Below, piece by piece: positions 1 through 59,413 of a stretch of 59,413 nucleotides of DNA (position 1 is its first letter; every line of letters begins with the position of its first letter). Source of the stretch: Candidatus Omnitrophota bacterium. GTDB lineage: Bacteria > Omnitrophota > Gorgyraeia > Aquiviventales > Aquiviventaceae. The notes beneath the pieces were generated by a model. That model was not told the DNA's origin. It did not search any database and saw nothing but the letters and a program-made list of their open reading frames with translations. Where the stretch lies: positions 1 to 59,413 of the forward strand of contig JACQWM010000056.1 in the NCBI GenBank assembly GCA_016209275.1, written 5' to 3'. Made by a program: the position numbers and the translations under genes.

Positions 1-1
1 C

Positions 2-1867
2 GCCACCGCCAGCTACGACGCGGCCACCCAAACCTGGAGCTTTCCCCTCGCCGCCGCGCACGTAAGCCCCGGCGGGCAGGTGGAGCTGTGGGTGCAGGCC
101 GAGGATCAAGCCGGCAACACCAGCGCCTGGCAACGGCGGCAAGCAAGGGTTGGCGGCGGCGGCCCGGACATCCTTGGTCCAAGCCGCGTCATGATTCAGG
201 GCACCCAGCTGCTGGTGGCCAAACGTCAGGAGGATGGGCGTCTTGCGGCTGCCGCGCCGTTTAAGTTGAAAGGGGTGGCGTACTCGCCGGTGGATCCCGG
301 CGAGACCATCGGCAGCCTGGCCGCGGCGCGCCAGCATCTTCGAGAGAGCCGATACAAGGAAGATTTTGAGCTGATGCAGCAGATGGGCGCGAATGCCATC
401 AAGACCTACGCCGATATGGGAACGGATCTGACCGCCATCAAGATCTTGAATGAAGCCTATCAGAGGAATCTGATGGTGCTCGTGATGCTGGATATCGACA
501 CCGCTCAGGTCACGTCGGTTGTCGACGCGTACAAGAATCATCCGGCCCTGTTGGGTTGGCTCATCGGCAACGAGTGGAATCTGAACAGGTTCTATCGCGG
601 CCTAACGATCGAGCAGGGGGCTGCGGAAGTTGAGCGTATCGCCCAACTCATCCACCAGCTCGATCCGAATCATCCCGTCGCCTCCAGTCTCGGGTTCTCA
701 AGGGATCATCTGCCGATGCCTAATCCGCTCAACGTGGCCGAATGGCCTGGCCTCTATCAGGTGTTTGTGGATATTTTGACCAAGGCATCGAGCGTAGACT
801 GGTGGGGGCTCAACGCGTACCGGGGCAGTAGCCTCGATCCACTATTCGTCACGTGGACTCGGCTCTCCGCGTTCGCCGGAGCGCCCAAACCTCTCTTTTT
901 CAGCGAGTTTGGGACGGATAGCTGGAATCACCAGTCGTGGCAGTTGGATGAGGCGCTACAGGCTGACACCGATACGGCGTTGTGGGACGAAATCCACCGG
1001 CAGCTATCCGCTGCGGACCCGAACCATCAGTGCGTTGGAGGATTTGCGTTTGAGTGGAATGACGAATGGTGGAAGGCGCCAGGCGGTTCGCTTCTTGCTC
1101 AAGAGCCAGGCGGCTTCCCACTCAGCTACCCGGTGTTCGGAGCGAGCGGGCAGGTAGTCGGTCAATGGCTGGGCCATCCGGACGGCTATTCGAACGAGGA
1201 ACATTACGGGCTCCTCGACATTAACCGCGGCATGAAGCAGACGTTCCACGTGATGCGAGAAGCCTTTAGTTTGGGGTGGGTCAAGCAAGACCCGGTGCGG
1301 TTAGAGATTCATTCGCGTGGTTTCGAATCCGGCGGACCAACGGTGTTTCTTAAGCGAGGCATGGTGATGGCGCGCGGGGGCGCGCCACTTTCAGTTCTCA
1401 CGGTCAACCGCGCGACGGGACTTCTCCGCCGCCAAGATGGGTTTGATGTCTGGGAAAGCGCGGCCACCGAATGTCCCAGATTGCAGCAATTTGTCGCTAC
1501 CGAGTGCCGGCCAGGCGATGTACTTTTGCTGGGGGTGGCGAACACTGCGAATAATTTGACGCGCGCAGAGACGCGTCCGTGTCTCGATGCCCTCCAGCGG
1601 CTCGGCAGCCACCAGGCAGACCAGATCGCATTTCAAATTCCCTGGGCAATGATCTCAGAGATCTCGCCCAAAGGGGGGGAGGGGATGAACTTAGCTGAAG
1701 CCGTCGGACAGTCGAGAACCGATGTCGCGCGCGTGCAAGCTGAAATATTTCTCGACGCCGATCGTGATGGGCTGACGGATAACGTGGATCCTGACAACGA
1801 CAATGATGGAGTTTCAGATGCGGCGGAGCGGACCCGCGGCTCTGATGTGCTCGACCCGTCTTCATAA
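2..1867 (+). CDS. Secreted TIM-barrel glycoside hydrolase-like protein (5' end missing)
   Basis: The reading frame is open at the left edge, so the N-terminus lies outside; 621 residues are visible. The first ~45 residues look like the end of an Ig/FN3-type module (LWVQAEDQAGNTSAW). A TIM-barrel domain follows, resembling the GH2 C-terminal/GH5-like clan: it contains KGVAYSPVDPG, then LIGNEWN near base 571 (candidate acid/base Glu) and FFSEFGTDSW near base 905 (candidate nucleophile Glu). The C-terminus has Asp-rich loops (DADRDGLTDN, DPDNDNDGVSD) of thrombospondin type 3 or calcium-binding style. I infer a secreted polysaccharide-acting enzyme or glycan-binding protein; the substrate cannot be read. 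The next gene starts 123 bp downstream on the same strand. Confidence 0.75.
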   Translation, partial: ATASYDAATQTWSFPLAAAHVSPGGQVELWVQAEDQAGNTSAWQRRQARVGGGGPDILGPSRVMIQGTQLLVAKRQEDGRLAAAAPFKLKGVAYSPVDPGETIGSLAAARQHLRESRYKEDFELMQQMGANAIKTYADMGTDLTAIKILNEAYQRNLMVLVMLDIDTAQVTSVVDAYKNHPALLGWLIGNEWNLNRFYRGLTIEQGAAEVERIAQLIHQLDPNHPVASSLGFSRDHLPMPNPLNVAEWPGLYQVFVDILTKASSVDWWGLNAYRGSSLDPLFVTWTRLSAFAGAPKPLFFSEFGTDSWNHQSWQLDEALQADTDTALWDEIHRQLSAADPNHQCVGGFAFEWNDEWWKAPGGSLLAQEPGGFPLSYPVFGASGQVVGQWLGHPDGYSNEEHYGLLDINRGMKQTFHVMREAFSLGWVKQDPVRLEIHSRGFESGGPTVFLKRGMVMARGGAPLSVLTVNRATGLLRRQDGFDVWESAATECPRLQQFVATECRPGDVLLLGVANTANNLTRAETRPCLDALQRLGSHQADQIAFQIPWAMISEISPKGGEGMNLAEAVGQSRTDVARVQAEIFLDADRDGLTDNVDPDNDNDGVSDAAERTRGSDVLDPSS

Positions 1868-1942
1868 CATTCATGCGGGCTTGTGTTGAGACCGAATTGG
1901 AAGGAGGTGTGTGACAGAATAGTGGGAAGAGAGGGGATGGTG

Positions 1943-1951
1943 TGATACAAT
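1943..1951 (+). promoter_or_regulatory. Candidate extended -10 promoter element
   Basis: TGATACAAT matches the TGn-TACAAT extended -10 pattern and lies about 40 bp before the ATG at 1991. No convincing -35 hexamer stands at 16-18 bp. It would drive the exported-protein cluster that begins at 1991. Confidence 0.3.
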
Positions 1952-1990
1952 GAAAAAATGTCAACAGAAGATAAGGAAAGGAGAATTCTC

Positions 1991-2716
1991 ATGAAAGCAC
2001 TAACGTGTAGCGTTGCCTTGGCCGCCTGGTTGCTCAGCCCGGCCCTGGCATCAGCGATTGTGTGTGACGCGTCTGGTCCAGCAGGCCCGAAGAACTGTAT
2101 CGCAGATGTGAGCGCAGCAGTGGACTCCGTCGTGTCTCTGGATTGCGCCATCCAGGAGAAGACAGCCACTCCTGACGGGAAAGAGGTGGCTGGCGGTCCA
2201 ATCGTCCCGTCGATGAACTTCGGCAACCTATCGCGCCGGACCGAGTCGATCTGTCCAGGCAACGACTGTGACGGTGATGGGGTGCAGAACGAGCCGCTCG
2301 CTTTGGCGGGAGACAAGTTTTTCAAGGTCTTCTGCGGGGCCAACACGTCGCGGCGCTCCTATACGCTGGCTCATCAGACCTCAGCGGCAGGGTTGACCAA
2401 TGGCACGAATAACCTTAACGGCGCATGGGTCGTGGTGCCGGTTCAGGCGACGACGGGAGACGGTCTCACGTCGGTCGGCGGCGTCATGGGCAATTGCGAT
2501 CGCGCTTTGGGGAATAAGACGCTCTATACCTCCGCTGCGGCAGGCACCGCTGGGGTGGTCGAGCTCGTTTACGCGATCGGCGATCGTTCGCCCCACGTCG
2601 GCAGCACGCTGGCCCACTGTTCAAGCGTGCCAGCTGGGTTTGCGCCTATCCCACCGGACCAACAGGCTGGTGCTTACGCTGGGACGGTTACGTGGACGCT
2701 GACAGTCAACCCTTGA
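1991..2716 (+). CDS. Exported fimbrial-subunit-like beta protein
   Basis: I start at the ATG at 1991 because AAGGAGA stands 8-14 bases upstream and the protein then begins directly with a signal peptide (MKALTCSVALAAWLLSPALASA); an in-frame ATG at 1958 would only add a hydrophilic tail. The mature ~220 residues are Gly/Thr/Ala-rich, hold several cysteines and one Asp loop (NDCDGDGVQNE), and end in AGAYAGTVTWTLTV. That ending recalls the final beta-strand of small fimbrial or spore-coat-U-like subunits and resembles the C-termini of the proteins at 6432-6965 and 7114-8535. With a PapD-like chaperone gene 24 bp downstream, I infer a chaperone client or surface subunit. The exact family is not recognised. 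Confidence 0.6.
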   Translation: MKALTCSVALAAWLLSPALASAIVCDASGPAGPKNCIADVSAAVDSVVSLDCAIQEKTATPDGKEVAGGPIVPSMNFGNLSRRTESICPGNDCDGDGVQNEPLALAGDKFFKVFCGANTSRRSYTLAHQTSAAGLTNGTNNLNGAWVVVPVQATTGDGLTSVGGVMGNCDRALGNKTLYTSAAAGTAGVVELVYAIGDRSPHVGSTLAHCSSVPAGFAPIPPDQQAGAYAGTVTWTLTVNP

Positions 2717-2740
2717 CGGCTGCGGTATTGCCGTTGCTAG

Positions 2741-3598
2741 ATGATGCGTGACGGCAGATACCGGCTCCGCGGTGTTGACGCTTTCGCCTGCCTGGCCCTC
2801 ATCGTGTCGTGGGCCGGGCAGGCGTTTGCGTTGAGCGTGCACAACACCAACCCGGTGGTTCGACAGACGCTCGCCCCGGGCGATGTCGTCCAAGGATCGA
2901 TTGAGCTGGTCAACGACGGGAATCAGCCGGTTGAGGTGAAAGCCTATCTTGAGGATTGGCGTTATGCGTCTTCAGGGGACGGTTCGAAAGAGTTCGCCCC
3001 GCCGCAAACCATGCCGCGATCGTGCGCCGGCTGGATTAGTTTCTACCCGCAGACGATCGGTCTGCCGCCCTCCGAGCGCACGTCAGTCGAATACACGATC
3101 CGCGTGCCGCAGGACCAGCCGCTGGAGGGCGGCTACTATGCGGTGTTGTTTTTTGAGGCGGCGCTCGCCGAGGCTCCGGCTGAGCCGCCAGGCAGCGAAG
3201 TCGGCGCCGACACGCACGAAGCGGTCGTGAAGTTCGCCGCGCGATTGGGTAGCTTGTTTCTCGTTGATGTTAAGGGGACGGTGCGGCGTGAGGCGCGCCT
3301 TTCATCAGCGAAGGTGACACCTCCAAGCGTTGCGCATCCCATCAAGCTTGAGGCTGTCCTTGCCAATGAGGGCAACGTGTCTCTTTCCTGCACGAACTCC
3401 TACCACATTATGGGACCGGACAATGTGGTGGTTGATCGCGGAGAGTTGTCGGCTCTCTACCTGTGGCCTGGAGATAAGGCAGGGCTCGCGGCCGAGGCCT
3501 CTGCGTTGCTGGGGACGGGGACATATCAGGTCGTCATCACGTCAGATTGCGGGGAAGAGCTGATCATCGCAGAGGAAACACAACTGTCGGTTCCCTGA
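2741..3598 (+). CDS. Periplasmic PapD/DUF916-like pilus chaperone-type protein
   Basis: The product has 285 residues. A signal peptide (residues ~1-30, ending GQAFA) is followed by an Ig-like domain with strands typical of fimbrial chaperones and WxL-associated DUF916 proteins: QTLAPGDVVQGSIELVNDGNQPVEV, then PPSERTSVEYTIRVP and GGYYAVLFFEAA. A second Ig-like domain (residues ~180-285) ends in a possible edge strand. Such folds donate a beta-strand to subunits in the periplasm. The gene lies between a candidate subunit (1991-2716) and a large outer-membrane protein (3614-6445), with gaps of 24 and 15 bp, consistent with one operon. Chaperone activity is inferred from fold resemblance and gene order. 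Confidence 0.6.
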   Translation: MMRDGRYRLRGVDAFACLALIVSWAGQAFALSVHNTNPVVRQTLAPGDVVQGSIELVNDGNQPVEVKAYLEDWRYASSGDGSKEFAPPQTMPRSCAGWISFYPQTIGLPPSERTSVEYTIRVPQDQPLEGGYYAVLFFEAALAEAPAEPPGSEVGADTHEAVVKFAARLGSLFLVDVKGTVRREARLSSAKVTPPSVAHPIKLEAVLANEGNVSLSCTNSYHIMGPDNVVVDRGELSALYLWPGDKAGLAAEASALLGTGTYQVVITSDCGEELIIAEETQLSVP

Positions 3599-3613
3599 GC
3601 GCTGAGGCGAAGA

Positions 3614-6445
3614 ATGCGCTCACACTGGCTTCGGTTTCAGCAACTCTGGCAAGGATTCCTCCTTGTCGTTGTGGTGCCGTGCGCAGCCGCCCAAGAGCCG
3701 CTTCTCCCAGCATCACCTCCTCCCGGAGTCGTCGAAGTCATCATCGGGGAACGTCGCACGGTAGTTGTGCCAAACATCCGGCGCCTGCTCATCGGCAATG
3801 CCGATTTGTTCACCGCCTCACAGGTTGACGCGAACACGCTTTCGCTCATCGGCCTTACTCCTGGCCGAACCTTCCTGCACGTTTGGTCCGAGGCGGGCCG
3901 CGTCACCATCCCGGTGCAGGTGCTGTATCCGCGTCCCGTCCGGGTGGAGGCTGAGCGCGAAGCGGCTCTTGCGCAGGCCATTGAGCACGCCTCGCCGCTG
4001 GCGTTGCGGTATGAGTTCGAGTATGAGTTTTCGGGGCGCGACCAAAGCCTCTCCCGTATCGATCGACTGACGACAAATCGCACGCGCCATAGGATCAGCC
4101 ATGAGATGGAAACCCCCTTCGGCATGACGTCATCTCAGGTGGCTTTCAGCCGGACGAATGCTCTCGCTGATTTGGCGGGTTGGTACGCGAGGCTTAGCGA
4201 CGGCCATGTGGGGCCTGTGCACCACCTTGACGCCGTCGCAGGGGATACCGGCGTGCCGTTTGGCGAGGGATCCTTCGCCATCCCTCCACTCGGGTTTCGA
4301 GGCGCGAGCATGACCTACAAAGGTTTAAGCCCATGGACAACCTCGGCGGTCTGGGGTCAGGAACGCTTCGGCGTGCTGACGTCGCTTTCGTCGGAGGCGG
4401 CGGCCGAGCAGGACGCATTTCTCTACGGGTTTCACGTAGCTCACGATGACCGCACGCAACCATGGAGTTCTCGTCTCTCAGCGCTGTTCGGCTATGGAGA
4501 CGATCGCGCGGCTGGGCAAAGCAACCATGTGTTCTCTTTAGGCAGCACGGTCAGGCCGGTGGAGCCGCTCACCATCGACACCGATGTTGCCACGAGCGAG
4601 GGCAAGTTCGGTTATACCCTCCGATCGTCCTACGCGCTGCGGCGAGGCAAAGTCGGGCTGCGATACCGCGACATCAGCGAGTCGTTCCAAGGTATTAGCG
4701 GCAGCGTTGGCGGACAGGGGCAGCGCGGGGTGCTGATGGATGGCTCCTGGAAAGCGACGGATCGTCTGGGGTTCCAGGGGAGATTCGAGATCTTCCGCGA
4801 TCGGCTCTTTCCCAATCCTGATGAGCTGACCGCGCTCAACACTGATCTGAATACCAGCTTCGACTGGCAGCCTCTGGATGGGACAGGGCTCTTCGGGTAC
4901 TTCAATCGACGCCGCCGGATGGGCAGCATCTTTCCAAGCGATGAGCTCTACACGGGGATTTCTGCCAGCCAGCGGCTGCCACTGGACCGTCTGCTTCCGC
5001 GCCTCTCGGCGCCGACGCTCAGCGCGCTGGTCGAACATCAAGATACGCGGAACGTCACCTCCCCGACCGCCGATTTCGACAGTGAGTTGCTTTCCCTCAA
5101 CCTGTCGATGCCGCTCGCATGGGGGCTCTCCGCGAGCGTCGGCAAGCAATGGCGGTTCCTGGAGCAGACGGCCACAGGCGACCGATCGCGGCCGAGCCGC
5201 TTCACGGTATCGCTGGCGCACGGAACGAGCTTTGATCATGGCCGCTGGTCGCTCCGAGGACGATTCGGCTATGAGAATGAGGAACAAACCGGCGCCATCG
5301 GCAGCTTCCTCGCAGGGCAGGATCGGCTGGGGTGGGACGCCGGCCTTCGCTACCACCCCTCGAGGGATACGGAAGTATTCGTGGATGGCCGCATCGAGCA
5401 TGTGAGTTTCGAAGGCTCGAGAGAAAGCCAGGTGGAGCTCTCAGTGTTCAGCGGGGTGCGGCTACTCTTCAACACCGAGGTTGTCCGCCTCGACCCGTGG
5501 GTGCGGATCGGCGGCATGGTCTTCCACGATATCAACGGCGACGGCCAGCTGCAACCCGGCGAAGAAGGATTGGAGCATATCAAGGTTATGGCTGGCCCGT
5601 CCAAAACAGCGATAACCGGAGCCGACGGGCGCTTTACCTTCGGCCGGGTCTTTGGCAAAACAGTTCCGGTGCGAGTGGATGTCTCAACGCTGCCCAAAGG
5701 CTATGTGATGTCCACGCCGGTTGTCCAGCGGCTGAGGGCTAATCAGGTTCGAGTGCCGCTCATCCTCTTTGGAGCGCTCGGCCGCGCAGAGCTGCGCGGA
5801 CGCATCTTTTACGATGTCGATGGCAACGGCGCATACAGCGCCGCCGACCGCGGGATCCCGCAGGTGCGCGTGCAGATCGACGGCAAGACCTCGGAGACAG
5901 ATCGCTCAGGGTGGTTTAGCTTCCGGGATCTCGGGAGCGGCCGCTACACCCTCTCGCTGGTGCTGGAGAGTCTGCCACTGCGGTACCTGCCCACCGTTCC
6001 CATTCGCCAGGTGTTCGAGCTGACGGAGGGGGGCGTGGCGACGATGGATATCCCGGTGATCATTCGCCGAGCCATTCAGGGTAGGGTCTTTGTGGATCGC
6101 GACCAGAGCCGGAGGTTCGAAGTGACGGATCTGCCGCTGCGGGGCGTGCCGATGTGCCTCGACGGCCGGCGCGTGGCGACAACCGGCGCCGACGGCATCT
6201 ACCGGTTCTCCGACGTCGGGCTTGGAGACCATGCGCTTTTGCTCAATTGCGGGATGCCGCTCAAGGGTCTCCGATCCATCGAAGACTCGGAGAGAGCCGT
6301 CATGATCTCGACAGATGATCCCGAGTTGATCACGGTCGATTTTCGTCTTGGTCAGGCTGAGCTGCCGAGCGAAGCAGCGCCACCTGCGCAAGATACGGAA
6401 CGTCAGAGGGATGGGCGTCTACTAGAAAGCGTCACAGAGCTGTGA
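3614..6445 (+). CDS. Outer-membrane barrel protein with secretin-type N-domain and three SdrD/CNA-B-like domains
   Basis: The product has 943 residues. A signal peptide (residues ~1-27) is followed at ~35-110 by a region like the pilus-formation N-domain of CpaC-type secretins (IRRLLIGNADLFTASQVD, then GRTFLHVWSEAGRVTIPVQV). Residues ~130-630 are alternating polar/aromatic strands typical of a large outer-membrane beta-barrel; there is no secretin core. The C-terminal third carries three Cna-B/SdrD-like modules, each opening with an Asp-rich loop (VFHDINGDGQLQPGEEG, FYDVDGNGAYSAADRG, FVDRDQSRRFEVTD). I infer an usher-like conduit or surface anchor working with the chaperone-like gene upstream. 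It overlaps the convergent gene at 6432 by 14 bp. The exact role is unknown. Confidence 0.6.
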   Translation: MRSHWLRFQQLWQGFLLVVVVPCAAAQEPLLPASPPPGVVEVIIGERRTVVVPNIRRLLIGNADLFTASQVDANTLSLIGLTPGRTFLHVWSEAGRVTIPVQVLYPRPVRVEAEREAALAQAIEHASPLALRYEFEYEFSGRDQSLSRIDRLTTNRTRHRISHEMETPFGMTSSQVAFSRTNALADLAGWYARLSDGHVGPVHHLDAVAGDTGVPFGEGSFAIPPLGFRGASMTYKGLSPWTTSAVWGQERFGVLTSLSSEAAAEQDAFLYGFHVAHDDRTQPWSSRLSALFGYGDDRAAGQSNHVFSLGSTVRPVEPLTIDTDVATSEGKFGYTLRSSYALRRGKVGLRYRDISESFQGISGSVGGQGQRGVLMDGSWKATDRLGFQGRFEIFRDRLFPNPDELTALNTDLNTSFDWQPLDGTGLFGYFNRRRRMGSIFPSDELYTGISASQRLPLDRLLPRLSAPTLSALVEHQDTRNVTSPTADFDSELLSLNLSMPLAWGLSASVGKQWRFLEQTATGDRSRPSRFTVSLAHGTSFDHGRWSLRGRFGYENEEQTGAIGSFLAGQDRLGWDAGLRYHPSRDTEVFVDGRIEHVSFEGSRESQVELSVFSGVRLLFNTEVVRLDPWVRIGGMVFHDINGDGQLQPGEEGLEHIKVMAGPSKTAITGADGRFTFGRVFGKTVPVRVDVSTLPKGYVMSTPVVQRLRANQVRVPLILFGALGRAELRGRIFYDVDGNGAYSAADRGIPQVRVQIDGKTSETDRSGWFSFRDLGSGRYTLSLVLESLPLRYLPTVPIRQVFELTEGGVATMDIPVIIRRAIQGRVFVDRDQSRRFEVTDLPLRGVPMCLDGRRVATTGADGIYRFSDVGLGDHALLLNCGMPLKGLRSIEDSERAVMISTDDPELITVDFRLGQAELPSEAAPPAQDTERQRDGRLLESVTEL

Positions 6446-6965
6446 CGGTCAGGACAAGTGTCCCGCGGTATCGGCCGCTGGCCTGTCCTGGGGGGATGTC
6501 TAAATGATAAGAAACAGTTTGATCGGTCGAGCGGCCTCTGGCATCCGACACAAAGAGAGTGCGAGGCTGACGGCCAAGGTGATCCATCACATCCGCGGGC
6601 GAGTTCACGGAAGCGCGCAGAGCCTCGGGGGAGAGGCTCATTCCTGCTTCGTTGGTCAAGGGTCGCGTGAGTTGGTGGGTCACGTGATAGGGCCGGCCGA
6701 GATTACTGAAGACATGGACGTCCACGCGGATCGGGTCAGACAAGCGTGGTTCGGTCGGCGAGCTGTAGAGCGTGCCAAAGTCGATTTCCCTCCCTGTTTG
6801 GGGTGCCACCGTCAGGGAAAGTTCCGGCTCGATGGTTGCGACGACATCGACGGTTTGACTTACGCTTTCGGCCCCTGCGGATGGCGCGAGCGCGGTTATG
6901 GCGATCAGCACAGCAAAAAACCTGATCCGGGGAAAGATCAGGCTGTGTCGCGCGTAGGAATTCAT
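6432..6965 (-). CDS. Exported fimbrial-subunit-like protein (single-domain)
   Basis: On the minus strand the start at 6965 is favoured over 6998, because GGAGG (6974-6978 on the plus strand) sits 8 nt upstream and the protein then starts with a signal peptide ending near SAGA. The 177-residue product contains the motif PLTNEAGMSLSPEAL and ends GRYRGTLVLTVTAL. Both signatures recur in the protein at 7114-8535, three times for the first one (PLINERG, SLLNEEG, LLVSDEG). The fold is therefore shared, and I infer a single-domain fibre subunit or adaptor. It is convergent with the barrel gene (14-bp overlap) and divergent from 7114-8535, so its expression is controlled from the repeat-bearing intergenic region 6966-7113. 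Confidence 0.6.
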   Translation of the reverse strand: MNSYARHSLIFPRIRFFAVLIAITALAPSAGAESVSQTVDVVATIEPELSLTVAPQTGREIDFGTLYSSPTEPRLSDPIRVDVHVFSNLGRPYHVTHQLTRPLTNEAGMSLSPEALRASVNSPADVMDHLGRQPRTLFVSDARGRSTDQTVSYHLDIPPGQASGRYRGTLVLTVTAL

Positions 6966-7003
6966 AACGAGATCCTCCGATCCCGGCAGCCCAGCCATCC
7001 GTT

Positions 7004-7049
7004 CGATATCACGAGCGATATCAGATATCGATTTCGATATCTGATATCG
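7004..7049. repeat. Nested palindromes / heptad repeats, CGATATC half-sites
   Basis: CGATATCAGATATCG (7016-7030) and its exact reverse complement CGATATCTGATATCG (7035-7049) are separated by four bases; each arm is itself an odd palindrome. One more CGATATC stands at 7004-7010. The same 15-mer recurs at 26922-26936, just after a LacI-type gene. The unit can also be read as the heptad GATATCA in tandem. It lies in the divergent promoter region between the genes at 6965 (minus) and 7114 (plus), so it is either an operator or a short member of the heptanucleotide repeat class. Confidence 0.75.
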
Positions 7050-7080
7050 TCTTATCGCCTTGGATCTGTGGCTTTGCGTG

Positions 7081-7096
7081 CCCCGATTTCTCGGGG
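7081..7096. other. Perfect 6-bp stem hairpin upstream of the three-domain subunit gene
   Basis: CCCCGA, a TTTC loop and TCGGGG form a GC-rich hairpin followed by TTGCGTTTAATT. It could act as a weak terminator or as a 5'-leader structure; the downstream T-run is interrupted, so no firm role is assigned. Confidence 0.35.
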
Positions 7097-7113
7097 GTTG
7101 CGTTTAATTATCA

Positions 7114-8535
7114 ATGACCATAGCAAGTATACCTGACGATGCGATGATGTGGGACATGCGCTGCAAAAAAACTCTGGTCGGTGTGGCTGCTGGCGCGTTG
7201 CTGGCATGTGCCAGCGCGGAAGCCGCAGGGAGCATGGCGATCTCGGCGGTGCGCGGAGGCTCGACGGCCATTAATCTTGGCGAGCTGGACAGCGTGCGAC
7301 GGACCACCTATGAGGAAGTCACGATCCAGCTCTCAACCAGCCCAGCCGCGCAGTTCCAACTGTTTTCACTTGTCTCCGCGCCACTCATCAACGAGCGTGG
7401 CATCACCCTTGATCCCGCACTGCTCACCATCGAGATAAGCGGTGGCAACTCAGGGACGGTGCGTGTTCGGACCATCACACCGCTGCCCTCCGGGACCGCC
7501 GAGCTGTTCACCTCCTCAGCGACCGGAGAGGCCGAGACGCTGCGGATCCTCTTTGGCTGCTCACCTCAGACGCTTCCAGCCGCCGGGTCGTATGTGGGGG
7601 CGATGACCTTCTCGCTTGTGTCGGTGGAAGGCTCCTCTCCCATCGTGATCCAGACCATCCCCATTCGGGTGACGGTCTATCCCGTCATGTCGTTGGCGCT
7701 CGACACCGATTCGGCGACCAGGCTCCGCTTTCGCGGTGACGAGCAAGGAACCCTGATTGTATCGCAACCCGTTCGCCTACTTATCAGCAGCAATGCGCCC
7801 GGCCCGATTGAGTTAGTTCACATCATCGAAGGATCTCTCCTCAATGAGGAAGGGAGGAGCCTTCCACTGTCGGTTCTTACGCTGCGCATTGCGGAAGAGG
7901 GAACTCCGCCCAAGGAAATTCCGGTTTCAACGAGGATGACATTGCTCACCAGTGAATCGGCATTGGCGGTGCGCCGCGTTGAGCTTGCCTACCGGGCGGT
8001 GGTTCCGGTAGAGCAGCGTGGCGGGGTCTACCGTGGGGTGGTGAACCTTCAACTGGCCGCCGCCGCCGGAGGCGTAGCTGCTGAGAGAACGAGTGTGCAA
8101 TTGCCTGTTGAACTTGACGTTCCATCTATGTTGAGACTGACGATTCTCTCAGCAGAGAGCGATCGCTTAGAGCTCGCCTTCAGCAAGCTGCTCCCCGGAG
8201 AGACCAGTCTGCCGAAAACGTTTTCATTTACTGTGCAAGCGAATACAGGACAGCCCTATGGCGTGTTTCAAGAACTTGCCTATTTGTTGGTGAGCGACGA
8301 GGGGCGGCAACTCCCGCAGGAAGCGTTCACCTGCGCAGGGACTGCCGAGGCTGGGAGCGGCACGCTTCGGATCACGCAAGAGACATCGGTGCTGGTTGGC
8401 AAGTCTCTCGTGTACCAGTCAGATCCATCGGGTGCGCCGGCGGCGTTCTCGGTGACATGTCGCGTGCATGTCCCTAAGGATGCGTCTGGCGGATTGTATC
8501 GGGCAAGCCTTCGATATACCATTACGCCGCTATAA
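7114..8535 (+). CDS. Exported three-domain repeat protein of the fimbrial-subunit-like family
   Basis: The product has 473 residues. A signal peptide lies within residues 15-38 (MRCKKTLVGVAAGALLACASAEA); the ATG at 7114 is the longest start, but the in-frame ATGs at 7144, 7147 or 7156 fit the signal peptide better. The mature part is three tandem beta domains of ~145 residues, each carrying a variant of L-x-NE-x-G-x-x-L (PLINERGITLDPALL, SLLNEEGRSLPLSVL, LLVSDEGRQLPQEAF). Two end in a GG-x-YRG-type strand (GGVYRGVVNLQL, GGLYRASLRYTITPL). The 177-residue protein encoded divergently at 6432-6965 is a one-domain relative. I infer a structural surface or periplasmic protein, possibly a stalk or tip, in the chaperone-linked system. 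Function is unproven. Confidence 0.6.
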   Translation: MTIASIPDDAMMWDMRCKKTLVGVAAGALLACASAEAAGSMAISAVRGGSTAINLGELDSVRRTTYEEVTIQLSTSPAAQFQLFSLVSAPLINERGITLDPALLTIEISGGNSGTVRVRTITPLPSGTAELFTSSATGEAETLRILFGCSPQTLPAAGSYVGAMTFSLVSVEGSSPIVIQTIPIRVTVYPVMSLALDTDSATRLRFRGDEQGTLIVSQPVRLLISSNAPGPIELVHIIEGSLLNEEGRSLPLSVLTLRIAEEGTPPKEIPVSTRMTLLTSESALAVRRVELAYRAVVPVEQRGGVYRGVVNLQLAAAAGGVAAERTSVQLPVELDVPSMLRLTILSAESDRLELAFSKLLPGETSLPKTFSFTVQANTGQPYGVFQELAYLLVSDEGRQLPQEAFTCAGTAEAGSGTLRITQETSVLVGKSLVYQSDPSGAPAAFSVTCRVHVPKDASGGLYRASLRYTITPL

Positions 8536-8552
8536 TTATTTAACAGCTTGTC

Positions 8553-8580
8553 TTGACAAATGTTAGCAACAGTCTAGAAT
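8553..8580 (+). promoter_or_regulatory. Strong sigma70-type promoter of the secretion operon
   Basis: TTGACA (8553-8558), a 16-bp spacer and TAGAAT (8575-8580) form a near-consensus promoter. Transcription would start near 8587, giving a ~130-nt leader before the ROK gene. The leader holds a hairpin (GCAC...GTGC enclosing AGG...CCT) and the 8-mer GTATTATT twice, exactly 10 bp apart (8652-8659 and 8662-8669), a plausible regulator site. Confidence 0.7.
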
Positions 8581-8719
8581 AATAAAAATAGTCCCAGCAC
8601 CGAGGTGGCGCCTGTGCAGCTGATGATGGCTTTATAAATTATTATCATTCTGTATTATTGGGTATTATTCAGCGAATAGGCGCGACGGAGCCGCAGGAGG
8701 CTTCAGTATAGGTGATGGG

Positions 8720-9952
8720 ATGATCACACGCCGCTCACTCTTAGTGCAGCATCGTCTGACGGAGCGCGAGGAGAAGAGTTTTCAAATCCTCGAGCTGCTG
8801 CGCCAGCGCGGCCCGCTCACCAGGACCGAAATCTCCCAAGGCACTGGCTTTAATATCGTGACGGTGTCCAACTACATCGCCCAGTTTATCAATCGCGGCC
8901 TCGTGATTGAGCGCGGCTTCGACGTCTCCACCGGCGGCCGCAAGCCGATCCTCGTGGAGCTCAATGCCAAGGCCGGCTTCTCCCTCGGTGTGGATCTCGG
9001 GCCGTTGGATGCCGCAACGCCCCAGACGCGCGCCGTCCTCACCGATCTGCGCGGCCACGTGATCCATCAGGTGGCCCGCCCCCGCACCAACCACAACATG
9101 GATCGGATCTTGCAGGACCTTGGCGGCGTGATCCGTGAATGCATGCAGAGCAGCCCAGTGGATCCAAAAAAAATCCAAGGCATCGGCGTGGGATTGCCGG
9201 GCATCATGGATGAGCGCGCCGGCACGATCCGCGAAACCTCCCGGCAGGGTACCCGCACGAATTATGTGGCGGTGCGCGATCAATTGGAAACCGAATTGCG
9301 CCTGCCGATCTTGATCGGCAGCGATTCCACCCTCGCCGGCTACGGCGAGCTGCGCTTAGGGTTAGACCGGCCGGTCAGCAATCTGGTCTACCTCTATTCC
9401 GACGTGGGGGCGAGCCTGATCATCCACGGGCGCATTTATTGGGGGGCCGGGGGCAGTGCCGGCCAGCTCGGCGTGTTCGTGCCGTCCGACATGGATTATC
9501 TGACATGGATCAAAAGCCCCTCCTTTGTCTTGTCGAATGTGTGGGACATGGGGCTGACCTCTCAAGCCAAGAAGCTCATCCGCGAAGGGCACACCACCGC
9601 CATCCAAGAATTCGAAGACAACGGAATTGATGCGATCAGCTTGCAGACGATCATCAAGGCTGCGCAGGGCGGGGATCAGCTCTCGAAAGACCTGGTGGAG
9701 CATGCCGCCATGCAGCTGGGGATCCGCATCGCCTATCTCGTCAATCTGCTCAATCCGGAAGTCGTGATTATCGGCGGCGGCATCGAGCGGGCCGGCTCCA
9801 TGCTCTTAGAGCCGGTGTGGCGATCCGTCAAGAAGTATGCGTATGAAGAGCCGGCCAGCCTGGTGGATGTGCTGCCGGCGCAATTAGGCGAGAACGCGGT
9901 GGCGCTGGGCGCAGCCTGCTGGGTCATTCAAGAGCTGTTCACGCAGTCCTAA
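8720..9952 (+). CDS. ROK-family transcriptional regulator, atypical sugar/zinc site
   Basis: The product has 410 residues. An N-terminal winged helix-turn-helix (residues ~20-65, GPLTRTEISQGTGFNIVTVSNYI) precedes a ROK actin-fold domain (SLGVDLG, GIGVGLPGIMD, VVIIGGGIERA). ROK repressors of the NagC/XylR type sense sugars or sugar phosphates. The usual zinc motif C-x-C-G-x-x-G-C after the conserved G-x-x-G-H is absent: here the segment reads GSAGQLGVFVPSDMDYLTW, without His or Cys, so metal and perhaps sugar binding are probably lost or changed. AGGAGG is 19 nt upstream of the ATG, which is rather far. It is the first gene behind the promoter at 8553 and 12 bp ahead of the secretion genes, so it likely controls them. 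Confidence 0.85.
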   Translation: MITRRSLLVQHRLTEREEKSFQILELLRQRGPLTRTEISQGTGFNIVTVSNYIAQFINRGLVIERGFDVSTGGRKPILVELNAKAGFSLGVDLGPLDAATPQTRAVLTDLRGHVIHQVARPRTNHNMDRILQDLGGVIRECMQSSPVDPKKIQGIGVGLPGIMDERAGTIRETSRQGTRTNYVAVRDQLETELRLPILIGSDSTLAGYGELRLGLDRPVSNLVYLYSDVGASLIIHGRIYWGAGGSAGQLGVFVPSDMDYLTWIKSPSFVLSNVWDMGLTSQAKKLIREGHTTAIQEFEDNGIDAISLQTIIKAAQGGDQLSKDLVEHAAMQLGIRIAYLVNLLNPEVVIIGGGIERAGSMLLEPVWRSVKKYAYEEPASLVDVLPAQLGENAVALGAACWVIQELFTQS

Positions 9953-9964
9953 CCATTGGAGTCG

Positions 9965-10903
9965 ATGAATACGCGAATCGCGCTGCCTGCCGTGCTTGCC
10001 GTGGCACTGATCGGGGTCGGGTTGCTCTGGTGGCAGGAGCAGCAGAAGGCGACAGCGCTGGCTCAGCAACTGAGCGAAGCGCAGCAAGCGCTGGCCGAAA
10101 AAGAAGCCCAATACGCCCAGGCCATGCAGCAGGTGGCGTCGCTGAAGACCGATAACAAGTCGCTCAAAGAGAATCTTGCCGCAATCCGCGACCAACTGGC
10201 CGCCGCCCAGCGGCAAGCGGAAGATGCCCGGCTGCAGCTGAGCACCCTGGAGCAGCAGAACGCGGAGTTGATCGAAGACAAGACCCGGCAGATGGCGCGG
10301 GCCGCCAGCGTCTCGAAGGAGCGCGATGAGCTCGCGCAGAAAGTCGCCGCCATCGAGAACGACCGATCCAACCTGCAGCATGCCGTGAGGCGCCTGCGGG
10401 AGCGCCTCACATGGCTCGACCGCGATTATCGCCAGGTGGCGGAGCAGCTCGCGAAGCTCCAAGCCGAGCGGGCGACTTCCGTGATGGGCTATGCGCCGTC
10501 TCCATCCGATCCAAATACCTCGGAAGCCGCCACCCCAGAGTCGATGCCAGACCCCGTCGCCTCATCCACCGTGCGTCCCAGTGCGACCGCGTCCTCAGGA
10601 TCGGTTGAGCTTCCGCCGATCATCGTGCGCAAGGATGATGCCGCGATGTCCACGCCGGTCCGCGGACGGGTCGTGGACGTGAATGCCTCCTCGCACTTCA
10701 TTGTCGTCGATAAAGGCAGCCAAGACGGTGTCCGCGCCGGAGCGGTGTTCAATATTCTGCGCGGTGCGACACCCGTGGGACGCGCATCCGTGGTCAGAGT
10801 TCGACCGCAATTGTCGGCCTGCGATGTGTCCCAGGCGACGGCCAGCCAAGTGCATGTCGGAGATCTGGTGATCGATACAGGCTTCGCGTCGTCTGCACCG
10901 TAG
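9965..10903 (+). CDS. Membrane-anchored coiled-coil protein with MreC-like C-terminal beta domain
   Basis: The ATG at 9965 is chosen (TTGGAG just upstream); an in-frame TTG lies at 9956. The ~312-residue product has one N-terminal transmembrane helix (residues ~4-22), a Gln/Ala/Glu-rich coiled coil (~25-170), a Ser/Pro/Thr linker and a C-terminal beta domain (~225-310) with FIVVDKGSQDGVRAGAVFNILR and VGDLVIDTG. The architecture matches 29963-30856 almost module by module, so the two are paralogues. The C-terminal domain resembles the beta domains of MreC and flagellar FlgT-like proteins. It sits between the ROK gene and gspF in an operon with gaps of 6-12 bp. I infer an envelope scaffold for the machine; its function is not established. 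Confidence 0.6.
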   Translation: MNTRIALPAVLAVALIGVGLLWWQEQQKATALAQQLSEAQQALAEKEAQYAQAMQQVASLKTDNKSLKENLAAIRDQLAAAQRQAEDARLQLSTLEQQNAELIEDKTRQMARAASVSKERDELAQKVAAIENDRSNLQHAVRRLRERLTWLDRDYRQVAEQLAKLQAERATSVMGYAPSPSDPNTSEAATPESMPDPVASSTVRPSATASSGSVELPPIIVRKDDAAMSTPVRGRVVDVNASSHFIVVDKGSQDGVRAGAVFNILRGATPVGRASVVRVRPQLSACDVSQATASQVHVGDLVIDTGFASSAP

Positions 10904-10909
10904 GGCCGC

Positions 10910-11956
10910 ATGGGATTCCGCCGCTCAGGGCGTGGCCATCTTGTCCTGAGTACCCGCCAGCTCGCGACACTCGTCAAGGCCGGCATGCCGCTGTTGCGTT
11001 CCCTCCGGACGGTCACCGATCAGCTAGACCCCGGACCCATGCGGGACGTCTTTAGCGCCGCATCCAAAGACGTTGAAGGCGGCCTGAAATTCTCCGAAGC
11101 GCTCTCCCATCACCCCAAGTTTTTCCCCCGATTTTACGTCAACATGGTGCGAGCCGGCGAAGTGGGGGGGCAGCTCGATGAAATCCTCAAGCGCCTGGCC
11201 GAGCTGATGGAGAAGCAAGCGCGGCTGCGCGAGCGGGTCAAAAGTGCCCTGATGTATCCGGCGTTTGTCATGGTCGCGGCGGTGGCGATCTTGATCATCC
11301 TGATGGCGTTCGTGGTGCCGACGTTTATGAACATGTTCAATGAGCTCGGCTCCAATCTGCCGCTGCCCACCCAAATCCTGGTGATCATCTGCACGGCCGT
11401 GCGGTCCTACTGGTGGATGGTGCTGCTGGTTCTGGCGGGAGGCGGCATGGCGTTGAACATGTTTTTGAAGACGCTGCCGGGGCGCCGGCTGATCGACCAG
11501 CTCAGCCTGCATCTTCCGGTGATGGGGTCGCTGGTGGAGCGGCTGCTGATCTCCCGCTTCGCCAGAACGCTGGGCACGCTGCTCGCCTCCGGGGTGCCGA
11601 TTCTCACGGGGCTGGAGACCGTGCGCGCGACCGTGACCAACCTGGTCATGGATGAGGCGCTTCAAGATGTGGAGCGGAGCTTGAAAGTGGGGGAGACGCT
11701 GTCTCGCCCGATGGAGCTCTCCGGCGTGTTTCCGCCGATGGTCACGCGCATGATCGCGCTCGGGGAGGAGACCGGGCAATTGGATCGCATGCTCATGCAG
11801 ATCGCCGATAACTATGAAGAGGAAGTGGAGGTGCAGCTGGCCGGCCTCACCCAGCTCTTGGAGCCCCTGTTGATTCTGTTTGTCGGCGGCGTCGTCGGAT
11901 TTATTGTTATTGCGATGTTTCTGCCGCTGATGTCGCTCACGAAACTTCTAGGATGA
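10910..11956 (+). CDS. gspF: GspF/PilC-type inner-membrane platform protein
   Basis: The 348-residue protein contains two T2SF domains (residues ~10-130 and ~215-335). Each has the family pattern: STRQLATLVKAGMPLLRSL with FYVNMVRAGEVGGQLDEIL, and FARTLGTLLASGVPILTGLE with MVTRMIALGEETGQLDRML. Three hydrophobic helices are visible (~120-145, ~165-190, ~320-345). GspF/PilC links the cytoplasmic ATPase to the pseudopilus. It is shorter at the N-terminus than the second copy encoded at 43042-44247, which keeps the usual ~50-residue extension. It overlaps the next pseudopilin gene by 4 bp (ATGA), showing translational coupling. No ATPase gene is present in this operon; it probably uses one from 39579-43007. 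Confidence 0.93.
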   Translation: MGFRRSGRGHLVLSTRQLATLVKAGMPLLRSLRTVTDQLDPGPMRDVFSAASKDVEGGLKFSEALSHHPKFFPRFYVNMVRAGEVGGQLDEILKRLAELMEKQARLRERVKSALMYPAFVMVAAVAILIILMAFVVPTFMNMFNELGSNLPLPTQILVIICTAVRSYWWMVLLVLAGGGMALNMFLKTLPGRRLIDQLSLHLPVMGSLVERLLISRFARTLGTLLASGVPILTGLETVRATVTNLVMDEALQDVERSLKVGETLSRPMELSGVFPPMVTRMIALGEETGQLDRMLMQIADNYEEEVEVQLAGLTQLLEPLLILFVGGVVGFIVIAMFLPLMSLTKLLG

Positions 11957-12321
11957 AGCGCGCGTTTTCGTTGATTGAGGTGATGATTGCCATGGCCATT
12001 CTCGCCGTGGGACTCTTCGGGGCGGTGCGCGTCTTTCCCATGGGCTTGCAGGCCTCCCATCGATCCGAACTGAGCAGCCGGGCCTCAATCGTGGCCGGGC
12101 GGATCCTGGAAGAGTTGAAGCTGAAGTCCTGCGCCGAGCTCAAAGAGGAAGCGATTACGCAAGAAGGGATGACGCTGGCCACGCGGTTCGCGCCGCTGAC
12201 CGTGCCGCATCTCGTGGATCAGCAACGGCTGAAAGCCGTCGAATTGACCGTCACGTGGCAGCAGAATGGCCGGCCTCGCTCGCAGGTGTTTATGACGTAT
12301 GTGCGCTGCGTTCCATCGTAA
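11953..12321 (+). CDS. Type IV prepilin-like minor pseudopilin (PilV/GspI type)
   Basis: The product has 122 residues. The class III leader is only four residues: MKRA, then FSLIEVMIAMAILAVGLFGAV, with Glu at mature position 5. The residue before the cleavage site is Ala instead of the usual Gly, which prepilin peptidases can accept. After the ~25-residue hydrophobic helix comes a short globular domain with two cysteines (positions ~59 and ~119). Size and position behind gspF suit a PilV/GspI-like minor pseudopilin. Its 3' end overlaps the proposed start of the next gene by 23 bp. Confidence 0.82.
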   Translation: MKRAFSLIEVMIAMAILAVGLFGAVRVFPMGLQASHRSELSSRASIVAGRILEELKLKSCAELKEEAITQEGMTLATRFAPLTVPHLVDQQRLKAVELTVTWQQNGRPRSQVFMTYVRCVPS

Positions 12322-12997
12322 AGATAGGTCGAAGGTGGAAGGTGGAAGGTGGAAGCAAACACCCCTTCGACCTTCGACCTTCGACCTTCGACCTTTCGCT
12401 TCTTATTATGCTCGGCATTCGCCAGTTGGATTGACGTTGGTCGAGCTGCTCATCGCACTGGCGATTCTCGTGACCGTCAGCGCGACGACCTTGCTGGTGT
12501 TCCGCGGAGTCATTAAAGCCTGGGGATCGGGTCAGCTGAAAACGGAGCGCTACCAGCAGGCGCGTTTGCTGTTTGATGTGTTTGAGCGGGAGCTCTCCTC
12601 GGCCGTGGCCAATCCCCGCTATCCGTTGGTGGGGGTAGGGCCCGGCGAGCCCTCCGTGGCGCATGAGGGGGTGGCGGTCTCAGCTGAGCTCGCGTTTGTC
12701 GGCAATTTGCCCGGCCGCAGCGGATTGGTGGAGCGGGTCTATTGGGCGACGTCCGCCGGGGTCTTCATGTGCCATGATGACGAATCCGGCGACGGCAATT
12801 ACGCGACCGGAGACGCGGAGATATGCGGCCGCGAGGTGCTGAATTTCGCCGTCGCGTACTTTGACGGCGCGCAGTGGCTGCCGCGCTGGGACGGCGCTCC
12901 CACCGGGCGGCTGCCAAAGGCCGTTCGGATCGCGCTGACCATCGGAAAACAGAAACCCGAATCGTTTGAGACGATCATTCATGTGCCGACGAGCTGA
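12299..12997 (+). CDS. PilW/GspJ-type prepilin with a repeat-encoded leader extension
   Basis: The mature N-terminus follows G at SPVG, then LTLVELLIALAILVTVSATTLLVF, with Glu at position 5, so this is a class III prepilin of GspJ/PilW size (~190 mature residues). There is no start codon near the cleavage site: the only in-frame starts are ATG 12299 and GTG 12335, giving leaders of 43 or 31 residues. Most of the leader is encoded by the inverted heptad arrays at 12326-12393. An ATG at 12408 is out of frame. The body contains DDESGDGNYATGDAE, a possible metal loop, and two cysteines. It overlaps the GspK-like gene by 17 bp. Confidence 0.78.
   Translation: MCAAFHRKDRSKVEGGRWKQTPLRPSTFDLRPFASYYARHSPVGLTLVELLIALAILVTVSATTLLVFRGVIKAWGSGQLKTERYQQARLLFDVFERELSSAVANPRYPLVGVGPGEPSVAHEGVAVSAELAFVGNLPGRSGLVERVYWATSAGVFMCHDDESGDGNYATGDAEICGREVLNFAVAYFDGAQWLPRWDGAPTGRLPKAVRIALTIGKQKPESFETIIHVPTS
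12326..12393. repeat. Inverted heptanucleotide arrays (AGGTSGA x4 / TTCGACC x4)
   Basis: Four 7-bp units AGGTCGA, AGGTGGA, AGGTGGA, AGGTGGA (12326-12353) are followed by a ~10-nt spacer and four perfect TTCGACC units (12366-12393). The two arrays are largely complementary, so a long hairpin is possible. They lie inside the 5' end of the PilW/GspJ-like gene and encode its leader extension. The 4+4 layout matches the array at 59283-59352. Confidence 0.9.
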
Positions 12998-15900
12998 GGG
13001 GGAACAGGGGATTGCGCTCTTAATTGTCGTGAGCGTCTTGACGGTCGTGGGCATCATGGGAGTCGCGTTTGCGTTTTCCATGTATCTCGAGACGCAGGCC
13101 ACGCAGCAATTCGTCGCCACGCATCAGGCCCGCTATCTGGCCGAGGCCGGTGTGGCCCATGCCCGAGCGTTGCTTGATGAGGACAAGACCGCCTCGCGCG
13201 TCGATCATCTGGAGGAGTTCTGGGCGTCCGAGGGGGCGGGGAGCGATACGGATGTCGATGGCGATGGCGCGCGGGAATCGAAATGGTGGTTGTCGACGGG
13301 GACCGGCGGGCAGCTCGTGGGGCGCTATGCCATCGCCGTGGCCGATGAGTCCGGCAAGGCGAACCTGAATGCCGCGCAGGCGGATCCGGATCCGCTGGGT
13401 GTTGGAGCGATCAATGCCACCAAGGTGCTTCAAGCCGCCGGGATCAGCGATGCTCATGACATCGCCGTCATGATCGAGGAGTACCGCCATGGCCCGGATG
13501 AACGGCCAGGGAAAGCCGGGATCGACGATGACGGCGACGGGGCCATCGATGAGCTGGACGAATACCAGCCGTTTGCCCTCCAAGGGGATGATCGCCGCAT
13601 TGAATCATTGGAGGAATTGCGGACGATCGCCGGCCTCGCCCCGCAAGACATCAAACCGCTTTCGCGCGTGGCGACGGTCTATAGCTGGGATGCGAATGTC
13701 ACGGTAGGGGGCGCCTCGCGCGTGAATGTCAATACCGCCACCGCGGCGGAATTGCTGCCGATCCTGATGGACGCCGGGGTGGACGATCCGTGGCAGGTGG
13801 CGGTCAATATGGCCGATGCGGTCGATGCCGATCCTGAAATGTCGCAGGTCACCAGGACGTCGGTGCGGTTTCTCATGTCGGACCAGGGAGCGCAAGGCTC
13901 TTGGACGTGGAGCGATCAGCCGCACGGCCATTATCGGAGCACGTCCAGCGGGGCCACCTTGAGCTGGTCGATCACCGTGGCGTCCAACACGTATCGCGTG
14001 CTGGTGAAGGGGCTGCCCGGCGTGCGGGTGGGCGATGTGGCGGTCGGCGGCCAATCCCAATCGTCAATGGACAGCGGCGAGTCGCTGGGGATGCTTCAAT
14101 TAGAAGGTCCCATCACGATCCAGGTGACCAATCATGAGCCCTCCGGCACCCTGTGCGCGTTTCGCGGCCTGGAGCTGGTGCCGGAGTCGGCCAGCGGCGG
14201 CACGGCGGTTCGCGGCATTGAAGCCGTGCGATTAAACGAGCTGATGATTGAGCCGTCGATGACGTTCGATGTTTCCGCGGCGGAGTTCGATCCCCAAGGC
14301 TCCGGCTGGCAGTGCCCGGGCGGCGGAGCCCCCTGCCTCAACAGCGCCGGGGGGCAAGGGCGGTGGACGTGGACCAGCTTGTTCGTGCCGGCCGGGCGCT
14401 ACTATGTGCGGGTGCACGCGGCGGCGGCCGGCCAAACCGTGGGGAACGTGTCCATCGACGGAGACAGCCGCCTCCTGGTCCACCAGCAGCGACACCCCGC
14501 CACCCTCTTGGTCGGCTCGGATGGAAAAATTAGCGTGGCTATTGGCAAGACGGCTGCCGAAGGGACATACTATCTGCTAGGACTGACCATCTCCCTTCAA
14601 CCGGATGCGGAATACGTGGAGCTCATCAATCTGAGCGACGCCGCCATTGATGTCGGCGGCTGGCAGCTGAGCGGTGAGCTGGGGGGTGGTCGTGTGGCCA
14701 AATTGCCCAGCGGGTCGGTGATTCAACCCCATGCGCTGCTCGTGGCCGCGGTGGATGTGAACGACAACCAAACCGGCTTGGGGGGCAATGGCATCGAGGC
14801 CAAGTCTTCGTGGTCGATGGCCGACGGCGTGAATGCGGTGCAATTGGAATTTCCGGGCGGGGCACCCACACCCGATGATGACTGGCTGAAAGCCACGCCC
14901 CCGAGCGGAACGTCAACGCTGAGGCTGCAAACGACCCACGGAGCCGTGGTGGATGAAATCGAGTATCCGGCCCAGGGCGCCGGCAACTTTCAAAGCCTTG
15001 AGAAGGGGGATCCGAGCATCGTCATCGACGGCAATGGCGACGGCGTCGATGACGGCTGGTACCCGTCGCTGCAGCTGTATACGCCTGGACTGAAAAACGA
15101 TAACGAGGGGCTGAAGGAAATCGTCGGACTGACCCAAATCGTGCATGATCCCGCGACCGAGGTCACCGTGCTGAACCGTCCGCTGGGCGGTGTCGGCGAA
15201 TTGGCGGGTTTGGCCAGCGGCATCCCTTGGCGGCCGTTTTCGACCGCGGAGTTAGCACGAATCGTGGACCGCGTCACGGTCGACGGCTACCGGCTGGAGG
15301 CCGAGGGGCATTGGACAGGCTCGGAAGGATCGGAGGCGTGGACCGAGAAAACCGAAGGCTATTATCTGCATACTGATCCGGCCCAGGCGGCTGCGGCCGG
15401 CCATTGGCGATGGATGGGATTGCCGAATGGCACGTACCGCATCAGCCTCTATGGCTGCTCAGGATGCCAAGGGGAGCAGATGGCCGTGCGGTGGCAGCGG
15501 GTGGATGAGAGTTTCACGGAATGGTCGCCGCTGCTGGCGACCGATATCCAAGGGCGCATCGTGATCGGCACCATGACGGTCGGGCCCGCACCCGCCGGAG
15601 CGTCGGATATCGGGACGGCATCGCAGACCGTCACGCTGGAAGTCACCTGCGCTTCGGCTGATGGCATTTGCCATGTGGATTATCTGCGGCTGGATCCGCA
15701 ATTGGTGCGGGTCGGGCCGGTGAATGTGAATACGGCCAGCCGCGACGTGCTGCTGGCCTTGCCTGGCATGACAGAGGCCCTAGCGTCCCGCCTCATGACG
15801 GGGCGGCCGTACGGGGATCAGCGGAGCAAGGGGTTAGGCATCGGCGATCTGCTGCTCGGCGATGTCTTAGGATCGGATGAGGCGACACGGCTGGCCATGT

Positions 15901-16025
15901 TTCGAGAGATCGCCCATTTGCTGACGACGCGGTCTGATCTGTTTCGCATCGTCGGGTTGGGCCAGGCGATGCATGGCAGCCGGACCGAAGCGACCCAGCG
16001 CATCACCGCCGTGATCCAACGATGA
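12981..16025 (+). CDS. gspK: Giant GspK-like minor pseudopilin with HhH, lamin-tail and calcium-loop regions
   Basis: The start at ATG 12981 places a short leader, MCRRAEGEQG, before IALLIVVSVLTVVGIMGVAF; Glu5 is absent, as in GspK, the tip pseudopilin. The product is 1014 residues, about three times the usual GspK length. Two helix-hairpin-helix-like motifs (VNVNTATAAELLPILMDAGV near residue 250, VNVNTASRDVLLALPGMTEA near 915) bracket a ~650-residue insert. The insert holds beta-sandwich-like segments and a lamin-tail-like domain (YVELINLSDAAIDVGGWQLSG, ~550-610). Acidic loops DTDVDGDGARE, DDDGDGAIDELDE and DGNGDGVDDGW look calcium-binding, and GspK is known to bind calcium. I infer a surface-exposed tip with added binding domains. 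It overlaps the next gene by 4 bp. Confidence 0.8.
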   Translation: MCRRAEGEQGIALLIVVSVLTVVGIMGVAFAFSMYLETQATQQFVATHQARYLAEAGVAHARALLDEDKTASRVDHLEEFWASEGAGSDTDVDGDGARESKWWLSTGTGGQLVGRYAIAVADESGKANLNAAQADPDPLGVGAINATKVLQAAGISDAHDIAVMIEEYRHGPDERPGKAGIDDDGDGAIDELDEYQPFALQGDDRRIESLEELRTIAGLAPQDIKPLSRVATVYSWDANVTVGGASRVNVNTATAAELLPILMDAGVDDPWQVAVNMADAVDADPEMSQVTRTSVRFLMSDQGAQGSWTWSDQPHGHYRSTSSGATLSWSITVASNTYRVLVKGLPGVRVGDVAVGGQSQSSMDSGESLGMLQLEGPITIQVTNHEPSGTLCAFRGLELVPESASGGTAVRGIEAVRLNELMIEPSMTFDVSAAEFDPQGSGWQCPGGGAPCLNSAGGQGRWTWTSLFVPAGRYYVRVHAAAAGQTVGNVSIDGDSRLLVHQQRHPATLLVGSDGKISVAIGKTAAEGTYYLLGLTISLQPDAEYVELINLSDAAIDVGGWQLSGELGGGRVAKLPSGSVIQPHALLVAAVDVNDNQTGLGGNGIEAKSSWSMADGVNAVQLEFPGGAPTPDDDWLKATPPSGTSTLRLQTTHGAVVDEIEYPAQGAGNFQSLEKGDPSIVIDGNGDGVDDGWYPSLQLYTPGLKNDNEGLKEIVGLTQIVHDPATEVTVLNRPLGGVGELAGLASGIPWRPFSTAELARIVDRVTVDGYRLEAEGHWTGSEGSEAWTEKTEGYYLHTDPAQAAAAGHWRWMGLPNGTYRISLYGCSGCQGEQMAVRWQRVDESFTEWSPLLATDIQGRIVIGTMTVGPAPAGASDIGTASQTVTLEVTCASADGICHVDYLRLDPQLVRVGPVNVNTASRDVLLALPGMTEALASRLMTGRPYGDQRSKGLGIGDLLLGDVLGSDEATRLAMFREIAHLLTTRSDLFRIVGLGQAMHGSRTEATQRITAVIQR

Positions 16026-17515
16026 AGAGACATACGGTCTTCAATAGTTGCTATCTGCTATCTGCTATCTGCTATCTGCTGCCCTTGACGGCGGAGGCGG
16101 CGCAAAGCAAAGGCGCTGACAAGGAACTCGCGCTCGCCAGCGCCAATCAAGGGGGCGGCAATGTCTCATCCTCCAAGTATCAGCACACGATGACGGTCGG
16201 CGAGGTGGTCGCGGGGATCAAACTCTCCAGCCAAAAATTTAAGGTGCTGCCCGGCTTCCTCAACGCCACCACGACGCCCTCGATGGTAGCGCCCAGCGAG
16301 CTGGATATTCTCGTGCTCTATGCGAAAGCCGATGCCTTGGGAGCCGTCATTCCCCCGGCCACCTGGCAGCCCGACAACGATCCGATCTTCATCTGGGAGC
16401 CGCCCGGCAGCCCGTCGGTGGCCGGCTATAGCTACCAGATCGACGGAACGGCTGATGACACCATCGACACCTCCGCGACCTCCGTGGATCTGGCCAGCCT
16501 GCCCAGCGTGCTGACGGACGGCACGCACACCTTCTCGGTGAAGGCGTTCAACAACGCCGGTAGCCACGGCGAGCCGATCACCATCGAGTTGTGGGTTGAC
16601 GCGACCCCGCCGCAGGTTCCGAGCTATGCGCCAGCACCCGCGAGCTTGCTGAGCGTGGCCGCCCCGCCAGTGACCGCGACCGTCTCGGATGGGGGCAGCG
16701 GGGTTGATCCTGCCGCGTTGCAGGTGCTGGTCAACGGCGGGGCAGCGACGGTGACCTGGAACGCCTCCACCAATCTCTTGACGGCCGCCGGCGGGGCCTG
16801 GCAGGACGGCGTCAATAACATCGAGCTGCGCGTGGCCGATCTCATCGGCAATGCGCCGGCCCCTATCATCTGGAGTGTGACGCGCGATACCGCGCCGCCC
16901 ACCGGCACCCTCACGATTAACGGCGGGGCCCTGCTGACCACCAGCCTGTATGTGACGCTTGAGCTCTCCGCGGCCGATGCCACGACCAGTGTCACGCGCA
17001 TGCTGATTGGCAACGATCCGCTCTCCGGGTTTGTGGAAGAGCTCTACGCCACTCGGCGCGAGCAGTGGCGGCTCAATCCCCTCCGGGGCACGCAGACCGT
17101 GTATGTGAAATTCATCGATACCGCCGGCAATATCTCGCCGGCGGTCTCCGACGCGATTGAGCTGCTGCTGTTGTCTCCGGAGACGACGATTACCAGCGGT
17201 CCGGCCGGCTTTACCATGAACCGGGCCGCCACCTTTACCTTCATGTGCCCCCAGGAGAATTGCGTGTTTTCCTACGCGTTTGACAATGAGCCCTGGTCGG
17301 CGTGGAGCTCGCAGGCGACGGCGGCGAAAGCGGAGGTGCCCTACGGCAACCATTACTTCCGCGTCAAGGCGGCGAAAGAGGTCAACGGGATTCTGGAAAT
17401 TCAGCCTGATGAGGAAGACCCGTCGCCGGCCGAGCGCACGTGGGTCGTCGGTGTGGAGTCGCCCGCCTTCACGATGCCGAACGAATCTCCGATTAAAGTC
17501 TGGCGCGTCGAATAA
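16022..17515 (+). CDS. Secreted Ig-like-domain protein whose signal peptide is encoded by heptad repeats
   Basis: The product has 497 residues. The signal peptide core reads CYLLSAICYLLPLTAEA and is encoded by four tandem GCTATCT heptamers (16050-16077). Mature residues ~40-75 form a short conserved-looking block (SSSKYQHTMTVGEVVAGIKL, KVLPGFLNA). At least three Ig/FN3-like domains follow (FIWEPPGSPSVAGYSYQIDG, ATPPQVPSYAP, DTAPPTGTLTING), ending with a Cys-containing module (CPQENC). No enzymatic motif is visible. It is translationally coupled to gspK (ATGA overlap), so it may be a substrate or an accessory surface protein of the machine. Confidence 0.7.
   Translation: MKRHTVFNSCYLLSAICYLLPLTAEAAQSKGADKELALASANQGGGNVSSSKYQHTMTVGEVVAGIKLSSQKFKVLPGFLNATTTPSMVAPSELDILVLYAKADALGAVIPPATWQPDNDPIFIWEPPGSPSVAGYSYQIDGTADDTIDTSATSVDLASLPSVLTDGTHTFSVKAFNNAGSHGEPITIELWVDATPPQVPSYAPAPASLLSVAAPPVTATVSDGGSGVDPAALQVLVNGGAATVTWNASTNLLTAAGGAWQDGVNNIELRVADLIGNAPAPIIWSVTRDTAPPTGTLTINGGALLTTSLYVTLELSAADATTSVTRMLIGNDPLSGFVEELYATRREQWRLNPLRGTQTVYVKFIDTAGNISPAVSDAIELLLLSPETTITSGPAGFTMNRAATFTFMCPQENCVFSYAFDNEPWSAWSSQATAAKAEVPYGNHYFRVKAAKEVNGILEIQPDEEDPSPAERTWVVGVESPAFTMPNESPIKVWRVE
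16050..16080 (+). repeat. Heptanucleotide tandem repeat (GCTATCT x4)
   Basis: Four perfect GCTATCT units (16050-16077) plus GCT lie within codons ~10-20 of the downstream gene. Because 7 is coprime to 3, the array gives a 7-residue protein period (CYLLSAI), all hydrophobic or small, and forms the signal peptide core. Confidence 0.95.
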
Positions 17516-17534
17516 ACTGAGTATAATGTGAAGC

Positions 17535-19163
17535 ATGTCGATCGGGGTTGGAATTGAGCTTGGGTCCTCAGCCATCCGCATTGCCATCCTGCAAGAGGCC
17601 CAGCGCAGCGCGCCCTCCGTGACGCGTTCGAAGGCGCACGCGTCCCGCGACACCGCGCTCGGGGCCGGCAATGCTCCGCGAGCCTTCAGCGCGGTGACGC
17701 TGCAAGAAATTTCCTGCGACACGTCCAATACGGAAGCCCTCACCCGCTGCCTGATCCATGTGCGCAGCACCCTGCGATTGTCTGCCCCGATCGTGCTCGG
17801 GATTCCCAGCGGCTCGGCGATTCTCTCGACGATCAACCCGCTCGTGGTGGTTCCGCAGCGGGCCGCATTAGCCGTGCAGTTTGAATTGCAGCAGCAGTTG
17901 CCCTTCGATGTGTCGCAGGCGACGTGGCATTACCACTGGCTTCGCAACGGCAACGGGTCACGGCGATCGTCTCTTGAACCGCACCCGCGAGCGGTGGTGG
18001 CGGCGGTGAAGCGGTCGCTGCTCGATGAGCGGCTCATCGCGTGCCGGCGCGCCGGCATCGCCGTCAAAGAGGTCACCGCGAATGCGCTGGCGAGCCTGAA
18101 TGCCTGGGATGCGCTGTGGAGCAATTTGCGGCTGGAGGCGGTCGCGCTCTTGCACCTCATCAGCGAGGAGACGGCGGAGTGGATTGTGCGAACACCCGAG
18201 CAGTTGCAGGTCGTGCCCGTCAGCAGCGCGTCCGCGGAGGCGTTATGGCAAGACCTTGCCCAGACCTGGGAAACGCTGCGCGCCTCGTTCGGAAATCGCA
18301 GCCCGCATGTCTGGGTCGCCGGGCCTCCGGCGGCCCTCACCAACGCGCAGGAGTTTATCAGCATGGAGACCGTGGCCGCGGTGGAGCGGTTTGATGTGAC
18401 GGCGCTGCTGGCCTCCGGCACCGCCAAGCTCCAACAACCGGAGCGCGTGATGGCCGCGATCGGCCTGGCCCTGCAAGCGCTGCGCGCCGCGAAGACGCCC
18501 GTGAATCTGCTGGCCGGCATCCAGCATCTTCAGCGCGCTCGCCTCATCACCCAGGCGGCCGCGGTGGTCAGCGCGATCTGCCTCTGTGTTACGCTGCTGC
18601 TGGGGGCGAGCGGCATGTGGCAGCTGCGCAGCCGCCGCCTGCATCTGCTGCAGCAGCTTGAAGCGCGCGAGCAGCTCTATCAAACCTTGCGGCCGGAGGT
18701 GCGCGCGGCCTTTCAGCAGCAGCGCCGCATGGAGCGGCGGATTCAGCAGCTGGAGCGGCTGGCGGATCATTCCTCGCTGGTCATCCGGTTAATGACGCAG
18801 GTGGTCGGCTTGCTGCCCGATGATCTGTGGCTGACGAAGCTTGAGGGCTTCCGCAGCGAGCTGCTGCCCGGGCAGCGGGCGACCAAGACCGAAGTCATCG
18901 ACGGCATGATGGAGGGGCACGCCAAATCGTTTGCCGCGATCAATTCTTTCATGGAGCGGCTCAAAGCGCTGCCGGAATTGTCGATCGTCAAGCTCGTGTC
19001 CACGACGCCGGCGACCGATGCCACCAGCGGGAGAGAAGTGATCGCCTTCACCATTCAGCTGCAGCGGCAGATAGTGGAAGAATCCGTCGTGGACACGGGG
19101 CCTGAGCCGTCGAAAAAGGCGAAATCCGCGAAGGCCGGCTCGGCCGCGCCGGAGCGCGAATGA
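17535..19163 (+). CDS. PilM-PilN fusion / GspL-like inner-membrane assembly protein
   Basis: The product has 542 residues. Residues 1-330 are an actin-like PilM fold (VGIELGSSAIRIAIL; VQFELQQQLPFDVSQATWHY, a typical PilM segment; AIGLALQAL). It continues with VNLLAGIQHLQRARLI and a transmembrane helix (~343-363), then a coiled coil (~365-415) and a small alpha/beta domain (~430-510) as in PilN. PilM and PilN are normally separate and bind each other; GspL unites the same elements in type II secretion. The C-terminal Lys/Ala tail is low complexity. It overlaps the PilO-like gene by 4 bp. TATAAT at 17522-17527 could be an internal -10 but lacks a good -35. Confidence 0.82.
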   Translation: MSIGVGIELGSSAIRIAILQEAQRSAPSVTRSKAHASRDTALGAGNAPRAFSAVTLQEISCDTSNTEALTRCLIHVRSTLRLSAPIVLGIPSGSAILSTINPLVVVPQRAALAVQFELQQQLPFDVSQATWHYHWLRNGNGSRRSSLEPHPRAVVAAVKRSLLDERLIACRRAGIAVKEVTANALASLNAWDALWSNLRLEAVALLHLISEETAEWIVRTPEQLQVVPVSSASAEALWQDLAQTWETLRASFGNRSPHVWVAGPPAALTNAQEFISMETVAAVERFDVTALLASGTAKLQQPERVMAAIGLALQALRAAKTPVNLLAGIQHLQRARLITQAAAVVSAICLCVTLLLGASGMWQLRSRRLHLLQQLEAREQLYQTLRPEVRAAFQQQRRMERRIQQLERLADHSSLVIRLMTQVVGLLPDDLWLTKLEGFRSELLPGQRATKTEVIDGMMEGHAKSFAAINSFMERLKALPELSIVKLVSTTPATDATSGREVIAFTIQLQRQIVEESVVDTGPEPSKKAKSAKAGSAAPERE

Positions 19164-19963
19164 TGGTAGCACCCCGCGCGATCCCGTGGGGGCCGGTGCT
19201 GGGCGCGGTGGGGGCCACTGCCTTGACGGCCATCGTCGTGGCGTGGTACGGGAATGTGACGATGCTGGATCAGCAGGCGGTGCAGACGCGCGCGGGGTTG
19301 AAGAAGCTTCTGCTCAGCGGCATTCCGCCGACCCAAGCCGTGGTGGATTATTTGACCGAGCGGCAGAAAACGCTCGAGGCCGCTTATCATCGATGGCTCG
19401 ACGTCGCGACCGCCCCGTCCGTGGCGGATGCGGCCTCAGCGGATTTGCAGCTCTCCTTCCAGGAACAGCTTCATGACGCCCAGCGCATGCTGGAACGCGT
19501 GGCCGCCGCGCGCGCCATGGCCGTTCCCGAGCAGCTGGGATTTCCCAAAGACATGCCGCCGGCCGATACGGTGCCGCGGCTGCTCGTGCAGCTCGCACTC
19601 ATGAAAGAAACGACCGCGATCCTGTTTGAGCAGGGGCTGATCAGCATCACGGCCTTTAAGCTGGAGGATCCTGAGCCGGTGGCGGAGGCCAAGGACCAGC
19701 GGCCGTTTCTGACCCGCGTGCCGTTGCGCGTGCGATTGGTGGCGTCGTTGCCGCAGCTGATGAGAATTCTCGCGGCACTCCAGCGCTCGGGGCATCTGAT
19801 CGATGTGCGAGCGATGCGCTTAATCGGCGCAGACTCGCCTGATCGCTTGGATGTCGAGCTGGTCCTCGCGCGGTATCTGCTCGTGCCCGGGGCCGAGGTG
19901 ATGTCCGGGCCCGAAGAACAACCGCCAACCGAGCGTCCCCGCCGAAAACCCAATGCGCGATAA
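19160..19963 (+). CDS. PilO/GspM-like inner-membrane alignment protein
   Basis: The product has 267 residues. A single N-terminal transmembrane helix (residues ~10-30) is followed by a coiled-coil stretch (~35-125) and a C-terminal ferredoxin-like half (~170-245: TRVPLRVRLVASLPQLMRIL, LDVELVLARYLLVP). This is the PilO/GspM plan, also seen in Amuc_1100-type proteins. The order PilMN, PilO, PilP and secretin here matches type IV pilus alignment operons and supports the call despite weak sequence signatures. It is coupled by a 4-bp overlap to the PilMN fusion and followed after 3 bp by the PilP/GspC-like gene. Confidence 0.7.
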   Translation: MMVAPRAIPWGPVLGAVGATALTAIVVAWYGNVTMLDQQAVQTRAGLKKLLLSGIPPTQAVVDYLTERQKTLEAAYHRWLDVATAPSVADAASADLQLSFQEQLHDAQRMLERVAAARAMAVPEQLGFPKDMPPADTVPRLLVQLALMKETTAILFEQGLISITAFKLEDPEPVAEAKDQRPFLTRVPLRVRLVASLPQLMRILAALQRSGHLIDVRAMRLIGADSPDRLDVELVLARYLLVPGAEVMSGPEEQPPTERPRRKPNAR

Positions 19964-19966
19964 CCC

Positions 19967-20524
19967 ATGATGACACCATCGAATTCGCGAGGAGCACTCG
20001 GCGTCGCAGCCGCGTCAGCTCTCATCACTATGGGCATCGGTGTGTGGTACGCCGGATTGGCGCGCGCCAAACATGCCGAGCTGCCGCCGGAATCGTGGGA
20101 TCTCGTCAAGCAGCAGTATCCGATGCCGAAGGAGGAGCCCACGCCGGAGGGGCTCTCGAGCGCCATGGTCAACGCGATGGTCCAAGCGAACCCGTTTTCA
20201 TCGCAGCGGCGCGTGGCTTCCATGCCGATCGGCGCCGGGCCGTCCATGGCATCTCCTTCCGGCGAGCTGGCATCGACCAAGCCGGTGTTCGTCTATAAAG
20301 GCCGCGTGACCATGGGCCAGCAAGCGCGGGCGATTCTCGAAGACGCGAGCATTAAGAAGACGTATTTTCTCCAAGTCGGACAAGAGGTTGCGGGATTCAA
20401 AGTGCTTGACATCACGCAAAAACAGGTGGTATTATCAGACAAAAATACGCACGAAGAACTTGTTGTGACGCTGGCATCCGCGGCGGGATCAGGCACGGAA
20501 AAAGACAAGAAAACGCCGCCATAA
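19967..20524 (+). CDS. PilP/GspC-like periplasmic connector
   Basis: The product has 185 residues. An N-terminal membrane anchor (residues ~10-30) and a Pro-rich linker lead to a homology-region domain (~105-170): KPVFVYKGRVTMGQQARAIL, then LQVGQEVAGFKVLDITQKQV and VVLSDKNTHEELVVTL. This is the beta-sandwich fold shared by GspC-HR and PilP, which contacts the secretin N0 domain in the periplasm. The tail is Lys-rich. Two secretin-like genes lie downstream, which agrees with the role. Confidence 0.75.
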   Translation: MMTPSNSRGALGVAAASALITMGIGVWYAGLARAKHAELPPESWDLVKQQYPMPKEEPTPEGLSSAMVNAMVQANPFSSQRRVASMPIGAGPSMASPSGELASTKPVFVYKGRVTMGQQARAILEDASIKKTYFLQVGQEVAGFKVLDITQKQVVLSDKNTHEELVVTLASAAGSGTEKDKKTPP

Positions 20525-20545
20525 TGCCAAGAACGACCTCAACAC

Positions 20546-22210
20546 GTGAGGGCAGCTAGGTTGAGTTCATCCAGAGTTCGACGCGCCGCGTTCGTGCTGA
20601 GCGTGGCGTGCTGGTGGCCGGCATGGGCTGTACTCGCACAGCAGAGTGCCCCGGCCACCGACGATCCTGTTGAGCCCGTGTCGTTTTCCCTCGCCGCCTT
20701 GCTGATGGAGGCCCCCCCGGAAGCCAAGCCGCAGGCACCCCTTCTTCGGCAAGCCATTGCGACCTTCCAATCCCGCCTGCAAGCGGAGCAGAACGTCAAG
20801 CAGATTCAGGCCGAGACGGACAGCGTGAAGACAAAAGTTGCGGCTGTCAACAGCGAGCTTGAAGTGCTCGCCCAGCAGCGGCAGCGGTTGGAACAGGATG
20901 TCGTCGGCCTGGAATCCCAGCAGCGGGCCCGGCTTGAAGCCCTGCGCCAAGAGCTGGAAGCGCGCATGGCTCGCGAGCTGGATGCGGCGCGCCAGGCGAT
21001 GAGGGGACAGTATGAGAAAGACGTGACGCGCCGGATTCAGCAGTTTGAGGCCAGGCAGCAGGAAACCATCGGGCAAGCGCTCGAGCAGGAAATCGACGCG
21101 CAGGAGCGCGAGCTGGCACAGCTGAGCCAAGAGCTCGATGTGCAGACGCAAGAGCTCAATGCGCATCTGTCGCGATTAGAGATCAGCCCCGATGTCTCGC
21201 GAACGCTGGGGCGCTCCACCGCGGAAGCGCTGACGAAGCGCCGAGCGGATTTGGTGGCGCGCCGACGTAAAATCATCGCCGAGCGCGATGCGCGAGTGGC
21301 CGCCCTGCGCGTGGAATTCACCGAACAGCTGAAGCGCAACTATGAGCTTGATCAGCGCCGGCGCTTGACGCTCAACGAAGCCAGCATCCGGCAGGCGATG
21401 GCTGAGCTGCTCACCAACACGCGGCGCGATCAAGCCGGCCAAATCGACCACGCCCGCAAGATGTTTAGCGACGTGCGGAATCGGTACGGCGAACTGGCCC
21501 AGGTGCAGGCGTCGCTCAATGCCCGCACCGAGGCGCTGAGCAAAGAGCTCAGCGCGGCCCAGCAGCGGGTGGTGTCATTGCAGACCGAGCAGGATACCGT
21601 GATCGCGCGGTTGGAAGGATCCTTCCAACAGCCCAATGCGGTGGCCTCTGAAACCTTTGCCTGGTTCGACGAGGTGACCGGCCATCTGCCCCAGGAGCTG
21701 GCCGGAGAATTCGAGCGGCTGAAGGTTCGGGTGGTGGTTTCGGCAGAGCAGATGCAGCGGATGGAAGAGCGCTCGCGTGTGCTGCGCGAGCGGCAACAGG
21801 CCTTGCAACTCGCACACGAGATGGAGGCGCGGCAGCAAGCCGCGCTGCTGAAGCAGCAGCGTGAGCAGGAAGCCAAAGCCCGCAAGGCGGATGAGCTGCT
21901 GGCGAAAGCGAATCAGTGGGCCGAGCGCCAGCGCTACGATGAGGCCTTGCGCCTGATCGCGCAAGCCCAAGAGCTGAACCCGCCGCAGGTGTCCCGCGTG
22001 ACCATCGCCCGCGAGCAAATTGTGTCCGCGAAAGAGCGGGCCGACCATCAGGTTAGGACCGATCAGCTGGAGCAACTCTTCGCGAAGGCGATGCAGGTGT
22101 TCCAGCAGGGCAAGTACGAGGAGTCGATTGGATTGTTCGAGCAGGTGATTGCGCAAGAGGCGGCGCTTGACCCCTCATCGGTACGGTTGGTGGACAGTAC
22201 GAATCCATGA
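20546..22210 (+). CDS. Exported long coiled-coil protein of the secretion operon
   Basis: The start is a GTG at 20546; an in-frame TTG at 20561 with GAGG upstream is an alternative that gives MSSSRVRRAAFVLSV. A signal peptide ending near AVLAQQ is followed by residues ~65-460 of almost continuous Gln/Glu/Arg/Ala heptads, predicting an extended coiled coil. The last ~100 residues are TPR-like (ANQWAERQRYDEALRLIAQAQELNP; AMQVFQQGKYEESIGLFEQVI). No enzyme motif is seen. It sits between PilP/GspC and the first secretin (4-bp overlap with the latter), and that secretin also has an N-terminal TPR/coiled region. I infer a periplasmic pilotin-like or alignment factor. Confidence 0.6.
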   Translation: MRAARLSSSRVRRAAFVLSVACWWPAWAVLAQQSAPATDDPVEPVSFSLAALLMEAPPEAKPQAPLLRQAIATFQSRLQAEQNVKQIQAETDSVKTKVAAVNSELEVLAQQRQRLEQDVVGLESQQRARLEALRQELEARMARELDAARQAMRGQYEKDVTRRIQQFEARQQETIGQALEQEIDAQERELAQLSQELDVQTQELNAHLSRLEISPDVSRTLGRSTAEALTKRRADLVARRRKIIAERDARVAALRVEFTEQLKRNYELDQRRRLTLNEASIRQAMAELLTNTRRDQAGQIDHARKMFSDVRNRYGELAQVQASLNARTEALSKELSAAQQRVVSLQTEQDTVIARLEGSFQQPNAVASETFAWFDEVTGHLPQELAGEFERLKVRVVVSAEQMQRMEERSRVLRERQQALQLAHEMEARQQAALLKQQREQEAKARKADELLAKANQWAERQRYDEALRLIAQAQELNPPQVSRVTIAREQIVSAKERADHQVRTDQLEQLFAKAMQVFQQGKYEESIGLFEQVIAQEAALDPSSVRLVDSTNP

Positions 22211-24414
22211 ATCGCGTGCGGCGTGCGGCGTGCGTAGGCTTGACGGTCGCTGTGTCCTTCGGAGCCCGGACCTGGGCTGAGCAAGCTCCGTCGACGCAAA
22301 CGGAGCTGAAACAGTTTGCCCCGCTGGCCCGCCAATTCATGCAATTGGCCAAGGCGCGCCTCGGAGAACGGCAGCAGGAGGACGAGGCGGCGCGCGAGCG
22401 CGGGAAAGAAGAAGCGCAGCGTCTGGCGATTGAGATGACGAACAGCAAGCAGCGGCAGCGCGCCGCTGCGGATCAGCGCGCGCAAGGGCAGCTGCGGCTC
22501 GCCCGCGAAGGGCAGATCAAAGCCCTCTACAAGCACGCCCTCGCCCTCTATAACGAAGGCGCCTACGATAAGGCGGCCGAGACCCTGCGGGAGCTGGCCG
22601 TGCTGGATCCTGCGCATCCGCTGGTGAAGGCGGCGGATCGGCTGCTGGCGCGCGTGGAGCTGAAGCAGTTTGAGCATCGCTTGCGCGCCAGCGCGCAGCT
22701 GCCGGCGAACGCGAAGACGGCGAACGTTCCCCAGCTCGAAGAGCTGCTCACCAATAAGAAGATGGAGCTGGAGACCGCCGTCAACTACGCCAAGGCGGCG
22801 ATGCGCAATCGCAACTATGCCGTGGCCGAAAAGCTCCTCACGGCGGTGTTAGTCCAGGATCCTTCCGCCTCGACCGCCCGCCGGCTGCTGGAGCAGGTCC
22901 AGATGGCCGCGGTGGAGGAGGAGCGCGCGCGGGCCACGGCGCAACTGGAGCGTGATGAGCGGCTCATGGAGAATGAGGTCATCAAGGCGCAGCTGCTGCC
23001 GCCGGAGCCGCCGCCGGTGTCGGTGCCAAACCCCTTGCTCGCGGCCGCGCGGAAGCAGCGCATGGCCGCCAAGCTGCAGCAGCCGGTGAGTTTTGAATTC
23101 ACTGACGTGGCGCTCGGCGACGTCATGGAATTCCTCGCCGACGCCGCCGGGGTGAGCATTATTCCCTCGCCGCAGCTGGATTTAAAGGGCCGGAAAGTGT
23201 CCATGAAAGCGCATCAGCTGCCGCTGGAGCAGGCGGTCAAATACTTGGCCAAGAACCTATCGCTGGCGTATCGCCTGGACGAGGATGCCATCTTGCTGGC
23301 CACGGCGGATGAGTTTTCCAAGCAGCCGATGGAAACGCGCGTGTTTTTCCTGCGCAGCGGGCTGGGGCCCTTTGCGCTGAAGATGGCAGCACTAGAGCCG
23401 GACCCGAAACTGGCACTCTCCTCCATCGGCGAGTTGATTGAAAAATCGGTGCCCCAGCCCTCCGGCAGCAAGCTCGTCTTTGATGAGCGCAGCGGCGCGC
23501 TCATCGCCACCAACACCGGCGAGCATCTCGGCCTCATCGCCAACATGCTCAGCCAGCTGGATGTGACCCCCATTCAGATTCTGATCGAGGCCCGCTTCAT
23601 CGAATTGACGATGACGGACCTTGAGCAGGCGTCCCTGGAGTCGGTGCTGACAGGCGATGTGGATCTGACGAAAAAGAAGCGGGATACGCGCCCTGGGTCG
23701 AATGTCGACAGCGAAGGGCCGGGACATCAGATTGCGACCGGCAGCGGCTTTAAGTTCCCCGCCTTATCCCGCGAAAGCGAGGCGCTGAACTTGACGCTGC
23801 AGGGGGTGCTGACCGGCGTGCAGTTTGAAACCGCCCTCCACCGGCTGCAAGAGACGCAGAAGAGCAAGACGCTCTCCGCCCCCCGTGTCACGGCGCTCAA
23901 TAACGAGACGGCCCAAATCAAGGTGGTGGATGAGTTCAATTACCCGACGCGCTACCAGGTGCAGCTCGTGCAGTTCGACATCAACGGCGACGGAGATTTT
24001 GATGACGCCGGAGAGACGCAATTCGTCAATGTGCCCCAGGATTTCCAGAAGCGCGACGTGGGCATTTTGCTCAACGTCACGCCCAGCGTCGGCAAAGATC
24101 TGAAGACGATCACCTTGGTGCTGGCCCCCGAGGTCAGCGCCTTCAGCTCATTCCGCGACTTAGGCGGCGGGGTGTCCGTGCCGGAGTTTACGACCAGACA
24201 GTTGACCACGAGTGTTGTGGTGGACGACGGGCAGACGGTGGTCCTGGGCGGTCTCATGCAGGATTCGACCTCCACCACCAACACCAAAGTGCCCATCTTG
24301 GGAGATCTGCCGCTGCTCGGCTCGCTCTTCCGCCAGACGGAAGAGTCGAACACCCGTAAAAATTTGCTCATCTTTATTACCGCGAGACTGCTCGCCTCCC
24401 GTCCCACCACGTAA
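22207..24414 (+). CDS. Secretin (GspD/PilQ type) with N-terminal TPR-like extension
   Basis: The product has 735 residues. The signal peptide n-region is built from GCGTGCG heptads (MNRVRRAACVGLTVAVSFGA). Residues ~35-260 are coiled-coil/TPR-like (ALALYNEGAYDKAAETLRELA). An N0/STN domain (~295-360: FEFTDVALGDVMEFLADAAG) and an N1-like domain (~400-470) follow. The secretin core (~520-730) has LTLQGVLTGVQFETALHRLQ, KTLSAPRVTALNNETAQI, VPILGDLPLLGSLF. Within the core is a calcium-type loop, DINGDGDFDDAGE, near 23980. It forms the outer-membrane pore. It overlaps both neighbours by 1-4 bp, and a second secretin-like gene follows at once. Confidence 0.9.
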   Translation: MNRVRRAACVGLTVAVSFGARTWAEQAPSTQTELKQFAPLARQFMQLAKARLGERQQEDEAARERGKEEAQRLAIEMTNSKQRQRAAADQRAQGQLRLAREGQIKALYKHALALYNEGAYDKAAETLRELAVLDPAHPLVKAADRLLARVELKQFEHRLRASAQLPANAKTANVPQLEELLTNKKMELETAVNYAKAAMRNRNYAVAEKLLTAVLVQDPSASTARRLLEQVQMAAVEEERARATAQLERDERLMENEVIKAQLLPPEPPPVSVPNPLLAAARKQRMAAKLQQPVSFEFTDVALGDVMEFLADAAGVSIIPSPQLDLKGRKVSMKAHQLPLEQAVKYLAKNLSLAYRLDEDAILLATADEFSKQPMETRVFFLRSGLGPFALKMAALEPDPKLALSSIGELIEKSVPQPSGSKLVFDERSGALIATNTGEHLGLIANMLSQLDVTPIQILIEARFIELTMTDLEQASLESVLTGDVDLTKKKRDTRPGSNVDSEGPGHQIATGSGFKFPALSRESEALNLTLQGVLTGVQFETALHRLQETQKSKTLSAPRVTALNNETAQIKVVDEFNYPTRYQVQLVQFDINGDGDFDDAGETQFVNVPQDFQKRDVGILLNVTPSVGKDLKTITLVLAPEVSAFSSFRDLGGGVSVPEFTTRQLTTSVVVDDGQTVVLGGLMQDSTSTTNTKVPILGDLPLLGSLFRQTEESNTRKNLLIFITARLLASRPTT
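22214..22234 (+). repeat. Heptanucleotide tandem repeat (GCGTGCG x3)
   Basis: Three perfect 7-bp units lie in codons 3-10 of the secretin gene and encode the Arg/Ala-rich n-region (RVRRAACV) of its signal peptide. They are shorter than the other arrays but show the same period and the same position at an export leader. Confidence 0.75.
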
Positions 24415-25928
24415 TGCCAGCCCCACATTCTCCATCCCAAATTTTGGTGTTTGTTTGGTGCTTGGGATTTGGCGCGTGGTGCTTGCCGCTCCACGCGGAA
24501 CCAGCGAAGAGCTTCCAGGAGCGGCTCGGAGAGCCGGTGTCCGCGGATTTTCAAGGCGTGGAATTCTCCGCCGCGATCAATTTCCTGGCCGAAGGCTCCA
24601 GCGTCAATATTCTCGTCTCCGAGAAGGCGGCCAAGTCCGCCAAACCGGTGACGATTCATCTCGTGGACATGCCGTTTCAGCGAGCCCTGGAATATCTGCT
24701 GCGGGGCCAGGGCCTGCTGTTTCGTTTTGATCGGGAGGCGGTGTGGGTGGCCACGCGCGATGAAATGGACTCCGAGCCGATGGAGACCAGGGTCTTTCAG
24801 CTCAACCAAGGACCGGGATTCTTCGCCGACTTCGAGCCGCTGAAACAGACGCGCGAGAGCGTGGCTCTCGAGCCGAAAAAAGTCCGCGAGATGCGCAGCC
24901 TCAAGGACGTGCTGGAATCGGTGGTGCCGACCGTCGGCAAGAGCTCGATGCTGCTGGATGAGCGCAGCGGCTCGCTAATTGTCACGCACGCGCCCTACTA
25001 TCTGCAGCAGATCGCGGCACTCCTGCAGCAGCTCGATGCGACGCCGGTGCAGGTGCAGATTGAGGCGCGGTTCATCGAAGTCACGATCACCGATACGATG
25101 GAGCTCGGGTTTGACGGGCAATTGACCGGCAATTTCGCGCTGGAGAAAGGCAAAGAGGCCAACGGGACCTTCAGCCCGAGGCTGCAGCTCTCCAGCACCG
25201 GAGCGACGCTGGCCCGCGGCAGCAAGATCGATTTCACCGATTTTTCGAATCAGACTAACGGCCTGAACTTGACGTTCCAAGGCATCCTGACCGGCCTGCA
25301 GTACTCGTCGGTGCTGCATGCCCTGGCGGCGCAAGGGAAAACCAAAACGCTCTCAGCGCCCCGCGTCACCACCCTGAATAATCAGACGGCCACCATGAAG
25401 GTCGTGACGGAATACGTCTATGCGACGCAGTACAAGCCCACGGTGCTCCGGGAAGACCTCAATGGCGATGGGGATTTCAATGACGTGATCAGCGGCACGC
25501 GCGAAACGCGCTTCATCAACGCGCCCCAAGGATTCGTGACGAAAGACTTAGGCATTCTGCTTCACGTGACACCCAGCGTGGGGCAGGATCTTCGGACGAT
25601 CACCATGGCGCTGAAGCCCGAAGTCAGCGAGCGCAAGACCAACGACACCTTCAACGGCGAGGTCACGCTGCCCCGGTTCACCTCGCGCAATTTGGAAACC
25701 AGCGTCGTCATCGACCGGGGGCAGACCATCATGCTCGGCGGCCTCATGAAAGACACCACGACGAAGATCATGACCAAAGTGCCCCTCTTAGGATCGCTGC
25801 CCGTCTTGGGGGCGATGTTTCGGAAGCAGAATGATTCGATCGAGCGCTCCAACCTGCTCATTTTTGTGACCGCCGATCTCGTGAGTCCCTCCGGGGCTCG
25901 CGTGGCTCGGTCAGACGCCGATGAGTAA
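24414..25928 (+). CDS. Second, shorter secretin
   Basis: The product has 504 residues and overlaps the first secretin's stop by one base (TAATG). The signal peptide (LVFVWCLGFGAWCLPLHAEP) is encoded by degenerate TTGGTGC-type heptads. An N0/STN-like domain (~45-120: GVEFSAAINFLAEGSSVNIL) and an N1-like domain (~165-225) are present. The complete secretin core (~280-490) shows KTLSAPRVTTLNNQTATM, VVIDRGQTIMLGGLMKD and VPLLGSLPVLGAMF. It also carries a calcium-type loop, DLNGDGDFNDV, at the position seen in the first secretin, so the pair probably arose by duplication. It lacks the TPR-like N-terminus. Mixed rings or two separate pores are both possible. Confidence 0.88.
   Translation: MPAPHSPSQILVFVWCLGFGAWCLPLHAEPAKSFQERLGEPVSADFQGVEFSAAINFLAEGSSVNILVSEKAAKSAKPVTIHLVDMPFQRALEYLLRGQGLLFRFDREAVWVATRDEMDSEPMETRVFQLNQGPGFFADFEPLKQTRESVALEPKKVREMRSLKDVLESVVPTVGKSSMLLDERSGSLIVTHAPYYLQQIAALLQQLDATPVQVQIEARFIEVTITDTMELGFDGQLTGNFALEKGKEANGTFSPRLQLSSTGATLARGSKIDFTDFSNQTNGLNLTFQGILTGLQYSSVLHALAAQGKTKTLSAPRVTTLNNQTATMKVVTEYVYATQYKPTVLREDLNGDGDFNDVISGTRETRFINAPQGFVTKDLGILLHVTPSVGQDLRTITMALKPEVSERKTNDTFNGEVTLPRFTSRNLETSVVIDRGQTIMLGGLMKDTTTKIMTKVPLLGSLPVLGAMFRKQNDSIERSNLLIFVTADLVSPSGARVARSDADE
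24441..24487 (+). repeat. Degenerate heptad repeat (TTGGTGC-like) in a signal peptide
   Basis: Imperfect units TTTGGTG, TTTGGTGC, TTGGGAT, TTTGGCG and GTGGTGC with a period near 7 bp cover the hydrophobic core of the second secretin's signal peptide. The same word family (TTGGTGC/GCACCAA) appears as CAAGCAC at 28000-28013 and TTGGTGC at 34293-34299. Confidence 0.6.
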
Positions 25929-26919
25929 AATTGACATCACCCATGTGGCCAAAGCCGCGCGCGTCTCAACGACGACGGTTTCCCGAGTGCTCAATCATGT
26001 CGCCACCGTCAACGTGGAGAATCGCCAGCGGGTCCTCGCGGCCATGAAGCGCCTGAAGTACCATCCCAATCCAAGTGCCCGGCGGCTCGCCTCAGGCAAG
26101 GCGAATACGATCGGCCTGATCATCCCGCGCTACGAGGGCGTGTTCCATTCCTATTACGCGCTGCAGGTGATTAAGGGGGCTGGCATGGCGGCCGAGCGGC
26201 TGGGCTGCGATTTGCTGCTGCATGTGACCGACGGCAAAACGTTTCCGCCGGCCGTGGACGGCGTGTTGTTTGCCGACATCACCGGCTGCGAGGAGCTGCT
26301 CGACCGGGTCTTGGATGAGGGCATTCCGACGGTGGTGTTGAACCACTACATCCAGGAATTGCCGGTCAGTTGCGTGGCCATCGACAATCAGGGAGGGGCG
26401 AAATCCGTCGTTGATTACTTGGTGCGATTGGGGCATCGAGAGATCGGCACGATCACCGGCGATTTGAAGACGCAGGCTGGATTGGATCGTCTGGACGGGT
26501 TTGTGAAAGCGCTGCAGGCGCACCAGATCGCGGCGCGCGATGAGTATATCCGCTACGGGGATTTCGGGTTGCCAAGCGCTCGAGCGGCGACGGAAGCGTT
26601 TCTAGCCATGAAAGATCGTCCGACGGCGCTGTTTGTGGCCAGCGATGAGATGGCGCTGGAAACCATCAATGTGGCTCTGGCGAAGGGCGTGCGGGTGCCG
26701 GAGGAGTTCTCCGTCGTGGGATTTGATGATAACCCCATCGCAGCGCACGGGCGCGTGTCGCTGACGACGGTGCGGCAACCCTTGGCGGACATGGGGCGGC
26801 AAGGCCTGGAGATGCTGTATCAGCGCAAGAGCGGCAAGCGCACCGCGCCGGTTAAGCGTTTGCTGCCGACCGAGTTGATTGAACGGCAATCCTGTCGCCA
26901 GACGTGGCTTGAACGATAA
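25921..26919 (+). CDS. LacI/GalR-family transcriptional regulator
   Basis: The product has 332 residues. An N-terminal LacI helix-turn-helix and hinge (residues ~3-60: DITHVAKAARVSTTTVSRVLN, PNPSARRLASGK) precedes a periplasmic-binding-protein-like domain (TIGLIIPRYEGVFHSYY; ALFVASDEMALETINVALAKG; VVGFDDNPIAAHGRVSLTTV). Such proteins usually respond to sugars. The start codon overlaps the secretin 3' end by 8 bp, so it is cotranscribed with the secretion genes. The palindrome CGATATCAGATATCG lies 2 bp after its stop and again in inverted pair at 7016-7049, making it a candidate operator for this regulator; this is inference. Confidence 0.9.
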   Translation: MSKIDITHVAKAARVSTTTVSRVLNHVATVNVENRQRVLAAMKRLKYHPNPSARRLASGKANTIGLIIPRYEGVFHSYYALQVIKGAGMAAERLGCDLLLHVTDGKTFPPAVDGVLFADITGCEELLDRVLDEGIPTVVLNHYIQELPVSCVAIDNQGGAKSVVDYLVRLGHREIGTITGDLKTQAGLDRLDGFVKALQAHQIAARDEYIRYGDFGLPSARAATEAFLAMKDRPTALFVASDEMALETINVALAKGVRVPEEFSVVGFDDNPIAAHGRVSLTTVRQPLADMGRQGLEMLYQRKSGKRTAPVKRLLPTELIERQSCRQTWLER

Positions 26920-26921
26920 AG

Positions 26922-26936
26922 CGATATCAGATATCG
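26922..26936. promoter_or_regulatory. 15-bp palindrome, candidate LacI-type operator (or heptad repeat)
   Basis: CGATATCAGATATCG is an odd palindrome identical to 7016-7030. It lies between the LacI-type gene and the ATG at 26938, where a ribosome-binding site would be expected. It may be an operator for the neighbouring gene or a two-unit heptad repeat (GATATCA, GATATCG). Confidence 0.5.
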
Positions 26937-26937
26937 A

Positions 26938-27993
26938 ATGGAGAGCATGAGGATGGCCATACGAGTGGCGGTGCTGGGCGCGGGCGGATTAGGCAAGGCG
27001 GCGGCGCGGATTATTAGCATGAAGAACGAGCTCCGGCTCGTCGCCATGTGTGATAGCCGAGGCGTGGTCGTCAGCGAAGAGGGGCTTGATGGCGCGGCCA
27101 TGGCCACCATCGCGGGCGATCTTGTGGAAGGCTACCAGGCGCTTCCGCAGCTCCGCCAGGAGCAGGAAGAAGGCGGCGGTGTTGCCGTGGCGTCCCGCGT
27201 CATAGCCGAGCATGACGATGATCCGCTGGGTGAGCTGATCAGCCGCGCCGCAGCGTTCGATGCCATGGTCGTGGCGCTGCCCAATTTGCCGAATGAGTTT
27301 ATTCCCAATGTGATTGAGCGATTCGCCAGCACCGGCGCGTCCCTGGTGGTGGTGGACGTCTTGAAGCGGACCGGAGCGGTGCAGCAGATGTTTGCGCTTG
27401 ATCCGCTCGTGCGTTCATCCGGCAGCGTGGTGATGACGGGCTGCGGGGCCACGCCAGGGATCTTGGCTGCGGCGGCGGTCTTAGCGGCCCAGTCGTTCAT
27501 CGAGGTTGAGAAAATCGATATCTGGTGGGGTGTCGGCATAGCCAATTGGGACGCGCACAAGGCGACGATTCGCGAAGACATCGCGCATCTGCCGGGCTAC
27601 AGTGTTGAGAAGGCGGCCGCAATGTCCGATGCGGACGTGGCAGCGCTGCTGGCGCAAACCCAGGGCGTGCTGACCCTGCGCCACATGGAGCACGCGGATG
27701 ATCTGCTGCTGCAGCGCGTTGGCGTCATTGATCATCTCGAGCAGGTTGAGGTGGGGGGCGTGATGGATACGCAGCATCCCAAAAAGCCCGTGTCCACGAC
27801 GATGACGCTCACCGGCATCACCTATGAGGGAAAACGCGCGTCCCATACATTCATCCTTGGCGATGAAACGACCATGGCGGCTAATGTCATCGGGCCGGCC
27901 CTCGGATACCTCAAGCGAGGCGTGTGGCTGAAGGACCGAGGCCTCTTCGGCGTCTTCGGCTGCACGGAGTTTCTTCCGATGGTCGTGCGGTAA
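26938..27993 (+). CDS. Saccharopine dehydrogenase-like NAD(P)-binding oxidoreductase
   Basis: The product has 351 residues. It opens with a Rossmann fold (VAVLGAGGLGKAAARII), has an acidic residue after the second strand (AMCDSRG), and later shows the small-molecule dehydrogenase-like segments VVDVLKRTGAVQQMF, VMTGCGATPGILAAAAVLA and GLFGVFGCTEFLPMVV. The overall pattern matches the uncharacterised saccharopine-dehydrogenase-like oxidoreductases; the substrate is unknown. Three in-frame ATGs (26938, 26947, 26953) are possible starts and none has a clear Shine-Dalgarno. It is followed after 32 bp, across a small heptad repeat, by bioF. Confidence 0.6.
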   Translation: MESMRMAIRVAVLGAGGLGKAAARIISMKNELRLVAMCDSRGVVVSEEGLDGAAMATIAGDLVEGYQALPQLRQEQEEGGGVAVASRVIAEHDDDPLGELISRAAAFDAMVVALPNLPNEFIPNVIERFASTGASLVVVDVLKRTGAVQQMFALDPLVRSSGSVVMTGCGATPGILAAAAVLAAQSFIEVEKIDIWWGVGIANWDAHKATIREDIAHLPGYSVEKAAAMSDADVAALLAQTQGVLTLRHMEHADDLLLQRVGVIDHLEQVEVGGVMDTQHPKKPVSTTMTLTGITYEGKRASHTFILGDETTMAANVIGPALGYLKRGVWLKDRGLFGVFGCTEFLPMVVR

Positions 27994-27999
27994 TTCCTT

Positions 28000-28013
28000 C
28001 AAGCACCAAGCAC
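28000..28013 (+). repeat. Short heptad repeat (CAAGCAC x2)
   Basis: Two perfect CAAGCAC units, followed by CACACCC, occupy the 32-bp gap between the oxidoreductase gene and bioF. The word is the complement of the GTGCTTG/TTGGTGC family seen at 24441-24487 and 34290-34300. Confidence 0.55.
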
Positions 28014-28025
28014 CACACCCTTCAG

Positions 28026-29949
<1,924 letters not shown>

Positions 29950-29962
29950 AGGAGGAGACTGG

Positions 29963-30856
29963 ATGCAGATCCTACGCGCGCAGCCCCGCCGGGCACAACA
30001 GGGCAAGATGCTCGTTCCATTGCTCAGCGTAGTGGCGATTTTGGCGATCGGGGTGGCGGCGGTGGCCATTGTCCTGAAGTTTGATGAGCAGAATAAACGG
30101 TTGGCGAAGGAACGGGAACTCGCCGCTGCGCAGTCGCAAGTCGCGGACCTCCGCCGGCAAATCAATGACGTGCAGCAGGCGAAGGCGAAGGTTGATCAGG
30201 AGCTGAGTCAAACGCGCCAAGATCTTGCGGCGTCTGATGATCAGCTCAAGCAGGCCGTCGCCAAGCAGACGGAGCTGGCCAAATCGCTTGAAAACCGCGA
30301 CAAGGAAATCGGCCGCATCACGAAAGATCTTGAGCAGAGCCGCAACGAAGCCAAGACCGTCTCGGCCAAGCTGAATCAGCTGCAAACGGAGCGCGACGGG
30401 CTGCGGCAGCGCATTGCGGAACTGGAAAAAGCGAAGACCGATCTTCAGGCCAGTTCGGGTGAGGGCGGTGAACCCACCGTGGAGCTGGGCAAGGTGAAAG
30501 TCAACGGCGAAGCGCCGGTGGCGATGTCCATCGCGTCCGCGTCCGCACCGGTTGGCCGAACAATCGCCACACCGTCTGGGGTCGGAGCCTCCGCGTCCTC
30601 AAAGCCGTCTGCCGGCGCATCCTCCGCGTCGGATGGCCAGGTGGTCGTTGTCAATCGAGAGTATGATTTCATTGTGATGAATCTCGGGAAGAATCAAGGC
30701 TTAATCGTCGGCCAAGAATTCCAAGTGATGCGCAACCGCGAAGTCTTAGGCCGGGTCAAAGTCGAAAAAGTCTACGATGAGCTCTCCGCCGCCGCCATCC
30801 TTCCCAACTCGAAGAAGGACAGCATTCGTGAAGGAGATTCCGTCCGAGCCCTCTAA
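29963..30856 (+). CDS. Membrane-anchored coiled-coil protein, paralogue of 9965-10903
   Basis: The product has 297 residues. A strong ribosome-binding site (AAGGAGG) stands ~10 nt before the ATG. One transmembrane helix (~17-38) is followed by a coiled coil (~40-165), a Ser/Ala/Pro linker (~190-220) and a beta domain (~225-297) with DFIVMNLGKNQGLIVGQEFQ and LGRVKVEKVYDELSAA, ending IREGDSVRAL. Order and motifs match the protein encoded at 9965-10903. Its own promoter and a 29-bp overlap with aroA suggest co-expression with aroA and perhaps the mre genes. I infer an abundant envelope scaffold; function is unknown. Confidence 0.65.
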   Translation: MQILRAQPRRAQQGKMLVPLLSVVAILAIGVAAVAIVLKFDEQNKRLAKERELAAAQSQVADLRRQINDVQQAKAKVDQELSQTRQDLAASDDQLKQAVAKQTELAKSLENRDKEIGRITKDLEQSRNEAKTVSAKLNQLQTERDGLRQRIAELEKAKTDLQASSGEGGEPTVELGKVKVNGEAPVAMSIASASAPVGRTIATPSGVGASASSKPSAGASSASDGQVVVVNREYDFIVMNLGKNQGLIVGQEFQVMRNREVLGRVKVEKVYDELSAAAILPNSKKDSIREGDSVRAL

Positions 30857-32204
30857 GCCCCTCTTGAACGCCACCGTCCGCTCCGCCGCCCCGCTTGCCG
30901 GCGCGCTCACGATGCCGCCGGATAAATCCATCGCCCATCGCGCCCTCCTCATCGCCGCACTCTGCCGCGGGACCACAGAGATCACCCCGTTGCCCTCAAG
31001 CGAGGACTGCGCGCGCACCCTGCAGCTTATCGAGGCGCTCGGTGTTCCGGTGCGGCGCAACGCCTCCTCCAGCGTGCAGATCGTCGGCCAAGGGCTAGCA
31101 CGGCCGTTTCATACTCCCGACGCTGATCTGTGGTGCGGAGACTCAGGCACGACCCTGCGATTATTCGCCGGGGTGCTGGCCGGCCAGCCGTGGGCCGCTC
31201 GGCTGACGGCCGCTGCCTCGCTGATGAATAGGCCGATGCGCCGTGTCATCGAGCCCCTCACCGAGATGGGGGCGGTGATTCAGGGCGAGAGCCGCGGCCA
31301 GGAGGTGTATCCGCCCTTGGCGATTCGAGGCCGACGGCCGCTCGCGTCGATTCGCTACACCATGCCTGTGGCGAGCGCTCAGGTGAAATCGGCGATCGTG
31401 CTGGCCGGATTGTTCGCTGAGGGACCCACGACGGTCATCGAGCCAACACCGACTCGAGACCATACGGAGCGGATGGCGCGCGCATGCGGCGGCCGCGTGA
31501 CGTTTGAGCCCGGCCGCGTGACGATCGAGTCCGGCCCTCTGACATCGCCGGGGCGCCTGATCGTGCCGGGCGATATCTCGAGCGCCGCCTTTTTGGCGGT
31601 CGCCGCCTCGTGCGTGTCCGGCTCGCGCCTGAGGCTCTGTCAGGTGAGCCTCAATCCCTCGCGCACGGCATGGATCTCTGTGCTGCAACGGATGGGTGCG
31701 GCCATCACCACGGCGGTTATCGAAGACGCTGGCGAGCCCTCAGGGGACGTGGCCGTTGAAGCCCGGCCATTGCGCGGAGCACAGATTTCGCCCTCCGAGG
31801 TGCCCGCGTTGATTGATGAGCTGCCGATTCTCATGGTGGCGGCGGCTTGCGCGGAAGGCTGCTCTCGCTTTTCCGGGATCGGTGAATTGCGGGTGAAGGA
31901 AACCGATCGGGTCGCGTCCATGATGGCTGGCTTGCGCCGGATGGGGATTCGTGTTGAATCACCGGCTCCGGACGTCATTGAGATCGAGGGGGGGCGGCTC
32001 ACCGGTGCTGCCGTTGAGAGCGCAGCAGACCACCGCACGGCGATGAGTTTGGCCGTGGCCGGTTTGGCCGCTTCAGGGGTGACGACGATCCGCGGCGCTG
32101 AATGCGTGGCGAAGTCGTTTCCTGAGTTCTTTGAATATCTTCAACAAATCACGCCTCCGGAAACGGTGACCGTCGAATCCTCTGTAACGCCGAAGGATCG
32201 TTGA
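30828..32204 (+). CDS. aroA: 3-phosphoshikimate 1-carboxyvinyltransferase (EPSP synthase)
   Basis: EPSP synthase joins shikimate-3-phosphate and PEP in the chorismate pathway. I start at the GTG at 30828: GAAGGA lies 8 nt upstream, and an ATG at 30777 would overlap the previous gene by 80 bp. The 458-residue product shows the hallmark segments PPDKSIAHRALLIAAL, CGDSGTTLRLFAGVLAG, SLMNRPMRRVIEPL, SAQVKSAIVLAGL, RDHTERM, SSAAFLAVAA, DELPILMVAAA and RVKETDRVASM. The last ~20 residues exceed the usual length. The stop codon lies just before the mreB promoter at 32201. Confidence 0.96.
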   Translation: MKEIPSEPSKPLLNATVRSAAPLAGALTMPPDKSIAHRALLIAALCRGTTEITPLPSSEDCARTLQLIEALGVPVRRNASSSVQIVGQGLARPFHTPDADLWCGDSGTTLRLFAGVLAGQPWAARLTAAASLMNRPMRRVIEPLTEMGAVIQGESRGQEVYPPLAIRGRRPLASIRYTMPVASAQVKSAIVLAGLFAEGPTTVIEPTPTRDHTERMARACGGRVTFEPGRVTIESGPLTSPGRLIVPGDISSAAFLAVAASCVSGSRLRLCQVSLNPSRTAWISVLQRMGAAITTAVIEDAGEPSGDVAVEARPLRGAQISPSEVPALIDELPILMVAAACAEGCSRFSGIGELRVKETDRVASMMAGLRRMGIRVESPAPDVIEIEGGRLTGAAVESAADHRTAMSLAVAGLAASGVTTIRGAECVAKSFPEFFEYLQQITPPETVTVESSVTPKDR

Positions 32205-32229
32205 CAAGGCTAAGGCGCTCTGCTAGGAT
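32201..32229 (+). promoter_or_regulatory. Promoter of the mreB-rodA operon
   Basis: TTGACA (32201-32206), a 17-bp spacer and TAGGAT (32224-32229), with TGC before the -10, form a strong sigma70-type promoter that starts inside the aroA stop region and fires 37 bp before the mreB ATG. Confidence 0.8.
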
Positions 32230-32265
32230 AGGGCCACGTGACCACCCGGTGATCCCCGATAGTCG

Positions 32266-33351
32266 ATGCTGAAACAACTGCTCAATCAGGTCGGCGCCTT
32301 TCTGAAGCGAACGTGGAATTTTCTTCTTGGCCTGTTCTCTCAAGACATCTCGATTGACCTCGGCACCGCCACCACCCTCGTCTATGTGAAAGGCCGCGGC
32401 ATCGTGCTGTGCGAGCCCTCGGTCGTGGCGATTCAGCGCGGCTCCTCCAAAGTGCTGGCCGTCGGCGAGGAAGCCAAGCGGATGATCGGCCGCACCCCGG
32501 GCAACATTTCCGCGATCCGACCGATGAAGGACGGCGTCATTGCGGACTTTGAAGTCACGGAATCGATGCTGCGCTACTTCATCAAGAAAGCGCAGCCCCG
32601 CAAGCTCAACAAGCCGCTCGTCGTGATTGCGATCCCCTCCGGCATCACCGAAGTGGAGAAGCGCGCGGTGCGGGATTCTGCGCTGCGCGCAGGCGCGCGC
32701 GAGGTCTTCCTCGTGGAAGAGCCGAAGGCCGCCGCGATCGGCGTGGGGCTGCCGATTCATGAGCCGGGGGGCAACATGATCATCGATATCGGCGGGGGGA
32801 CCACCGAAATGGCGGTGATATCGCTCGATGGCATCGTGGTGTCCCGCTCGATTCGGATCGCCGGCGATGAAATGGATCAAGCCATCGTCGAGCACATGCG
32901 CAAGACCTACAACCTCATGATCGGGGAGCGCACCGCGGAAGAAATCAAGATCCGCATTGGATCAGCCTATCCGCTGGATGCGGAGATGACGATGGATGTG
33001 CGGGGGCGCGATCTGGTAGCCGGCCTGCCGAAAACCGTGACGATCACATCAGAAGAGGTGCGCGAGGCGCTCGCCGAGCCGGTGCGTTCCATCATGGAGG
33101 CGTCCCGCCTGACCCTGGAAAAAACCCCGCCGGAGCTCTCCGCCGACTTGATCGATCGAGGGATCGTGCTCGCCGGCGGCAGCTCTCAGCTGCGAGGGCT
33201 CGATAAGATGTTGGCCGAAGAGACCGGGCTTCCCGTGCATATTGCGGAGAACCCGACGACCGCGGTGGCTCTCGGCGTCGGGAAGGGGCTTGAGAATATC
33301 CGGTATCTGCGGAATCGGATCGCCGTCAACAGCCGTCCTGCCGAGTTCTAA
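32266..33351 (+). CDS. mreB: Rod-shape determining protein MreB
   Basis: MreB is the bacterial actin that guides lateral wall synthesis at the inner membrane. The 361-residue protein has the phosphate-1 motif [83 protein letters not shown], and [18 protein letters not shown]. It carries an N-terminal hydrophobic/amphipathic stretch ([24 protein letters not shown], ~25 residues) longer than in many MreBs, probably a membrane anchor. It is the first gene of the elongation operon (mreB, mreC, mreD, mrdA, rodA). Confidence 0.98.
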
Positions 33352-33383
33352 ACGCGAATTGCCGCTAGTCTGATCGTTGGTCG

Positions 33384-34169
33384 ATGCGCCTCCCTGCGCG
33401 CGCGGGCGTGATTGTCGGTAGTGTGCTGCTGCTCTCCGCCACGGCTTCCGCGCTCCATCAACCTCTCCGGATCCATCACACGGCCCAGCACGTCGCCCTC
33501 GCCATCCTGCGTTTTCCGTTCACCGTCGTCAGCGCCGCGGTGTCCACCGCGCGCCTCTTGCCCAGGCTGCCATCGCTCGCCCAGGAAAACGCCGCACTCC
33601 GAGCGCAGCTGGCACAGCAGCAGAGCGAGCTGGCTGATTGGCAGCAGCGGCAGCAGCACGCGAAACGCCTCAGCGCGCTGGCGGCCGCCTCCGCCGCCAC
33701 AGGCGTTGTCGCTGACGTGATCGGCCGATCGACCATCCCCACGCAGCAGATCATTCTGCTCAATCGGGGGCGAGCCGACGGCGTCTCGCCTGATCATGTC
33801 GTGGTGGATGCGGCGGGCGTGGTGGGGCGCGTGAGGGAGCTCACGTCCGCCACCGCGCTCGTGACGCTGCTGACGGATCCGGAGAGCCGCATCGCAGCGC
33901 TCGTAGAGCGATCCCGCGAAGCCGCGCTGCTGGTGGGCCGCGGCCGCGGCCGGTGTGAATTGTTGTATCTTGACGCGGAAGCGGAGATTCAGGTGGGTGA
34001 TCGAGTCATCACGGCGGGGCTCGGCGGGGCGTTTCCCAAAGGCCTGCGGCTCGGCGAGGTCACCCGGGTGACGAAGCATCCGGCGGCTGGCACGACCTCA
34101 GCATGGGTCGCGCCGTCTGCGCGCGTCGGACAACTTGAAGAAGTCCTATGTTTGCCTCCGCAACAATGA
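33384..34169 (+). CDS. mreC: Rod-shape determining protein MreC
   Basis: The product has 261 residues. MreC is a bitopic inner-membrane protein that activates PBP2. An N-terminal transmembrane helix (~8-25), a coiled coil with ENAALRAQLAQQQSELADW (~65-100) and the periplasmic double beta-barrel are present: VVADVIGRSTIPTQQIILLN, GRADGVSPDHVVVDAAGVVG, VTLLTDPESRIAALVERSRE, VGDRVITAGLGGAFPKGLRL. It ends right where a 150-bp heptad repeat begins. Confidence 0.93.
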   Translation: MRLPARAGVIVGSVLLLSATASALHQPLRIHHTAQHVALAILRFPFTVVSAAVSTARLLPRLPSLAQENAALRAQLAQQQSELADWQQRQQHAKRLSALAAASAATGVVADVIGRSTIPTQQIILLNRGRADGVSPDHVVVDAAGVVGRVRELTSATALVTLLTDPESRIAALVERSREAALLVGRGRGRCELLYLDAEAEIQVGDRVITAGLGGAFPKGLRLGEVTRVTKHPAAGTTSAWVAPSARVGQLEEVLCLPPQQ

Positions 34170-34171
34170 CC

Positions 34172-34315
34172 CCCATGACCAATGACCAAATTCCAATAAC
34201 CAAACAAGCTCCAATGACCGAATTACCAATGACCAAACGAGCAACATGGTTTGGTCATTCGGTCATTGGGAAATTGGTCATTGTTCGGTCATTGGTGCTT
34301 GGTGATTGGTCATTA
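34172..34315. repeat. Large imperfect inverted heptad array (CCAATGA family) between mreC and mreD
   Basis: Words CCAATGA, CCAAATT, CCAATAA, CCAAACA, CCAATGA and CCAATGA cover ~34176-34238. Their complements (TTTGGTCA, TTCGGTCA, TTGGTCA, TTGGTGC, TTGGTGA) cover ~34250-34315. AATGACCAAAC (34228-34238) and GTTTGGTCATT (34249-34259) form a perfect 11-bp stem. The array fills the whole mreC-mreD gap and leaves the operon otherwise intact. Confidence 0.88.
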
Positions 34316-34335
34316 GTGAGGCATGGGATTACAGA

Positions 34336-34770
34336 ATGCGGCTCGTGATTGTTTGCTGGATGGCCCAACTACTGCTCGTACAGGTGTTGCCGTCGCCCTG
34401 GTGGGTGCCGGATCTTCTGGTGGTAGCGCTAGTCGTGGCGATGAGCGCGCAGCCCAATCGGTGGGTGGCGCTCTCCGCGGCGGCCGGGCTCTGTCAGAGC
34501 GTGTGGGCGGTGCGGTTTCCCTGGCACATCGTGATGAGCTACGTGGGGGTCGGGTGGCTGGCCATGCTGGCGCACGCCCGCTGGAACGCCGCGGATTGGC
34601 GCGTGCAAGCGCTGGCCGTGGGTGCCGGTGTGGCGATGGTCACCGCCGTGGGGTTGGGGCTTGACGCGCTGTGGTCGCTGGATGCCATCGGGCTCGCCGG
34701 CGTTCGGGTAGGGCTGACGGTGCTGAGCTTTTTTCTTCTGCGCCGTATCGCCGATTCTTCCCTTGGATAA
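34336..34770 (+). CDS. mreD: MreD-like inner-membrane protein
   Basis: The product has 144 residues when started at ATG 34336; an in-frame TTG at 34306 lies inside the repeat and is unlikely. It is very hydrophobic, with about four to five transmembrane segments (LVIVCWMAQLLLVQVL, DLLVVALVVAMSA, IVMSYVGVGWLAMLA, ALAVGAGVAMVTAVGLGL, VGLTVLSFFLLRRI). Sequence signatures are weak, as usual for MreD, but size, topology and position between mreC and the PBP2 gene make the call sound. The stop lies 7 bp before the PBP2 ATG. Confidence 0.85.
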   Translation: MRLVIVCWMAQLLLVQVLPSPWWVPDLLVVALVVAMSAQPNRWVALSAAAGLCQSVWAVRFPWHIVMSYVGVGWLAMLAHARWNAADWRVQALAVGAGVAMVTAVGLGLDALWSLDAIGLAGVRVGLTVLSFFLLRRIADSSLG

Positions 34771-34777
34771 TCCGCTC

Positions 34778-36478
34778 ATGGAGCAGCGCCTTGGGTTTCT
34801 GCACTCCCTGGTCGTCGTGGCCTGCGGCCTTCTTGCGCTGCGGCTCGCGGATTTGCAGGTGATCCGCGGCCGCCATTACCGGCAATTGGCCGATCAGAAC
34901 TGCCTGAGGCTGGTACCCGAATCCGCGCCCCGCGGGTTGATCGTCGACCGCCATGCGCGCATCCTTGCCGCCAATCAGACCGTGTTTCACATCGCGGTGA
35001 TTCCCCAGGAAGCGACGGATCTTCCCGCCCTGTTCTCGCGCGTGGCCGCGGTGACCGGACGCTCACGCGAGACGCTGCAGCGAGCCTTCACGCGGGAGCG
35101 CAGTCTGGCGTTTCTTCCGGCGACCATCGTCACGCGCGTCGCCAAAGAGGCCGCGCTTCGATTGGAAGAGGAGCAATGGAAGTGGCCGGGGCTGCTGGTC
35201 AGGGCGGAATCGGTTCGGCATTACCCGCTTGGGATGAGCGCAGCCCCCCTCCTCGGCTATCTGAACCAGCCCACGGCCGAAGAGATGCCGCTCTTGAAGC
35301 AGTACGGGGTTAGACCTCAGGAGCTCATCGGCCGGCAAGGGCTGGAGCAGGCGTTGGATCATGCGCTGCGCGGCCGGCCGGGCGGCCGGCTGGTGGAGGT
35401 GAATCATCGGGCCCGATCGGTGCGCGATATCGGCCGGCGGGAGCCTCAGCCGGGTGCCACCGTGGTCTTGAGCCTTGATGCGCCGCTGCAATCGCTGATC
35501 GAAACGTCATTCGGAACGCAGCCTGGAGCCGCGGTGGTGCTAGATCCCGAGAACGGGGCGGTGCTGGCCATGGTCAGCATGCCGTCATTTGCTCCGGAAG
35601 CGTTTGCGGCGTCTGAACAGACGCTGGTCAATCAGTACCAGACTGATCCTCAATCGCCGCTCATGAACCGCGCAACACTCGGCGTCTACCAGCCGGGATC
35701 CACGGTGAAGCTCATCACGGGGAGCGCGGCCCTTGAGCAGCATGTCGCCACACCATCAGCTTCGGTGGCTTGTCCAGGCTTTATGAACATCGGCAAGAGC
35801 ACCATTCATTGCTGGAATCGCGACGGCCACGGCCCGATGAATCTTCGCGAGGCGCTCATGCAGTCGTGCAATGTGTATTTCATACACATGGGCAGAAACG
35901 TCGGCCTCTCCTCGCTGCGCTCGGCCATGGAGCAGATCGGATTGTCGCGGCGAACCGGCTGGCCCCTCGATGAGCAAGCCGGACATCTTCCAACTCGGCG
36001 ATTGACCGAAGGCGAAGTGGCACAGCTCTCCATCGGGCAGGGGCCGATTCTTGTCACACCGCTGCAGGCCGCCGTGATGGCCTCGGCGTTCGCGACCAAG
36101 GGGGGAATGGTCGAGCCGTGGGTGGTCAAGACCATTGCCAATCGACCGGTGCCGCATCGAGGCGTCGTCCGCCGTCTGCCCTGGTCCGCCGCGACCTTTG
36201 AGGCCATCCGCGAGGGCATGCGGCTTGTGGTGGCCGATGCGCAAGGCACCGGGCACCGGGCGTTCAGCCCGAAGGTCAGCATTGCGGGGAAGACCGGGAC
36301 GGCGCAGACGCATGTGCCGGGGCGCGCTCATGGGTGGTTCGTCGGCTTTTGCCCGATCGAGCAGCCGCGCGCGGCATTCGCGATCGTGACGGAGCACGGA
36401 GGCTCCGGCAGCGAGTTGCCGTCGGACATCGCCCGCGCGGTGTGCGAATACGTCGCCGTGATGGACGAACGCAGATGA
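34778..36478 (+). CDS. mrdA: Penicillin-binding protein 2 (elongasome transpeptidase)
   Basis: PBP2 cross-links peptidoglycan for lateral growth with RodA. I start at ATG 34778; an in-frame TTG at 34763 would overlap mreD. The 566-residue protein has an N-terminal membrane anchor (~9-28), a dimerisation domain starting RGLIVDRHARILAANQTVF, and a transpeptidase domain. The domain has the catalytic Ser308 in GVYQPGSTVKLITG, the SxN motif in QSCNVYFIHMG, and the KTG motif in SIAGKTGTAQTH (near residue 505). It overlaps rodA by 4 bp (ATGA), as expected for a coupled transpeptidase/glycosyltransferase pair. Confidence 0.96.
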   Translation: MEQRLGFLHSLVVVACGLLALRLADLQVIRGRHYRQLADQNCLRLVPESAPRGLIVDRHARILAANQTVFHIAVIPQEATDLPALFSRVAAVTGRSRETLQRAFTRERSLAFLPATIVTRVAKEAALRLEEEQWKWPGLLVRAESVRHYPLGMSAAPLLGYLNQPTAEEMPLLKQYGVRPQELIGRQGLEQALDHALRGRPGGRLVEVNHRARSVRDIGRREPQPGATVVLSLDAPLQSLIETSFGTQPGAAVVLDPENGAVLAMVSMPSFAPEAFAASEQTLVNQYQTDPQSPLMNRATLGVYQPGSTVKLITGSAALEQHVATPSASVACPGFMNIGKSTIHCWNRDGHGPMNLREALMQSCNVYFIHMGRNVGLSSLRSAMEQIGLSRRTGWPLDEQAGHLPTRRLTEGEVAQLSIGQGPILVTPLQAAVMASAFATKGGMVEPWVVKTIANRPVPHRGVVRRLPWSAATFEAIREGMRLVVADAQGTGHRAFSPKVSIAGKTGTAQTHVPGRAHGWFVGFCPIEQPRAAFAIVTEHGGSGSELPSDIARAVCEYVAVMDERR

Positions 36479-37572
36479 CCGCAGATCTGATCCGCGGAAC
36501 TCCGCGGATGCATACGTTAGGGATTGGGGATCGGTGGCTGCTGGCCGCGGCCTTAGGGCTGGTCGCCGCCGGCGGCGTGGCGATGGCGAGTGCTTCCTCA
36601 ACCGTGAATCCCGTACTCGCCTCCCGGCACGCCATGTGGGTGGCCATCGGGATGAGCGCCTCGCTGCTCATCGGGAAGGCGTCGTATCAACGCTGGCTGG
36701 ATCTCGGATGGGTGGTCTATGGCGCGAGTATCGCCGCCTTGCTGGTGGTGCTGGTGGCAGGGGCGGTGCGGCTTGGAGCGGCGCGCTGGTTGTCGGTGTT
36801 CGGGTTCAGCCTCCAGCCCTCCGAGTTTGCGAAGATCTCGACGATCTGGGTCCTCGCGCGCTACCTCTCCGGCGAGCCTGCCCCGCTGGCCCCTCGCGCC
36901 GTGCTGGCGTCGCTGGCGATCGCCGGATGTCCCGCCCTTCTCGTGTTCCTCCAGCCGGATTTCGGCTCAGCCACCATCTTTGCGGTGGTGTGGATCGGGA
37001 TGCTTTGGGCCGCCGGGGTCTCCCGCCGCATGATGACCCTGCTGGCGGCCGGATCGGCGGCATGCCTGCCCATCGGCTGGCATCTGCTGAAGGACTATCA
37101 ACGCGACCGGCTGATGGCGTTTCTTAACCCCGAAGCCGATCCCCTTGGGGCGGGGTACACGCTGATCCAGTCGACAATCGCCATCGGGGCCGGGCAATGG
37201 TTCGGCCGCGGATGGTTCGCCGGCACGCAAAACCAGCTCAGCTTCCTGCCCGAGCGCCATTCCGACTTTATCTTTTCCGTCATCGGGGAGGAATGGGGTT
37301 TGGTGGGCTGCCTGACGGTGGTGGCACTCTTTTGGCTGCTGGTGGCACGGATGCTTCGGATCGCCCGCTGGACGCCGGAGCCCCAGGGCCGACTGATGGT
37401 CGCTGGGGTGGTCTGCTGGATCGCCTATCAAGCGGTGGTGAATATGGGGATGGTGATGGGGCTCCTGCCGGTGGTGGGGGTGCCGCTGCCGTTCATCAGC
37501 TATGGCGGCTCCTCGATGGTGAGCCTGTGGATCGCGCTGGGCGCCGTGCAGAGCGTGGCGAAAGGTGCATAA
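36475..37572 (+). CDS. rodA: RodA peptidoglycan glycosyltransferase (SEDS family)
   Basis: RodA polymerises lipid II in the inner membrane together with PBP2. The 365-residue product starts at ATG 36475 within an ATGA overlap with mrdA. About ten transmembrane helices are visible. SEDS signatures include RWLSVFGFSLQPSEFAKIS, VFLQPDFGSATIFAVVW, GWHLLKDYQRDRLMAFLNPE, GAGYTLIQSTIAIGAGQWFG, LPERHSDFIFSVIGEEWG and the C-terminal LPVVGVPLPFISYGGSSMV. It is the last gene of the elongation operon; a new promoter stands 46 bp downstream. Confidence 0.97.
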   Translation: MTADLIRGTPRMHTLGIGDRWLLAAALGLVAAGGVAMASASSTVNPVLASRHAMWVAIGMSASLLIGKASYQRWLDLGWVVYGASIAALLVVLVAGAVRLGAARWLSVFGFSLQPSEFAKISTIWVLARYLSGEPAPLAPRAVLASLAIAGCPALLVFLQPDFGSATIFAVVWIGMLWAAGVSRRMMTLLAAGSAACLPIGWHLLKDYQRDRLMAFLNPEADPLGAGYTLIQSTIAIGAGQWFGRGWFAGTQNQLSFLPERHSDFIFSVIGEEWGLVGCLTVVALFWLLVARMLRIARWTPEPQGRLMVAGVVCWIAYQAVVNMGMVMGLLPVVGVPLPFISYGGSSMVSLWIALGAVQSVAKGA

Positions 37573-37618
37573 GATGCCAATGCCACCAGGTGCAAAAGGC
37601 ACTTCTTCCCAAATCGAT

Positions 37619-37648
37619 TTGATGTGTTCGCATCGGATGTGGTATGTT
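37619..37648 (+). promoter_or_regulatory. Promoter ahead of the pilT/pilB/pilC genes
   Basis: TTGATG (37619-37624), an 18-bp spacer and TATGTT (37643-37648), with TGG before the -10, give a plausible sigma70-type promoter. GGAG follows at 37656-37659 and the small gene starts at 37677. Confidence 0.6.
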
Positions 37649-37676
37649 CTTCTCTGGAGCCACAACGACAACATCC

Positions 37677-37925
37677 ATGCGACACGACCGCGCTGCCACA
37701 TACGCCCATCGCGTCATTGCCTCGCTGAATCGTGAGCAGGTGGATTTTCTCGATAAGCTCGGGAAAGACGCGCAATTTTCTTCCGGGTTAAAACTCTCGC
37801 GCACCCAGATTCTCGCCGCGATGGTCAACGCCATGAAGCGGCTGCACTTAACCGGCGAAGGCATTACGAACGCCGAGCAGTTCGAGCAGCGGATTGTCGA
37901 TGCCATGATGCACCACTGGAAATAA
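37677..37925 (+). CDS. Small ribbon-helix-helix-like protein
   Basis: The start at ATG 37677 gives 82 residues; a longer in-frame start at 37644 would overlap the promoter -10. The centre fits a ribbon-helix-helix fold: strand HRVIASLN, helix REQVDFLDKLGKDAQF, turn, helix KLSRTQILAAMVNAMKRL. Such small proteins bind operators as dimers, as MetJ/Arc do. It is the first gene behind its own promoter and 12 bp ahead of pilT, so it may regulate the motor operon. The fold call is from pattern only. Confidence 0.5.
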   Translation: MRHDRAATYAHRVIASLNREQVDFLDKLGKDAQFSSGLKLSRTQILAAMVNAMKRLHLTGEGITNAEQFEQRIVDAMMHHWK

Positions 37926-37937
37926 GGAGACGAAAGG

Positions 37938-39014
37938 ATGGCCGTATCGGCGAAACCGACGATGGAAAGTTTGCTGCGGTTCGTGGTGGAGCAGGGGGCC
38001 ACGGATCTGCACCTCTCCGCGAATCTCCCGCCGCATCTGCGGCTCGATGACCGGCTGGTCCCCATGGATTATTCGCCCCTGACGGGCGATGACGTGCGGG
38101 AGCTGGCCTACAGCCTGCTCTCGCCGGATAAGATCGAGCGCTTCGAGCGATGGAAGGAGCTCGATTTTGCGTTTTCCATCGAGGGACTGGCCCGGTTCCG
38201 CGCCAACTACTTCATTCAGCAAGGCTATGTCGGGGTGGCCATCCGCATGCTGCCGTTTCGCATCATGACGTTTTCGGAGCTGGGACTGCCGGTCAAGGTC
38301 TTGACCGATTTCGTGACGAAGCCGAAGGGGCTGATTCTGATCACGGGGGCGACCGGCTCCGGCAAGACCACGACCCTGGCCGCCATGGTCGACTACCTCA
38401 ATACCAACAACGACTACCACATCGTGACGATCGAAGACCCGATCGAGTACACCCATATGAGCAAGCGATCCATCATCGACCAGCGCGAGGTGGGCAACGA
38501 TACCCAGTCCTTCGCCCAGGGGCTCAAGCACGTGCTGCGCCAAGATCCCGACATCATTCTCATCGGTGAAATGCGCGATCTGGAAACGATTGAAACGGCC
38601 TTGATTGTCGCTGAAACCGGGCACTTGGTGCTGGCCACGCTGCACACCTCCGACGCGGTGCAGACGGTCAACCGTATCGTCGACGTCTTCCCGGCGCATC
38701 AGCAAAACCAGGTGCGTGTCCAGCTCTCCTTGGAGCTCTTGGGCGTCATCTCCCAGCAGCTGATTCCAAAAGCCAGCGGGCGGGGGCGGGTGCTGGCCGG
38801 CGAAGTCCTTGTCGTGAATCATGCGGTGCGGTCGTTGATCCGCGAGCAGAAAATCCACCAGATCTATTCGGTGATTCAGACCGGCCAGAAGGAAGGCATG
38901 CGCACGATGAACCAATCGCTCTACGAGCTGTACATGAACCGGGTGATCAGCTTGGATGACGCGATGGGACGCTCCACGGATCCCGACGATCTCATGCGGC
39001 TCGTGAACCGATAA
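37938..39014 (+). CDS. pilT: Pilus retraction ATPase PilT
   Basis: The product has 358 residues. PilT is a hexameric cytoplasmic AAA-type motor that depolymerises type IV pili. The N-terminal PAS-like half includes GATDLHLSANLPPHLRLD. The Walker A motif is GATGSGKTTTLA (~residue 136), the Asp box VTIEDPIEYTH, Walker B DPDIILIGEMRDLETIETAL, the His box ATLHTSDAVQTVNRI, and the PilT-specific AVRSLIREQKIHQIYS near the C-terminus, which separates it from PilB. Its presence argues that at least one of the machines is a retractable pilus and not only a secretion system. Confidence 0.96.
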   Translation: MAVSAKPTMESLLRFVVEQGATDLHLSANLPPHLRLDDRLVPMDYSPLTGDDVRELAYSLLSPDKIERFERWKELDFAFSIEGLARFRANYFIQQGYVGVAIRMLPFRIMTFSELGLPVKVLTDFVTKPKGLILITGATGSGKTTTLAAMVDYLNTNNDYHIVTIEDPIEYTHMSKRSIIDQREVGNDTQSFAQGLKHVLRQDPDIILIGEMRDLETIETALIVAETGHLVLATLHTSDAVQTVNRIVDVFPAHQQNQVRVQLSLELLGVISQQLIPKASGRGRVLAGEVLVVNHAVRSLIREQKIHQIYSVIQTGQKEGMRTMNQSLYELYMNRVISLDDAMGRSTDPDDLMRLVNR

Positions 39015-39027
39015 GGTTGAGATTCTC

Positions 39028-39582
39028 ATGGCGAAGCGGGTGATCACGAAACGGATCGGCGAAGTCCTGGTCGAGCGGGGGCTGATTAACCGCAAGGACC
39101 TCGAGAAGGCGCTCGCCCACCAGAAAGAGCACGGCGGGCTGATGGGCCAAGTGCTCATCCAGCTGGGATTCGTGACCGAGGATGAAGTGGCTTTGGCGCT
39201 GACCGCGCAATACGGGTTTCCCTATCTGCCGCTGGCGAACTACGAAATCGACTCGGAGCTGACCGCCCTCGTCCCCGAGCAGATCGCCAGGCAATATTGC
39301 CTCATCCCGATCGACCGCATCGGCAACGCCTTGACGCTGGCGATGGCCGATCCGTCCAATCTTCAAGCCATCGAAGAAATCGAGCTGCTGACGAAATGCG
39401 TCGTGCAGACGTTTGTGAGCACTCCCTCGGAGATCGGCAAGGCCATCGAGAAATGCTACCGCCCCGCGACTCGGCCGGCGGCGGCCAAGGCTCCGTCGGC
39501 AGCGGCCAAAGCTCCGCCAGCGCCGGCCCCATCAGCGCCCGCGGCTCCATCAACGTCTCCGCCGAGCGAACCGAAACGATGA
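39028..39582 (+). CDS. Stand-alone MshEN (GspE N-terminal) domain protein
   Basis: The product has 184 residues. Residues ~8-150 are the N-terminal domain otherwise fused to PilB/GspE/MshE ATPases (GEVLVERGLINRKDLEKALA, GGLMGQVLIQLGFVTEDEVA, LTAQYGFPYLPLANYEID, LTLAMADPSNLQAIEEIE). MshEN domains in some relatives bind cyclic di-GMP. The RLGQxLVxxGxIxxxxLxxAL-like first half is recognisable, but binding cannot be judged by eye. A low-complexity Ala/Pro tail (~150-184) replaces the ATPase domain. Its stop overlaps the next ATPase gene by 4 bp. I infer an adaptor or regulator for the motor hexamer. Confidence 0.8.
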   Translation: MAKRVITKRIGEVLVERGLINRKDLEKALAHQKEHGGLMGQVLIQLGFVTEDEVALALTAQYGFPYLPLANYEIDSELTALVPEQIARQYCLIPIDRIGNALTLAMADPSNLQAIEEIELLTKCVVQTFVSTPSEIGKAIEKCYRPATRPAAAKAPSAAAKAPPAPAPSAPAAPSTSPPSEPKR

Positions 39583-41300
39583 CCACGACGAGCCTGAAGG
39601 AACGCGTCATCAACGTCTTGCTCGCGCGGCAGCTCGTCAAGCAAGAGCAGCTCGATGAAGCCTTCGCCCACCAGCGGGACCACGGCGGCAGCCTGCAGAA
39701 AATCTTGGTGGAGCGCGGCTTGGTCAACGAGGGCGACTTTATCGCCGCGGTCAGCCAAGGGTTAGGGATCCCCCCCATCAGCCTCGCTCGGCTGAAGCTT
39801 GACCCGATGCTTCGGGGCCTCATTTCCCGCGAGATGGCGGTCCAATACCAGCTCGTGCCGGTCTCCTGCATCGGGCAGACCTTGACCATCGCCATGGCCG
39901 ATCCGCTCAACATTTTCGCCCTGGACACCATCTCAACGCTCACCGGGCTGTCCATTAATCCGCTGCTCACCAACGCCAAGGAAATTCAGGATGCGATCGA
40001 CCAGTACTACGGTGTTGGGGTGGAGGAAACGCTTCGCGACATGGTCCAAAAGGCGGAGAGCACCGCGGAAACCGCGCGGTCCGCCGATGACGCGGATCCG
40101 GAGCGGCTGCTGCGCCAAACGCAGGATGCCCCGGTCGTGACGTTCACCAACGCCATCATCACGAAAGCCGTCCGCATGCACGCCTCGGATCTGTTGATCG
40201 AGCCGCGCGAGTCGACGGTGCGCGTCCGCTACCGGGTCGATGGCGTCCTGCAAGATGGGGAGGCTCCCCCGAAGAATCTGCACGCGGCGATCGTCTCGCG
40301 CATCAAGGTGATGTCCGAGCTGAACATCGCGGAGCGCCGGCTGCCGCAGGACGGGCACTTTAATTTCCGGGTCGATGAGCGCCTCATCGATTTCCGCGTC
40401 TCGATTCTCCCCACCAACTTCGGCGGCAACGTGTGCTTGAGGATCCTGGACAAAGGGGAAGTCAAGCTCAACATCGACACGCTGGGTTTTTCCGCGCGGG
40501 ATCTTGAGCGGCTCAAAGAGTGCGCGCAGCATCCGCACGGGCTGCTGCTCTCCACCGGGCCGACCGGCTCCGGAAAAACCACGACCCTCTACTCCTTGCT
40601 CAAAATGATCGACTCGCCGAGCCGGAATCTGGTGACGGTCGAGGATCCGGTTGAATTCGAGCTGGATGGCGTCAACCAGGTCAACGTGAAAACCGACATC
40701 GGGCTCACCTTCGCCAGAGCTCTTCGGTCGATTCTGCGGCAGGATCCGGATGTGATCATGATCGGCGAGATCCGCGACGCCGAGGCGGCGGACATGGCGA
40801 TCAAATCCGCGCTCACCGGGCATCTCGTGCTGAGCACGCTGCATACCAACAGCGCTGCCGGCTCGGTGGTGCGCCTGACCAACATGGGCATGGAGCCGTT
40901 TCTCATCAATTCCTGTTTGATGGTGGTCGTGGGGCAGCGCCTGGTGCGGCGGGTGTGCCAGAAATGCGCCCAGACCTACCAGCCGCCCAAGGGCCTGGCG
41001 GCGCGGCTGGGGTTGGTGGACGAGCAAGGCGAGCCGCTGTCCTTGGCGCGAGGCAAGGGGTGCAAGGCCTGTTTCGATTCGGGCTACGCGGGCCGCGAGG
41101 TGATCGCGGAAACGATGGTCATGAGCCCGGAGATCCGCGCCTTAGTCATGAAACGAGCGCCGGAACGGGAAATCGAAACGGTGGCGCGCAGCCAGGGCAT
41201 GAACACGCTGCGCGAGCAGGGCCTGGCGAAGGTGGTGGCGCACCTGACGACGTTGGATGAAATTTTCCGGACAACCCTCGGCGAGGTGGTCGGAGATTAA
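39579..41300 (+). CDS. pilB: PilB/GspE-type assembly ATPase (first copy)
   Basis: I start at ATG 39579 in the ATGA overlap with the MshEN gene, giving 573 residues. An MshEN domain (~5-140) is followed by the N2 domain (HASDLLIEPRESTVRVRYRV, ~200), Walker A GPTGSGKTTTLYS (~326), Asp box TVEDPVEFELDGVNQV, Walker B DPDVIMIGEIRDAEAADMA, His box STLHTNSAAGSV, and the four-cysteine zinc motif (RVCQKCAQ and KGCKACFDSG). It powers pilus or pseudopilus extension in the cytoplasm. A second PilB/GspE with the same layout follows immediately, so two extension motors are encoded side by side. Confidence 0.95.
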   Translation: MTTTSLKERVINVLLARQLVKQEQLDEAFAHQRDHGGSLQKILVERGLVNEGDFIAAVSQGLGIPPISLARLKLDPMLRGLISREMAVQYQLVPVSCIGQTLTIAMADPLNIFALDTISTLTGLSINPLLTNAKEIQDAIDQYYGVGVEETLRDMVQKAESTAETARSADDADPERLLRQTQDAPVVTFTNAIITKAVRMHASDLLIEPRESTVRVRYRVDGVLQDGEAPPKNLHAAIVSRIKVMSELNIAERRLPQDGHFNFRVDERLIDFRVSILPTNFGGNVCLRILDKGEVKLNIDTLGFSARDLERLKECAQHPHGLLLSTGPTGSGKTTTLYSLLKMIDSPSRNLVTVEDPVEFELDGVNQVNVKTDIGLTFARALRSILRQDPDVIMIGEIRDAEAADMAIKSALTGHLVLSTLHTNSAAGSVVRLTNMGMEPFLINSCLMVVVGQRLVRRVCQKCAQTYQPPKGLAARLGLVDEQGEPLSLARGKGCKACFDSGYAGREVIAETMVMSPEIRALVMKRAPEREIETVARSQGMNTLREQGLAKVVAHLTTLDEIFRTTLGEVVGD

Positions 41301-43007
41301 ATGATTAGTTTCAAGCAGCGCATCACCGAGATTCTCATCGAGCAGAAGCTGGCCACGCCGGAGCAGATTGAATCGATTGTGAATGATGCCGTGCAGACCA
41401 AAAAGAGCTTTGCGCGCCTGCTGATCGATCGTGGTGTGGTCAATGAATCAAAGCTCACCGAGCTGCTCTCCAAAGAGCTCGGCCTGCCCATGATTTCCCT
41501 CGCGAAATACCGCATCGATCCGAACGTGGCCAAGAGCATCCCTGAGCGGATGGCGCGCCAGTATCGCCTGATCGCGCTGTCGAAATTCGGCAATCGGATG
41601 GTCGTCGCCATGGCCGACCCCATGAATATTTTTGCGATCGATGACCTCAAGGTCCTGACCCAGGTGGCCATCGATCCGGTCCTCTCGCCGGAGACCGACA
41701 TCCTCCGAGCCATCGAGCAAATCTACGCCAGCCCCACCTCGCTCTCCGAGACGCCCGAGGGGGAGACGCAGGATGTGGCGGTGACGAAGGACGACAACAT
41801 TGACACCGCGGTCGCCCTCCTCCTGAATGAAGCGGGGGCGGTGGATGAGGCGCCCGTGGTGAAAGTCATCAACCTGATGGTGATGGAAGCCATGCGCCGG
41901 CATGCCTCCGATATCCATCTGGAGCCGATGAAGAATCTGCTGCGCGTCCGCTATCGCATTGACGGGCATCTGATGGAGATCCACCGGCTGCCCCGCGCGG
42001 TCCAAAGCCCGATCCTCACGCGGCTGAAAATCATGTCAGGGTTGGACATCACGGAGTGGCGGCTGCCGCAAGACGGCCGGTTCAAGGTCCGCGTGGATGA
42101 CAAAGAGGTGGATTTCCGCGTCTCCGTGCTGCCGATCACCAACGGCGGGAAAGTGGTGCTGCGGCTGCTGGATAAGGCGAACCTCTCCATGGGGCTGGAC
42201 TATCTCGGATTCACGCCCGCATCGATTGAGCAATTCAAGATGGCGATCAAGCGGCCCTACGGGATGATCCTGGTGACCGGGCCGACCGGCTCGGGGAAAT
42301 CCACCACGCTCTATTCGGTGCTGAACGTCTTGGCCAGCAAGACGAAGAACCTCATCACGATTGAGGATCCGGTCGAATATCAAATTGAGGGCGTGACCCA
42401 GATGCAGGTCAACACAGACATCGGCCTGACCTTCGCCGGCGGCTTGCGGACCATCCTGCGGCAAAGCCCTGATGTGGTGATGATCGGAGAAATCCGCGAC
42501 TTTGAGACCGCGGATATCGCCATGAAAGCCAGCCTCACCGGCCAGCTCGTGCTCTCGACCCTGCACACCAACGACGCGCCCTCGGCCGTGACGCGCCTCA
42601 TCGACATGGGCGTCGAGCCGTTTCTGGTGGCCTCCAGTGTGAGCCTCATTCAAGCGCAGCGGCTCGTGCGGAAGCTGTGCACCAAGTGCCGCGAGCGGGT
42701 GGATCCGCCGGCCGAGCTGCTGGAGCGGCTGAAAATTGCGCCGTCACCGGAGGCGACATTTTACCGGGCGAAAGGCTGCCGGTTGTGCCGCGATACCGGC
42801 TACCGGGGGCGGATGGGCATCGTGGAGGTCTTCCCGGTGGATGAGCGGGTGCGGGAGCTGATCGTCGCCCGCGCGCAATCGTGGCAAATCAAAGAGCATG
42901 CCGTGAAAGAGCTGAAGATGGTTCCGTTGCGGCAGGACGGGTTTCACAAAGCGGAGCAGGGCCTCACGACCTTGGAAGAGGTCGTGGCCGTCACGACCGA
43001 GGAATAA
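41301..43007 (+). CDS. pilB: PilB/GspE-type assembly ATPase (second copy)
   Basis: The product has 568 residues; its ATG follows the first copy's TAA directly. MshEN domain ~5-140 (ITEILIEQKLATPEQIESIV, LSKELGLPMISLAKYRID), N2 domain HASDIHLEPMKNLLRVRYRI, Walker A GPTGSGKSTTLYSVLNVL (~330), Walker B SPDVVMIGEIRDFETADIAM, His box STLHTNDAPSAV and zinc cysteines (KLCTKCRER; GCRLCRDTGY) are present. It differs from its neighbour in the linker and has GKST in place of GKTT. Two copies plus two PilC/GspF proteins in the window suggest either two machines (pilus and type II-like) or hetero-oligomers. Confidence 0.94.
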   Translation: MISFKQRITEILIEQKLATPEQIESIVNDAVQTKKSFARLLIDRGVVNESKLTELLSKELGLPMISLAKYRIDPNVAKSIPERMARQYRLIALSKFGNRMVVAMADPMNIFAIDDLKVLTQVAIDPVLSPETDILRAIEQIYASPTSLSETPEGETQDVAVTKDDNIDTAVALLLNEAGAVDEAPVVKVINLMVMEAMRRHASDIHLEPMKNLLRVRYRIDGHLMEIHRLPRAVQSPILTRLKIMSGLDITEWRLPQDGRFKVRVDDKEVDFRVSVLPITNGGKVVLRLLDKANLSMGLDYLGFTPASIEQFKMAIKRPYGMILVTGPTGSGKSTTLYSVLNVLASKTKNLITIEDPVEYQIEGVTQMQVNTDIGLTFAGGLRTILRQSPDVVMIGEIRDFETADIAMKASLTGQLVLSTLHTNDAPSAVTRLIDMGVEPFLVASSVSLIQAQRLVRKLCTKCRERVDPPAELLERLKIAPSPEATFYRAKGCRLCRDTGYRGRMGIVEVFPVDERVRELIVARAQSWQIKEHAVKELKMVPLRQDGFHKAEQGLTTLEEVVAVTTEE

Positions 43008-43041
43008 TCACTGTAATCATCTACGGAGCGAAGCGACGAAC

Positions 43042-44247
43042 ATGGCGACGTTTGCGTATGTCGTGAAAGACAAAGCCGGCAAGACACATAACGGGACCTC
43101 AGACGCCAAGTCCCGCGCCGCCCTCATCGAGCAGCTCTGGAAGCGCGAATTCGTCATTCTCTCCATCCGCGAGCGCTCCAGCGGCGGCTCCTTGGTCAAG
43201 GCCGGCTCCGGCAAGGTCGGCACGGATCAAATTGTGGTGTTTTCGCGCCAGCTCGCCACGATGGTGGACAGCGGCATTCCGATTTCGCAAGCCTTGGATG
43301 TGCTCGCCGACCAGATGGACAATCGCGTCTTCGGGCAAACACTGAAGAAAATCCAGGATGACATCGAGGCCGGGGCGAGCCTTTCCGAGGCCATCGGACG
43401 GCACCCGAAGATTTTCTCCGACTTTTTCGTCAATATGGTGCGGGCAGGCGAGTCCTCAGGGCGGCTCGATGAAATCCTTGACCGGGTCGCCAGCTACGTC
43501 GAGAAAGTCAGCGCGCTCCAGAAGAAAGTCTCCAGCAGCCTCTTTTACCCGGCCTTCGTCACCATCCTGGCATTCGGTATTACCACGTTCCTCCTCATCT
43601 ACATCGTGCCGAAGTTTCGCGATATCTTCGTTTCCCTGGGAGGCAAGCTGCCCTTGCCGACCATGCTCCTCTTAGGGCTCAGCGAGTTTATGGCGCGCTA
43701 CGTGATTTATGAAGCGATCCTCCTCGTGATGGCGGTTATCGGCTTGAAGGTTTGGCTGGGCACCCCGGCGGGCCGGTGGTGGTTCGACCGCACGATCTTG
43801 AAAGTCCCGATCATCGGCAAGCTCATGCAGAAAGTGGTGATTGCCCGGTTTTCCCGCACCTTAGCGACCTTGATCAAATCCGGCGTGCCCATCCTTGGGT
43901 CGCTGGAAATCGTCGCCAAGACCTCCGGCAACAAAGTCGTTGAGCAGGCCGTGATGACCGCCCGCTCCAGCATCAAGGAGGGGGAAAATATCGCCGATCC
44001 GCTGGGGCAGAGCAAAGTCTTTCCGCCGATGGTCACCCGCATGATCGCCGTCGGCGAGAAGACCGGCGAGCTGGAGAAGATGCTGGTCAAAATCGCCGAC
44101 TTTTATGAGAGCGAAGTCGACGCGGCCATCACCGGGCTCACCAGCCTGATTGAGCCTGCGGTGATCTCATTTTTGGGCCTCGTGATCGGCGGCATCGTCG
44201 TCGCCCTCTTCATGCCCATCTTCCAAATCTCCACTCTTATCCATTAG
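43042..44247 (+). CDS. pilC: PilC/GspF-type platform protein (second copy)
   Basis: The product has 401 residues, full family length. The N-terminal segment MATFAYVVKDKAGKTHNGTS is the usual PilC/GspF start. Two T2SF domains follow: VFSRQLATMVDSGIPISQAL with FFVNMVRAGESSGRLDEIL, and FSRTLATLIKSGVPILGSLE with MVTRMIAVGEKTGELEKML. Three membrane helices are present. The last 20 codons (44185-44247, ending IGGIVVALFMPIFQISTLIH) are duplicated at 46446-46595 beyond the ATPase/retropepsin module. The codons ACT, CTT, CAT and TAG in this copy are ACC, CTC, CAC and TAA in the distal one, which suggests that this end was brought in by an inserting element. Confidence 0.94.
   Translation: MATFAYVVKDKAGKTHNGTSDAKSRAALIEQLWKREFVILSIRERSSGGSLVKAGSGKVGTDQIVVFSRQLATMVDSGIPISQALDVLADQMDNRVFGQTLKKIQDDIEAGASLSEAIGRHPKIFSDFFVNMVRAGESSGRLDEILDRVASYVEKVSALQKKVSSSLFYPAFVTILAFGITTFLLIYIVPKFRDIFVSLGGKLPLPTMLLLGLSEFMARYVIYEAILLVMAVIGLKVWLGTPAGRWWFDRTILKVPIIGKLMQKVVIARFSRTLATLIKSGVPILGSLEIVAKTSGNKVVEQAVMTARSSIKEGENIADPLGQSKVFPPMVTRMIAVGEKTGELEKMLVKIADFYESEVDAAITGLTSLIEPAVISFLGLVIGGIVVALFMPIFQISTLIH
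44185..44247 (+). repeat. Direct repeat, proximal copy (pilC 3' end)
   Basis: 63 bp covering the last codons and stop of pilC match 46446-46473 plus 46561-46595 at 59 of 63 positions. All four differences are synonymous and lie in the last 15 bases. The repeats bound a ~2.3-kb module. Confidence 0.95.
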
Positions 44248-44310
44248 CGCAGCTCGCCGCAGCGGCACACCACGCCTGCCGATCGCCGCGGATCGATGTG
44301 CGATCTGCGC

Positions 44311-44339
44311 TTGACTCGGCGACCCCCCTATAGTAACAT
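44311..44339 (+). promoter_or_regulatory. Promoter of the DUF4143 ATPase gene
   Basis: TTGACT (44311-44316), a 17-bp spacer and TAACAT (44334-44339) form a promoter in an AT-rich stretch unlike its GC-rich surroundings. CTATAGT (44328-44334) overlaps the -10 and ACTATAGT (44370-44377) lies just before the start codon; these complementary words may be an autoregulatory site. Confidence 0.6.
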
Positions 44340-44384
44340 TGTAATAGATATCGTTTCGAAATTATAACCACTATAGTGAATATA

Positions 44385-45692
44385 ATGAACAAAAATGAGC
44401 TGATCGCGATCCTCAATGACTGGAACTTCTGGCGCAGGGAGCTGGAGACCGGCGTTCCTCGACACCAGTATCTGGCGAGTGTTAAGCGGTTCCTTGACAC
44501 GAATCAGGTGCTCACGATTACCGGGCCCCGACGCGCGGGAAAGTCCTTCCTCATGCGACAGGCGGCTTGGGCCTTGACCAAAGACGGCGTGCGCACGGAG
44601 AACATCCTGATCGCGAATTTTGAGGATCCGCGGTTTCCGGAGCTGACGATCAAACTCCTTGAGCAGCTGTATGAAACCTATCTCGAATTTCTCACGCCCA
44701 AAGGTCCGGTCTATCTCTTCCTGGATGAAGTGCAAGAGATTGACGGGTGGGAGCGATGGGTCCGATACATGCACGAACTCAAGAAAGCCAAGCTCGTGGT
44801 TTCGGGCTCCAACGCCAAGCTCTTAAGCCGCGAGCTGGGCACGCTATTAACCGGCCGGCACCTCGATGTGACCGTGTTCCCCTTATCCTTCACAGAGTTC
44901 CTGGCGTTTAACGGCGTGGCCGTCAACGATCGGCTGGATCTCTTGAACAAGCGAGTGGAAATCCAGGGGCTGTTGCGCAAGTATCTGGAGTTCGGCGCCT
45001 TTCCCGAGGTGAGCTTGTCGCAACAGAAGCAGGCGATCTTGCTGAGCTACTTCGAGGACTTGGTCACGAAAGATCTATTGCGGCGCTTCAAGGTCCGCAA
45101 GCCGCAGGAACTGAAGGCGCTGATCAAGCACTACCTGAGCCATGTGGCCACGTTGACCACCTTTCATTCGCTGGCGAAATTCTTGAAACTCTCTCCGGGG
45201 ACGGTGGAGAAGTTCTCCAGCTACCTGGAGCAGGTGTATCTCGTCTTCTTTGTGAAGCGCTTCTCCTTCAAAGTGCGGGAGCAGGAGAAGAATCCCCGCA
45301 AAGTCTACGCCATTGACACCGGCCTGAGCAACACGGTTGGCTTCCGATTTTCCGAGAATATCGGACGGCTCGCCGAAAATGTGGTCTTCTTGCACTTGAA
45401 GCGTCAGCAGGTCCTTCACCCGGACGCTGAGCTGTATTACTGGAAAGACCTCCATCACCGAGAGGTGGATTTCGTGATCAAGGAAGGCACCAAGGTCAAG
45501 CAACTGATTCAGGTTTGCTGGCATGTGGAAGATGCCCGGACCAAGGACCGAGAGCTGCGCAGCCTCGTCAAAGCGATGGAGGAGCTCAAGGTGAGCCGTT
45601 CGCTCGTCATCACCGAGGAGCATGAGGCTGAGGAGCAGTTTAAAGGCCGACGGATTGCCTTCACCCCATTATGGAAATGGTTGCTCGGATGA
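44385..45692 (+). CDS. AAA ATPase with DUF4143 nuclease-like C-terminus
   Basis: The product has 435 residues from ATG 44385; a GTG at 44376 is an alternative start. An AAA_14 domain carries Walker A ITGPRRAGKSFLMRQA (~45), Walker B VYLFLDEVQEIDGWE (~115) and the sensor-type VVSGSNAKLLSRELGTLLTGR. The C-terminal half has the DUF4143 pattern KVYAIDTGLSNTVGFRFSEN, LAENVVFLHLKRQQ, and a restriction-endonuclease-like core ELYYWKDLHHREVDFVIKEG. This family is common in accessory DNA; its role is not established, and suggestions include nucleic-acid processing. It is the first gene of a module bounded by pilC-end repeats. Confidence 0.85.
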   Translation: MNKNELIAILNDWNFWRRELETGVPRHQYLASVKRFLDTNQVLTITGPRRAGKSFLMRQAAWALTKDGVRTENILIANFEDPRFPELTIKLLEQLYETYLEFLTPKGPVYLFLDEVQEIDGWERWVRYMHELKKAKLVVSGSNAKLLSRELGTLLTGRHLDVTVFPLSFTEFLAFNGVAVNDRLDLLNKRVEIQGLLRKYLEFGAFPEVSLSQQKQAILLSYFEDLVTKDLLRRFKVRKPQELKALIKHYLSHVATLTTFHSLAKFLKLSPGTVEKFSSYLEQVYLVFFVKRFSFKVREQEKNPRKVYAIDTGLSNTVGFRFSENIGRLAENVVFLHLKRQQVLHPDAELYYWKDLHHREVDFVIKEGTKVKQLIQVCWHVEDARTKDRELRSLVKAMEELKVSRSLVITEEHEAEEQFKGRRIAFTPLWKWLLG

Positions 45693-45757
45693 GATGATAT
45701 CAGCCTTGATCCGCTGGCGTGCAGCTCGCGGTTTGACGATGCAGCTGTGGACGTTAA

Positions 45758-45807
45758 TTGACACGTTGCGTCGCAACGTTGACAAGCATGTGTGGCCATG
45801 TTACGCT
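45758..45807 (+). promoter_or_regulatory. Promoter with overlapping palindromic operator, possibly leaderless
   Basis: TTGACA occurs twice (45758-45763 and 45779-45784). The second, with a 17-bp spacer and TACGCT (45802-45807) preceded by TGT, forms an extended -10 promoter whose start would fall at or next to the ATG at 45814. Between the two -35 copies lies a perfect palindrome, ACGTTGCG-T-CGCAACGT (45763-45779), touching both. This is the classic layout of an autorepressed pair. Confidence 0.65.
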
Positions 45808-45813
45808 TTTCCT

Positions 45814-46050
45814 ATGAAGAAAAGCGAATCGATTGAGCAAATCCGTCGGCGGTTTCGACGCGAGTGGCTGCTGGTGGGGGTGGATCGATTGGATCCTCAC
45901 ACGCAGGTGCCACTGCGCGGGCGCTTGCTCGCGCACTCCCCGCACCGTAATGAGATGTACGACCGGTGGACAGACGTGAAGGAGCTCAGCGTCGTCCTGT
46001 ATTCGGAGAAGACCCTCCCCCAGGGATACGCGGTCGCGTTCCGTGCCTGA
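45814..46050 (+). CDS. Small conserved-type protein paired with a retropepsin
   Basis: The start at ATG 45814 gives 78 residues. The sequence opens MKKSESIEQIRRRFRREWLL and contains VDRLDPHTQVPLRGRLLAHS, then DVKELSVVLYSEKTLPQGYA. It is highly charged, without a signal peptide, membrane segment or recognised catalytic motif. I recall similar small proteins next to retropepsin genes in other environmental genomes, but cannot verify this here. The gene overlaps the retropepsin start by 8 bp, and the promoter palindrome suggests autoregulation. It could be the antitoxin-like or substrate partner of the protease; function is unknown. Confidence 0.6.
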   Translation: MKKSESIEQIRRRFRREWLLVGVDRLDPHTQVPLRGRLLAHSPHRNEMYDRWTDVKELSVVLYSEKTLPQGYAVAFRA

Positions 46051-46429
46051 GTATCCTCTCCTTTTCGAAGCTGGACTTCTCATCATCTATGTGCGCCTGA
46101 CGGGCCCACAAGGGAGTCGTCTTGTCCGCGTTGCCGTGGATACGGGAGCGACCACCACCATGGTGCCCCCGAAGGCCGCATTGGCGATCGGGGTTAACCC
46201 GGCCCAATCAACCCAATTTCGGGAAACACTCACGGCTAGCGGCAAGGAGCTGATCCCACTCATCATTATCCCTGAGCTACGGATTTTTGAACGCAGCTTT
46301 CACCGTGTCACCCTCGCCTGCCACGAGCTGCCCGGCGAAAGCCCCATCGATGGCCTACTCGGCCTCGACTTGCTTATCCCGCTTCAGGCCGTCATTGATC
46401 TGCGTCGGAAATGCCTCTCCGTGTTATAA
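46043..46429 (+). CDS. Retropepsin-like aspartic protease
   Basis: The product has 128 residues with a GTG start overlapping the upstream stop by 8 bp. The active-site motif is VRVAVDTGATTTMVPPKAAL (Asp-Thr-Gly-Ala), with the complementary flap/psi segment SPIDGLLGLDLLIPLQAVID. Retropepsin-like bacterial proteases dimerise so that each chain supplies one catalytic Asp. No signal peptide is visible, so a cytoplasmic role is likely. Its stop lies 16 bp before the displaced pilC 3'-end repeat, at the end of the inserted module. Confidence 0.8.
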   Translation: MPEYPLLFEAGLLIIYVRLTGPQGSRLVRVAVDTGATTTMVPPKAALAIGVNPAQSTQFRETLTASGKELIPLIIIPELRIFERSFHRVTLACHELPGESPIDGLLGLDLLIPLQAVIDLRRKCLSVL

Positions 46430-46445
46430 TCTTCGCCATTCACTC

Positions 46446-46595
46446 ATCGGCGGCATCGTCGTCGCCCTCTTCACCCCACCCCCTGTCGCAGTCGCCAATG
46501 GCGACGCCTTGGCGTTGCCGAGGCCGCCGCTGCGCGGCGGAGCAACAGGGGGCGGGGTCATGCCCATCTTCCAAATCTCCACCCTCATCCACTAA
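46446..46595 (+). pseudogene. Displaced pilC 3'-end fragment, split by a MITE-like insertion
   Basis: 46446-46473 equals 44185-44212 exactly and 46561-46595 matches 44213-44247 with four synonymous changes. The two parts are separated by an 84-bp insertion plus a 3-bp duplication. No further upstream part of pilC is present. The C-ending codons agree with the GC-rich style of the surrounding genes, suggesting that this is the original pilC end left behind after insertion of the module. Confidence 0.9.
46474..46557. mobile_element. 84-bp MITE-like palindromic insertion with TCA target duplication
   Basis: The ends CCCCACCCCCTGTCGC (46474-46489) and GCAACAGGGGGCGGGG (46542-46557) are inverted repeats matching at 14 of 16 positions. 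TCA flanks both sides (46471-46473 and 46558-46560), and removing one TCA plus the insert restores the pilC 3'-end sequence exactly. Internal hairpins GTCGCC-AAT-GGCGAC (46491-46505) and CCGCCG...CGGCGG (46524-46540) fill the middle. It has no coding capacity and would need a transposase in trans. Confidence 0.88.
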
Positions 46596-46644
46596 CGACG
46601 AGATACTTCAACAGGCCGCTGTGGCAGTTGAACGCGGAATCGTC

Positions 46645-46650
46645 TATAAT
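46645..46650 (+). promoter_or_regulatory. Candidate -10 box of the polysaccharide cluster
   Basis: A consensus TATAAT stands 50 bp before the epimerase ATG. The matching -35 (TGGCAG at 46623-46628, 16-bp spacing) is poor, so activation by a regulator is possible. Confidence 0.45.
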
Positions 46651-46699
46651 AACTCCTGGTCGTCCTCAGTCATTATCCATCCTTCAGTAGGATGCGTGC

Positions 46700-47713
46700 A
46701 TGTGGAATCATCGCCATGTGTTAGTGACAGGAGGCGCTTCCTTTATTGGATCGCATCTTGTCGATGCCCTGGTGGCCAAGGGTGCCCGGGTGCGGGTGGT
46801 CGACAACCTTTCCAGCGGCAAGCTGGAGAACCTGCGTTCGCATCTTGAGCAAGAAACCATTGAGTTCCGCCAGGGCGATTTGCTCGCTCCCGATATAGCC
46901 CAAGCGGCGGTGCAGGGGATCAGCATCGTCTTTCACCTCGCGGCGGATCATGGGGGGCGGGGCTACGTCGATCTCCATCAAGTCGCCTGTTCCACCAACC
47001 TCCTCTTAGATAGCCAACTCTTTCGAATGGCCTGCGAAGCCGGCGTCGAAAAGGTCGTCTTTGCCTCCTCAGGCTGCGTCTATCCAAACCACCTCCAAAT
47101 GGACCCGCGGCAGGAGCTGTATCTGACCGAGGAGATGGTGGGTCCGCCATATGACGCCGACAACATGTACGGATGGGCCAAACTCATGGCCGAGCTGACG
47201 CTGAAAGCCTACTATCGGGAGCGCGGCATGAAGTCGGCCTCCTGCCGGTACTTCACCGTCTATGGGCCCCGCGGGGTGGAGAATCACGCGGTGATCGCCA
47301 TGATCGCCCGCGCCTTTATCAAGGAAGACCCCTTTGTGGTCTGGGGCACGGGAGAGCAAGTGCGGAACTGGACCTATGTGGATGATATCGTCTCCGGCAC
47401 GATCCTCGCGGCCGAGCGGATCGATGACGGCACGGCCGTCAATCTTGGGACCACGGAGCGCATCCGCGTCATCGATGCCGCCCAGCAGATTCTTCGCTAC
47501 ACCGGACACGAGGCTCCCATCCGCTTGGCTCCGGAGATGCCCACCGGGCCGTTAAATCGCGTCGCCGATAACCAGCTCGCAAAGCGCTTGCTGGGATGGG
47601 CGCCCTGCGTCCCCTTCCACGAAGGGGTCTGCCGCACCATCGACTGGTACTTTGCCGATCGCCAGCGTGACGAAGTTGCAAGCAATCTTCAGAGTCTTCT
47701 CACCGAGCGATGA
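46700..47713 (+). CDS. NAD-dependent epimerase/dehydratase (extended SDR)
   Basis: The product has 337 residues. The NAD-binding motif is VLVTGGASFIGSHLVDAL; the catalytic residues are Ser in VVFASSGCVYP and Tyr/Lys in MYGWAKLMAEL. RYFTVYGPRG and GEQVRNWTYVDDIVSGTI are typical sugar-nucleotide epimerase segments. It probably interconverts UDP- or GDP-sugars (GalE-, GMER- or glucuronate-epimerase-like); the exact substrate is not readable. It opens the surface polysaccharide cluster and overlaps the nucleotide-sugar dehydrogenase gene by 4 bp. Confidence 0.88.
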   Translation: MWNHRHVLVTGGASFIGSHLVDALVAKGARVRVVDNLSSGKLENLRSHLEQETIEFRQGDLLAPDIAQAAVQGISIVFHLAADHGGRGYVDLHQVACSTNLLLDSQLFRMACEAGVEKVVFASSGCVYPNHLQMDPRQELYLTEEMVGPPYDADNMYGWAKLMAELTLKAYYRERGMKSASCRYFTVYGPRGVENHAVIAMIARAFIKEDPFVVWGTGEQVRNWTYVDDIVSGTILAAERIDDGTAVNLGTTERIRVIDAAQQILRYTGHEAPIRLAPEMPTGPLNRVADNQLAKRLLGWAPCVPFHEGVCRTIDWYFADRQRDEVASNLQSLLTER

Positions 47714-49092
47714 GTTCCGAGACGCGCTGTTCCGTAGTCGGCCTGGGAAAACTCGGAAGTTGTCTCGCTGGGGTGCTGGCGAGCAAAGGGTTTGAGGTGA
47801 CTGGCGTCGATGTGGACGACGACGTAGTCGCGGCGTTTCACCGAGGAGAAAGCCGATTGAGCGAACCACAGCTCGCTCGCCTGCTCGCTGAGTACCGAAC
47901 GCATCTTCGGGCGACCGGATCGCATCGCGAAGCTGTCCAAGATTCCGAGGTGACGATGGTGGTCGTGCCGACACCGTCCGAGCCAACCGGTGGTTTCTCG
48001 CTGAGCTACGTGCTCGATGCGATGCGCAAGATTGGCCAGGGGATCGCCGCGAAGGCTGACTATCACCTGGTCGTCATCAACAGCACCGTGCTGCCGGGGT
48101 CGATGACGGTGGTTCAGCAGGCCCTGGAAGAGTCATCGGGGAAGATGTGCGGGAAAGATTTCGGCGTCTGCTATAACCCCTTGTTTGTCTCGCTCGGGTC
48201 CGTGATTCCGAATATCCTCCGGGCGGATTTCATTCTCATCGGGCAATCCGATGAGCCGGCGGGCCGGCGGTTGGAAGCCGTGTATCACCGGATCATGGAG
48301 AGTTCGCCGCCGATTGCGCGGATGAATTTCGTCAATGCCGAACTGACGAAACTTGCCGTTAACACGTTTGTTACGACAAAAATCTCATTCGCCAATATGC
48401 TTGCGGAAATGTGCGAGCAGCTCCCGGGGGCTGATGTGGACGTGGTGACGCGCGCCCTCGGCCTTGATAGCCGCATCGGCGCCCGCTATCTTCAGGGAGG
48501 GGCCAGTTATGGGGGGCCATGTTTTCCGCGCGATAACAAGGCGATCATTTCCCTGGCTCAGCAGCTTCGCTGTGCCCCCCTCATTGCCGAGAGCACCGAT
48601 CGCTTCAACCACCATCACGCCCAGAGGCTCTGGGGGCGCGTCAGGGAGGTGCTGACACCCGGTGTTGCCGTGGCGGTTCTCGGCTTGGCGTATAAACCCG
48701 GCACCGACGTGATCGAAGAATCGTTCGGGATGTTTCTGGCTGCTCAACTGGTTTCAGCAGGCGTTCCCACGATGGTGTTCGATCCGCTACCGGGGGCCAT
48801 GGAGCAATGTCGCCGACAGCTCGGTGGCAATGTCGCTTATGCAGCCAGCGTGACCGAGAGCTTAGCTGAAGCCGATGTCGTTATTTTCACTATTCCCTGC
48901 AAGGAATTCGGGATGTTGACCGCGCAGGACTTTCCGGTGAAAGCACCTCCGATTGCCGTGTTTGACTGCTGGCGTCTGCTCACGAAGAACCTCCAAGGGG
49001 CTCCACACGTCACGTTCCTCCCGCTCGGCGTTGGAGAGACAGTTCCAGCTTTAGCCCCCTCCTTGTTAAGCTCGTCTGCCACCGCCTCATGA
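47710..49092 (+). CDS. UDP-glucose/GDP-mannose family nucleotide-sugar dehydrogenase
   Basis: The product has 460 residues. It oxidises a nucleotide sugar to the uronic acid with two NAD. The Rossmann motif is [46 protein letters not shown] and [21 protein letters not shown] follow. The catalytic Cys is in [14 protein letters not shown], and the C-terminal UDP-binding domain contains [19 protein letters not shown]. The UDP-glucose, UDP-GlcNAc and GDP-mannose subfamilies cannot be separated by eye. It is coupled by 4-bp overlaps to the epimerase upstream and the methyltransferase downstream. Confidence 0.92.
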
Positions 49093-49910
49093 TTGACGAG
49101 AGATCACTTGTTGAAGATGTCCAAATATTTTGGGACCGGCAACCGTGCAATATCCGCCATTCGCCGCATTCCGTCGGCACACGACAATACTTCGATGAGG
49201 TGGAAGCGAGAAAATATTTTGTGGAACCGCATATTCCTGATTTTGCGCAGTTCGGTCGATGGCAAGGCCGAAAGGTGCTAGAGATTGGCTGTGGCATCGG
49301 AACTGACGCGGTCAATTTTGCTCGCGCAGGGGCCCAGGTGACGGTTATCGACTTGTCAGAACGCAGTCTGAATTTGTGCCAGGAGCGTTTTGAGCGGTAT
49401 GGATTGACGGGCCGGTTTTTCCACGGCAATGTCGAGGAGTTGAGCCGGGTCGTTCCGGTTGAGGCCTATGACTTGGTGTATAGTTTTGGTGTTTTGCACC
49501 ACACCCCGCGACCGGAACGCGCAGTCGAGGAAATTCAGAAATATCTCGCCCCCCACTCCGAACTGAAGCTGATGCTCTACTCCAGGTGGAGCTGGAAGAC
49601 GTTGTGGATCATTTTGACCTATGGGCGTGGGGCATGGTGGCGCGCCGATCGGCTCATCCGTGTCTACTCGGAGGCTCAAACTGGCTGCCCCGTCACCTAT
49701 GTGTATTCAATACGACAGATTCGCCGGCTGTTGCGAGGGTTGACGATTCTTCAGATGCGCAAGACGCACATTTTCCCCTACGCCATCGAGAAGTATGTTA
49801 AGTACGAGTATGTGCGTGTCTGGTATTTTCGTTGGATGCCAGCTTCGCTGTTTCGAGGTCTTGAGCGTTTCTTTGGCTGGCATACCTTAGTGGTGGCCAA
49901 GCTCCCATGA
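49089..49910 (+). CDS. SAM-dependent methyltransferase
   Basis: The product has 273 residues. Class I methyltransferase motif I is [19 protein letters not shown] (~residues 60-78), followed by [14 protein letters not shown] and the motif IV-like [20 protein letters not shown]. The C-terminal ~100 residues are aromatic and basic ([20 protein letters not shown]), perhaps membrane-associated. Its place in the cluster suggests methylation of a sugar or lipid-linked intermediate. It overlaps the dehydrogenase gene by 4 bp and is followed by a 74-bp gap containing only a weak AGACAC/GTGTCT hairpin. Confidence 0.85.
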
Positions 49911-49984
49911 GACACTCCCTCTGCGTGTCTCCAACACTCCGCCACAACATTCGTCCTATCATCAGGCTCTAGTCGCGACCGGCA

Positions 49985-51217
49985 ATGGGTAAGCGCACGC
50001 CGGGCACGTTCATCCTCCGAGTAAGCGTGGTTGTGTGTTCCCTCATAGGAGCGCTTCTTTTTCTCGAGAGCGTCATGACCCTTGTTGACTGGAGGAAGGG
50101 CGGGAAACTGATTTCAGTCCAAGAAAAACTCCTGCGTGAGCGAAATGTGTATCTTGAGCAACTCGTTCCTGCGCAGATGGATTACGCGGATTTGATGTTT
50201 CCGCATCCCTACCTGTCGTTTGTCCATAATCCCGCCGTCAGGGTGAATACGGTCCAAATCAATAATATTGGCCTCCTGGGGCATGACATGCCGATGAAGA
50301 AGGAGCCGGGCGTGTTTGTGATTCTGCTGACCGGCGGCTCGGTGGCCAGCCAACTCGCGGGGCTGCGTGTTGAGCAGAACGAACTCGAACGAGAGCTGAA
50401 CGCCCACTATCGAACGGGTGACATTAAACGCTTTATCGTGCTGAATGGTGGGGTGGGTGCGTGGCACCAGCCGCAGCAGTTCATGCTGTTTGCGCTCTAT
50501 GCTCAGGTGCTCGATGGCGTTATCACGTTGGATGGGTTCAATGAGCGCTATGTGGTTACATCGCCCAACCGGAGCTTTGAGTTTCCGGCCGACAACTACT
50601 TTGTCGCGATGACCAATCAGTACGGTAGTTCAGAATCAGTTTTGCCTTTGTGGATCGATGGGAAGCTCTTGAAGCTTCAGCAACGGGTTTGGCTGCTGCA
50701 CCATTCACGGCTCTGCTATTTCGTCGTGAGCCAACTGCGAGCGTGGGCGCGAGGCGCCTATGTCACACAGGGGAGCATGAGGATCCAGCCAACGACCCAG
50801 GCGATCACCGAGCGATTGCTGGCTCCTACGGGGAGCTGGACCAAGGAGGAGAAATGGCAGCTGGCCATCAGCGAGTACCAGAAATACATCCGGATGATGA
50901 ACGTCATTGCCGAGTCGAGGCAGATCAGACGACTCTTTCTCATTCAGCCGGTTCCGGCTCTCGGAAAGCGTTTGACGGCTGACGAACGGAAAGTCGTCGG
51001 CGACCTCTCCTATGGGGCTGCGTATCAGCGAATGACGGACAGGCTCCTGCAGCTGAAGGGAGAACGCGTGCCCATCTACAGCCTCTTGGATGTTTTTGAC
51101 CGCTCCACTGATTCTCTCTACCAGGATGCCGTCCACGTGTCGAGTGAAGGCAACCGCATCATGGTCCGTCGCATTTTGGAGCTGCTTGAGCGGGAGTGGG
51201 GGTTCGTGCGGAACTAA
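49985..51217 (+). CDS. Membrane-anchored SGNH hydrolase-like protein (first copy)
   Basis: The product has 410 residues. An N-terminal transmembrane helix (~9-30) anchors a periplasmic domain with SGNH-type blocks: FVILLTGGSVASQLAG (block I Ser), LNGGVGAWHQPQ (block II Gly), TLDGFNERYV (block III Asn) and DAVHVSSEGNRIM (block V Asp-x-x-His). Such proteins in polysaccharide clusters act as O-acetyltransferases or deacetylases (AlgJ/AlgX-like). The protein at 54281-55453 has the same arrangement. The intact blocks suggest an active enzyme acting on the exported polymer; this is inference. Confidence 0.65.
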   Translation: MGKRTPGTFILRVSVVVCSLIGALLFLESVMTLVDWRKGGKLISVQEKLLRERNVYLEQLVPAQMDYADLMFPHPYLSFVHNPAVRVNTVQINNIGLLGHDMPMKKEPGVFVILLTGGSVASQLAGLRVEQNELERELNAHYRTGDIKRFIVLNGGVGAWHQPQQFMLFALYAQVLDGVITLDGFNERYVVTSPNRSFEFPADNYFVAMTNQYGSSESVLPLWIDGKLLKLQQRVWLLHHSRLCYFVVSQLRAWARGAYVTQGSMRIQPTTQAITERLLAPTGSWTKEEKWQLAISEYQKYIRMMNVIAESRQIRRLFLIQPVPALGKRLTADERKVVGDLSYGAAYQRMTDRLLQLKGERVPIYSLLDVFDRSTDSLYQDAVHVSSEGNRIMVRRILELLEREWGFVRN

Positions 51218-51275
51218 GCACGTCGTAAGACGGAGGACTGCGATCGACTGGCACACGCTGGTTCATAACTCCTGC

Positions 51276-52535
51276 ATGAACGTGGCAGGAGAGGCAATTC
51301 CGCTGCTGGTTTCGCTGGTCGCTGCGCCGTTGGTGATTGCCGGCCTCGGAGTTGAGCGTTTTGGCATCCTCTCGCTCACCTGGGTGATCATCTTCGGCTA
51401 TTTCAGTCTATTCGATTTTGGGCTCGGGAGAGCGACGACACGCTATGTAGCCAGAGAACTTGAGCGGTCCGAAGAGCACACGGTCGCCAAGCTGGTCTGG
51501 ACCTCACTTCTGCTGCAGGGGGGGTTGGGGATCTGTGGAGGTTTTTTGCTGGCGGGCCTCACGCCTTGGATGACGACGCGCCTGCTCCATGTCCGTCCAG
51601 AGTTCATCCATCAGACGCAACACTGTCTTTTCTGGTTGAGTCTCGGCGTCCCGTTCGTGATCTGTTCAGCAGGCCTGCGCGGGCTGCTTGAGGCGAAACT
51701 GCGCTTCGATCTGGTTAATACGGTGAAGGTACCCACGAACTGTGCGCTGTCGCTGGCTCCCGTCTTCGGGATCCACCTGGGCTTTGATCTATCGCGCATC
51801 GTCGCACTCCAAGTCATCATCACGATGGCAAGCACGGTGGTTTTGCTGGTCCTAGTACTCGGTCTCTTACCTTACCTGAAAACCATCATGCAATTTGACA
51901 GACGCGTGTTGGGACAATTGGCCGGCTACATGGGGTGGATGACGGTCCTTATGCTGACCGCGTCGCTGGTGACCTCTCTTGAACGATTTTTGATTGGGAT
52001 GAGATTATCGATGAGCGACGTGGGGTACTATACGCCCCCTGCCACTATCATTACGCGACTCATGATTATCCCCAGCGGGATTGTTATGGTGTTATTCCCA
52101 CGTTTCAGCGCCATGACTGTCGGTGATTACCAGCAGATTCAGAGATTGTTCCACCGGGCGTTCCTGTTGCTCCTGTGGGGGGTCGGCCCTCTGGCGATCC
52201 TCTTGATGGTGTTCGCCAAGAACGTGCTCGAGTTCTGGCTGGGTGTGGAATTCGCCAGCCACAGCAGCGCCGTCCTCAGGATTTTAGCGCTGGGATTTTT
52301 CTTGAATGCTCTTGGTTGGGTGCCCTCAATTATGCTTCAAGGGTTTGGCCGGCCCGATGTCGTGGCAAAACTGTTCCTCTGCGAGTTGCCCCTCTACGCC
52401 GCGCTGGGGTGGTGGTTGATTGGAGTGTGGGGGATTGAAGGGGCGGCGATCGCTTGGACGCTGCGGGCGGGCTGCGAGGCGGTACTGCAGCTATGGCTCG
52501 TACGAAAGATGGGAGTATTACCTGTCGCAGCGTGA
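51276..52535 (+). CDS. Wzx-type polysaccharide flippase
   Basis: The product has 419 residues from ATG 51276, with about 12 hydrophobic segments. Features such as EAIPLLVSLVAAPLVIAGLG, VERFGILSLTWVIIFGYFSLF, DFGLGRATTRYVARELER and LERFLIGMRLSMSDVGYYT match the polysaccharide transporter/MATE-like family that flips lipid-linked oligosaccharides. The family usually has ~10 more residues at the N-terminus. A good GGAGG (51232-51236) stands 6 nt before an ATC at 51243 that would add MDWHTLVHNSC, so a rare ATC start is possible. It follows the SGNH gene by 58 bp. Confidence 0.88.
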   Translation: MNVAGEAIPLLVSLVAAPLVIAGLGVERFGILSLTWVIIFGYFSLFDFGLGRATTRYVARELERSEEHTVAKLVWTSLLLQGGLGICGGFLLAGLTPWMTTRLLHVRPEFIHQTQHCLFWLSLGVPFVICSAGLRGLLEAKLRFDLVNTVKVPTNCALSLAPVFGIHLGFDLSRIVALQVIITMASTVVLLVLVLGLLPYLKTIMQFDRRVLGQLAGYMGWMTVLMLTASLVTSLERFLIGMRLSMSDVGYYTPPATIITRLMIIPSGIVMVLFPRFSAMTVGDYQQIQRLFHRAFLLLLWGVGPLAILLMVFAKNVLEFWLGVEFASHSSAVLRILALGFFLNALGWVPSIMLQGFGRPDVVAKLFLCELPLYAALGWWLIGVWGIEGAAIAWTLRAGCEAVLQLWLVRKMGVLPVAA

Positions 52536-52547
52536 TCGCAAAGCAAA

Positions 52548-54284
52548 ATGACTCGATCAGCCATGCATGTTTCCTCATTTGATCAGCAGGAGGCGGTGCG
52601 GTTTAACGAGGCGAGAAAACGTTTCCTGGATCGTTTTGTGCCCGCACTGCTGAGCGAAGAGGAGCCTCGGACAGCACTCGATGTCGGTTGCGGGTTCGGT
52701 TATTTTACCCGATACCTCGCCGAGGTCGGATGGCACGTTACCGGGTTGGATGGTCGTCAACGGAACATTCTCGAAGCTCAGCGGCGCTATCCGGATGTGC
52801 GGTTTATCGTGGAAAACGTCGAGGAGGTATCGGCGCAAGCGATCGGACAGTTTGATGCGGTGTTCTGCTTGGGGGTCCTCTACCATTTGGAGAATCCATT
52901 TCGTGCTGTTCGGGCCTTGTACGAAGTGACACGTCGCTATCTGGTCATCGATACCATCGTGATCCCCAATTCACAACCGAGTCTTATGCTTTTTGAAGAA
53001 GGAAAGGCCGACAACCAAGGACTCCACTACACAGCCTGCGTGCCCAGCGAATCTGCCTTAGTGCTGATGTTGTACAAGGCAGGGTTCGCTGCCGTCTATC
53101 GTCCTGATGGGTGCCCAGACCACAACGAATACGTTCAGCGGATTGGTCGCCATCGCATGCGTCGCATCCTCATCGCCACAAAGGATGTCGCGAGCTCTGG
53201 TCGACGCTGGGGCAGCGTGACGTTCAGTATGATGCCGCAACCGCGCGGATTTCTCGCGGTTCACGCCACGTGGAATACAGTATTGGGGGAGGTCACGTCC
53301 GTGTTCATCGAGCGAAAGGTATTTGCGCTGAAGGTGTTCGACCGCCTCTGCCGTGCATTGCCGACCGCATGGGGCTTATGGCTGTGTGAGCGCGCCGCGA
53401 GGACTCCGGTCTCCTGTCGATGGCCAGGATGGAAGCTGGGCAGCGCTTGGACAGTTCGCTCGCCAACTATGCTCCTCCGACGAGCGCTCTGGCGATGGTT
53501 TTCCCGCATGCGCTCGGGCGATTTCCGTCTCGCTTGGTATAATGGTCTTCGAGTGCTGGCCTATCCCCAAGATGAGGTATGTCGTTCCATCTTCCTCACG
53601 CGATGCTACGAACCGAATGAATTTGCGTGGCTGCGCCGCATCCTGGAGCCTGGAATGACGGTGATCGACGTAGGAGCTCATTTTGGTCTCTATACTTTAT
53701 GTGCCGCCCGGGCCGTCGGGGAGCGCGGCGTCGTCATTGCGATTGAACCAAGTCAGCGTGAGGTTGAACGGTTGAAGCGAAATCTGGACTTGAACAGCGT
53801 GCGCAATGTCCGTGTGAGAGCCGAAGCGTTACACAACACTGAATGCGAGGTAAGCCTCGCTGTTGCCGCCGAGGGGCATTCGGGCCGTAACACCTTGGGG
53901 GAGTTCGCAGATGAAGATACCTGGTGCCTCAGACGAGAGGCGCGGCAAGCACGACGGTTAGATGCTGTTGTTCAAGAAGAGCGATTGTCGTCCGTTGATC
54001 TCATCAAGATGGATGTGGAGGGAGCAGAGCTGTTCGTGCTTCACGGCGCGCTGGACACGCTGCTTCGGTTCCGACCGACGCTCATGATCGAGCTCTCTGA
54101 TAGGAGCCTGCAGCACCAGAGCGCAACCAGCAGGCAAGTCCTCGAATTCCTTGAGGGGTTGGGGTATCGCATCTTCCAGTTCGACACGAGGACAGGCGCT
54201 CTCGTCCCATGCCGGCAGGAACGCTGGCATGAAGGCGAACGCATTGTCGCCGTTCAACAAAGGTCGGTCGAGCCACTGGTATGA
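52548..54284 (+). CDS. Two-domain methyltransferase: class I MTase fused to FkbM MTase
   Basis: The product has 578 residues. The first domain (~10-245) carries motif I TALDVGCGFGYFTRYLAEVG, VTGLDGRQRNILEA and AVFCLGVLYHLENPFRAVRA. A basic linker region follows (~255-340). The second domain (~345-570) is FkbM-type: GMTVIDVGAHFGLYTLCAAR, VVIAIEPSQREVERLKRNL, VDLIKMDVEGAELFVLHGAL. Either domain alone is common in O-antigen clusters; the fusion suggests two methylations on one acceptor. It overlaps the next gene by 4 bp. The second in-frame ATG at 52563 is an alternative start. Confidence 0.85.
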   Translation: MTRSAMHVSSFDQQEAVRFNEARKRFLDRFVPALLSEEEPRTALDVGCGFGYFTRYLAEVGWHVTGLDGRQRNILEAQRRYPDVRFIVENVEEVSAQAIGQFDAVFCLGVLYHLENPFRAVRALYEVTRRYLVIDTIVIPNSQPSLMLFEEGKADNQGLHYTACVPSESALVLMLYKAGFAAVYRPDGCPDHNEYVQRIGRHRMRRILIATKDVASSGRRWGSVTFSMMPQPRGFLAVHATWNTVLGEVTSVFIERKVFALKVFDRLCRALPTAWGLWLCERAARTPVSCRWPGWKLGSAWTVRSPTMLLRRALWRWFSRMRSGDFRLAWYNGLRVLAYPQDEVCRSIFLTRCYEPNEFAWLRRILEPGMTVIDVGAHFGLYTLCAARAVGERGVVIAIEPSQREVERLKRNLDLNSVRNVRVRAEALHNTECEVSLAVAAEGHSGRNTLGEFADEDTWCLRREARQARRLDAVVQEERLSSVDLIKMDVEGAELFVLHGALDTLLRFRPTLMIELSDRSLQHQSATSRQVLEFLEGLGYRIFQFDTRTGALVPCRQERWHEGERIVAVQQRSVEPLV

Positions 54285-55453
54285 GCTCATCGATGAAACG
54301 CCTTCGCCCCTCGGTCATTAATTGCTGCGTTGTGCTTGCGGGAGCGCTCCTCTGCGTGAAATTCCTCCTTGGGCAGAGGGAACAGGTCCGCTTCGCCAAT
54401 CCGGTTTCGAGGAAATATCACGTCTCGCTTCAGGCCTCGTATCCTGGTCTGACGGACCAAGAGATTGATGCGCTGCTGAATGAGAGTTGGACGCTTCCGC
54501 TCGCGATACACCCGGACGGGAGCTTTACCGTCGCCCCGTTTCACGGCCGATTTGTGACCGTCCATGACGCAGGATTTCGCGAAGTTCCCGATCAGGGGCG
54601 GTGGCCCATTGACCGAAACCGCTATCTGACGATTTTCCTCTTCGGCGGGTCGACGGCCTTCAATTACGGCCTGCCAGATGACCAAACCATGGCCGCATTT
54701 TTGCAGTGTCGCCTGAACAGCACGCCCCGTCCAAAACCGGTGCGCGTCTACAATTTTGGCGTAGGTTACTTCTCCTCAACCCAGGAGCGGCAACGGTTCG
54801 ACATGCTGGTTCGGCAGGGAGCCATACCGGATCTGGCGATTTTCCTCGATGGCTTGAATGATTTCTATTATGCGCGGGGAGATTTTTTTAACACGGCCTC
54901 TGCCCACTGGTGGGAACGGGCGATTCGCCGAGTCAGGTTGTCGCGGTTAGGCGCTCCACTTCGGTTCATTGAAGAGCATGTCTCAGCGGCGTACATCGCC
55001 CAGCGGAGCAACGGGGGGCCGAAAAACATCGTTGACCGACTCATCGCCTACGCGGTTGAACGTCAATATGACGATCCCCAGCTATTGCATCGTGCGATTC
55101 AGCGATACCTTGCGAACAAGACCGCCATTGAAGCTTTAGCCGCTCGAGTGGGAACAACCCCAATGTTCATCTGGCAGCCGGTACCGACTTACAAATACAA
55201 CCTTCAACTCCACAACCCTTTCCTCCGTGATGGGTTTGGGCAACATACTTATTCACTGTTTGGATACCCCGTGATGGCTCAATTCATCAAGAGTCATCCT
55301 CAAGGAAACAATTTTGTGTGGTGCGCGGATATTCAGAGCAATACGACCAGCCCGCTATACATTGACCTGGTCCACTATTCAGCGAAATTCTCACAGCTCG
55401 TTGCCGAATGCATCGCGGACAACCTTCGAATTTCGGAAGCCCATACCACATGA
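54281..55453 (+). CDS. Membrane-anchored SGNH hydrolase-like protein (second copy)
   Basis: The product has 390 residues. An N-terminal membrane anchor (~12-28) precedes SGNH-like blocks: YLTIFLFGGSTAFNYG, VRVYNFGVGYFSSTQ, LAIFLDGLNDFYYARG and IDLVHYSAKFSQLVAECI. The pattern parallels the protein at 49985-51217 (same block order and spacing), so the two are probably paralogues with different acyl or polymer specificity. The block V segment reads DLVH. It is coupled by 4-bp overlaps to the methyltransferase fusion and the glycosyltransferase. The enzymatic role is inferred. Confidence 0.62.
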   Translation: MSSSMKRLRPSVINCCVVLAGALLCVKFLLGQREQVRFANPVSRKYHVSLQASYPGLTDQEIDALLNESWTLPLAIHPDGSFTVAPFHGRFVTVHDAGFREVPDQGRWPIDRNRYLTIFLFGGSTAFNYGLPDDQTMAAFLQCRLNSTPRPKPVRVYNFGVGYFSSTQERQRFDMLVRQGAIPDLAIFLDGLNDFYYARGDFFNTASAHWWERAIRRVRLSRLGAPLRFIEEHVSAAYIAQRSNGGPKNIVDRLIAYAVERQYDDPQLLHRAIQRYLANKTAIEALAARVGTTPMFIWQPVPTYKYNLQLHNPFLRDGFGQHTYSLFGYPVMAQFIKSHPQGNNFVWCADIQSNTTSPLYIDLVHYSAKFSQLVAECIADNLRISEAHTT

Positions 55454-56358
55454 CTGAACGGCCGGTAGTTTCTGTTGTGGTCCCATGCTTGAATCGGGCG
55501 CACTTTCTTCAGCCAACTCTCGGTAGCATCTTCCAACAATCCTATCCGCACATTGAGTGCATCGTCGTTGATGGAGGGTCGACGGACGGCACGGTCAATC
55601 TCTTGAAAAGCTATGGGAATCGCTTACGATGGATTTCTGAACCGGATCGCGGACACGCGGATGCGATCAATAAAGGATGGCAGATGAGCCGCGGGGACAT
55701 CGTCACCTGGCTGAATGCCGACGATTGCTGGGTTGCCCCGGAGGCGGTCCATCAAGCCGTCGAGTATCTCCAGGCGCATCGAGACGTCGACGTGGTGTAC
55801 GGAGAATCCGTGTGGATCGACGAACACAGTAAGATCATCAGACCGGGGTACTGGAAACCGTGGGATCTGGCGTTCGCCCTTGAATGGTGCAACCACTGTA
55901 TCCCACAACCCGCCGCATTCATGCGGCGTCAGATCATGGAGCGCGTGGGATGGCTGGATACCAGTTTCATTTCCAAGAAAGATCATGAGTTGTGGCTGCG
56001 TATCGGGTTAGTGGGGACGATTCACCACGTGCCCATACCCTGGGCTCAGGAACGCGCCTGCCCAGGCTATCTAGCGAAGCGTGGTGATATCACGGCCGCG
56101 GCCTGTGTTGCGCTGACCGAGAAGTTCTTTCGGTTGCCCCATGTTCCTCCATTGCTGATGGAGAAGAAATCCCGCGCACTGAGCGCCGCCTACTTGCGTG
56201 GGGCGTGGTATGCCGCAAAGGATGGCGGGCATTACGGTCTTGCATTGAGTTCTATCCTCAAGGGCCTGAAGCTCCATCCAGGCAACGTCCGGTTGATTTT
56301 GCACTACATGCGTTGCCAGATTACAAAGCGATTGCGCATCAATCCAAGACCATGCTGA
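55450..56358 (+). CDS. Glycosyltransferase family 2
   Basis: The product has 302 residues from ATG 55450. The GT-A fold is evident: VSVVVPCLNRAHFLQPTLGS, HIECIVVDGGSTDGTVNLLK, GHADAINKGWQMSRGDIVTW and the metal-binding LNADDCW. The C-terminal half includes QPAAFMRRQIMERVGWLDTS and KKDHELWLRIG, which carry typical acceptor/catalytic positions. It transfers an unidentified sugar in polysaccharide assembly at the cytoplasmic face. It overlaps its neighbours by 4 and 7 bp. Confidence 0.92.
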   Translation: MTERPVVSVVVPCLNRAHFLQPTLGSIFQQSYPHIECIVVDGGSTDGTVNLLKSYGNRLRWISEPDRGHADAINKGWQMSRGDIVTWLNADDCWVAPEAVHQAVEYLQAHRDVDVVYGESVWIDEHSKIIRPGYWKPWDLAFALEWCNHCIPQPAAFMRRQIMERVGWLDTSFISKKDHELWLRIGLVGTIHHVPIPWAQERACPGYLAKRGDITAAACVALTEKFFRLPHVPPLLMEKKSRALSAAYLRGAWYAAKDGGHYGLALSSILKGLKLHPGNVRLILHYMRCQITKRLRINPRPC

Positions 56359-57221
56359 CTATTTTTGGAATTCCAAAACACTTTGCAGGGCACACCGCAA
56401 TCATCCAGGAGAATGCCATCTCCAGTTGGACGCGTCTCGGCTCTCGCTGTGAGGTGATCCTGCTTGGAGATGATCTGGGCACGGCGCACATCGCGTCCCG
56501 TTTCGGGATTCGGCACATCCCCAACGTGCAACGTAACGAGTACGGCACGCCTTTGGTGAACTCGCTGTTTGCGCAGGCTGAAGCTGCCGCCGCATACTCC
56601 GTCATGGGCTACGCCAACGCGGACATCATGCTCCGCACGAATATCCTGGATGCGGTGGAACGCACCCGTGAGGTCAAGTGGCCGGCGCTCCTGATCGGGC
56701 GGCGATGGGACATTGATGTGGCTGAGCTGTGGGACTTCGATACTCCTGACAGTGATGAATGCCTCCGCCGGCATCTCGAGAAGTATGGGAAGCCGCACGA
56801 TCGGCATGCCATGGATTATTTCATCTTTCCCAGAGGATTGTGGCGCGAGATCCCGCCCATGGCGATCGGCCGGACGCTCTGGGATAACTGGCTGGTCTGG
56901 AAAGCGCATGCCTCCAAGATCCCGATCATCGATGTCTCAGCGGTTGTTTCAGCGATCCACCAAAATCACGATTATTCGCATGCCAACGGCGCGCGGCGGG
57001 GCGCATGGCACGGTCCCGAAGCGGAAAGAAATTTTGCACTCCTTGGCGGATTTGACCGCATCTTTGATCTGCGCGACGCCACGTGGCAGCTGACCCCGGA
57101 AGGGCTCTTCCCGATTCGGACGCTGCCGAGTGTCGTACGCCGCTTCACGCATGCCGCCGCTGTGCGGCCGCTCGTCAGACCTATGCAACAATTCAAGCGC
57201 CTGATGCAGGGGGCGAGTTAA
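56352..57221 (+). CDS. Predicted GT-A-like glycosyltransferase of unassigned family
   Basis: The product has 289 residues from ATG 56352. The layout MLTIFGIPKHFAGHTAIIQE, CEVILLGDDLGTAHIASRFG, NEYGTPLVNSLFAQAE and MGYANADIMLRTNILDAVER resembles a nucleotide-diphospho-sugar transferase core, with NAD as a DxD-like element. Later segments (DYFIFPRGLWREIPPMAIG, DNWLVWKAHA) are compatible with an acceptor domain. I cannot name the family. The overlaps (7 bp upstream, TAATG downstream) tie it to the polysaccharide operon. Confidence 0.55.
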   Translation: MLTIFGIPKHFAGHTAIIQENAISSWTRLGSRCEVILLGDDLGTAHIASRFGIRHIPNVQRNEYGTPLVNSLFAQAEAAAAYSVMGYANADIMLRTNILDAVERTREVKWPALLIGRRWDIDVAELWDFDTPDSDECLRRHLEKYGKPHDRHAMDYFIFPRGLWREIPPMAIGRTLWDNWLVWKAHASKIPIIDVSAVVSAIHQNHDYSHANGARRGAWHGPEAERNFALLGGFDRIFDLRDATWQLTPEGLFPIRTLPSVVRRFTHAAAVRPLVRPMQQFKRLMQGAS

Positions 57222-59275
57222 TGGGTATGATGGAGGCGCTTCAGGAAACGCACAATAGGCCAGGCCTGCGAACGAGCGTGCTCGGCATCGACATCGATAT
57301 TCTCGGAACGCCAGACCTCATGACCCGCATCGCTTCGATGGCAGAGACGTCGGAGTCGCATCTCATCTGCTATGTCAACGCGGAGTGCTTCAACCAAGCC
57401 GTATTTGACCGTCGGTATCGTGCGATTCTGCATGAGGCGGATATCGTCTACGCCGATGGCGCCGGTGTCGTGTGGGCCTCGCGCCTCACCCGCGAACCGC
57501 TCAAGCAGCGGATTACCTTAGGGGATGCGCTTCCCGACCTGTGCCGCATGGCGGTGGCGCGCGGCCTGCGGCTGTATCTCTTCGGCGGGGGGGCGGGTGT
57601 TGCTCAAGCGGCCGCCCAGCAATTGATTGAAACCTTTCCCGGTTTGCAAATCGCTGGCACCCATCACGGCTATGTCTCCGAACAGGAGACCGCCTCGCTG
57701 ATTGCCGAGATCAATCAGGCCAAACCCCACATCCTCCTGGTGGGTCTTGGAGCGCCCAAGCAGGAAAAATGGATGTGGCGCCATCGTGAGGCACTTCAGG
57801 TGCCGGTGCTCTGGGGTGTAGGTGCCTTGTTCGATTACTGTGGAGGGAAGACACCGCTAGCACCCCGGTGGATTGGGCGGCTTGGATTCGAATGGCTCTT
57901 CCGCTTGTTGGTAGAACCCAGGCGTCTCTGGCGCCGGTATCTCTTCGGCAACGCCTTTTTCATCATCCGGACGTTTGCGTTGCTGCTGCTGGACGCGGGA
58001 TTAGTCACCTGTAGCTGGCTCGGCTCGTATTGGTTCTGGCGATGGTTGGATCAGCCCTTGGGATTTCTGCTCAACCCGGTGGATCCGTATCTCCAAGCCG
58101 TCGCATTGCTGGTGGGGATGTGGCTGGTGACGTGTGCGGCGATGGGACTGTATCGCCGTTCACCCGCAATGTCGATGCGAGCAGAGCTCGGCCAAGTGCT
58201 TAAAGCGACACTGGTGGGAATGCTGAGCACGATGGCGGTGGCGTTTTTGCTGCGCGGCTCAAGTTTTGGGCGTCCGGTCGTGCTGTTGTTTGGGGTCCTG
58301 ACCTTCCTCTGTTTATCGCTGTCGCGAATGCTCGCCCGCGCATTAGAGCGTCGGCTGGCTCGCCGCGGCATCGGCTTGCGGCGGGCACTCATTCTCGGCG
58401 ATGGGCTGTTGGCGTTGCGGGTGAAAGAAGAAATTGAAACCTGGCCGGCAGGGTACGACGTCATCGGCTGTCTGGCTGAACCAGCGCAGGTCGCGTCCAT
58501 AATCCAGGATGATCGGGTGGACGATATCTTCGTGGCCACCGAAGCGTTGTCGCTCCACGAAACGTTGAATCTCGTCTCCGAACTGGATGAGCAGACAGCT
58601 AACGTGCATATCGTTTCGCCTGAGCTTGAAGCGCTCTCAGAGCGCGTTCCGCTCTCGCGCGTCGCAGGGTTGCCGCTGCTCCATCTACCCTCGAGCCGAC
58701 CATCGTTGGGATATGAGCTCATCAAACGGTTCGGGGATATCCTCGTTGCCATCGCGGCCTTGCTTGCTTGTCTGCCGCTGTTCGGCCTCTTGGCGGTGTT
58801 GATTCGGCGGGAATCGCGCGGCCCGGCGCTCTTCATGCAAGAGCGAGTCGGGCAACGCGGGCGGCTGTTTCGGATGTACAAGTTTCGGACGATGGCCATC
58901 GATGCCGATCCGTATGCCTGCTCGCCCAACGACTTGACCGATCCTCGCGTCACACGCCTCGGCCGTTTTTTACGACGCTGGAGCTTCGATGAGCTTCCGC
59001 AGCTTGTCAATGTGCTGCAAGGCGACATGACCCTGATCGGCCCGCGGCCTGAAATGCCGTTTCTCGTGGCTCAATACGAGCCGTGGCAGCAGAAGCGGCT
59101 GCTGGTCAAGCCGGGCCTGACCGGCTTATGGCAAGTGATGGGGCGCAAGCGCCTGCCGCTGCAGCGGAATATCGAGTACGATCTCTATTACATCCGCCAT
59201 CGCGGCTGGCGGCTCGACATTGAGATTCTTTTTCGCACGATTCCCGCCGTCCTCTTTCGTCGAGGCGCATTCTAA
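57221..59275 (+). CDS. Fusion of WecG/TagA-type glycosyltransferase and polyprenyl-phosphate sugar transferase
   Basis: The product has 684 residues from ATG 57221 in a TAATG junction. Residues ~15-240 are a GT26 domain (ICYVNAECFNQAVFDRRYRA, EADIVYADGAGVVWASRL, LYLFGGGAGVAQAAAQQL, ILLVGLGAPKQEKWMWRHRE). Residues ~250-370 hold about four or five transmembrane segments; a Rossmann-like part begins near 383. Residues ~497-684 are the bacterial sugar transferase domain (KRFGDILVAIAALLACLPLF, RMYKFRTMAIDADPY, SFDELPQLVNVLQGDMTLIG, PRPEMPF, KPGLTGLWQVMGR). The second half starts lipid-linked synthesis by loading a sugar phosphate on undecaprenyl phosphate; the first half could add the second sugar. 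The two are normally separate proteins. Confidence 0.9.
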   Translation: MGMMEALQETHNRPGLRTSVLGIDIDILGTPDLMTRIASMAETSESHLICYVNAECFNQAVFDRRYRAILHEADIVYADGAGVVWASRLTREPLKQRITLGDALPDLCRMAVARGLRLYLFGGGAGVAQAAAQQLIETFPGLQIAGTHHGYVSEQETASLIAEINQAKPHILLVGLGAPKQEKWMWRHREALQVPVLWGVGALFDYCGGKTPLAPRWIGRLGFEWLFRLLVEPRRLWRRYLFGNAFFIIRTFALLLLDAGLVTCSWLGSYWFWRWLDQPLGFLLNPVDPYLQAVALLVGMWLVTCAAMGLYRRSPAMSMRAELGQVLKATLVGMLSTMAVAFLLRGSSFGRPVVLLFGVLTFLCLSLSRMLARALERRLARRGIGLRRALILGDGLLALRVKEEIETWPAGYDVIGCLAEPAQVASIIQDDRVDDIFVATEALSLHETLNLVSELDEQTANVHIVSPELEALSERVPLSRVAGLPLLHLPSSRPSLGYELIKRFGDILVAIAALLACLPLFGLLAVLIRRESRGPALFMQERVGQRGRLFRMYKFRTMAIDADPYACSPNDLTDPRVTRLGRFLRRWSFDELPQLVNVLQGDMTLIGPRPEMPFLVAQYEPWQQKRLLVKPGLTGLWQVMGRKRLPLQRNIEYDLYYIRHRGWRLDIEILFRTIPAVLFRRGAF

Positions 59276-59282
59276 GATGATC

Positions 59283-59352
59283 GTGGATTGTGGATTGTGG
59301 ATTGTGGATTGCCTATCTTTCAAGCCACCATCCACCATCCACCGTCCACCAT
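59283..59352. repeat. Inverted heptanucleotide arrays (GTGGATT x4 / CCACCAT x4)
   Basis: Four perfect GTGGATT units (59283-59310), a 14-nt spacer and four CCACCAT-type units (59325-59352, one CCACCGT) form arrays in opposite orientation, partly complementary. The layout of 4+4 units with a short spacer matches 12326-12393 although the sequence differs. They fill the gap between the fusion gene and the next ATG. Confidence 0.92.
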
Positions 59353-59359
59353 CCTCTCT

Positions 59360-59413
59360 ATGACGGTCGCCAGTTCCTGCCTGATTCTGCTTGTCTTGTG
59401 GGTGCTCCTCGCC
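59360..59413 (+). CDS. Start of a membrane protein (cut by window edge)
   Basis: From ATG 59360 the frame stays open to the edge and encodes 18 residues, MTVASSCLILLVLWVLLA, a clear hydrophobic segment. It begins directly after the heptad arrays, repeating the theme of repeats beside N-terminal membrane or export signals. Too little is present to name it. Confidence 0.5.
   Translation, partial: MTVASSCLILLVLWVLLA

Follow-up and report, generated by a model that had tools for sequence, protein, structure and literature searches.

A perfect heptamer array in the leader of a predicted exported protein very probably belongs to a class of short heptamer and octamer arrays, spread across its genome and its taxonomic family, whose members appear to have been recruited repeatedly as export signals. 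The array lies in the window, as we call the whole stretch of 59,413 nucleotides analysed here, at 16049-16080, where it forms a perfect (GCTATCT)4.6 run (4.6 copies, 100% match; TGCTATCTGCTATCTGCTATCTGCTATCTGCT). We arrive at this reading by setting it beside the other arrays of the source genome and those of related genera.

The window array and its gene

The features of the gene and its leader are the following:

16022-17515, plus strand: ORF of 497 aa with an ATG start; predicted exported protein with marginal Ig-like domain matches; same-family orthologues 48-58% identical
16049-16080, plus strand: (GCTATCT)4.6 array coding CYLLSAICYLL, the probable hydrophobic core of the signal peptide (repeat scan and translation)
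16091-16099, plus strand: A-E-A, probable signal peptidase recognition motif (from translation alone)

The gene sits between a T2SS-K-like gene, whose stop is overlapped by the ATG at 16022, and a PilN-like gene downstream. Its leader can be divided into a basic start (MKRHTVFNS), CYLLSAICYLL, PLTAEAA and QSKG, and the initial annotation had taken the repeat to supply the hydrophobic stretch of an export signal. This stands up well: hydropathy, the A-E-A motif and the orthologues all point to CYLLSAICYLL as the h-region of a signal peptide. Nor does translation seem to begin downstream of the array, which would undo the proposal: the sole alternative in-frame start ahead of the mature part, a TTG at codon 22, would delete the signal, and family orthologues of the gene keep a leader at the same place.

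The 7-residue period of the translated array, also noted at the outset, is real and common to all three frames. Heptamer and octamer arrays give the same peptide cycle whichever frame is read, 7 and 8 being coprime to 3, so that only their total length sets the frame downstream. It is likewise correct that the gain or loss of one unit shifts the frame and that steps of three units keep it: only 1, 4 and 7 units are in frame at the window array, and 2, 3, 5, 6 or 8 units would truncate the protein by codon 42.

A chance origin of the array was ruled out, both by an iid model, which expects about 1e-10 such runs per window, and by an order-5 Markov simulation of 1.8 Mb, which at a lower threshold returned 0 runs at period 7 and 0 at period 8. 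We also ruled out an mRNA hairpin at this site, where the array is a single arm whose fold is not unusual against shuffles (hairpin z -0.8).

The window holds further arrays, namely:

12326-12355, plus strand: 5' arm of AAGGTGG-type heptamers, read as RSKVEGGRWK in the leader of the pseudopilin-like ORF 12299-12997
12364-12395, plus strand: 3' arm of the same pair, CCTTCGA heptamers, read as PLRPSTFDLRPF
22214-22234, plus strand: (GCGTGCG)3 in the leader n-region of ORF 22207-24414 (secretin-like by eye)
34175-34319, no strand assigned: degenerate heptamer inverted repeat of the CCAATGA / TTGGTCA type between ORFs 33384-34169 and 34306-34770 (hairpin z -7.5)
59279-59354, no strand assigned: heptamer inverted pair GATTGTG / CCACCAT, 3' of a sugar-transferase-like gene (hairpin z -7.4)

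Both arms of the inverted pair at 12326-12395 jointly code the N-terminal leader of the pseudopilin-like ORF, and their hairpin (z -8.8) contains one mismatch per heptamer. Against shuffled sequence, three of the window's inverted pairs form much better folds; two of the three have such a mismatch in each heptamer, and two, at 34175-34319 and 59279-59354, lie between genes.

A class of short arrays concentrated between genes

When nearly the whole 1.8-Mb source genome was scanned with every period tested, period 7 gave 53 perfect runs and period 8 gave 20, against 0-2 at each other period from 4 to 13. With mismatches allowed, the count rises to about 120 heptamer arrays and 42 octamer arrays, which fall into many unit families; the heptamer arrays have a median length of 31 bp (IQR 29-32) and the octamer arrays one of 32 bp. 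The sequence of the unit is not conserved among these copies. As judged with a home-made gene caller, 45% of the arrays are intergenic compared with 7% of random positions, i.e. a 6-7-fold enrichment, and many of them sit in tandem gene junctions.

Inverted pairs number 41 among the arrays of this genome. Of 27 junction pairs, 18 have a purine-rich 5' arm, so such an arm cannot be a strict rule; the two-arm plan is frequent without being universal, the window array itself being single-armed. In many pairs, the two arms disagree at a constant position of the unit, leaving a regular hairpin mismatch every 7 nt. The octamers (such as GTGGCC.. and GTGATT..) have the same arm length as the heptamers and form inverted pairs too, for example at C28:41546-41616 and C29:17805-17878. 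Three matches to Y1_Tnp (Y1-transposase) are present in the source genome (G000:C8:2271-2603, C53:55859-56194 and C42:11249-11491). A Y1 transposase was considered as the maker of the arrays and was not adopted; REP elements, the short palindromes that RAYT-type Y1 transposases mobilise, have a conserved sequence, and the array units do not.

Five places in the source genome carry GCTATCT itself in three or more exact copies. Three of these are signal peptides, those of the window gene, of a lipoprotein (...MLLSAICYLLSAGLVGC) and of Skp (MKTSVAICYLLSAICG...), and the remaining two lie directly before the starts of cytosolic genes, hisF-like and tmk-like as named by eye. A microsatellite specific to the window locus is ruled out by these five places, and by a repeat class found at about 160.

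Array-built leaders and the turnover of their units

At least eight leader peptides of the source genome contain arrays besides that of the window gene; by Pfam, they belong to Skp, LptE, a TonB receptor, a TPR lipoprotein, an HlyD-like lipoprotein, a PDZ protein and two unassigned proteins. The Skp leader is built from GCTATCT, as in the window gene, and that of LptE from another heptamer; in many leaders the array is the sole hydrophobic stretch. Arrays also code N-terminal extensions, of 31 residues in a guanylate kinase (L112:4313-4975, minus strand), where the family model begins at residue 32, and of 21 residues in a phosphoglycerate dehydrogenase (L121:3784-5418), where it begins at residue 22.

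Across genera of one taxonomic family, we compared the loci of the window gene, Skp and LptE, 64 in all. An array lies within 210 nt ahead of the mature protein at 42 of the 64 (window gene 12/18, Skp 14/22, LptE 16/24), against 0/64 for control stretches inside the same three genes (Fisher p ~1e-17). The array itself makes up the hydrophobic core at 32 loci, as counted by eye from the locus listing, and all 32 are in frame. The units vary between genera (GCTATCT, TACTGCC, TTCTGCC, GTCTGCT, TCACTCA, TGTCCCC and more), and a single genome can reuse a unit, G023 having CAGCACA and GTCTGCT in all three genes. A single heptamer conserved among orthologues is ruled out, as units differ or are absent. 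The remaining orthologues have either an ordinary signal peptide or an array ahead of an ordinary core, and arrays at the compared genes are absent from some related genera. The initial annotation had suggested checking whether orthologues have a repeat-free signal peptide, and some within the family do; its refuting case, the same residues without a DNA repeat, does not literally occur, as orthologues carry other repeats or none and their residues differ.

A frequent layout of these leaders runs from the start codon through a purine-rich arm (the polar n-region), a loop and a pyrimidine-rich arm (the h-region) to an AXA or lipobox site. This succession of a polar and a hydrophobic arm arises because, by hydropathy, the sense peptide cycle of most core units is hydrophobic and the antisense cycle polar, middle-A codons facing middle-U codons in the two arms. 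The core units TCACTCA, CACTGGT and TGTCCCC are weakly hydrophobic.

In other genomes of the family, 298 kb on contigs chosen for carrying lptE contain 22 perfect period-7 runs; the remaining periods up to 13 give 0-2 each. Family specificity was judged from exact repeat patterns: among 197 genomes of the class, 4 contain GTCTGCT x3 and all four belong to the same family, and GCTATCT x3 occurs in the source genome and G020 only, among 59 genomes searched. In public genomes, GCTATCT x4 is found in 98 stretches from many phyla, mostly away from ORF starts; two Elusimicrobia loci, L191 and L223, have it as a leader, which in L223 would require a TTG start. GCTATCT arrays of 9-17 units are present in other bacteria (L152, L163, L179, L220 and others, e.g. 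in Bisgaardia, Pasteurella and Comamonas); with their greater length, these may perhaps be genuine sites of phase variation.

Competing explanations and known systems

The reading that we favour holds that arrays of about 30 bp per arm come to lie at gene junctions and starts, as single arms or as inverted pairs, and that wherever one follows the start codon of an exported protein in frame, the translated pyrimidine-rich arm would become the hydrophobic core of a signal peptide, of the Sec or lipoprotein kind, and a complementary 5' arm, where present, would become the polar n-region. From the sequences we infer that array-built leaders are functional in export, and that an array originates by insertion or is generated locally and is retained where it serves as a leader. 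We could go further and suppose that, in this lineage, a dedicated enzymatic or hairpin-templated process continually writes repeat arms with a unit of 7 or 8 nt and a set length at gene starts, whose complementary arms provide finished leaders, both polar and hydrophobic, with signal peptides renewed from repeat DNA and not from point mutation alone; this idea is tentative, and we would hold it to be unlikely.

Between congeneric species, lptE carries a 36-bp array in G024 and none in G002, the sequence being otherwise alignable, and the arrays of the window gene differ between G019 and G026. In Skp, both arms are identical between G024 and G002 (0/60 differences) and the loop differs at 18/56 positions, and the length of the Skp arrays is exactly equal between congeneric species (one genome per species). 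No single-unit change was seen among the few congeneric pairs compared, and on these few pairs array dynamics appear to consist of gain, loss and replacement rather than those of a slipping microsatellite.

Unchanged Skp arms around a changing loop would also suit regulatory DNA or RNA elements of gene starts, i.e. hairpins or protein-binding repeats that act on mRNA stability or translation, with translation into a leader being a by-product. This is a serious though minor possibility, to which the many arrays in tandem gene junctions, the strong hairpins that some of them form, and the translational role proposed for TAACTGA repeats in the excerpt considered (PMC4679880) all lend weight. However, the unit sequence is highly variable, fold-less single arms occur, and arrays are missing at the same gene in related genera; the hydrophobic, in-frame nature of the cores would also be left unexplained. 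It is distinctly unlikely that the arrays are neutral products of mutation, made by slippage or hairpin-templated copying and tolerated at junctions and N-termini with no benefit even when translated. Arrays in intergenic regions, and those that extend the cytosolic guanylate kinase and phosphoglycerate dehydrogenase, are what such neutrality would predict, but in leaders the array is often the sole hydrophobic stretch, and is thus hardly functionless there.

The initial annotation had gone on to propose that the export signal switches on and off by phase variation, with slipped-strand mispairing changing the unit number and thereby synthesis and export, as CTCTT does in Neisseria opa. We now consider this very unlikely. 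Opa does offer a precedent for a repeat-coded signal peptide in the part of the source drawn on here (PMC3899988), and the window array resembles it: in both, the repeat lies where the signal peptide is coded, its unit length is not divisible by 3, and the number of units sets the frame, with wrong numbers truncating the window protein. Whereas opa, in the same excerpt, switches surface antigens, the arrays described here have many different units and are short and uniform (31-32 bp, compared with the 14-24 units studied at Haemophilus hmw1A in the excerpt of PMC8262952), and rather than dispensable surface or antigen genes they occupy leaders in housekeeping export genes (Skp and LptE, for example), extensions of metabolic enzymes, gene junctions and sites before cytosolic gene starts. 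Moreover, all 32 of the array-built cores across the three genes are in frame, between genera the unit is swapped for another rather than altered in number, and congeneric species have Skp arrays of equal length and gain or lose the lptE array as a whole. Occasional slippage at these arrays is conceivable. Finally, the DNA repeat as a by-product of peptide selection, in which Leu/Ala-rich cores are written in repeated codons, is a practically negligible prospect: signal-peptide cores do tolerate many hydrophobic sequences, but the period of this exact repeat is independent of codon boundaries, GCTATCT also occurs outside coding sequence, and the period spectrum peaks at 7 and 8 only.

If recruitment as export signals is indeed what these arrays reflect, then an inverted repeat whose two complementary arms are translated, in any frame, first into a polar and next into a hydrophobic peptide would provide a concrete route to new export signals, and the origin and turnover of signal peptides become testable across related genomes. 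A partial literature search found no description of heptamer arrays repeatedly recruited as signal peptides.

Several known systems, compared here through excerpts of the papers cited, share some of these properties. The TAACTGA repeats of Beggiatoaceae (PMC4679880) are likewise dispersed heptamer direct repeats in few copies, mostly at gene starts, and the present class shares with them its many short heptamer arrays concentrated between genes or at their starts; unlike TAACTGA, a single unit that lies just upstream of start codons and is almost never inverted, the present class has many units, 41 inverted pairs and translated leaders. The heptamer repeat of Haemophilus hmw1A (PMC8262952) also stands in tandem at a gene start, but its 14-24 units lie in the promoter region and tune transcription, whilst about 4 units lie in the coding region here. 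The dispersed ERIC/RU and Rickettsia palindromic elements (PMC2759123) are found in frame inside genes, and RU-2 even forms part of the signal peptide in one gene. However, RU elements measure 103-168 bp with a conserved sequence, and elements of this kind, of at least 100 bp with one conserved sequence, differ from tandem arms of about 31 bp whose units vary between copies and genera and which recur at the same genes across genera. The GGGAATC and GGGGA(T/C)T repeats of Xanthomonas and Nostoc (PMC4692102) form many heptamer arrays, mostly intergenic, whose length and sequence vary between related species, as do ours; they are G-rich and quadruplex-forming, and the excerpt mentions no link to signal peptides, in contrast to the link with leaders described here, which would show what heptamer repeats of this kind, noted in several phyla and hardly explained so far, can be used for.
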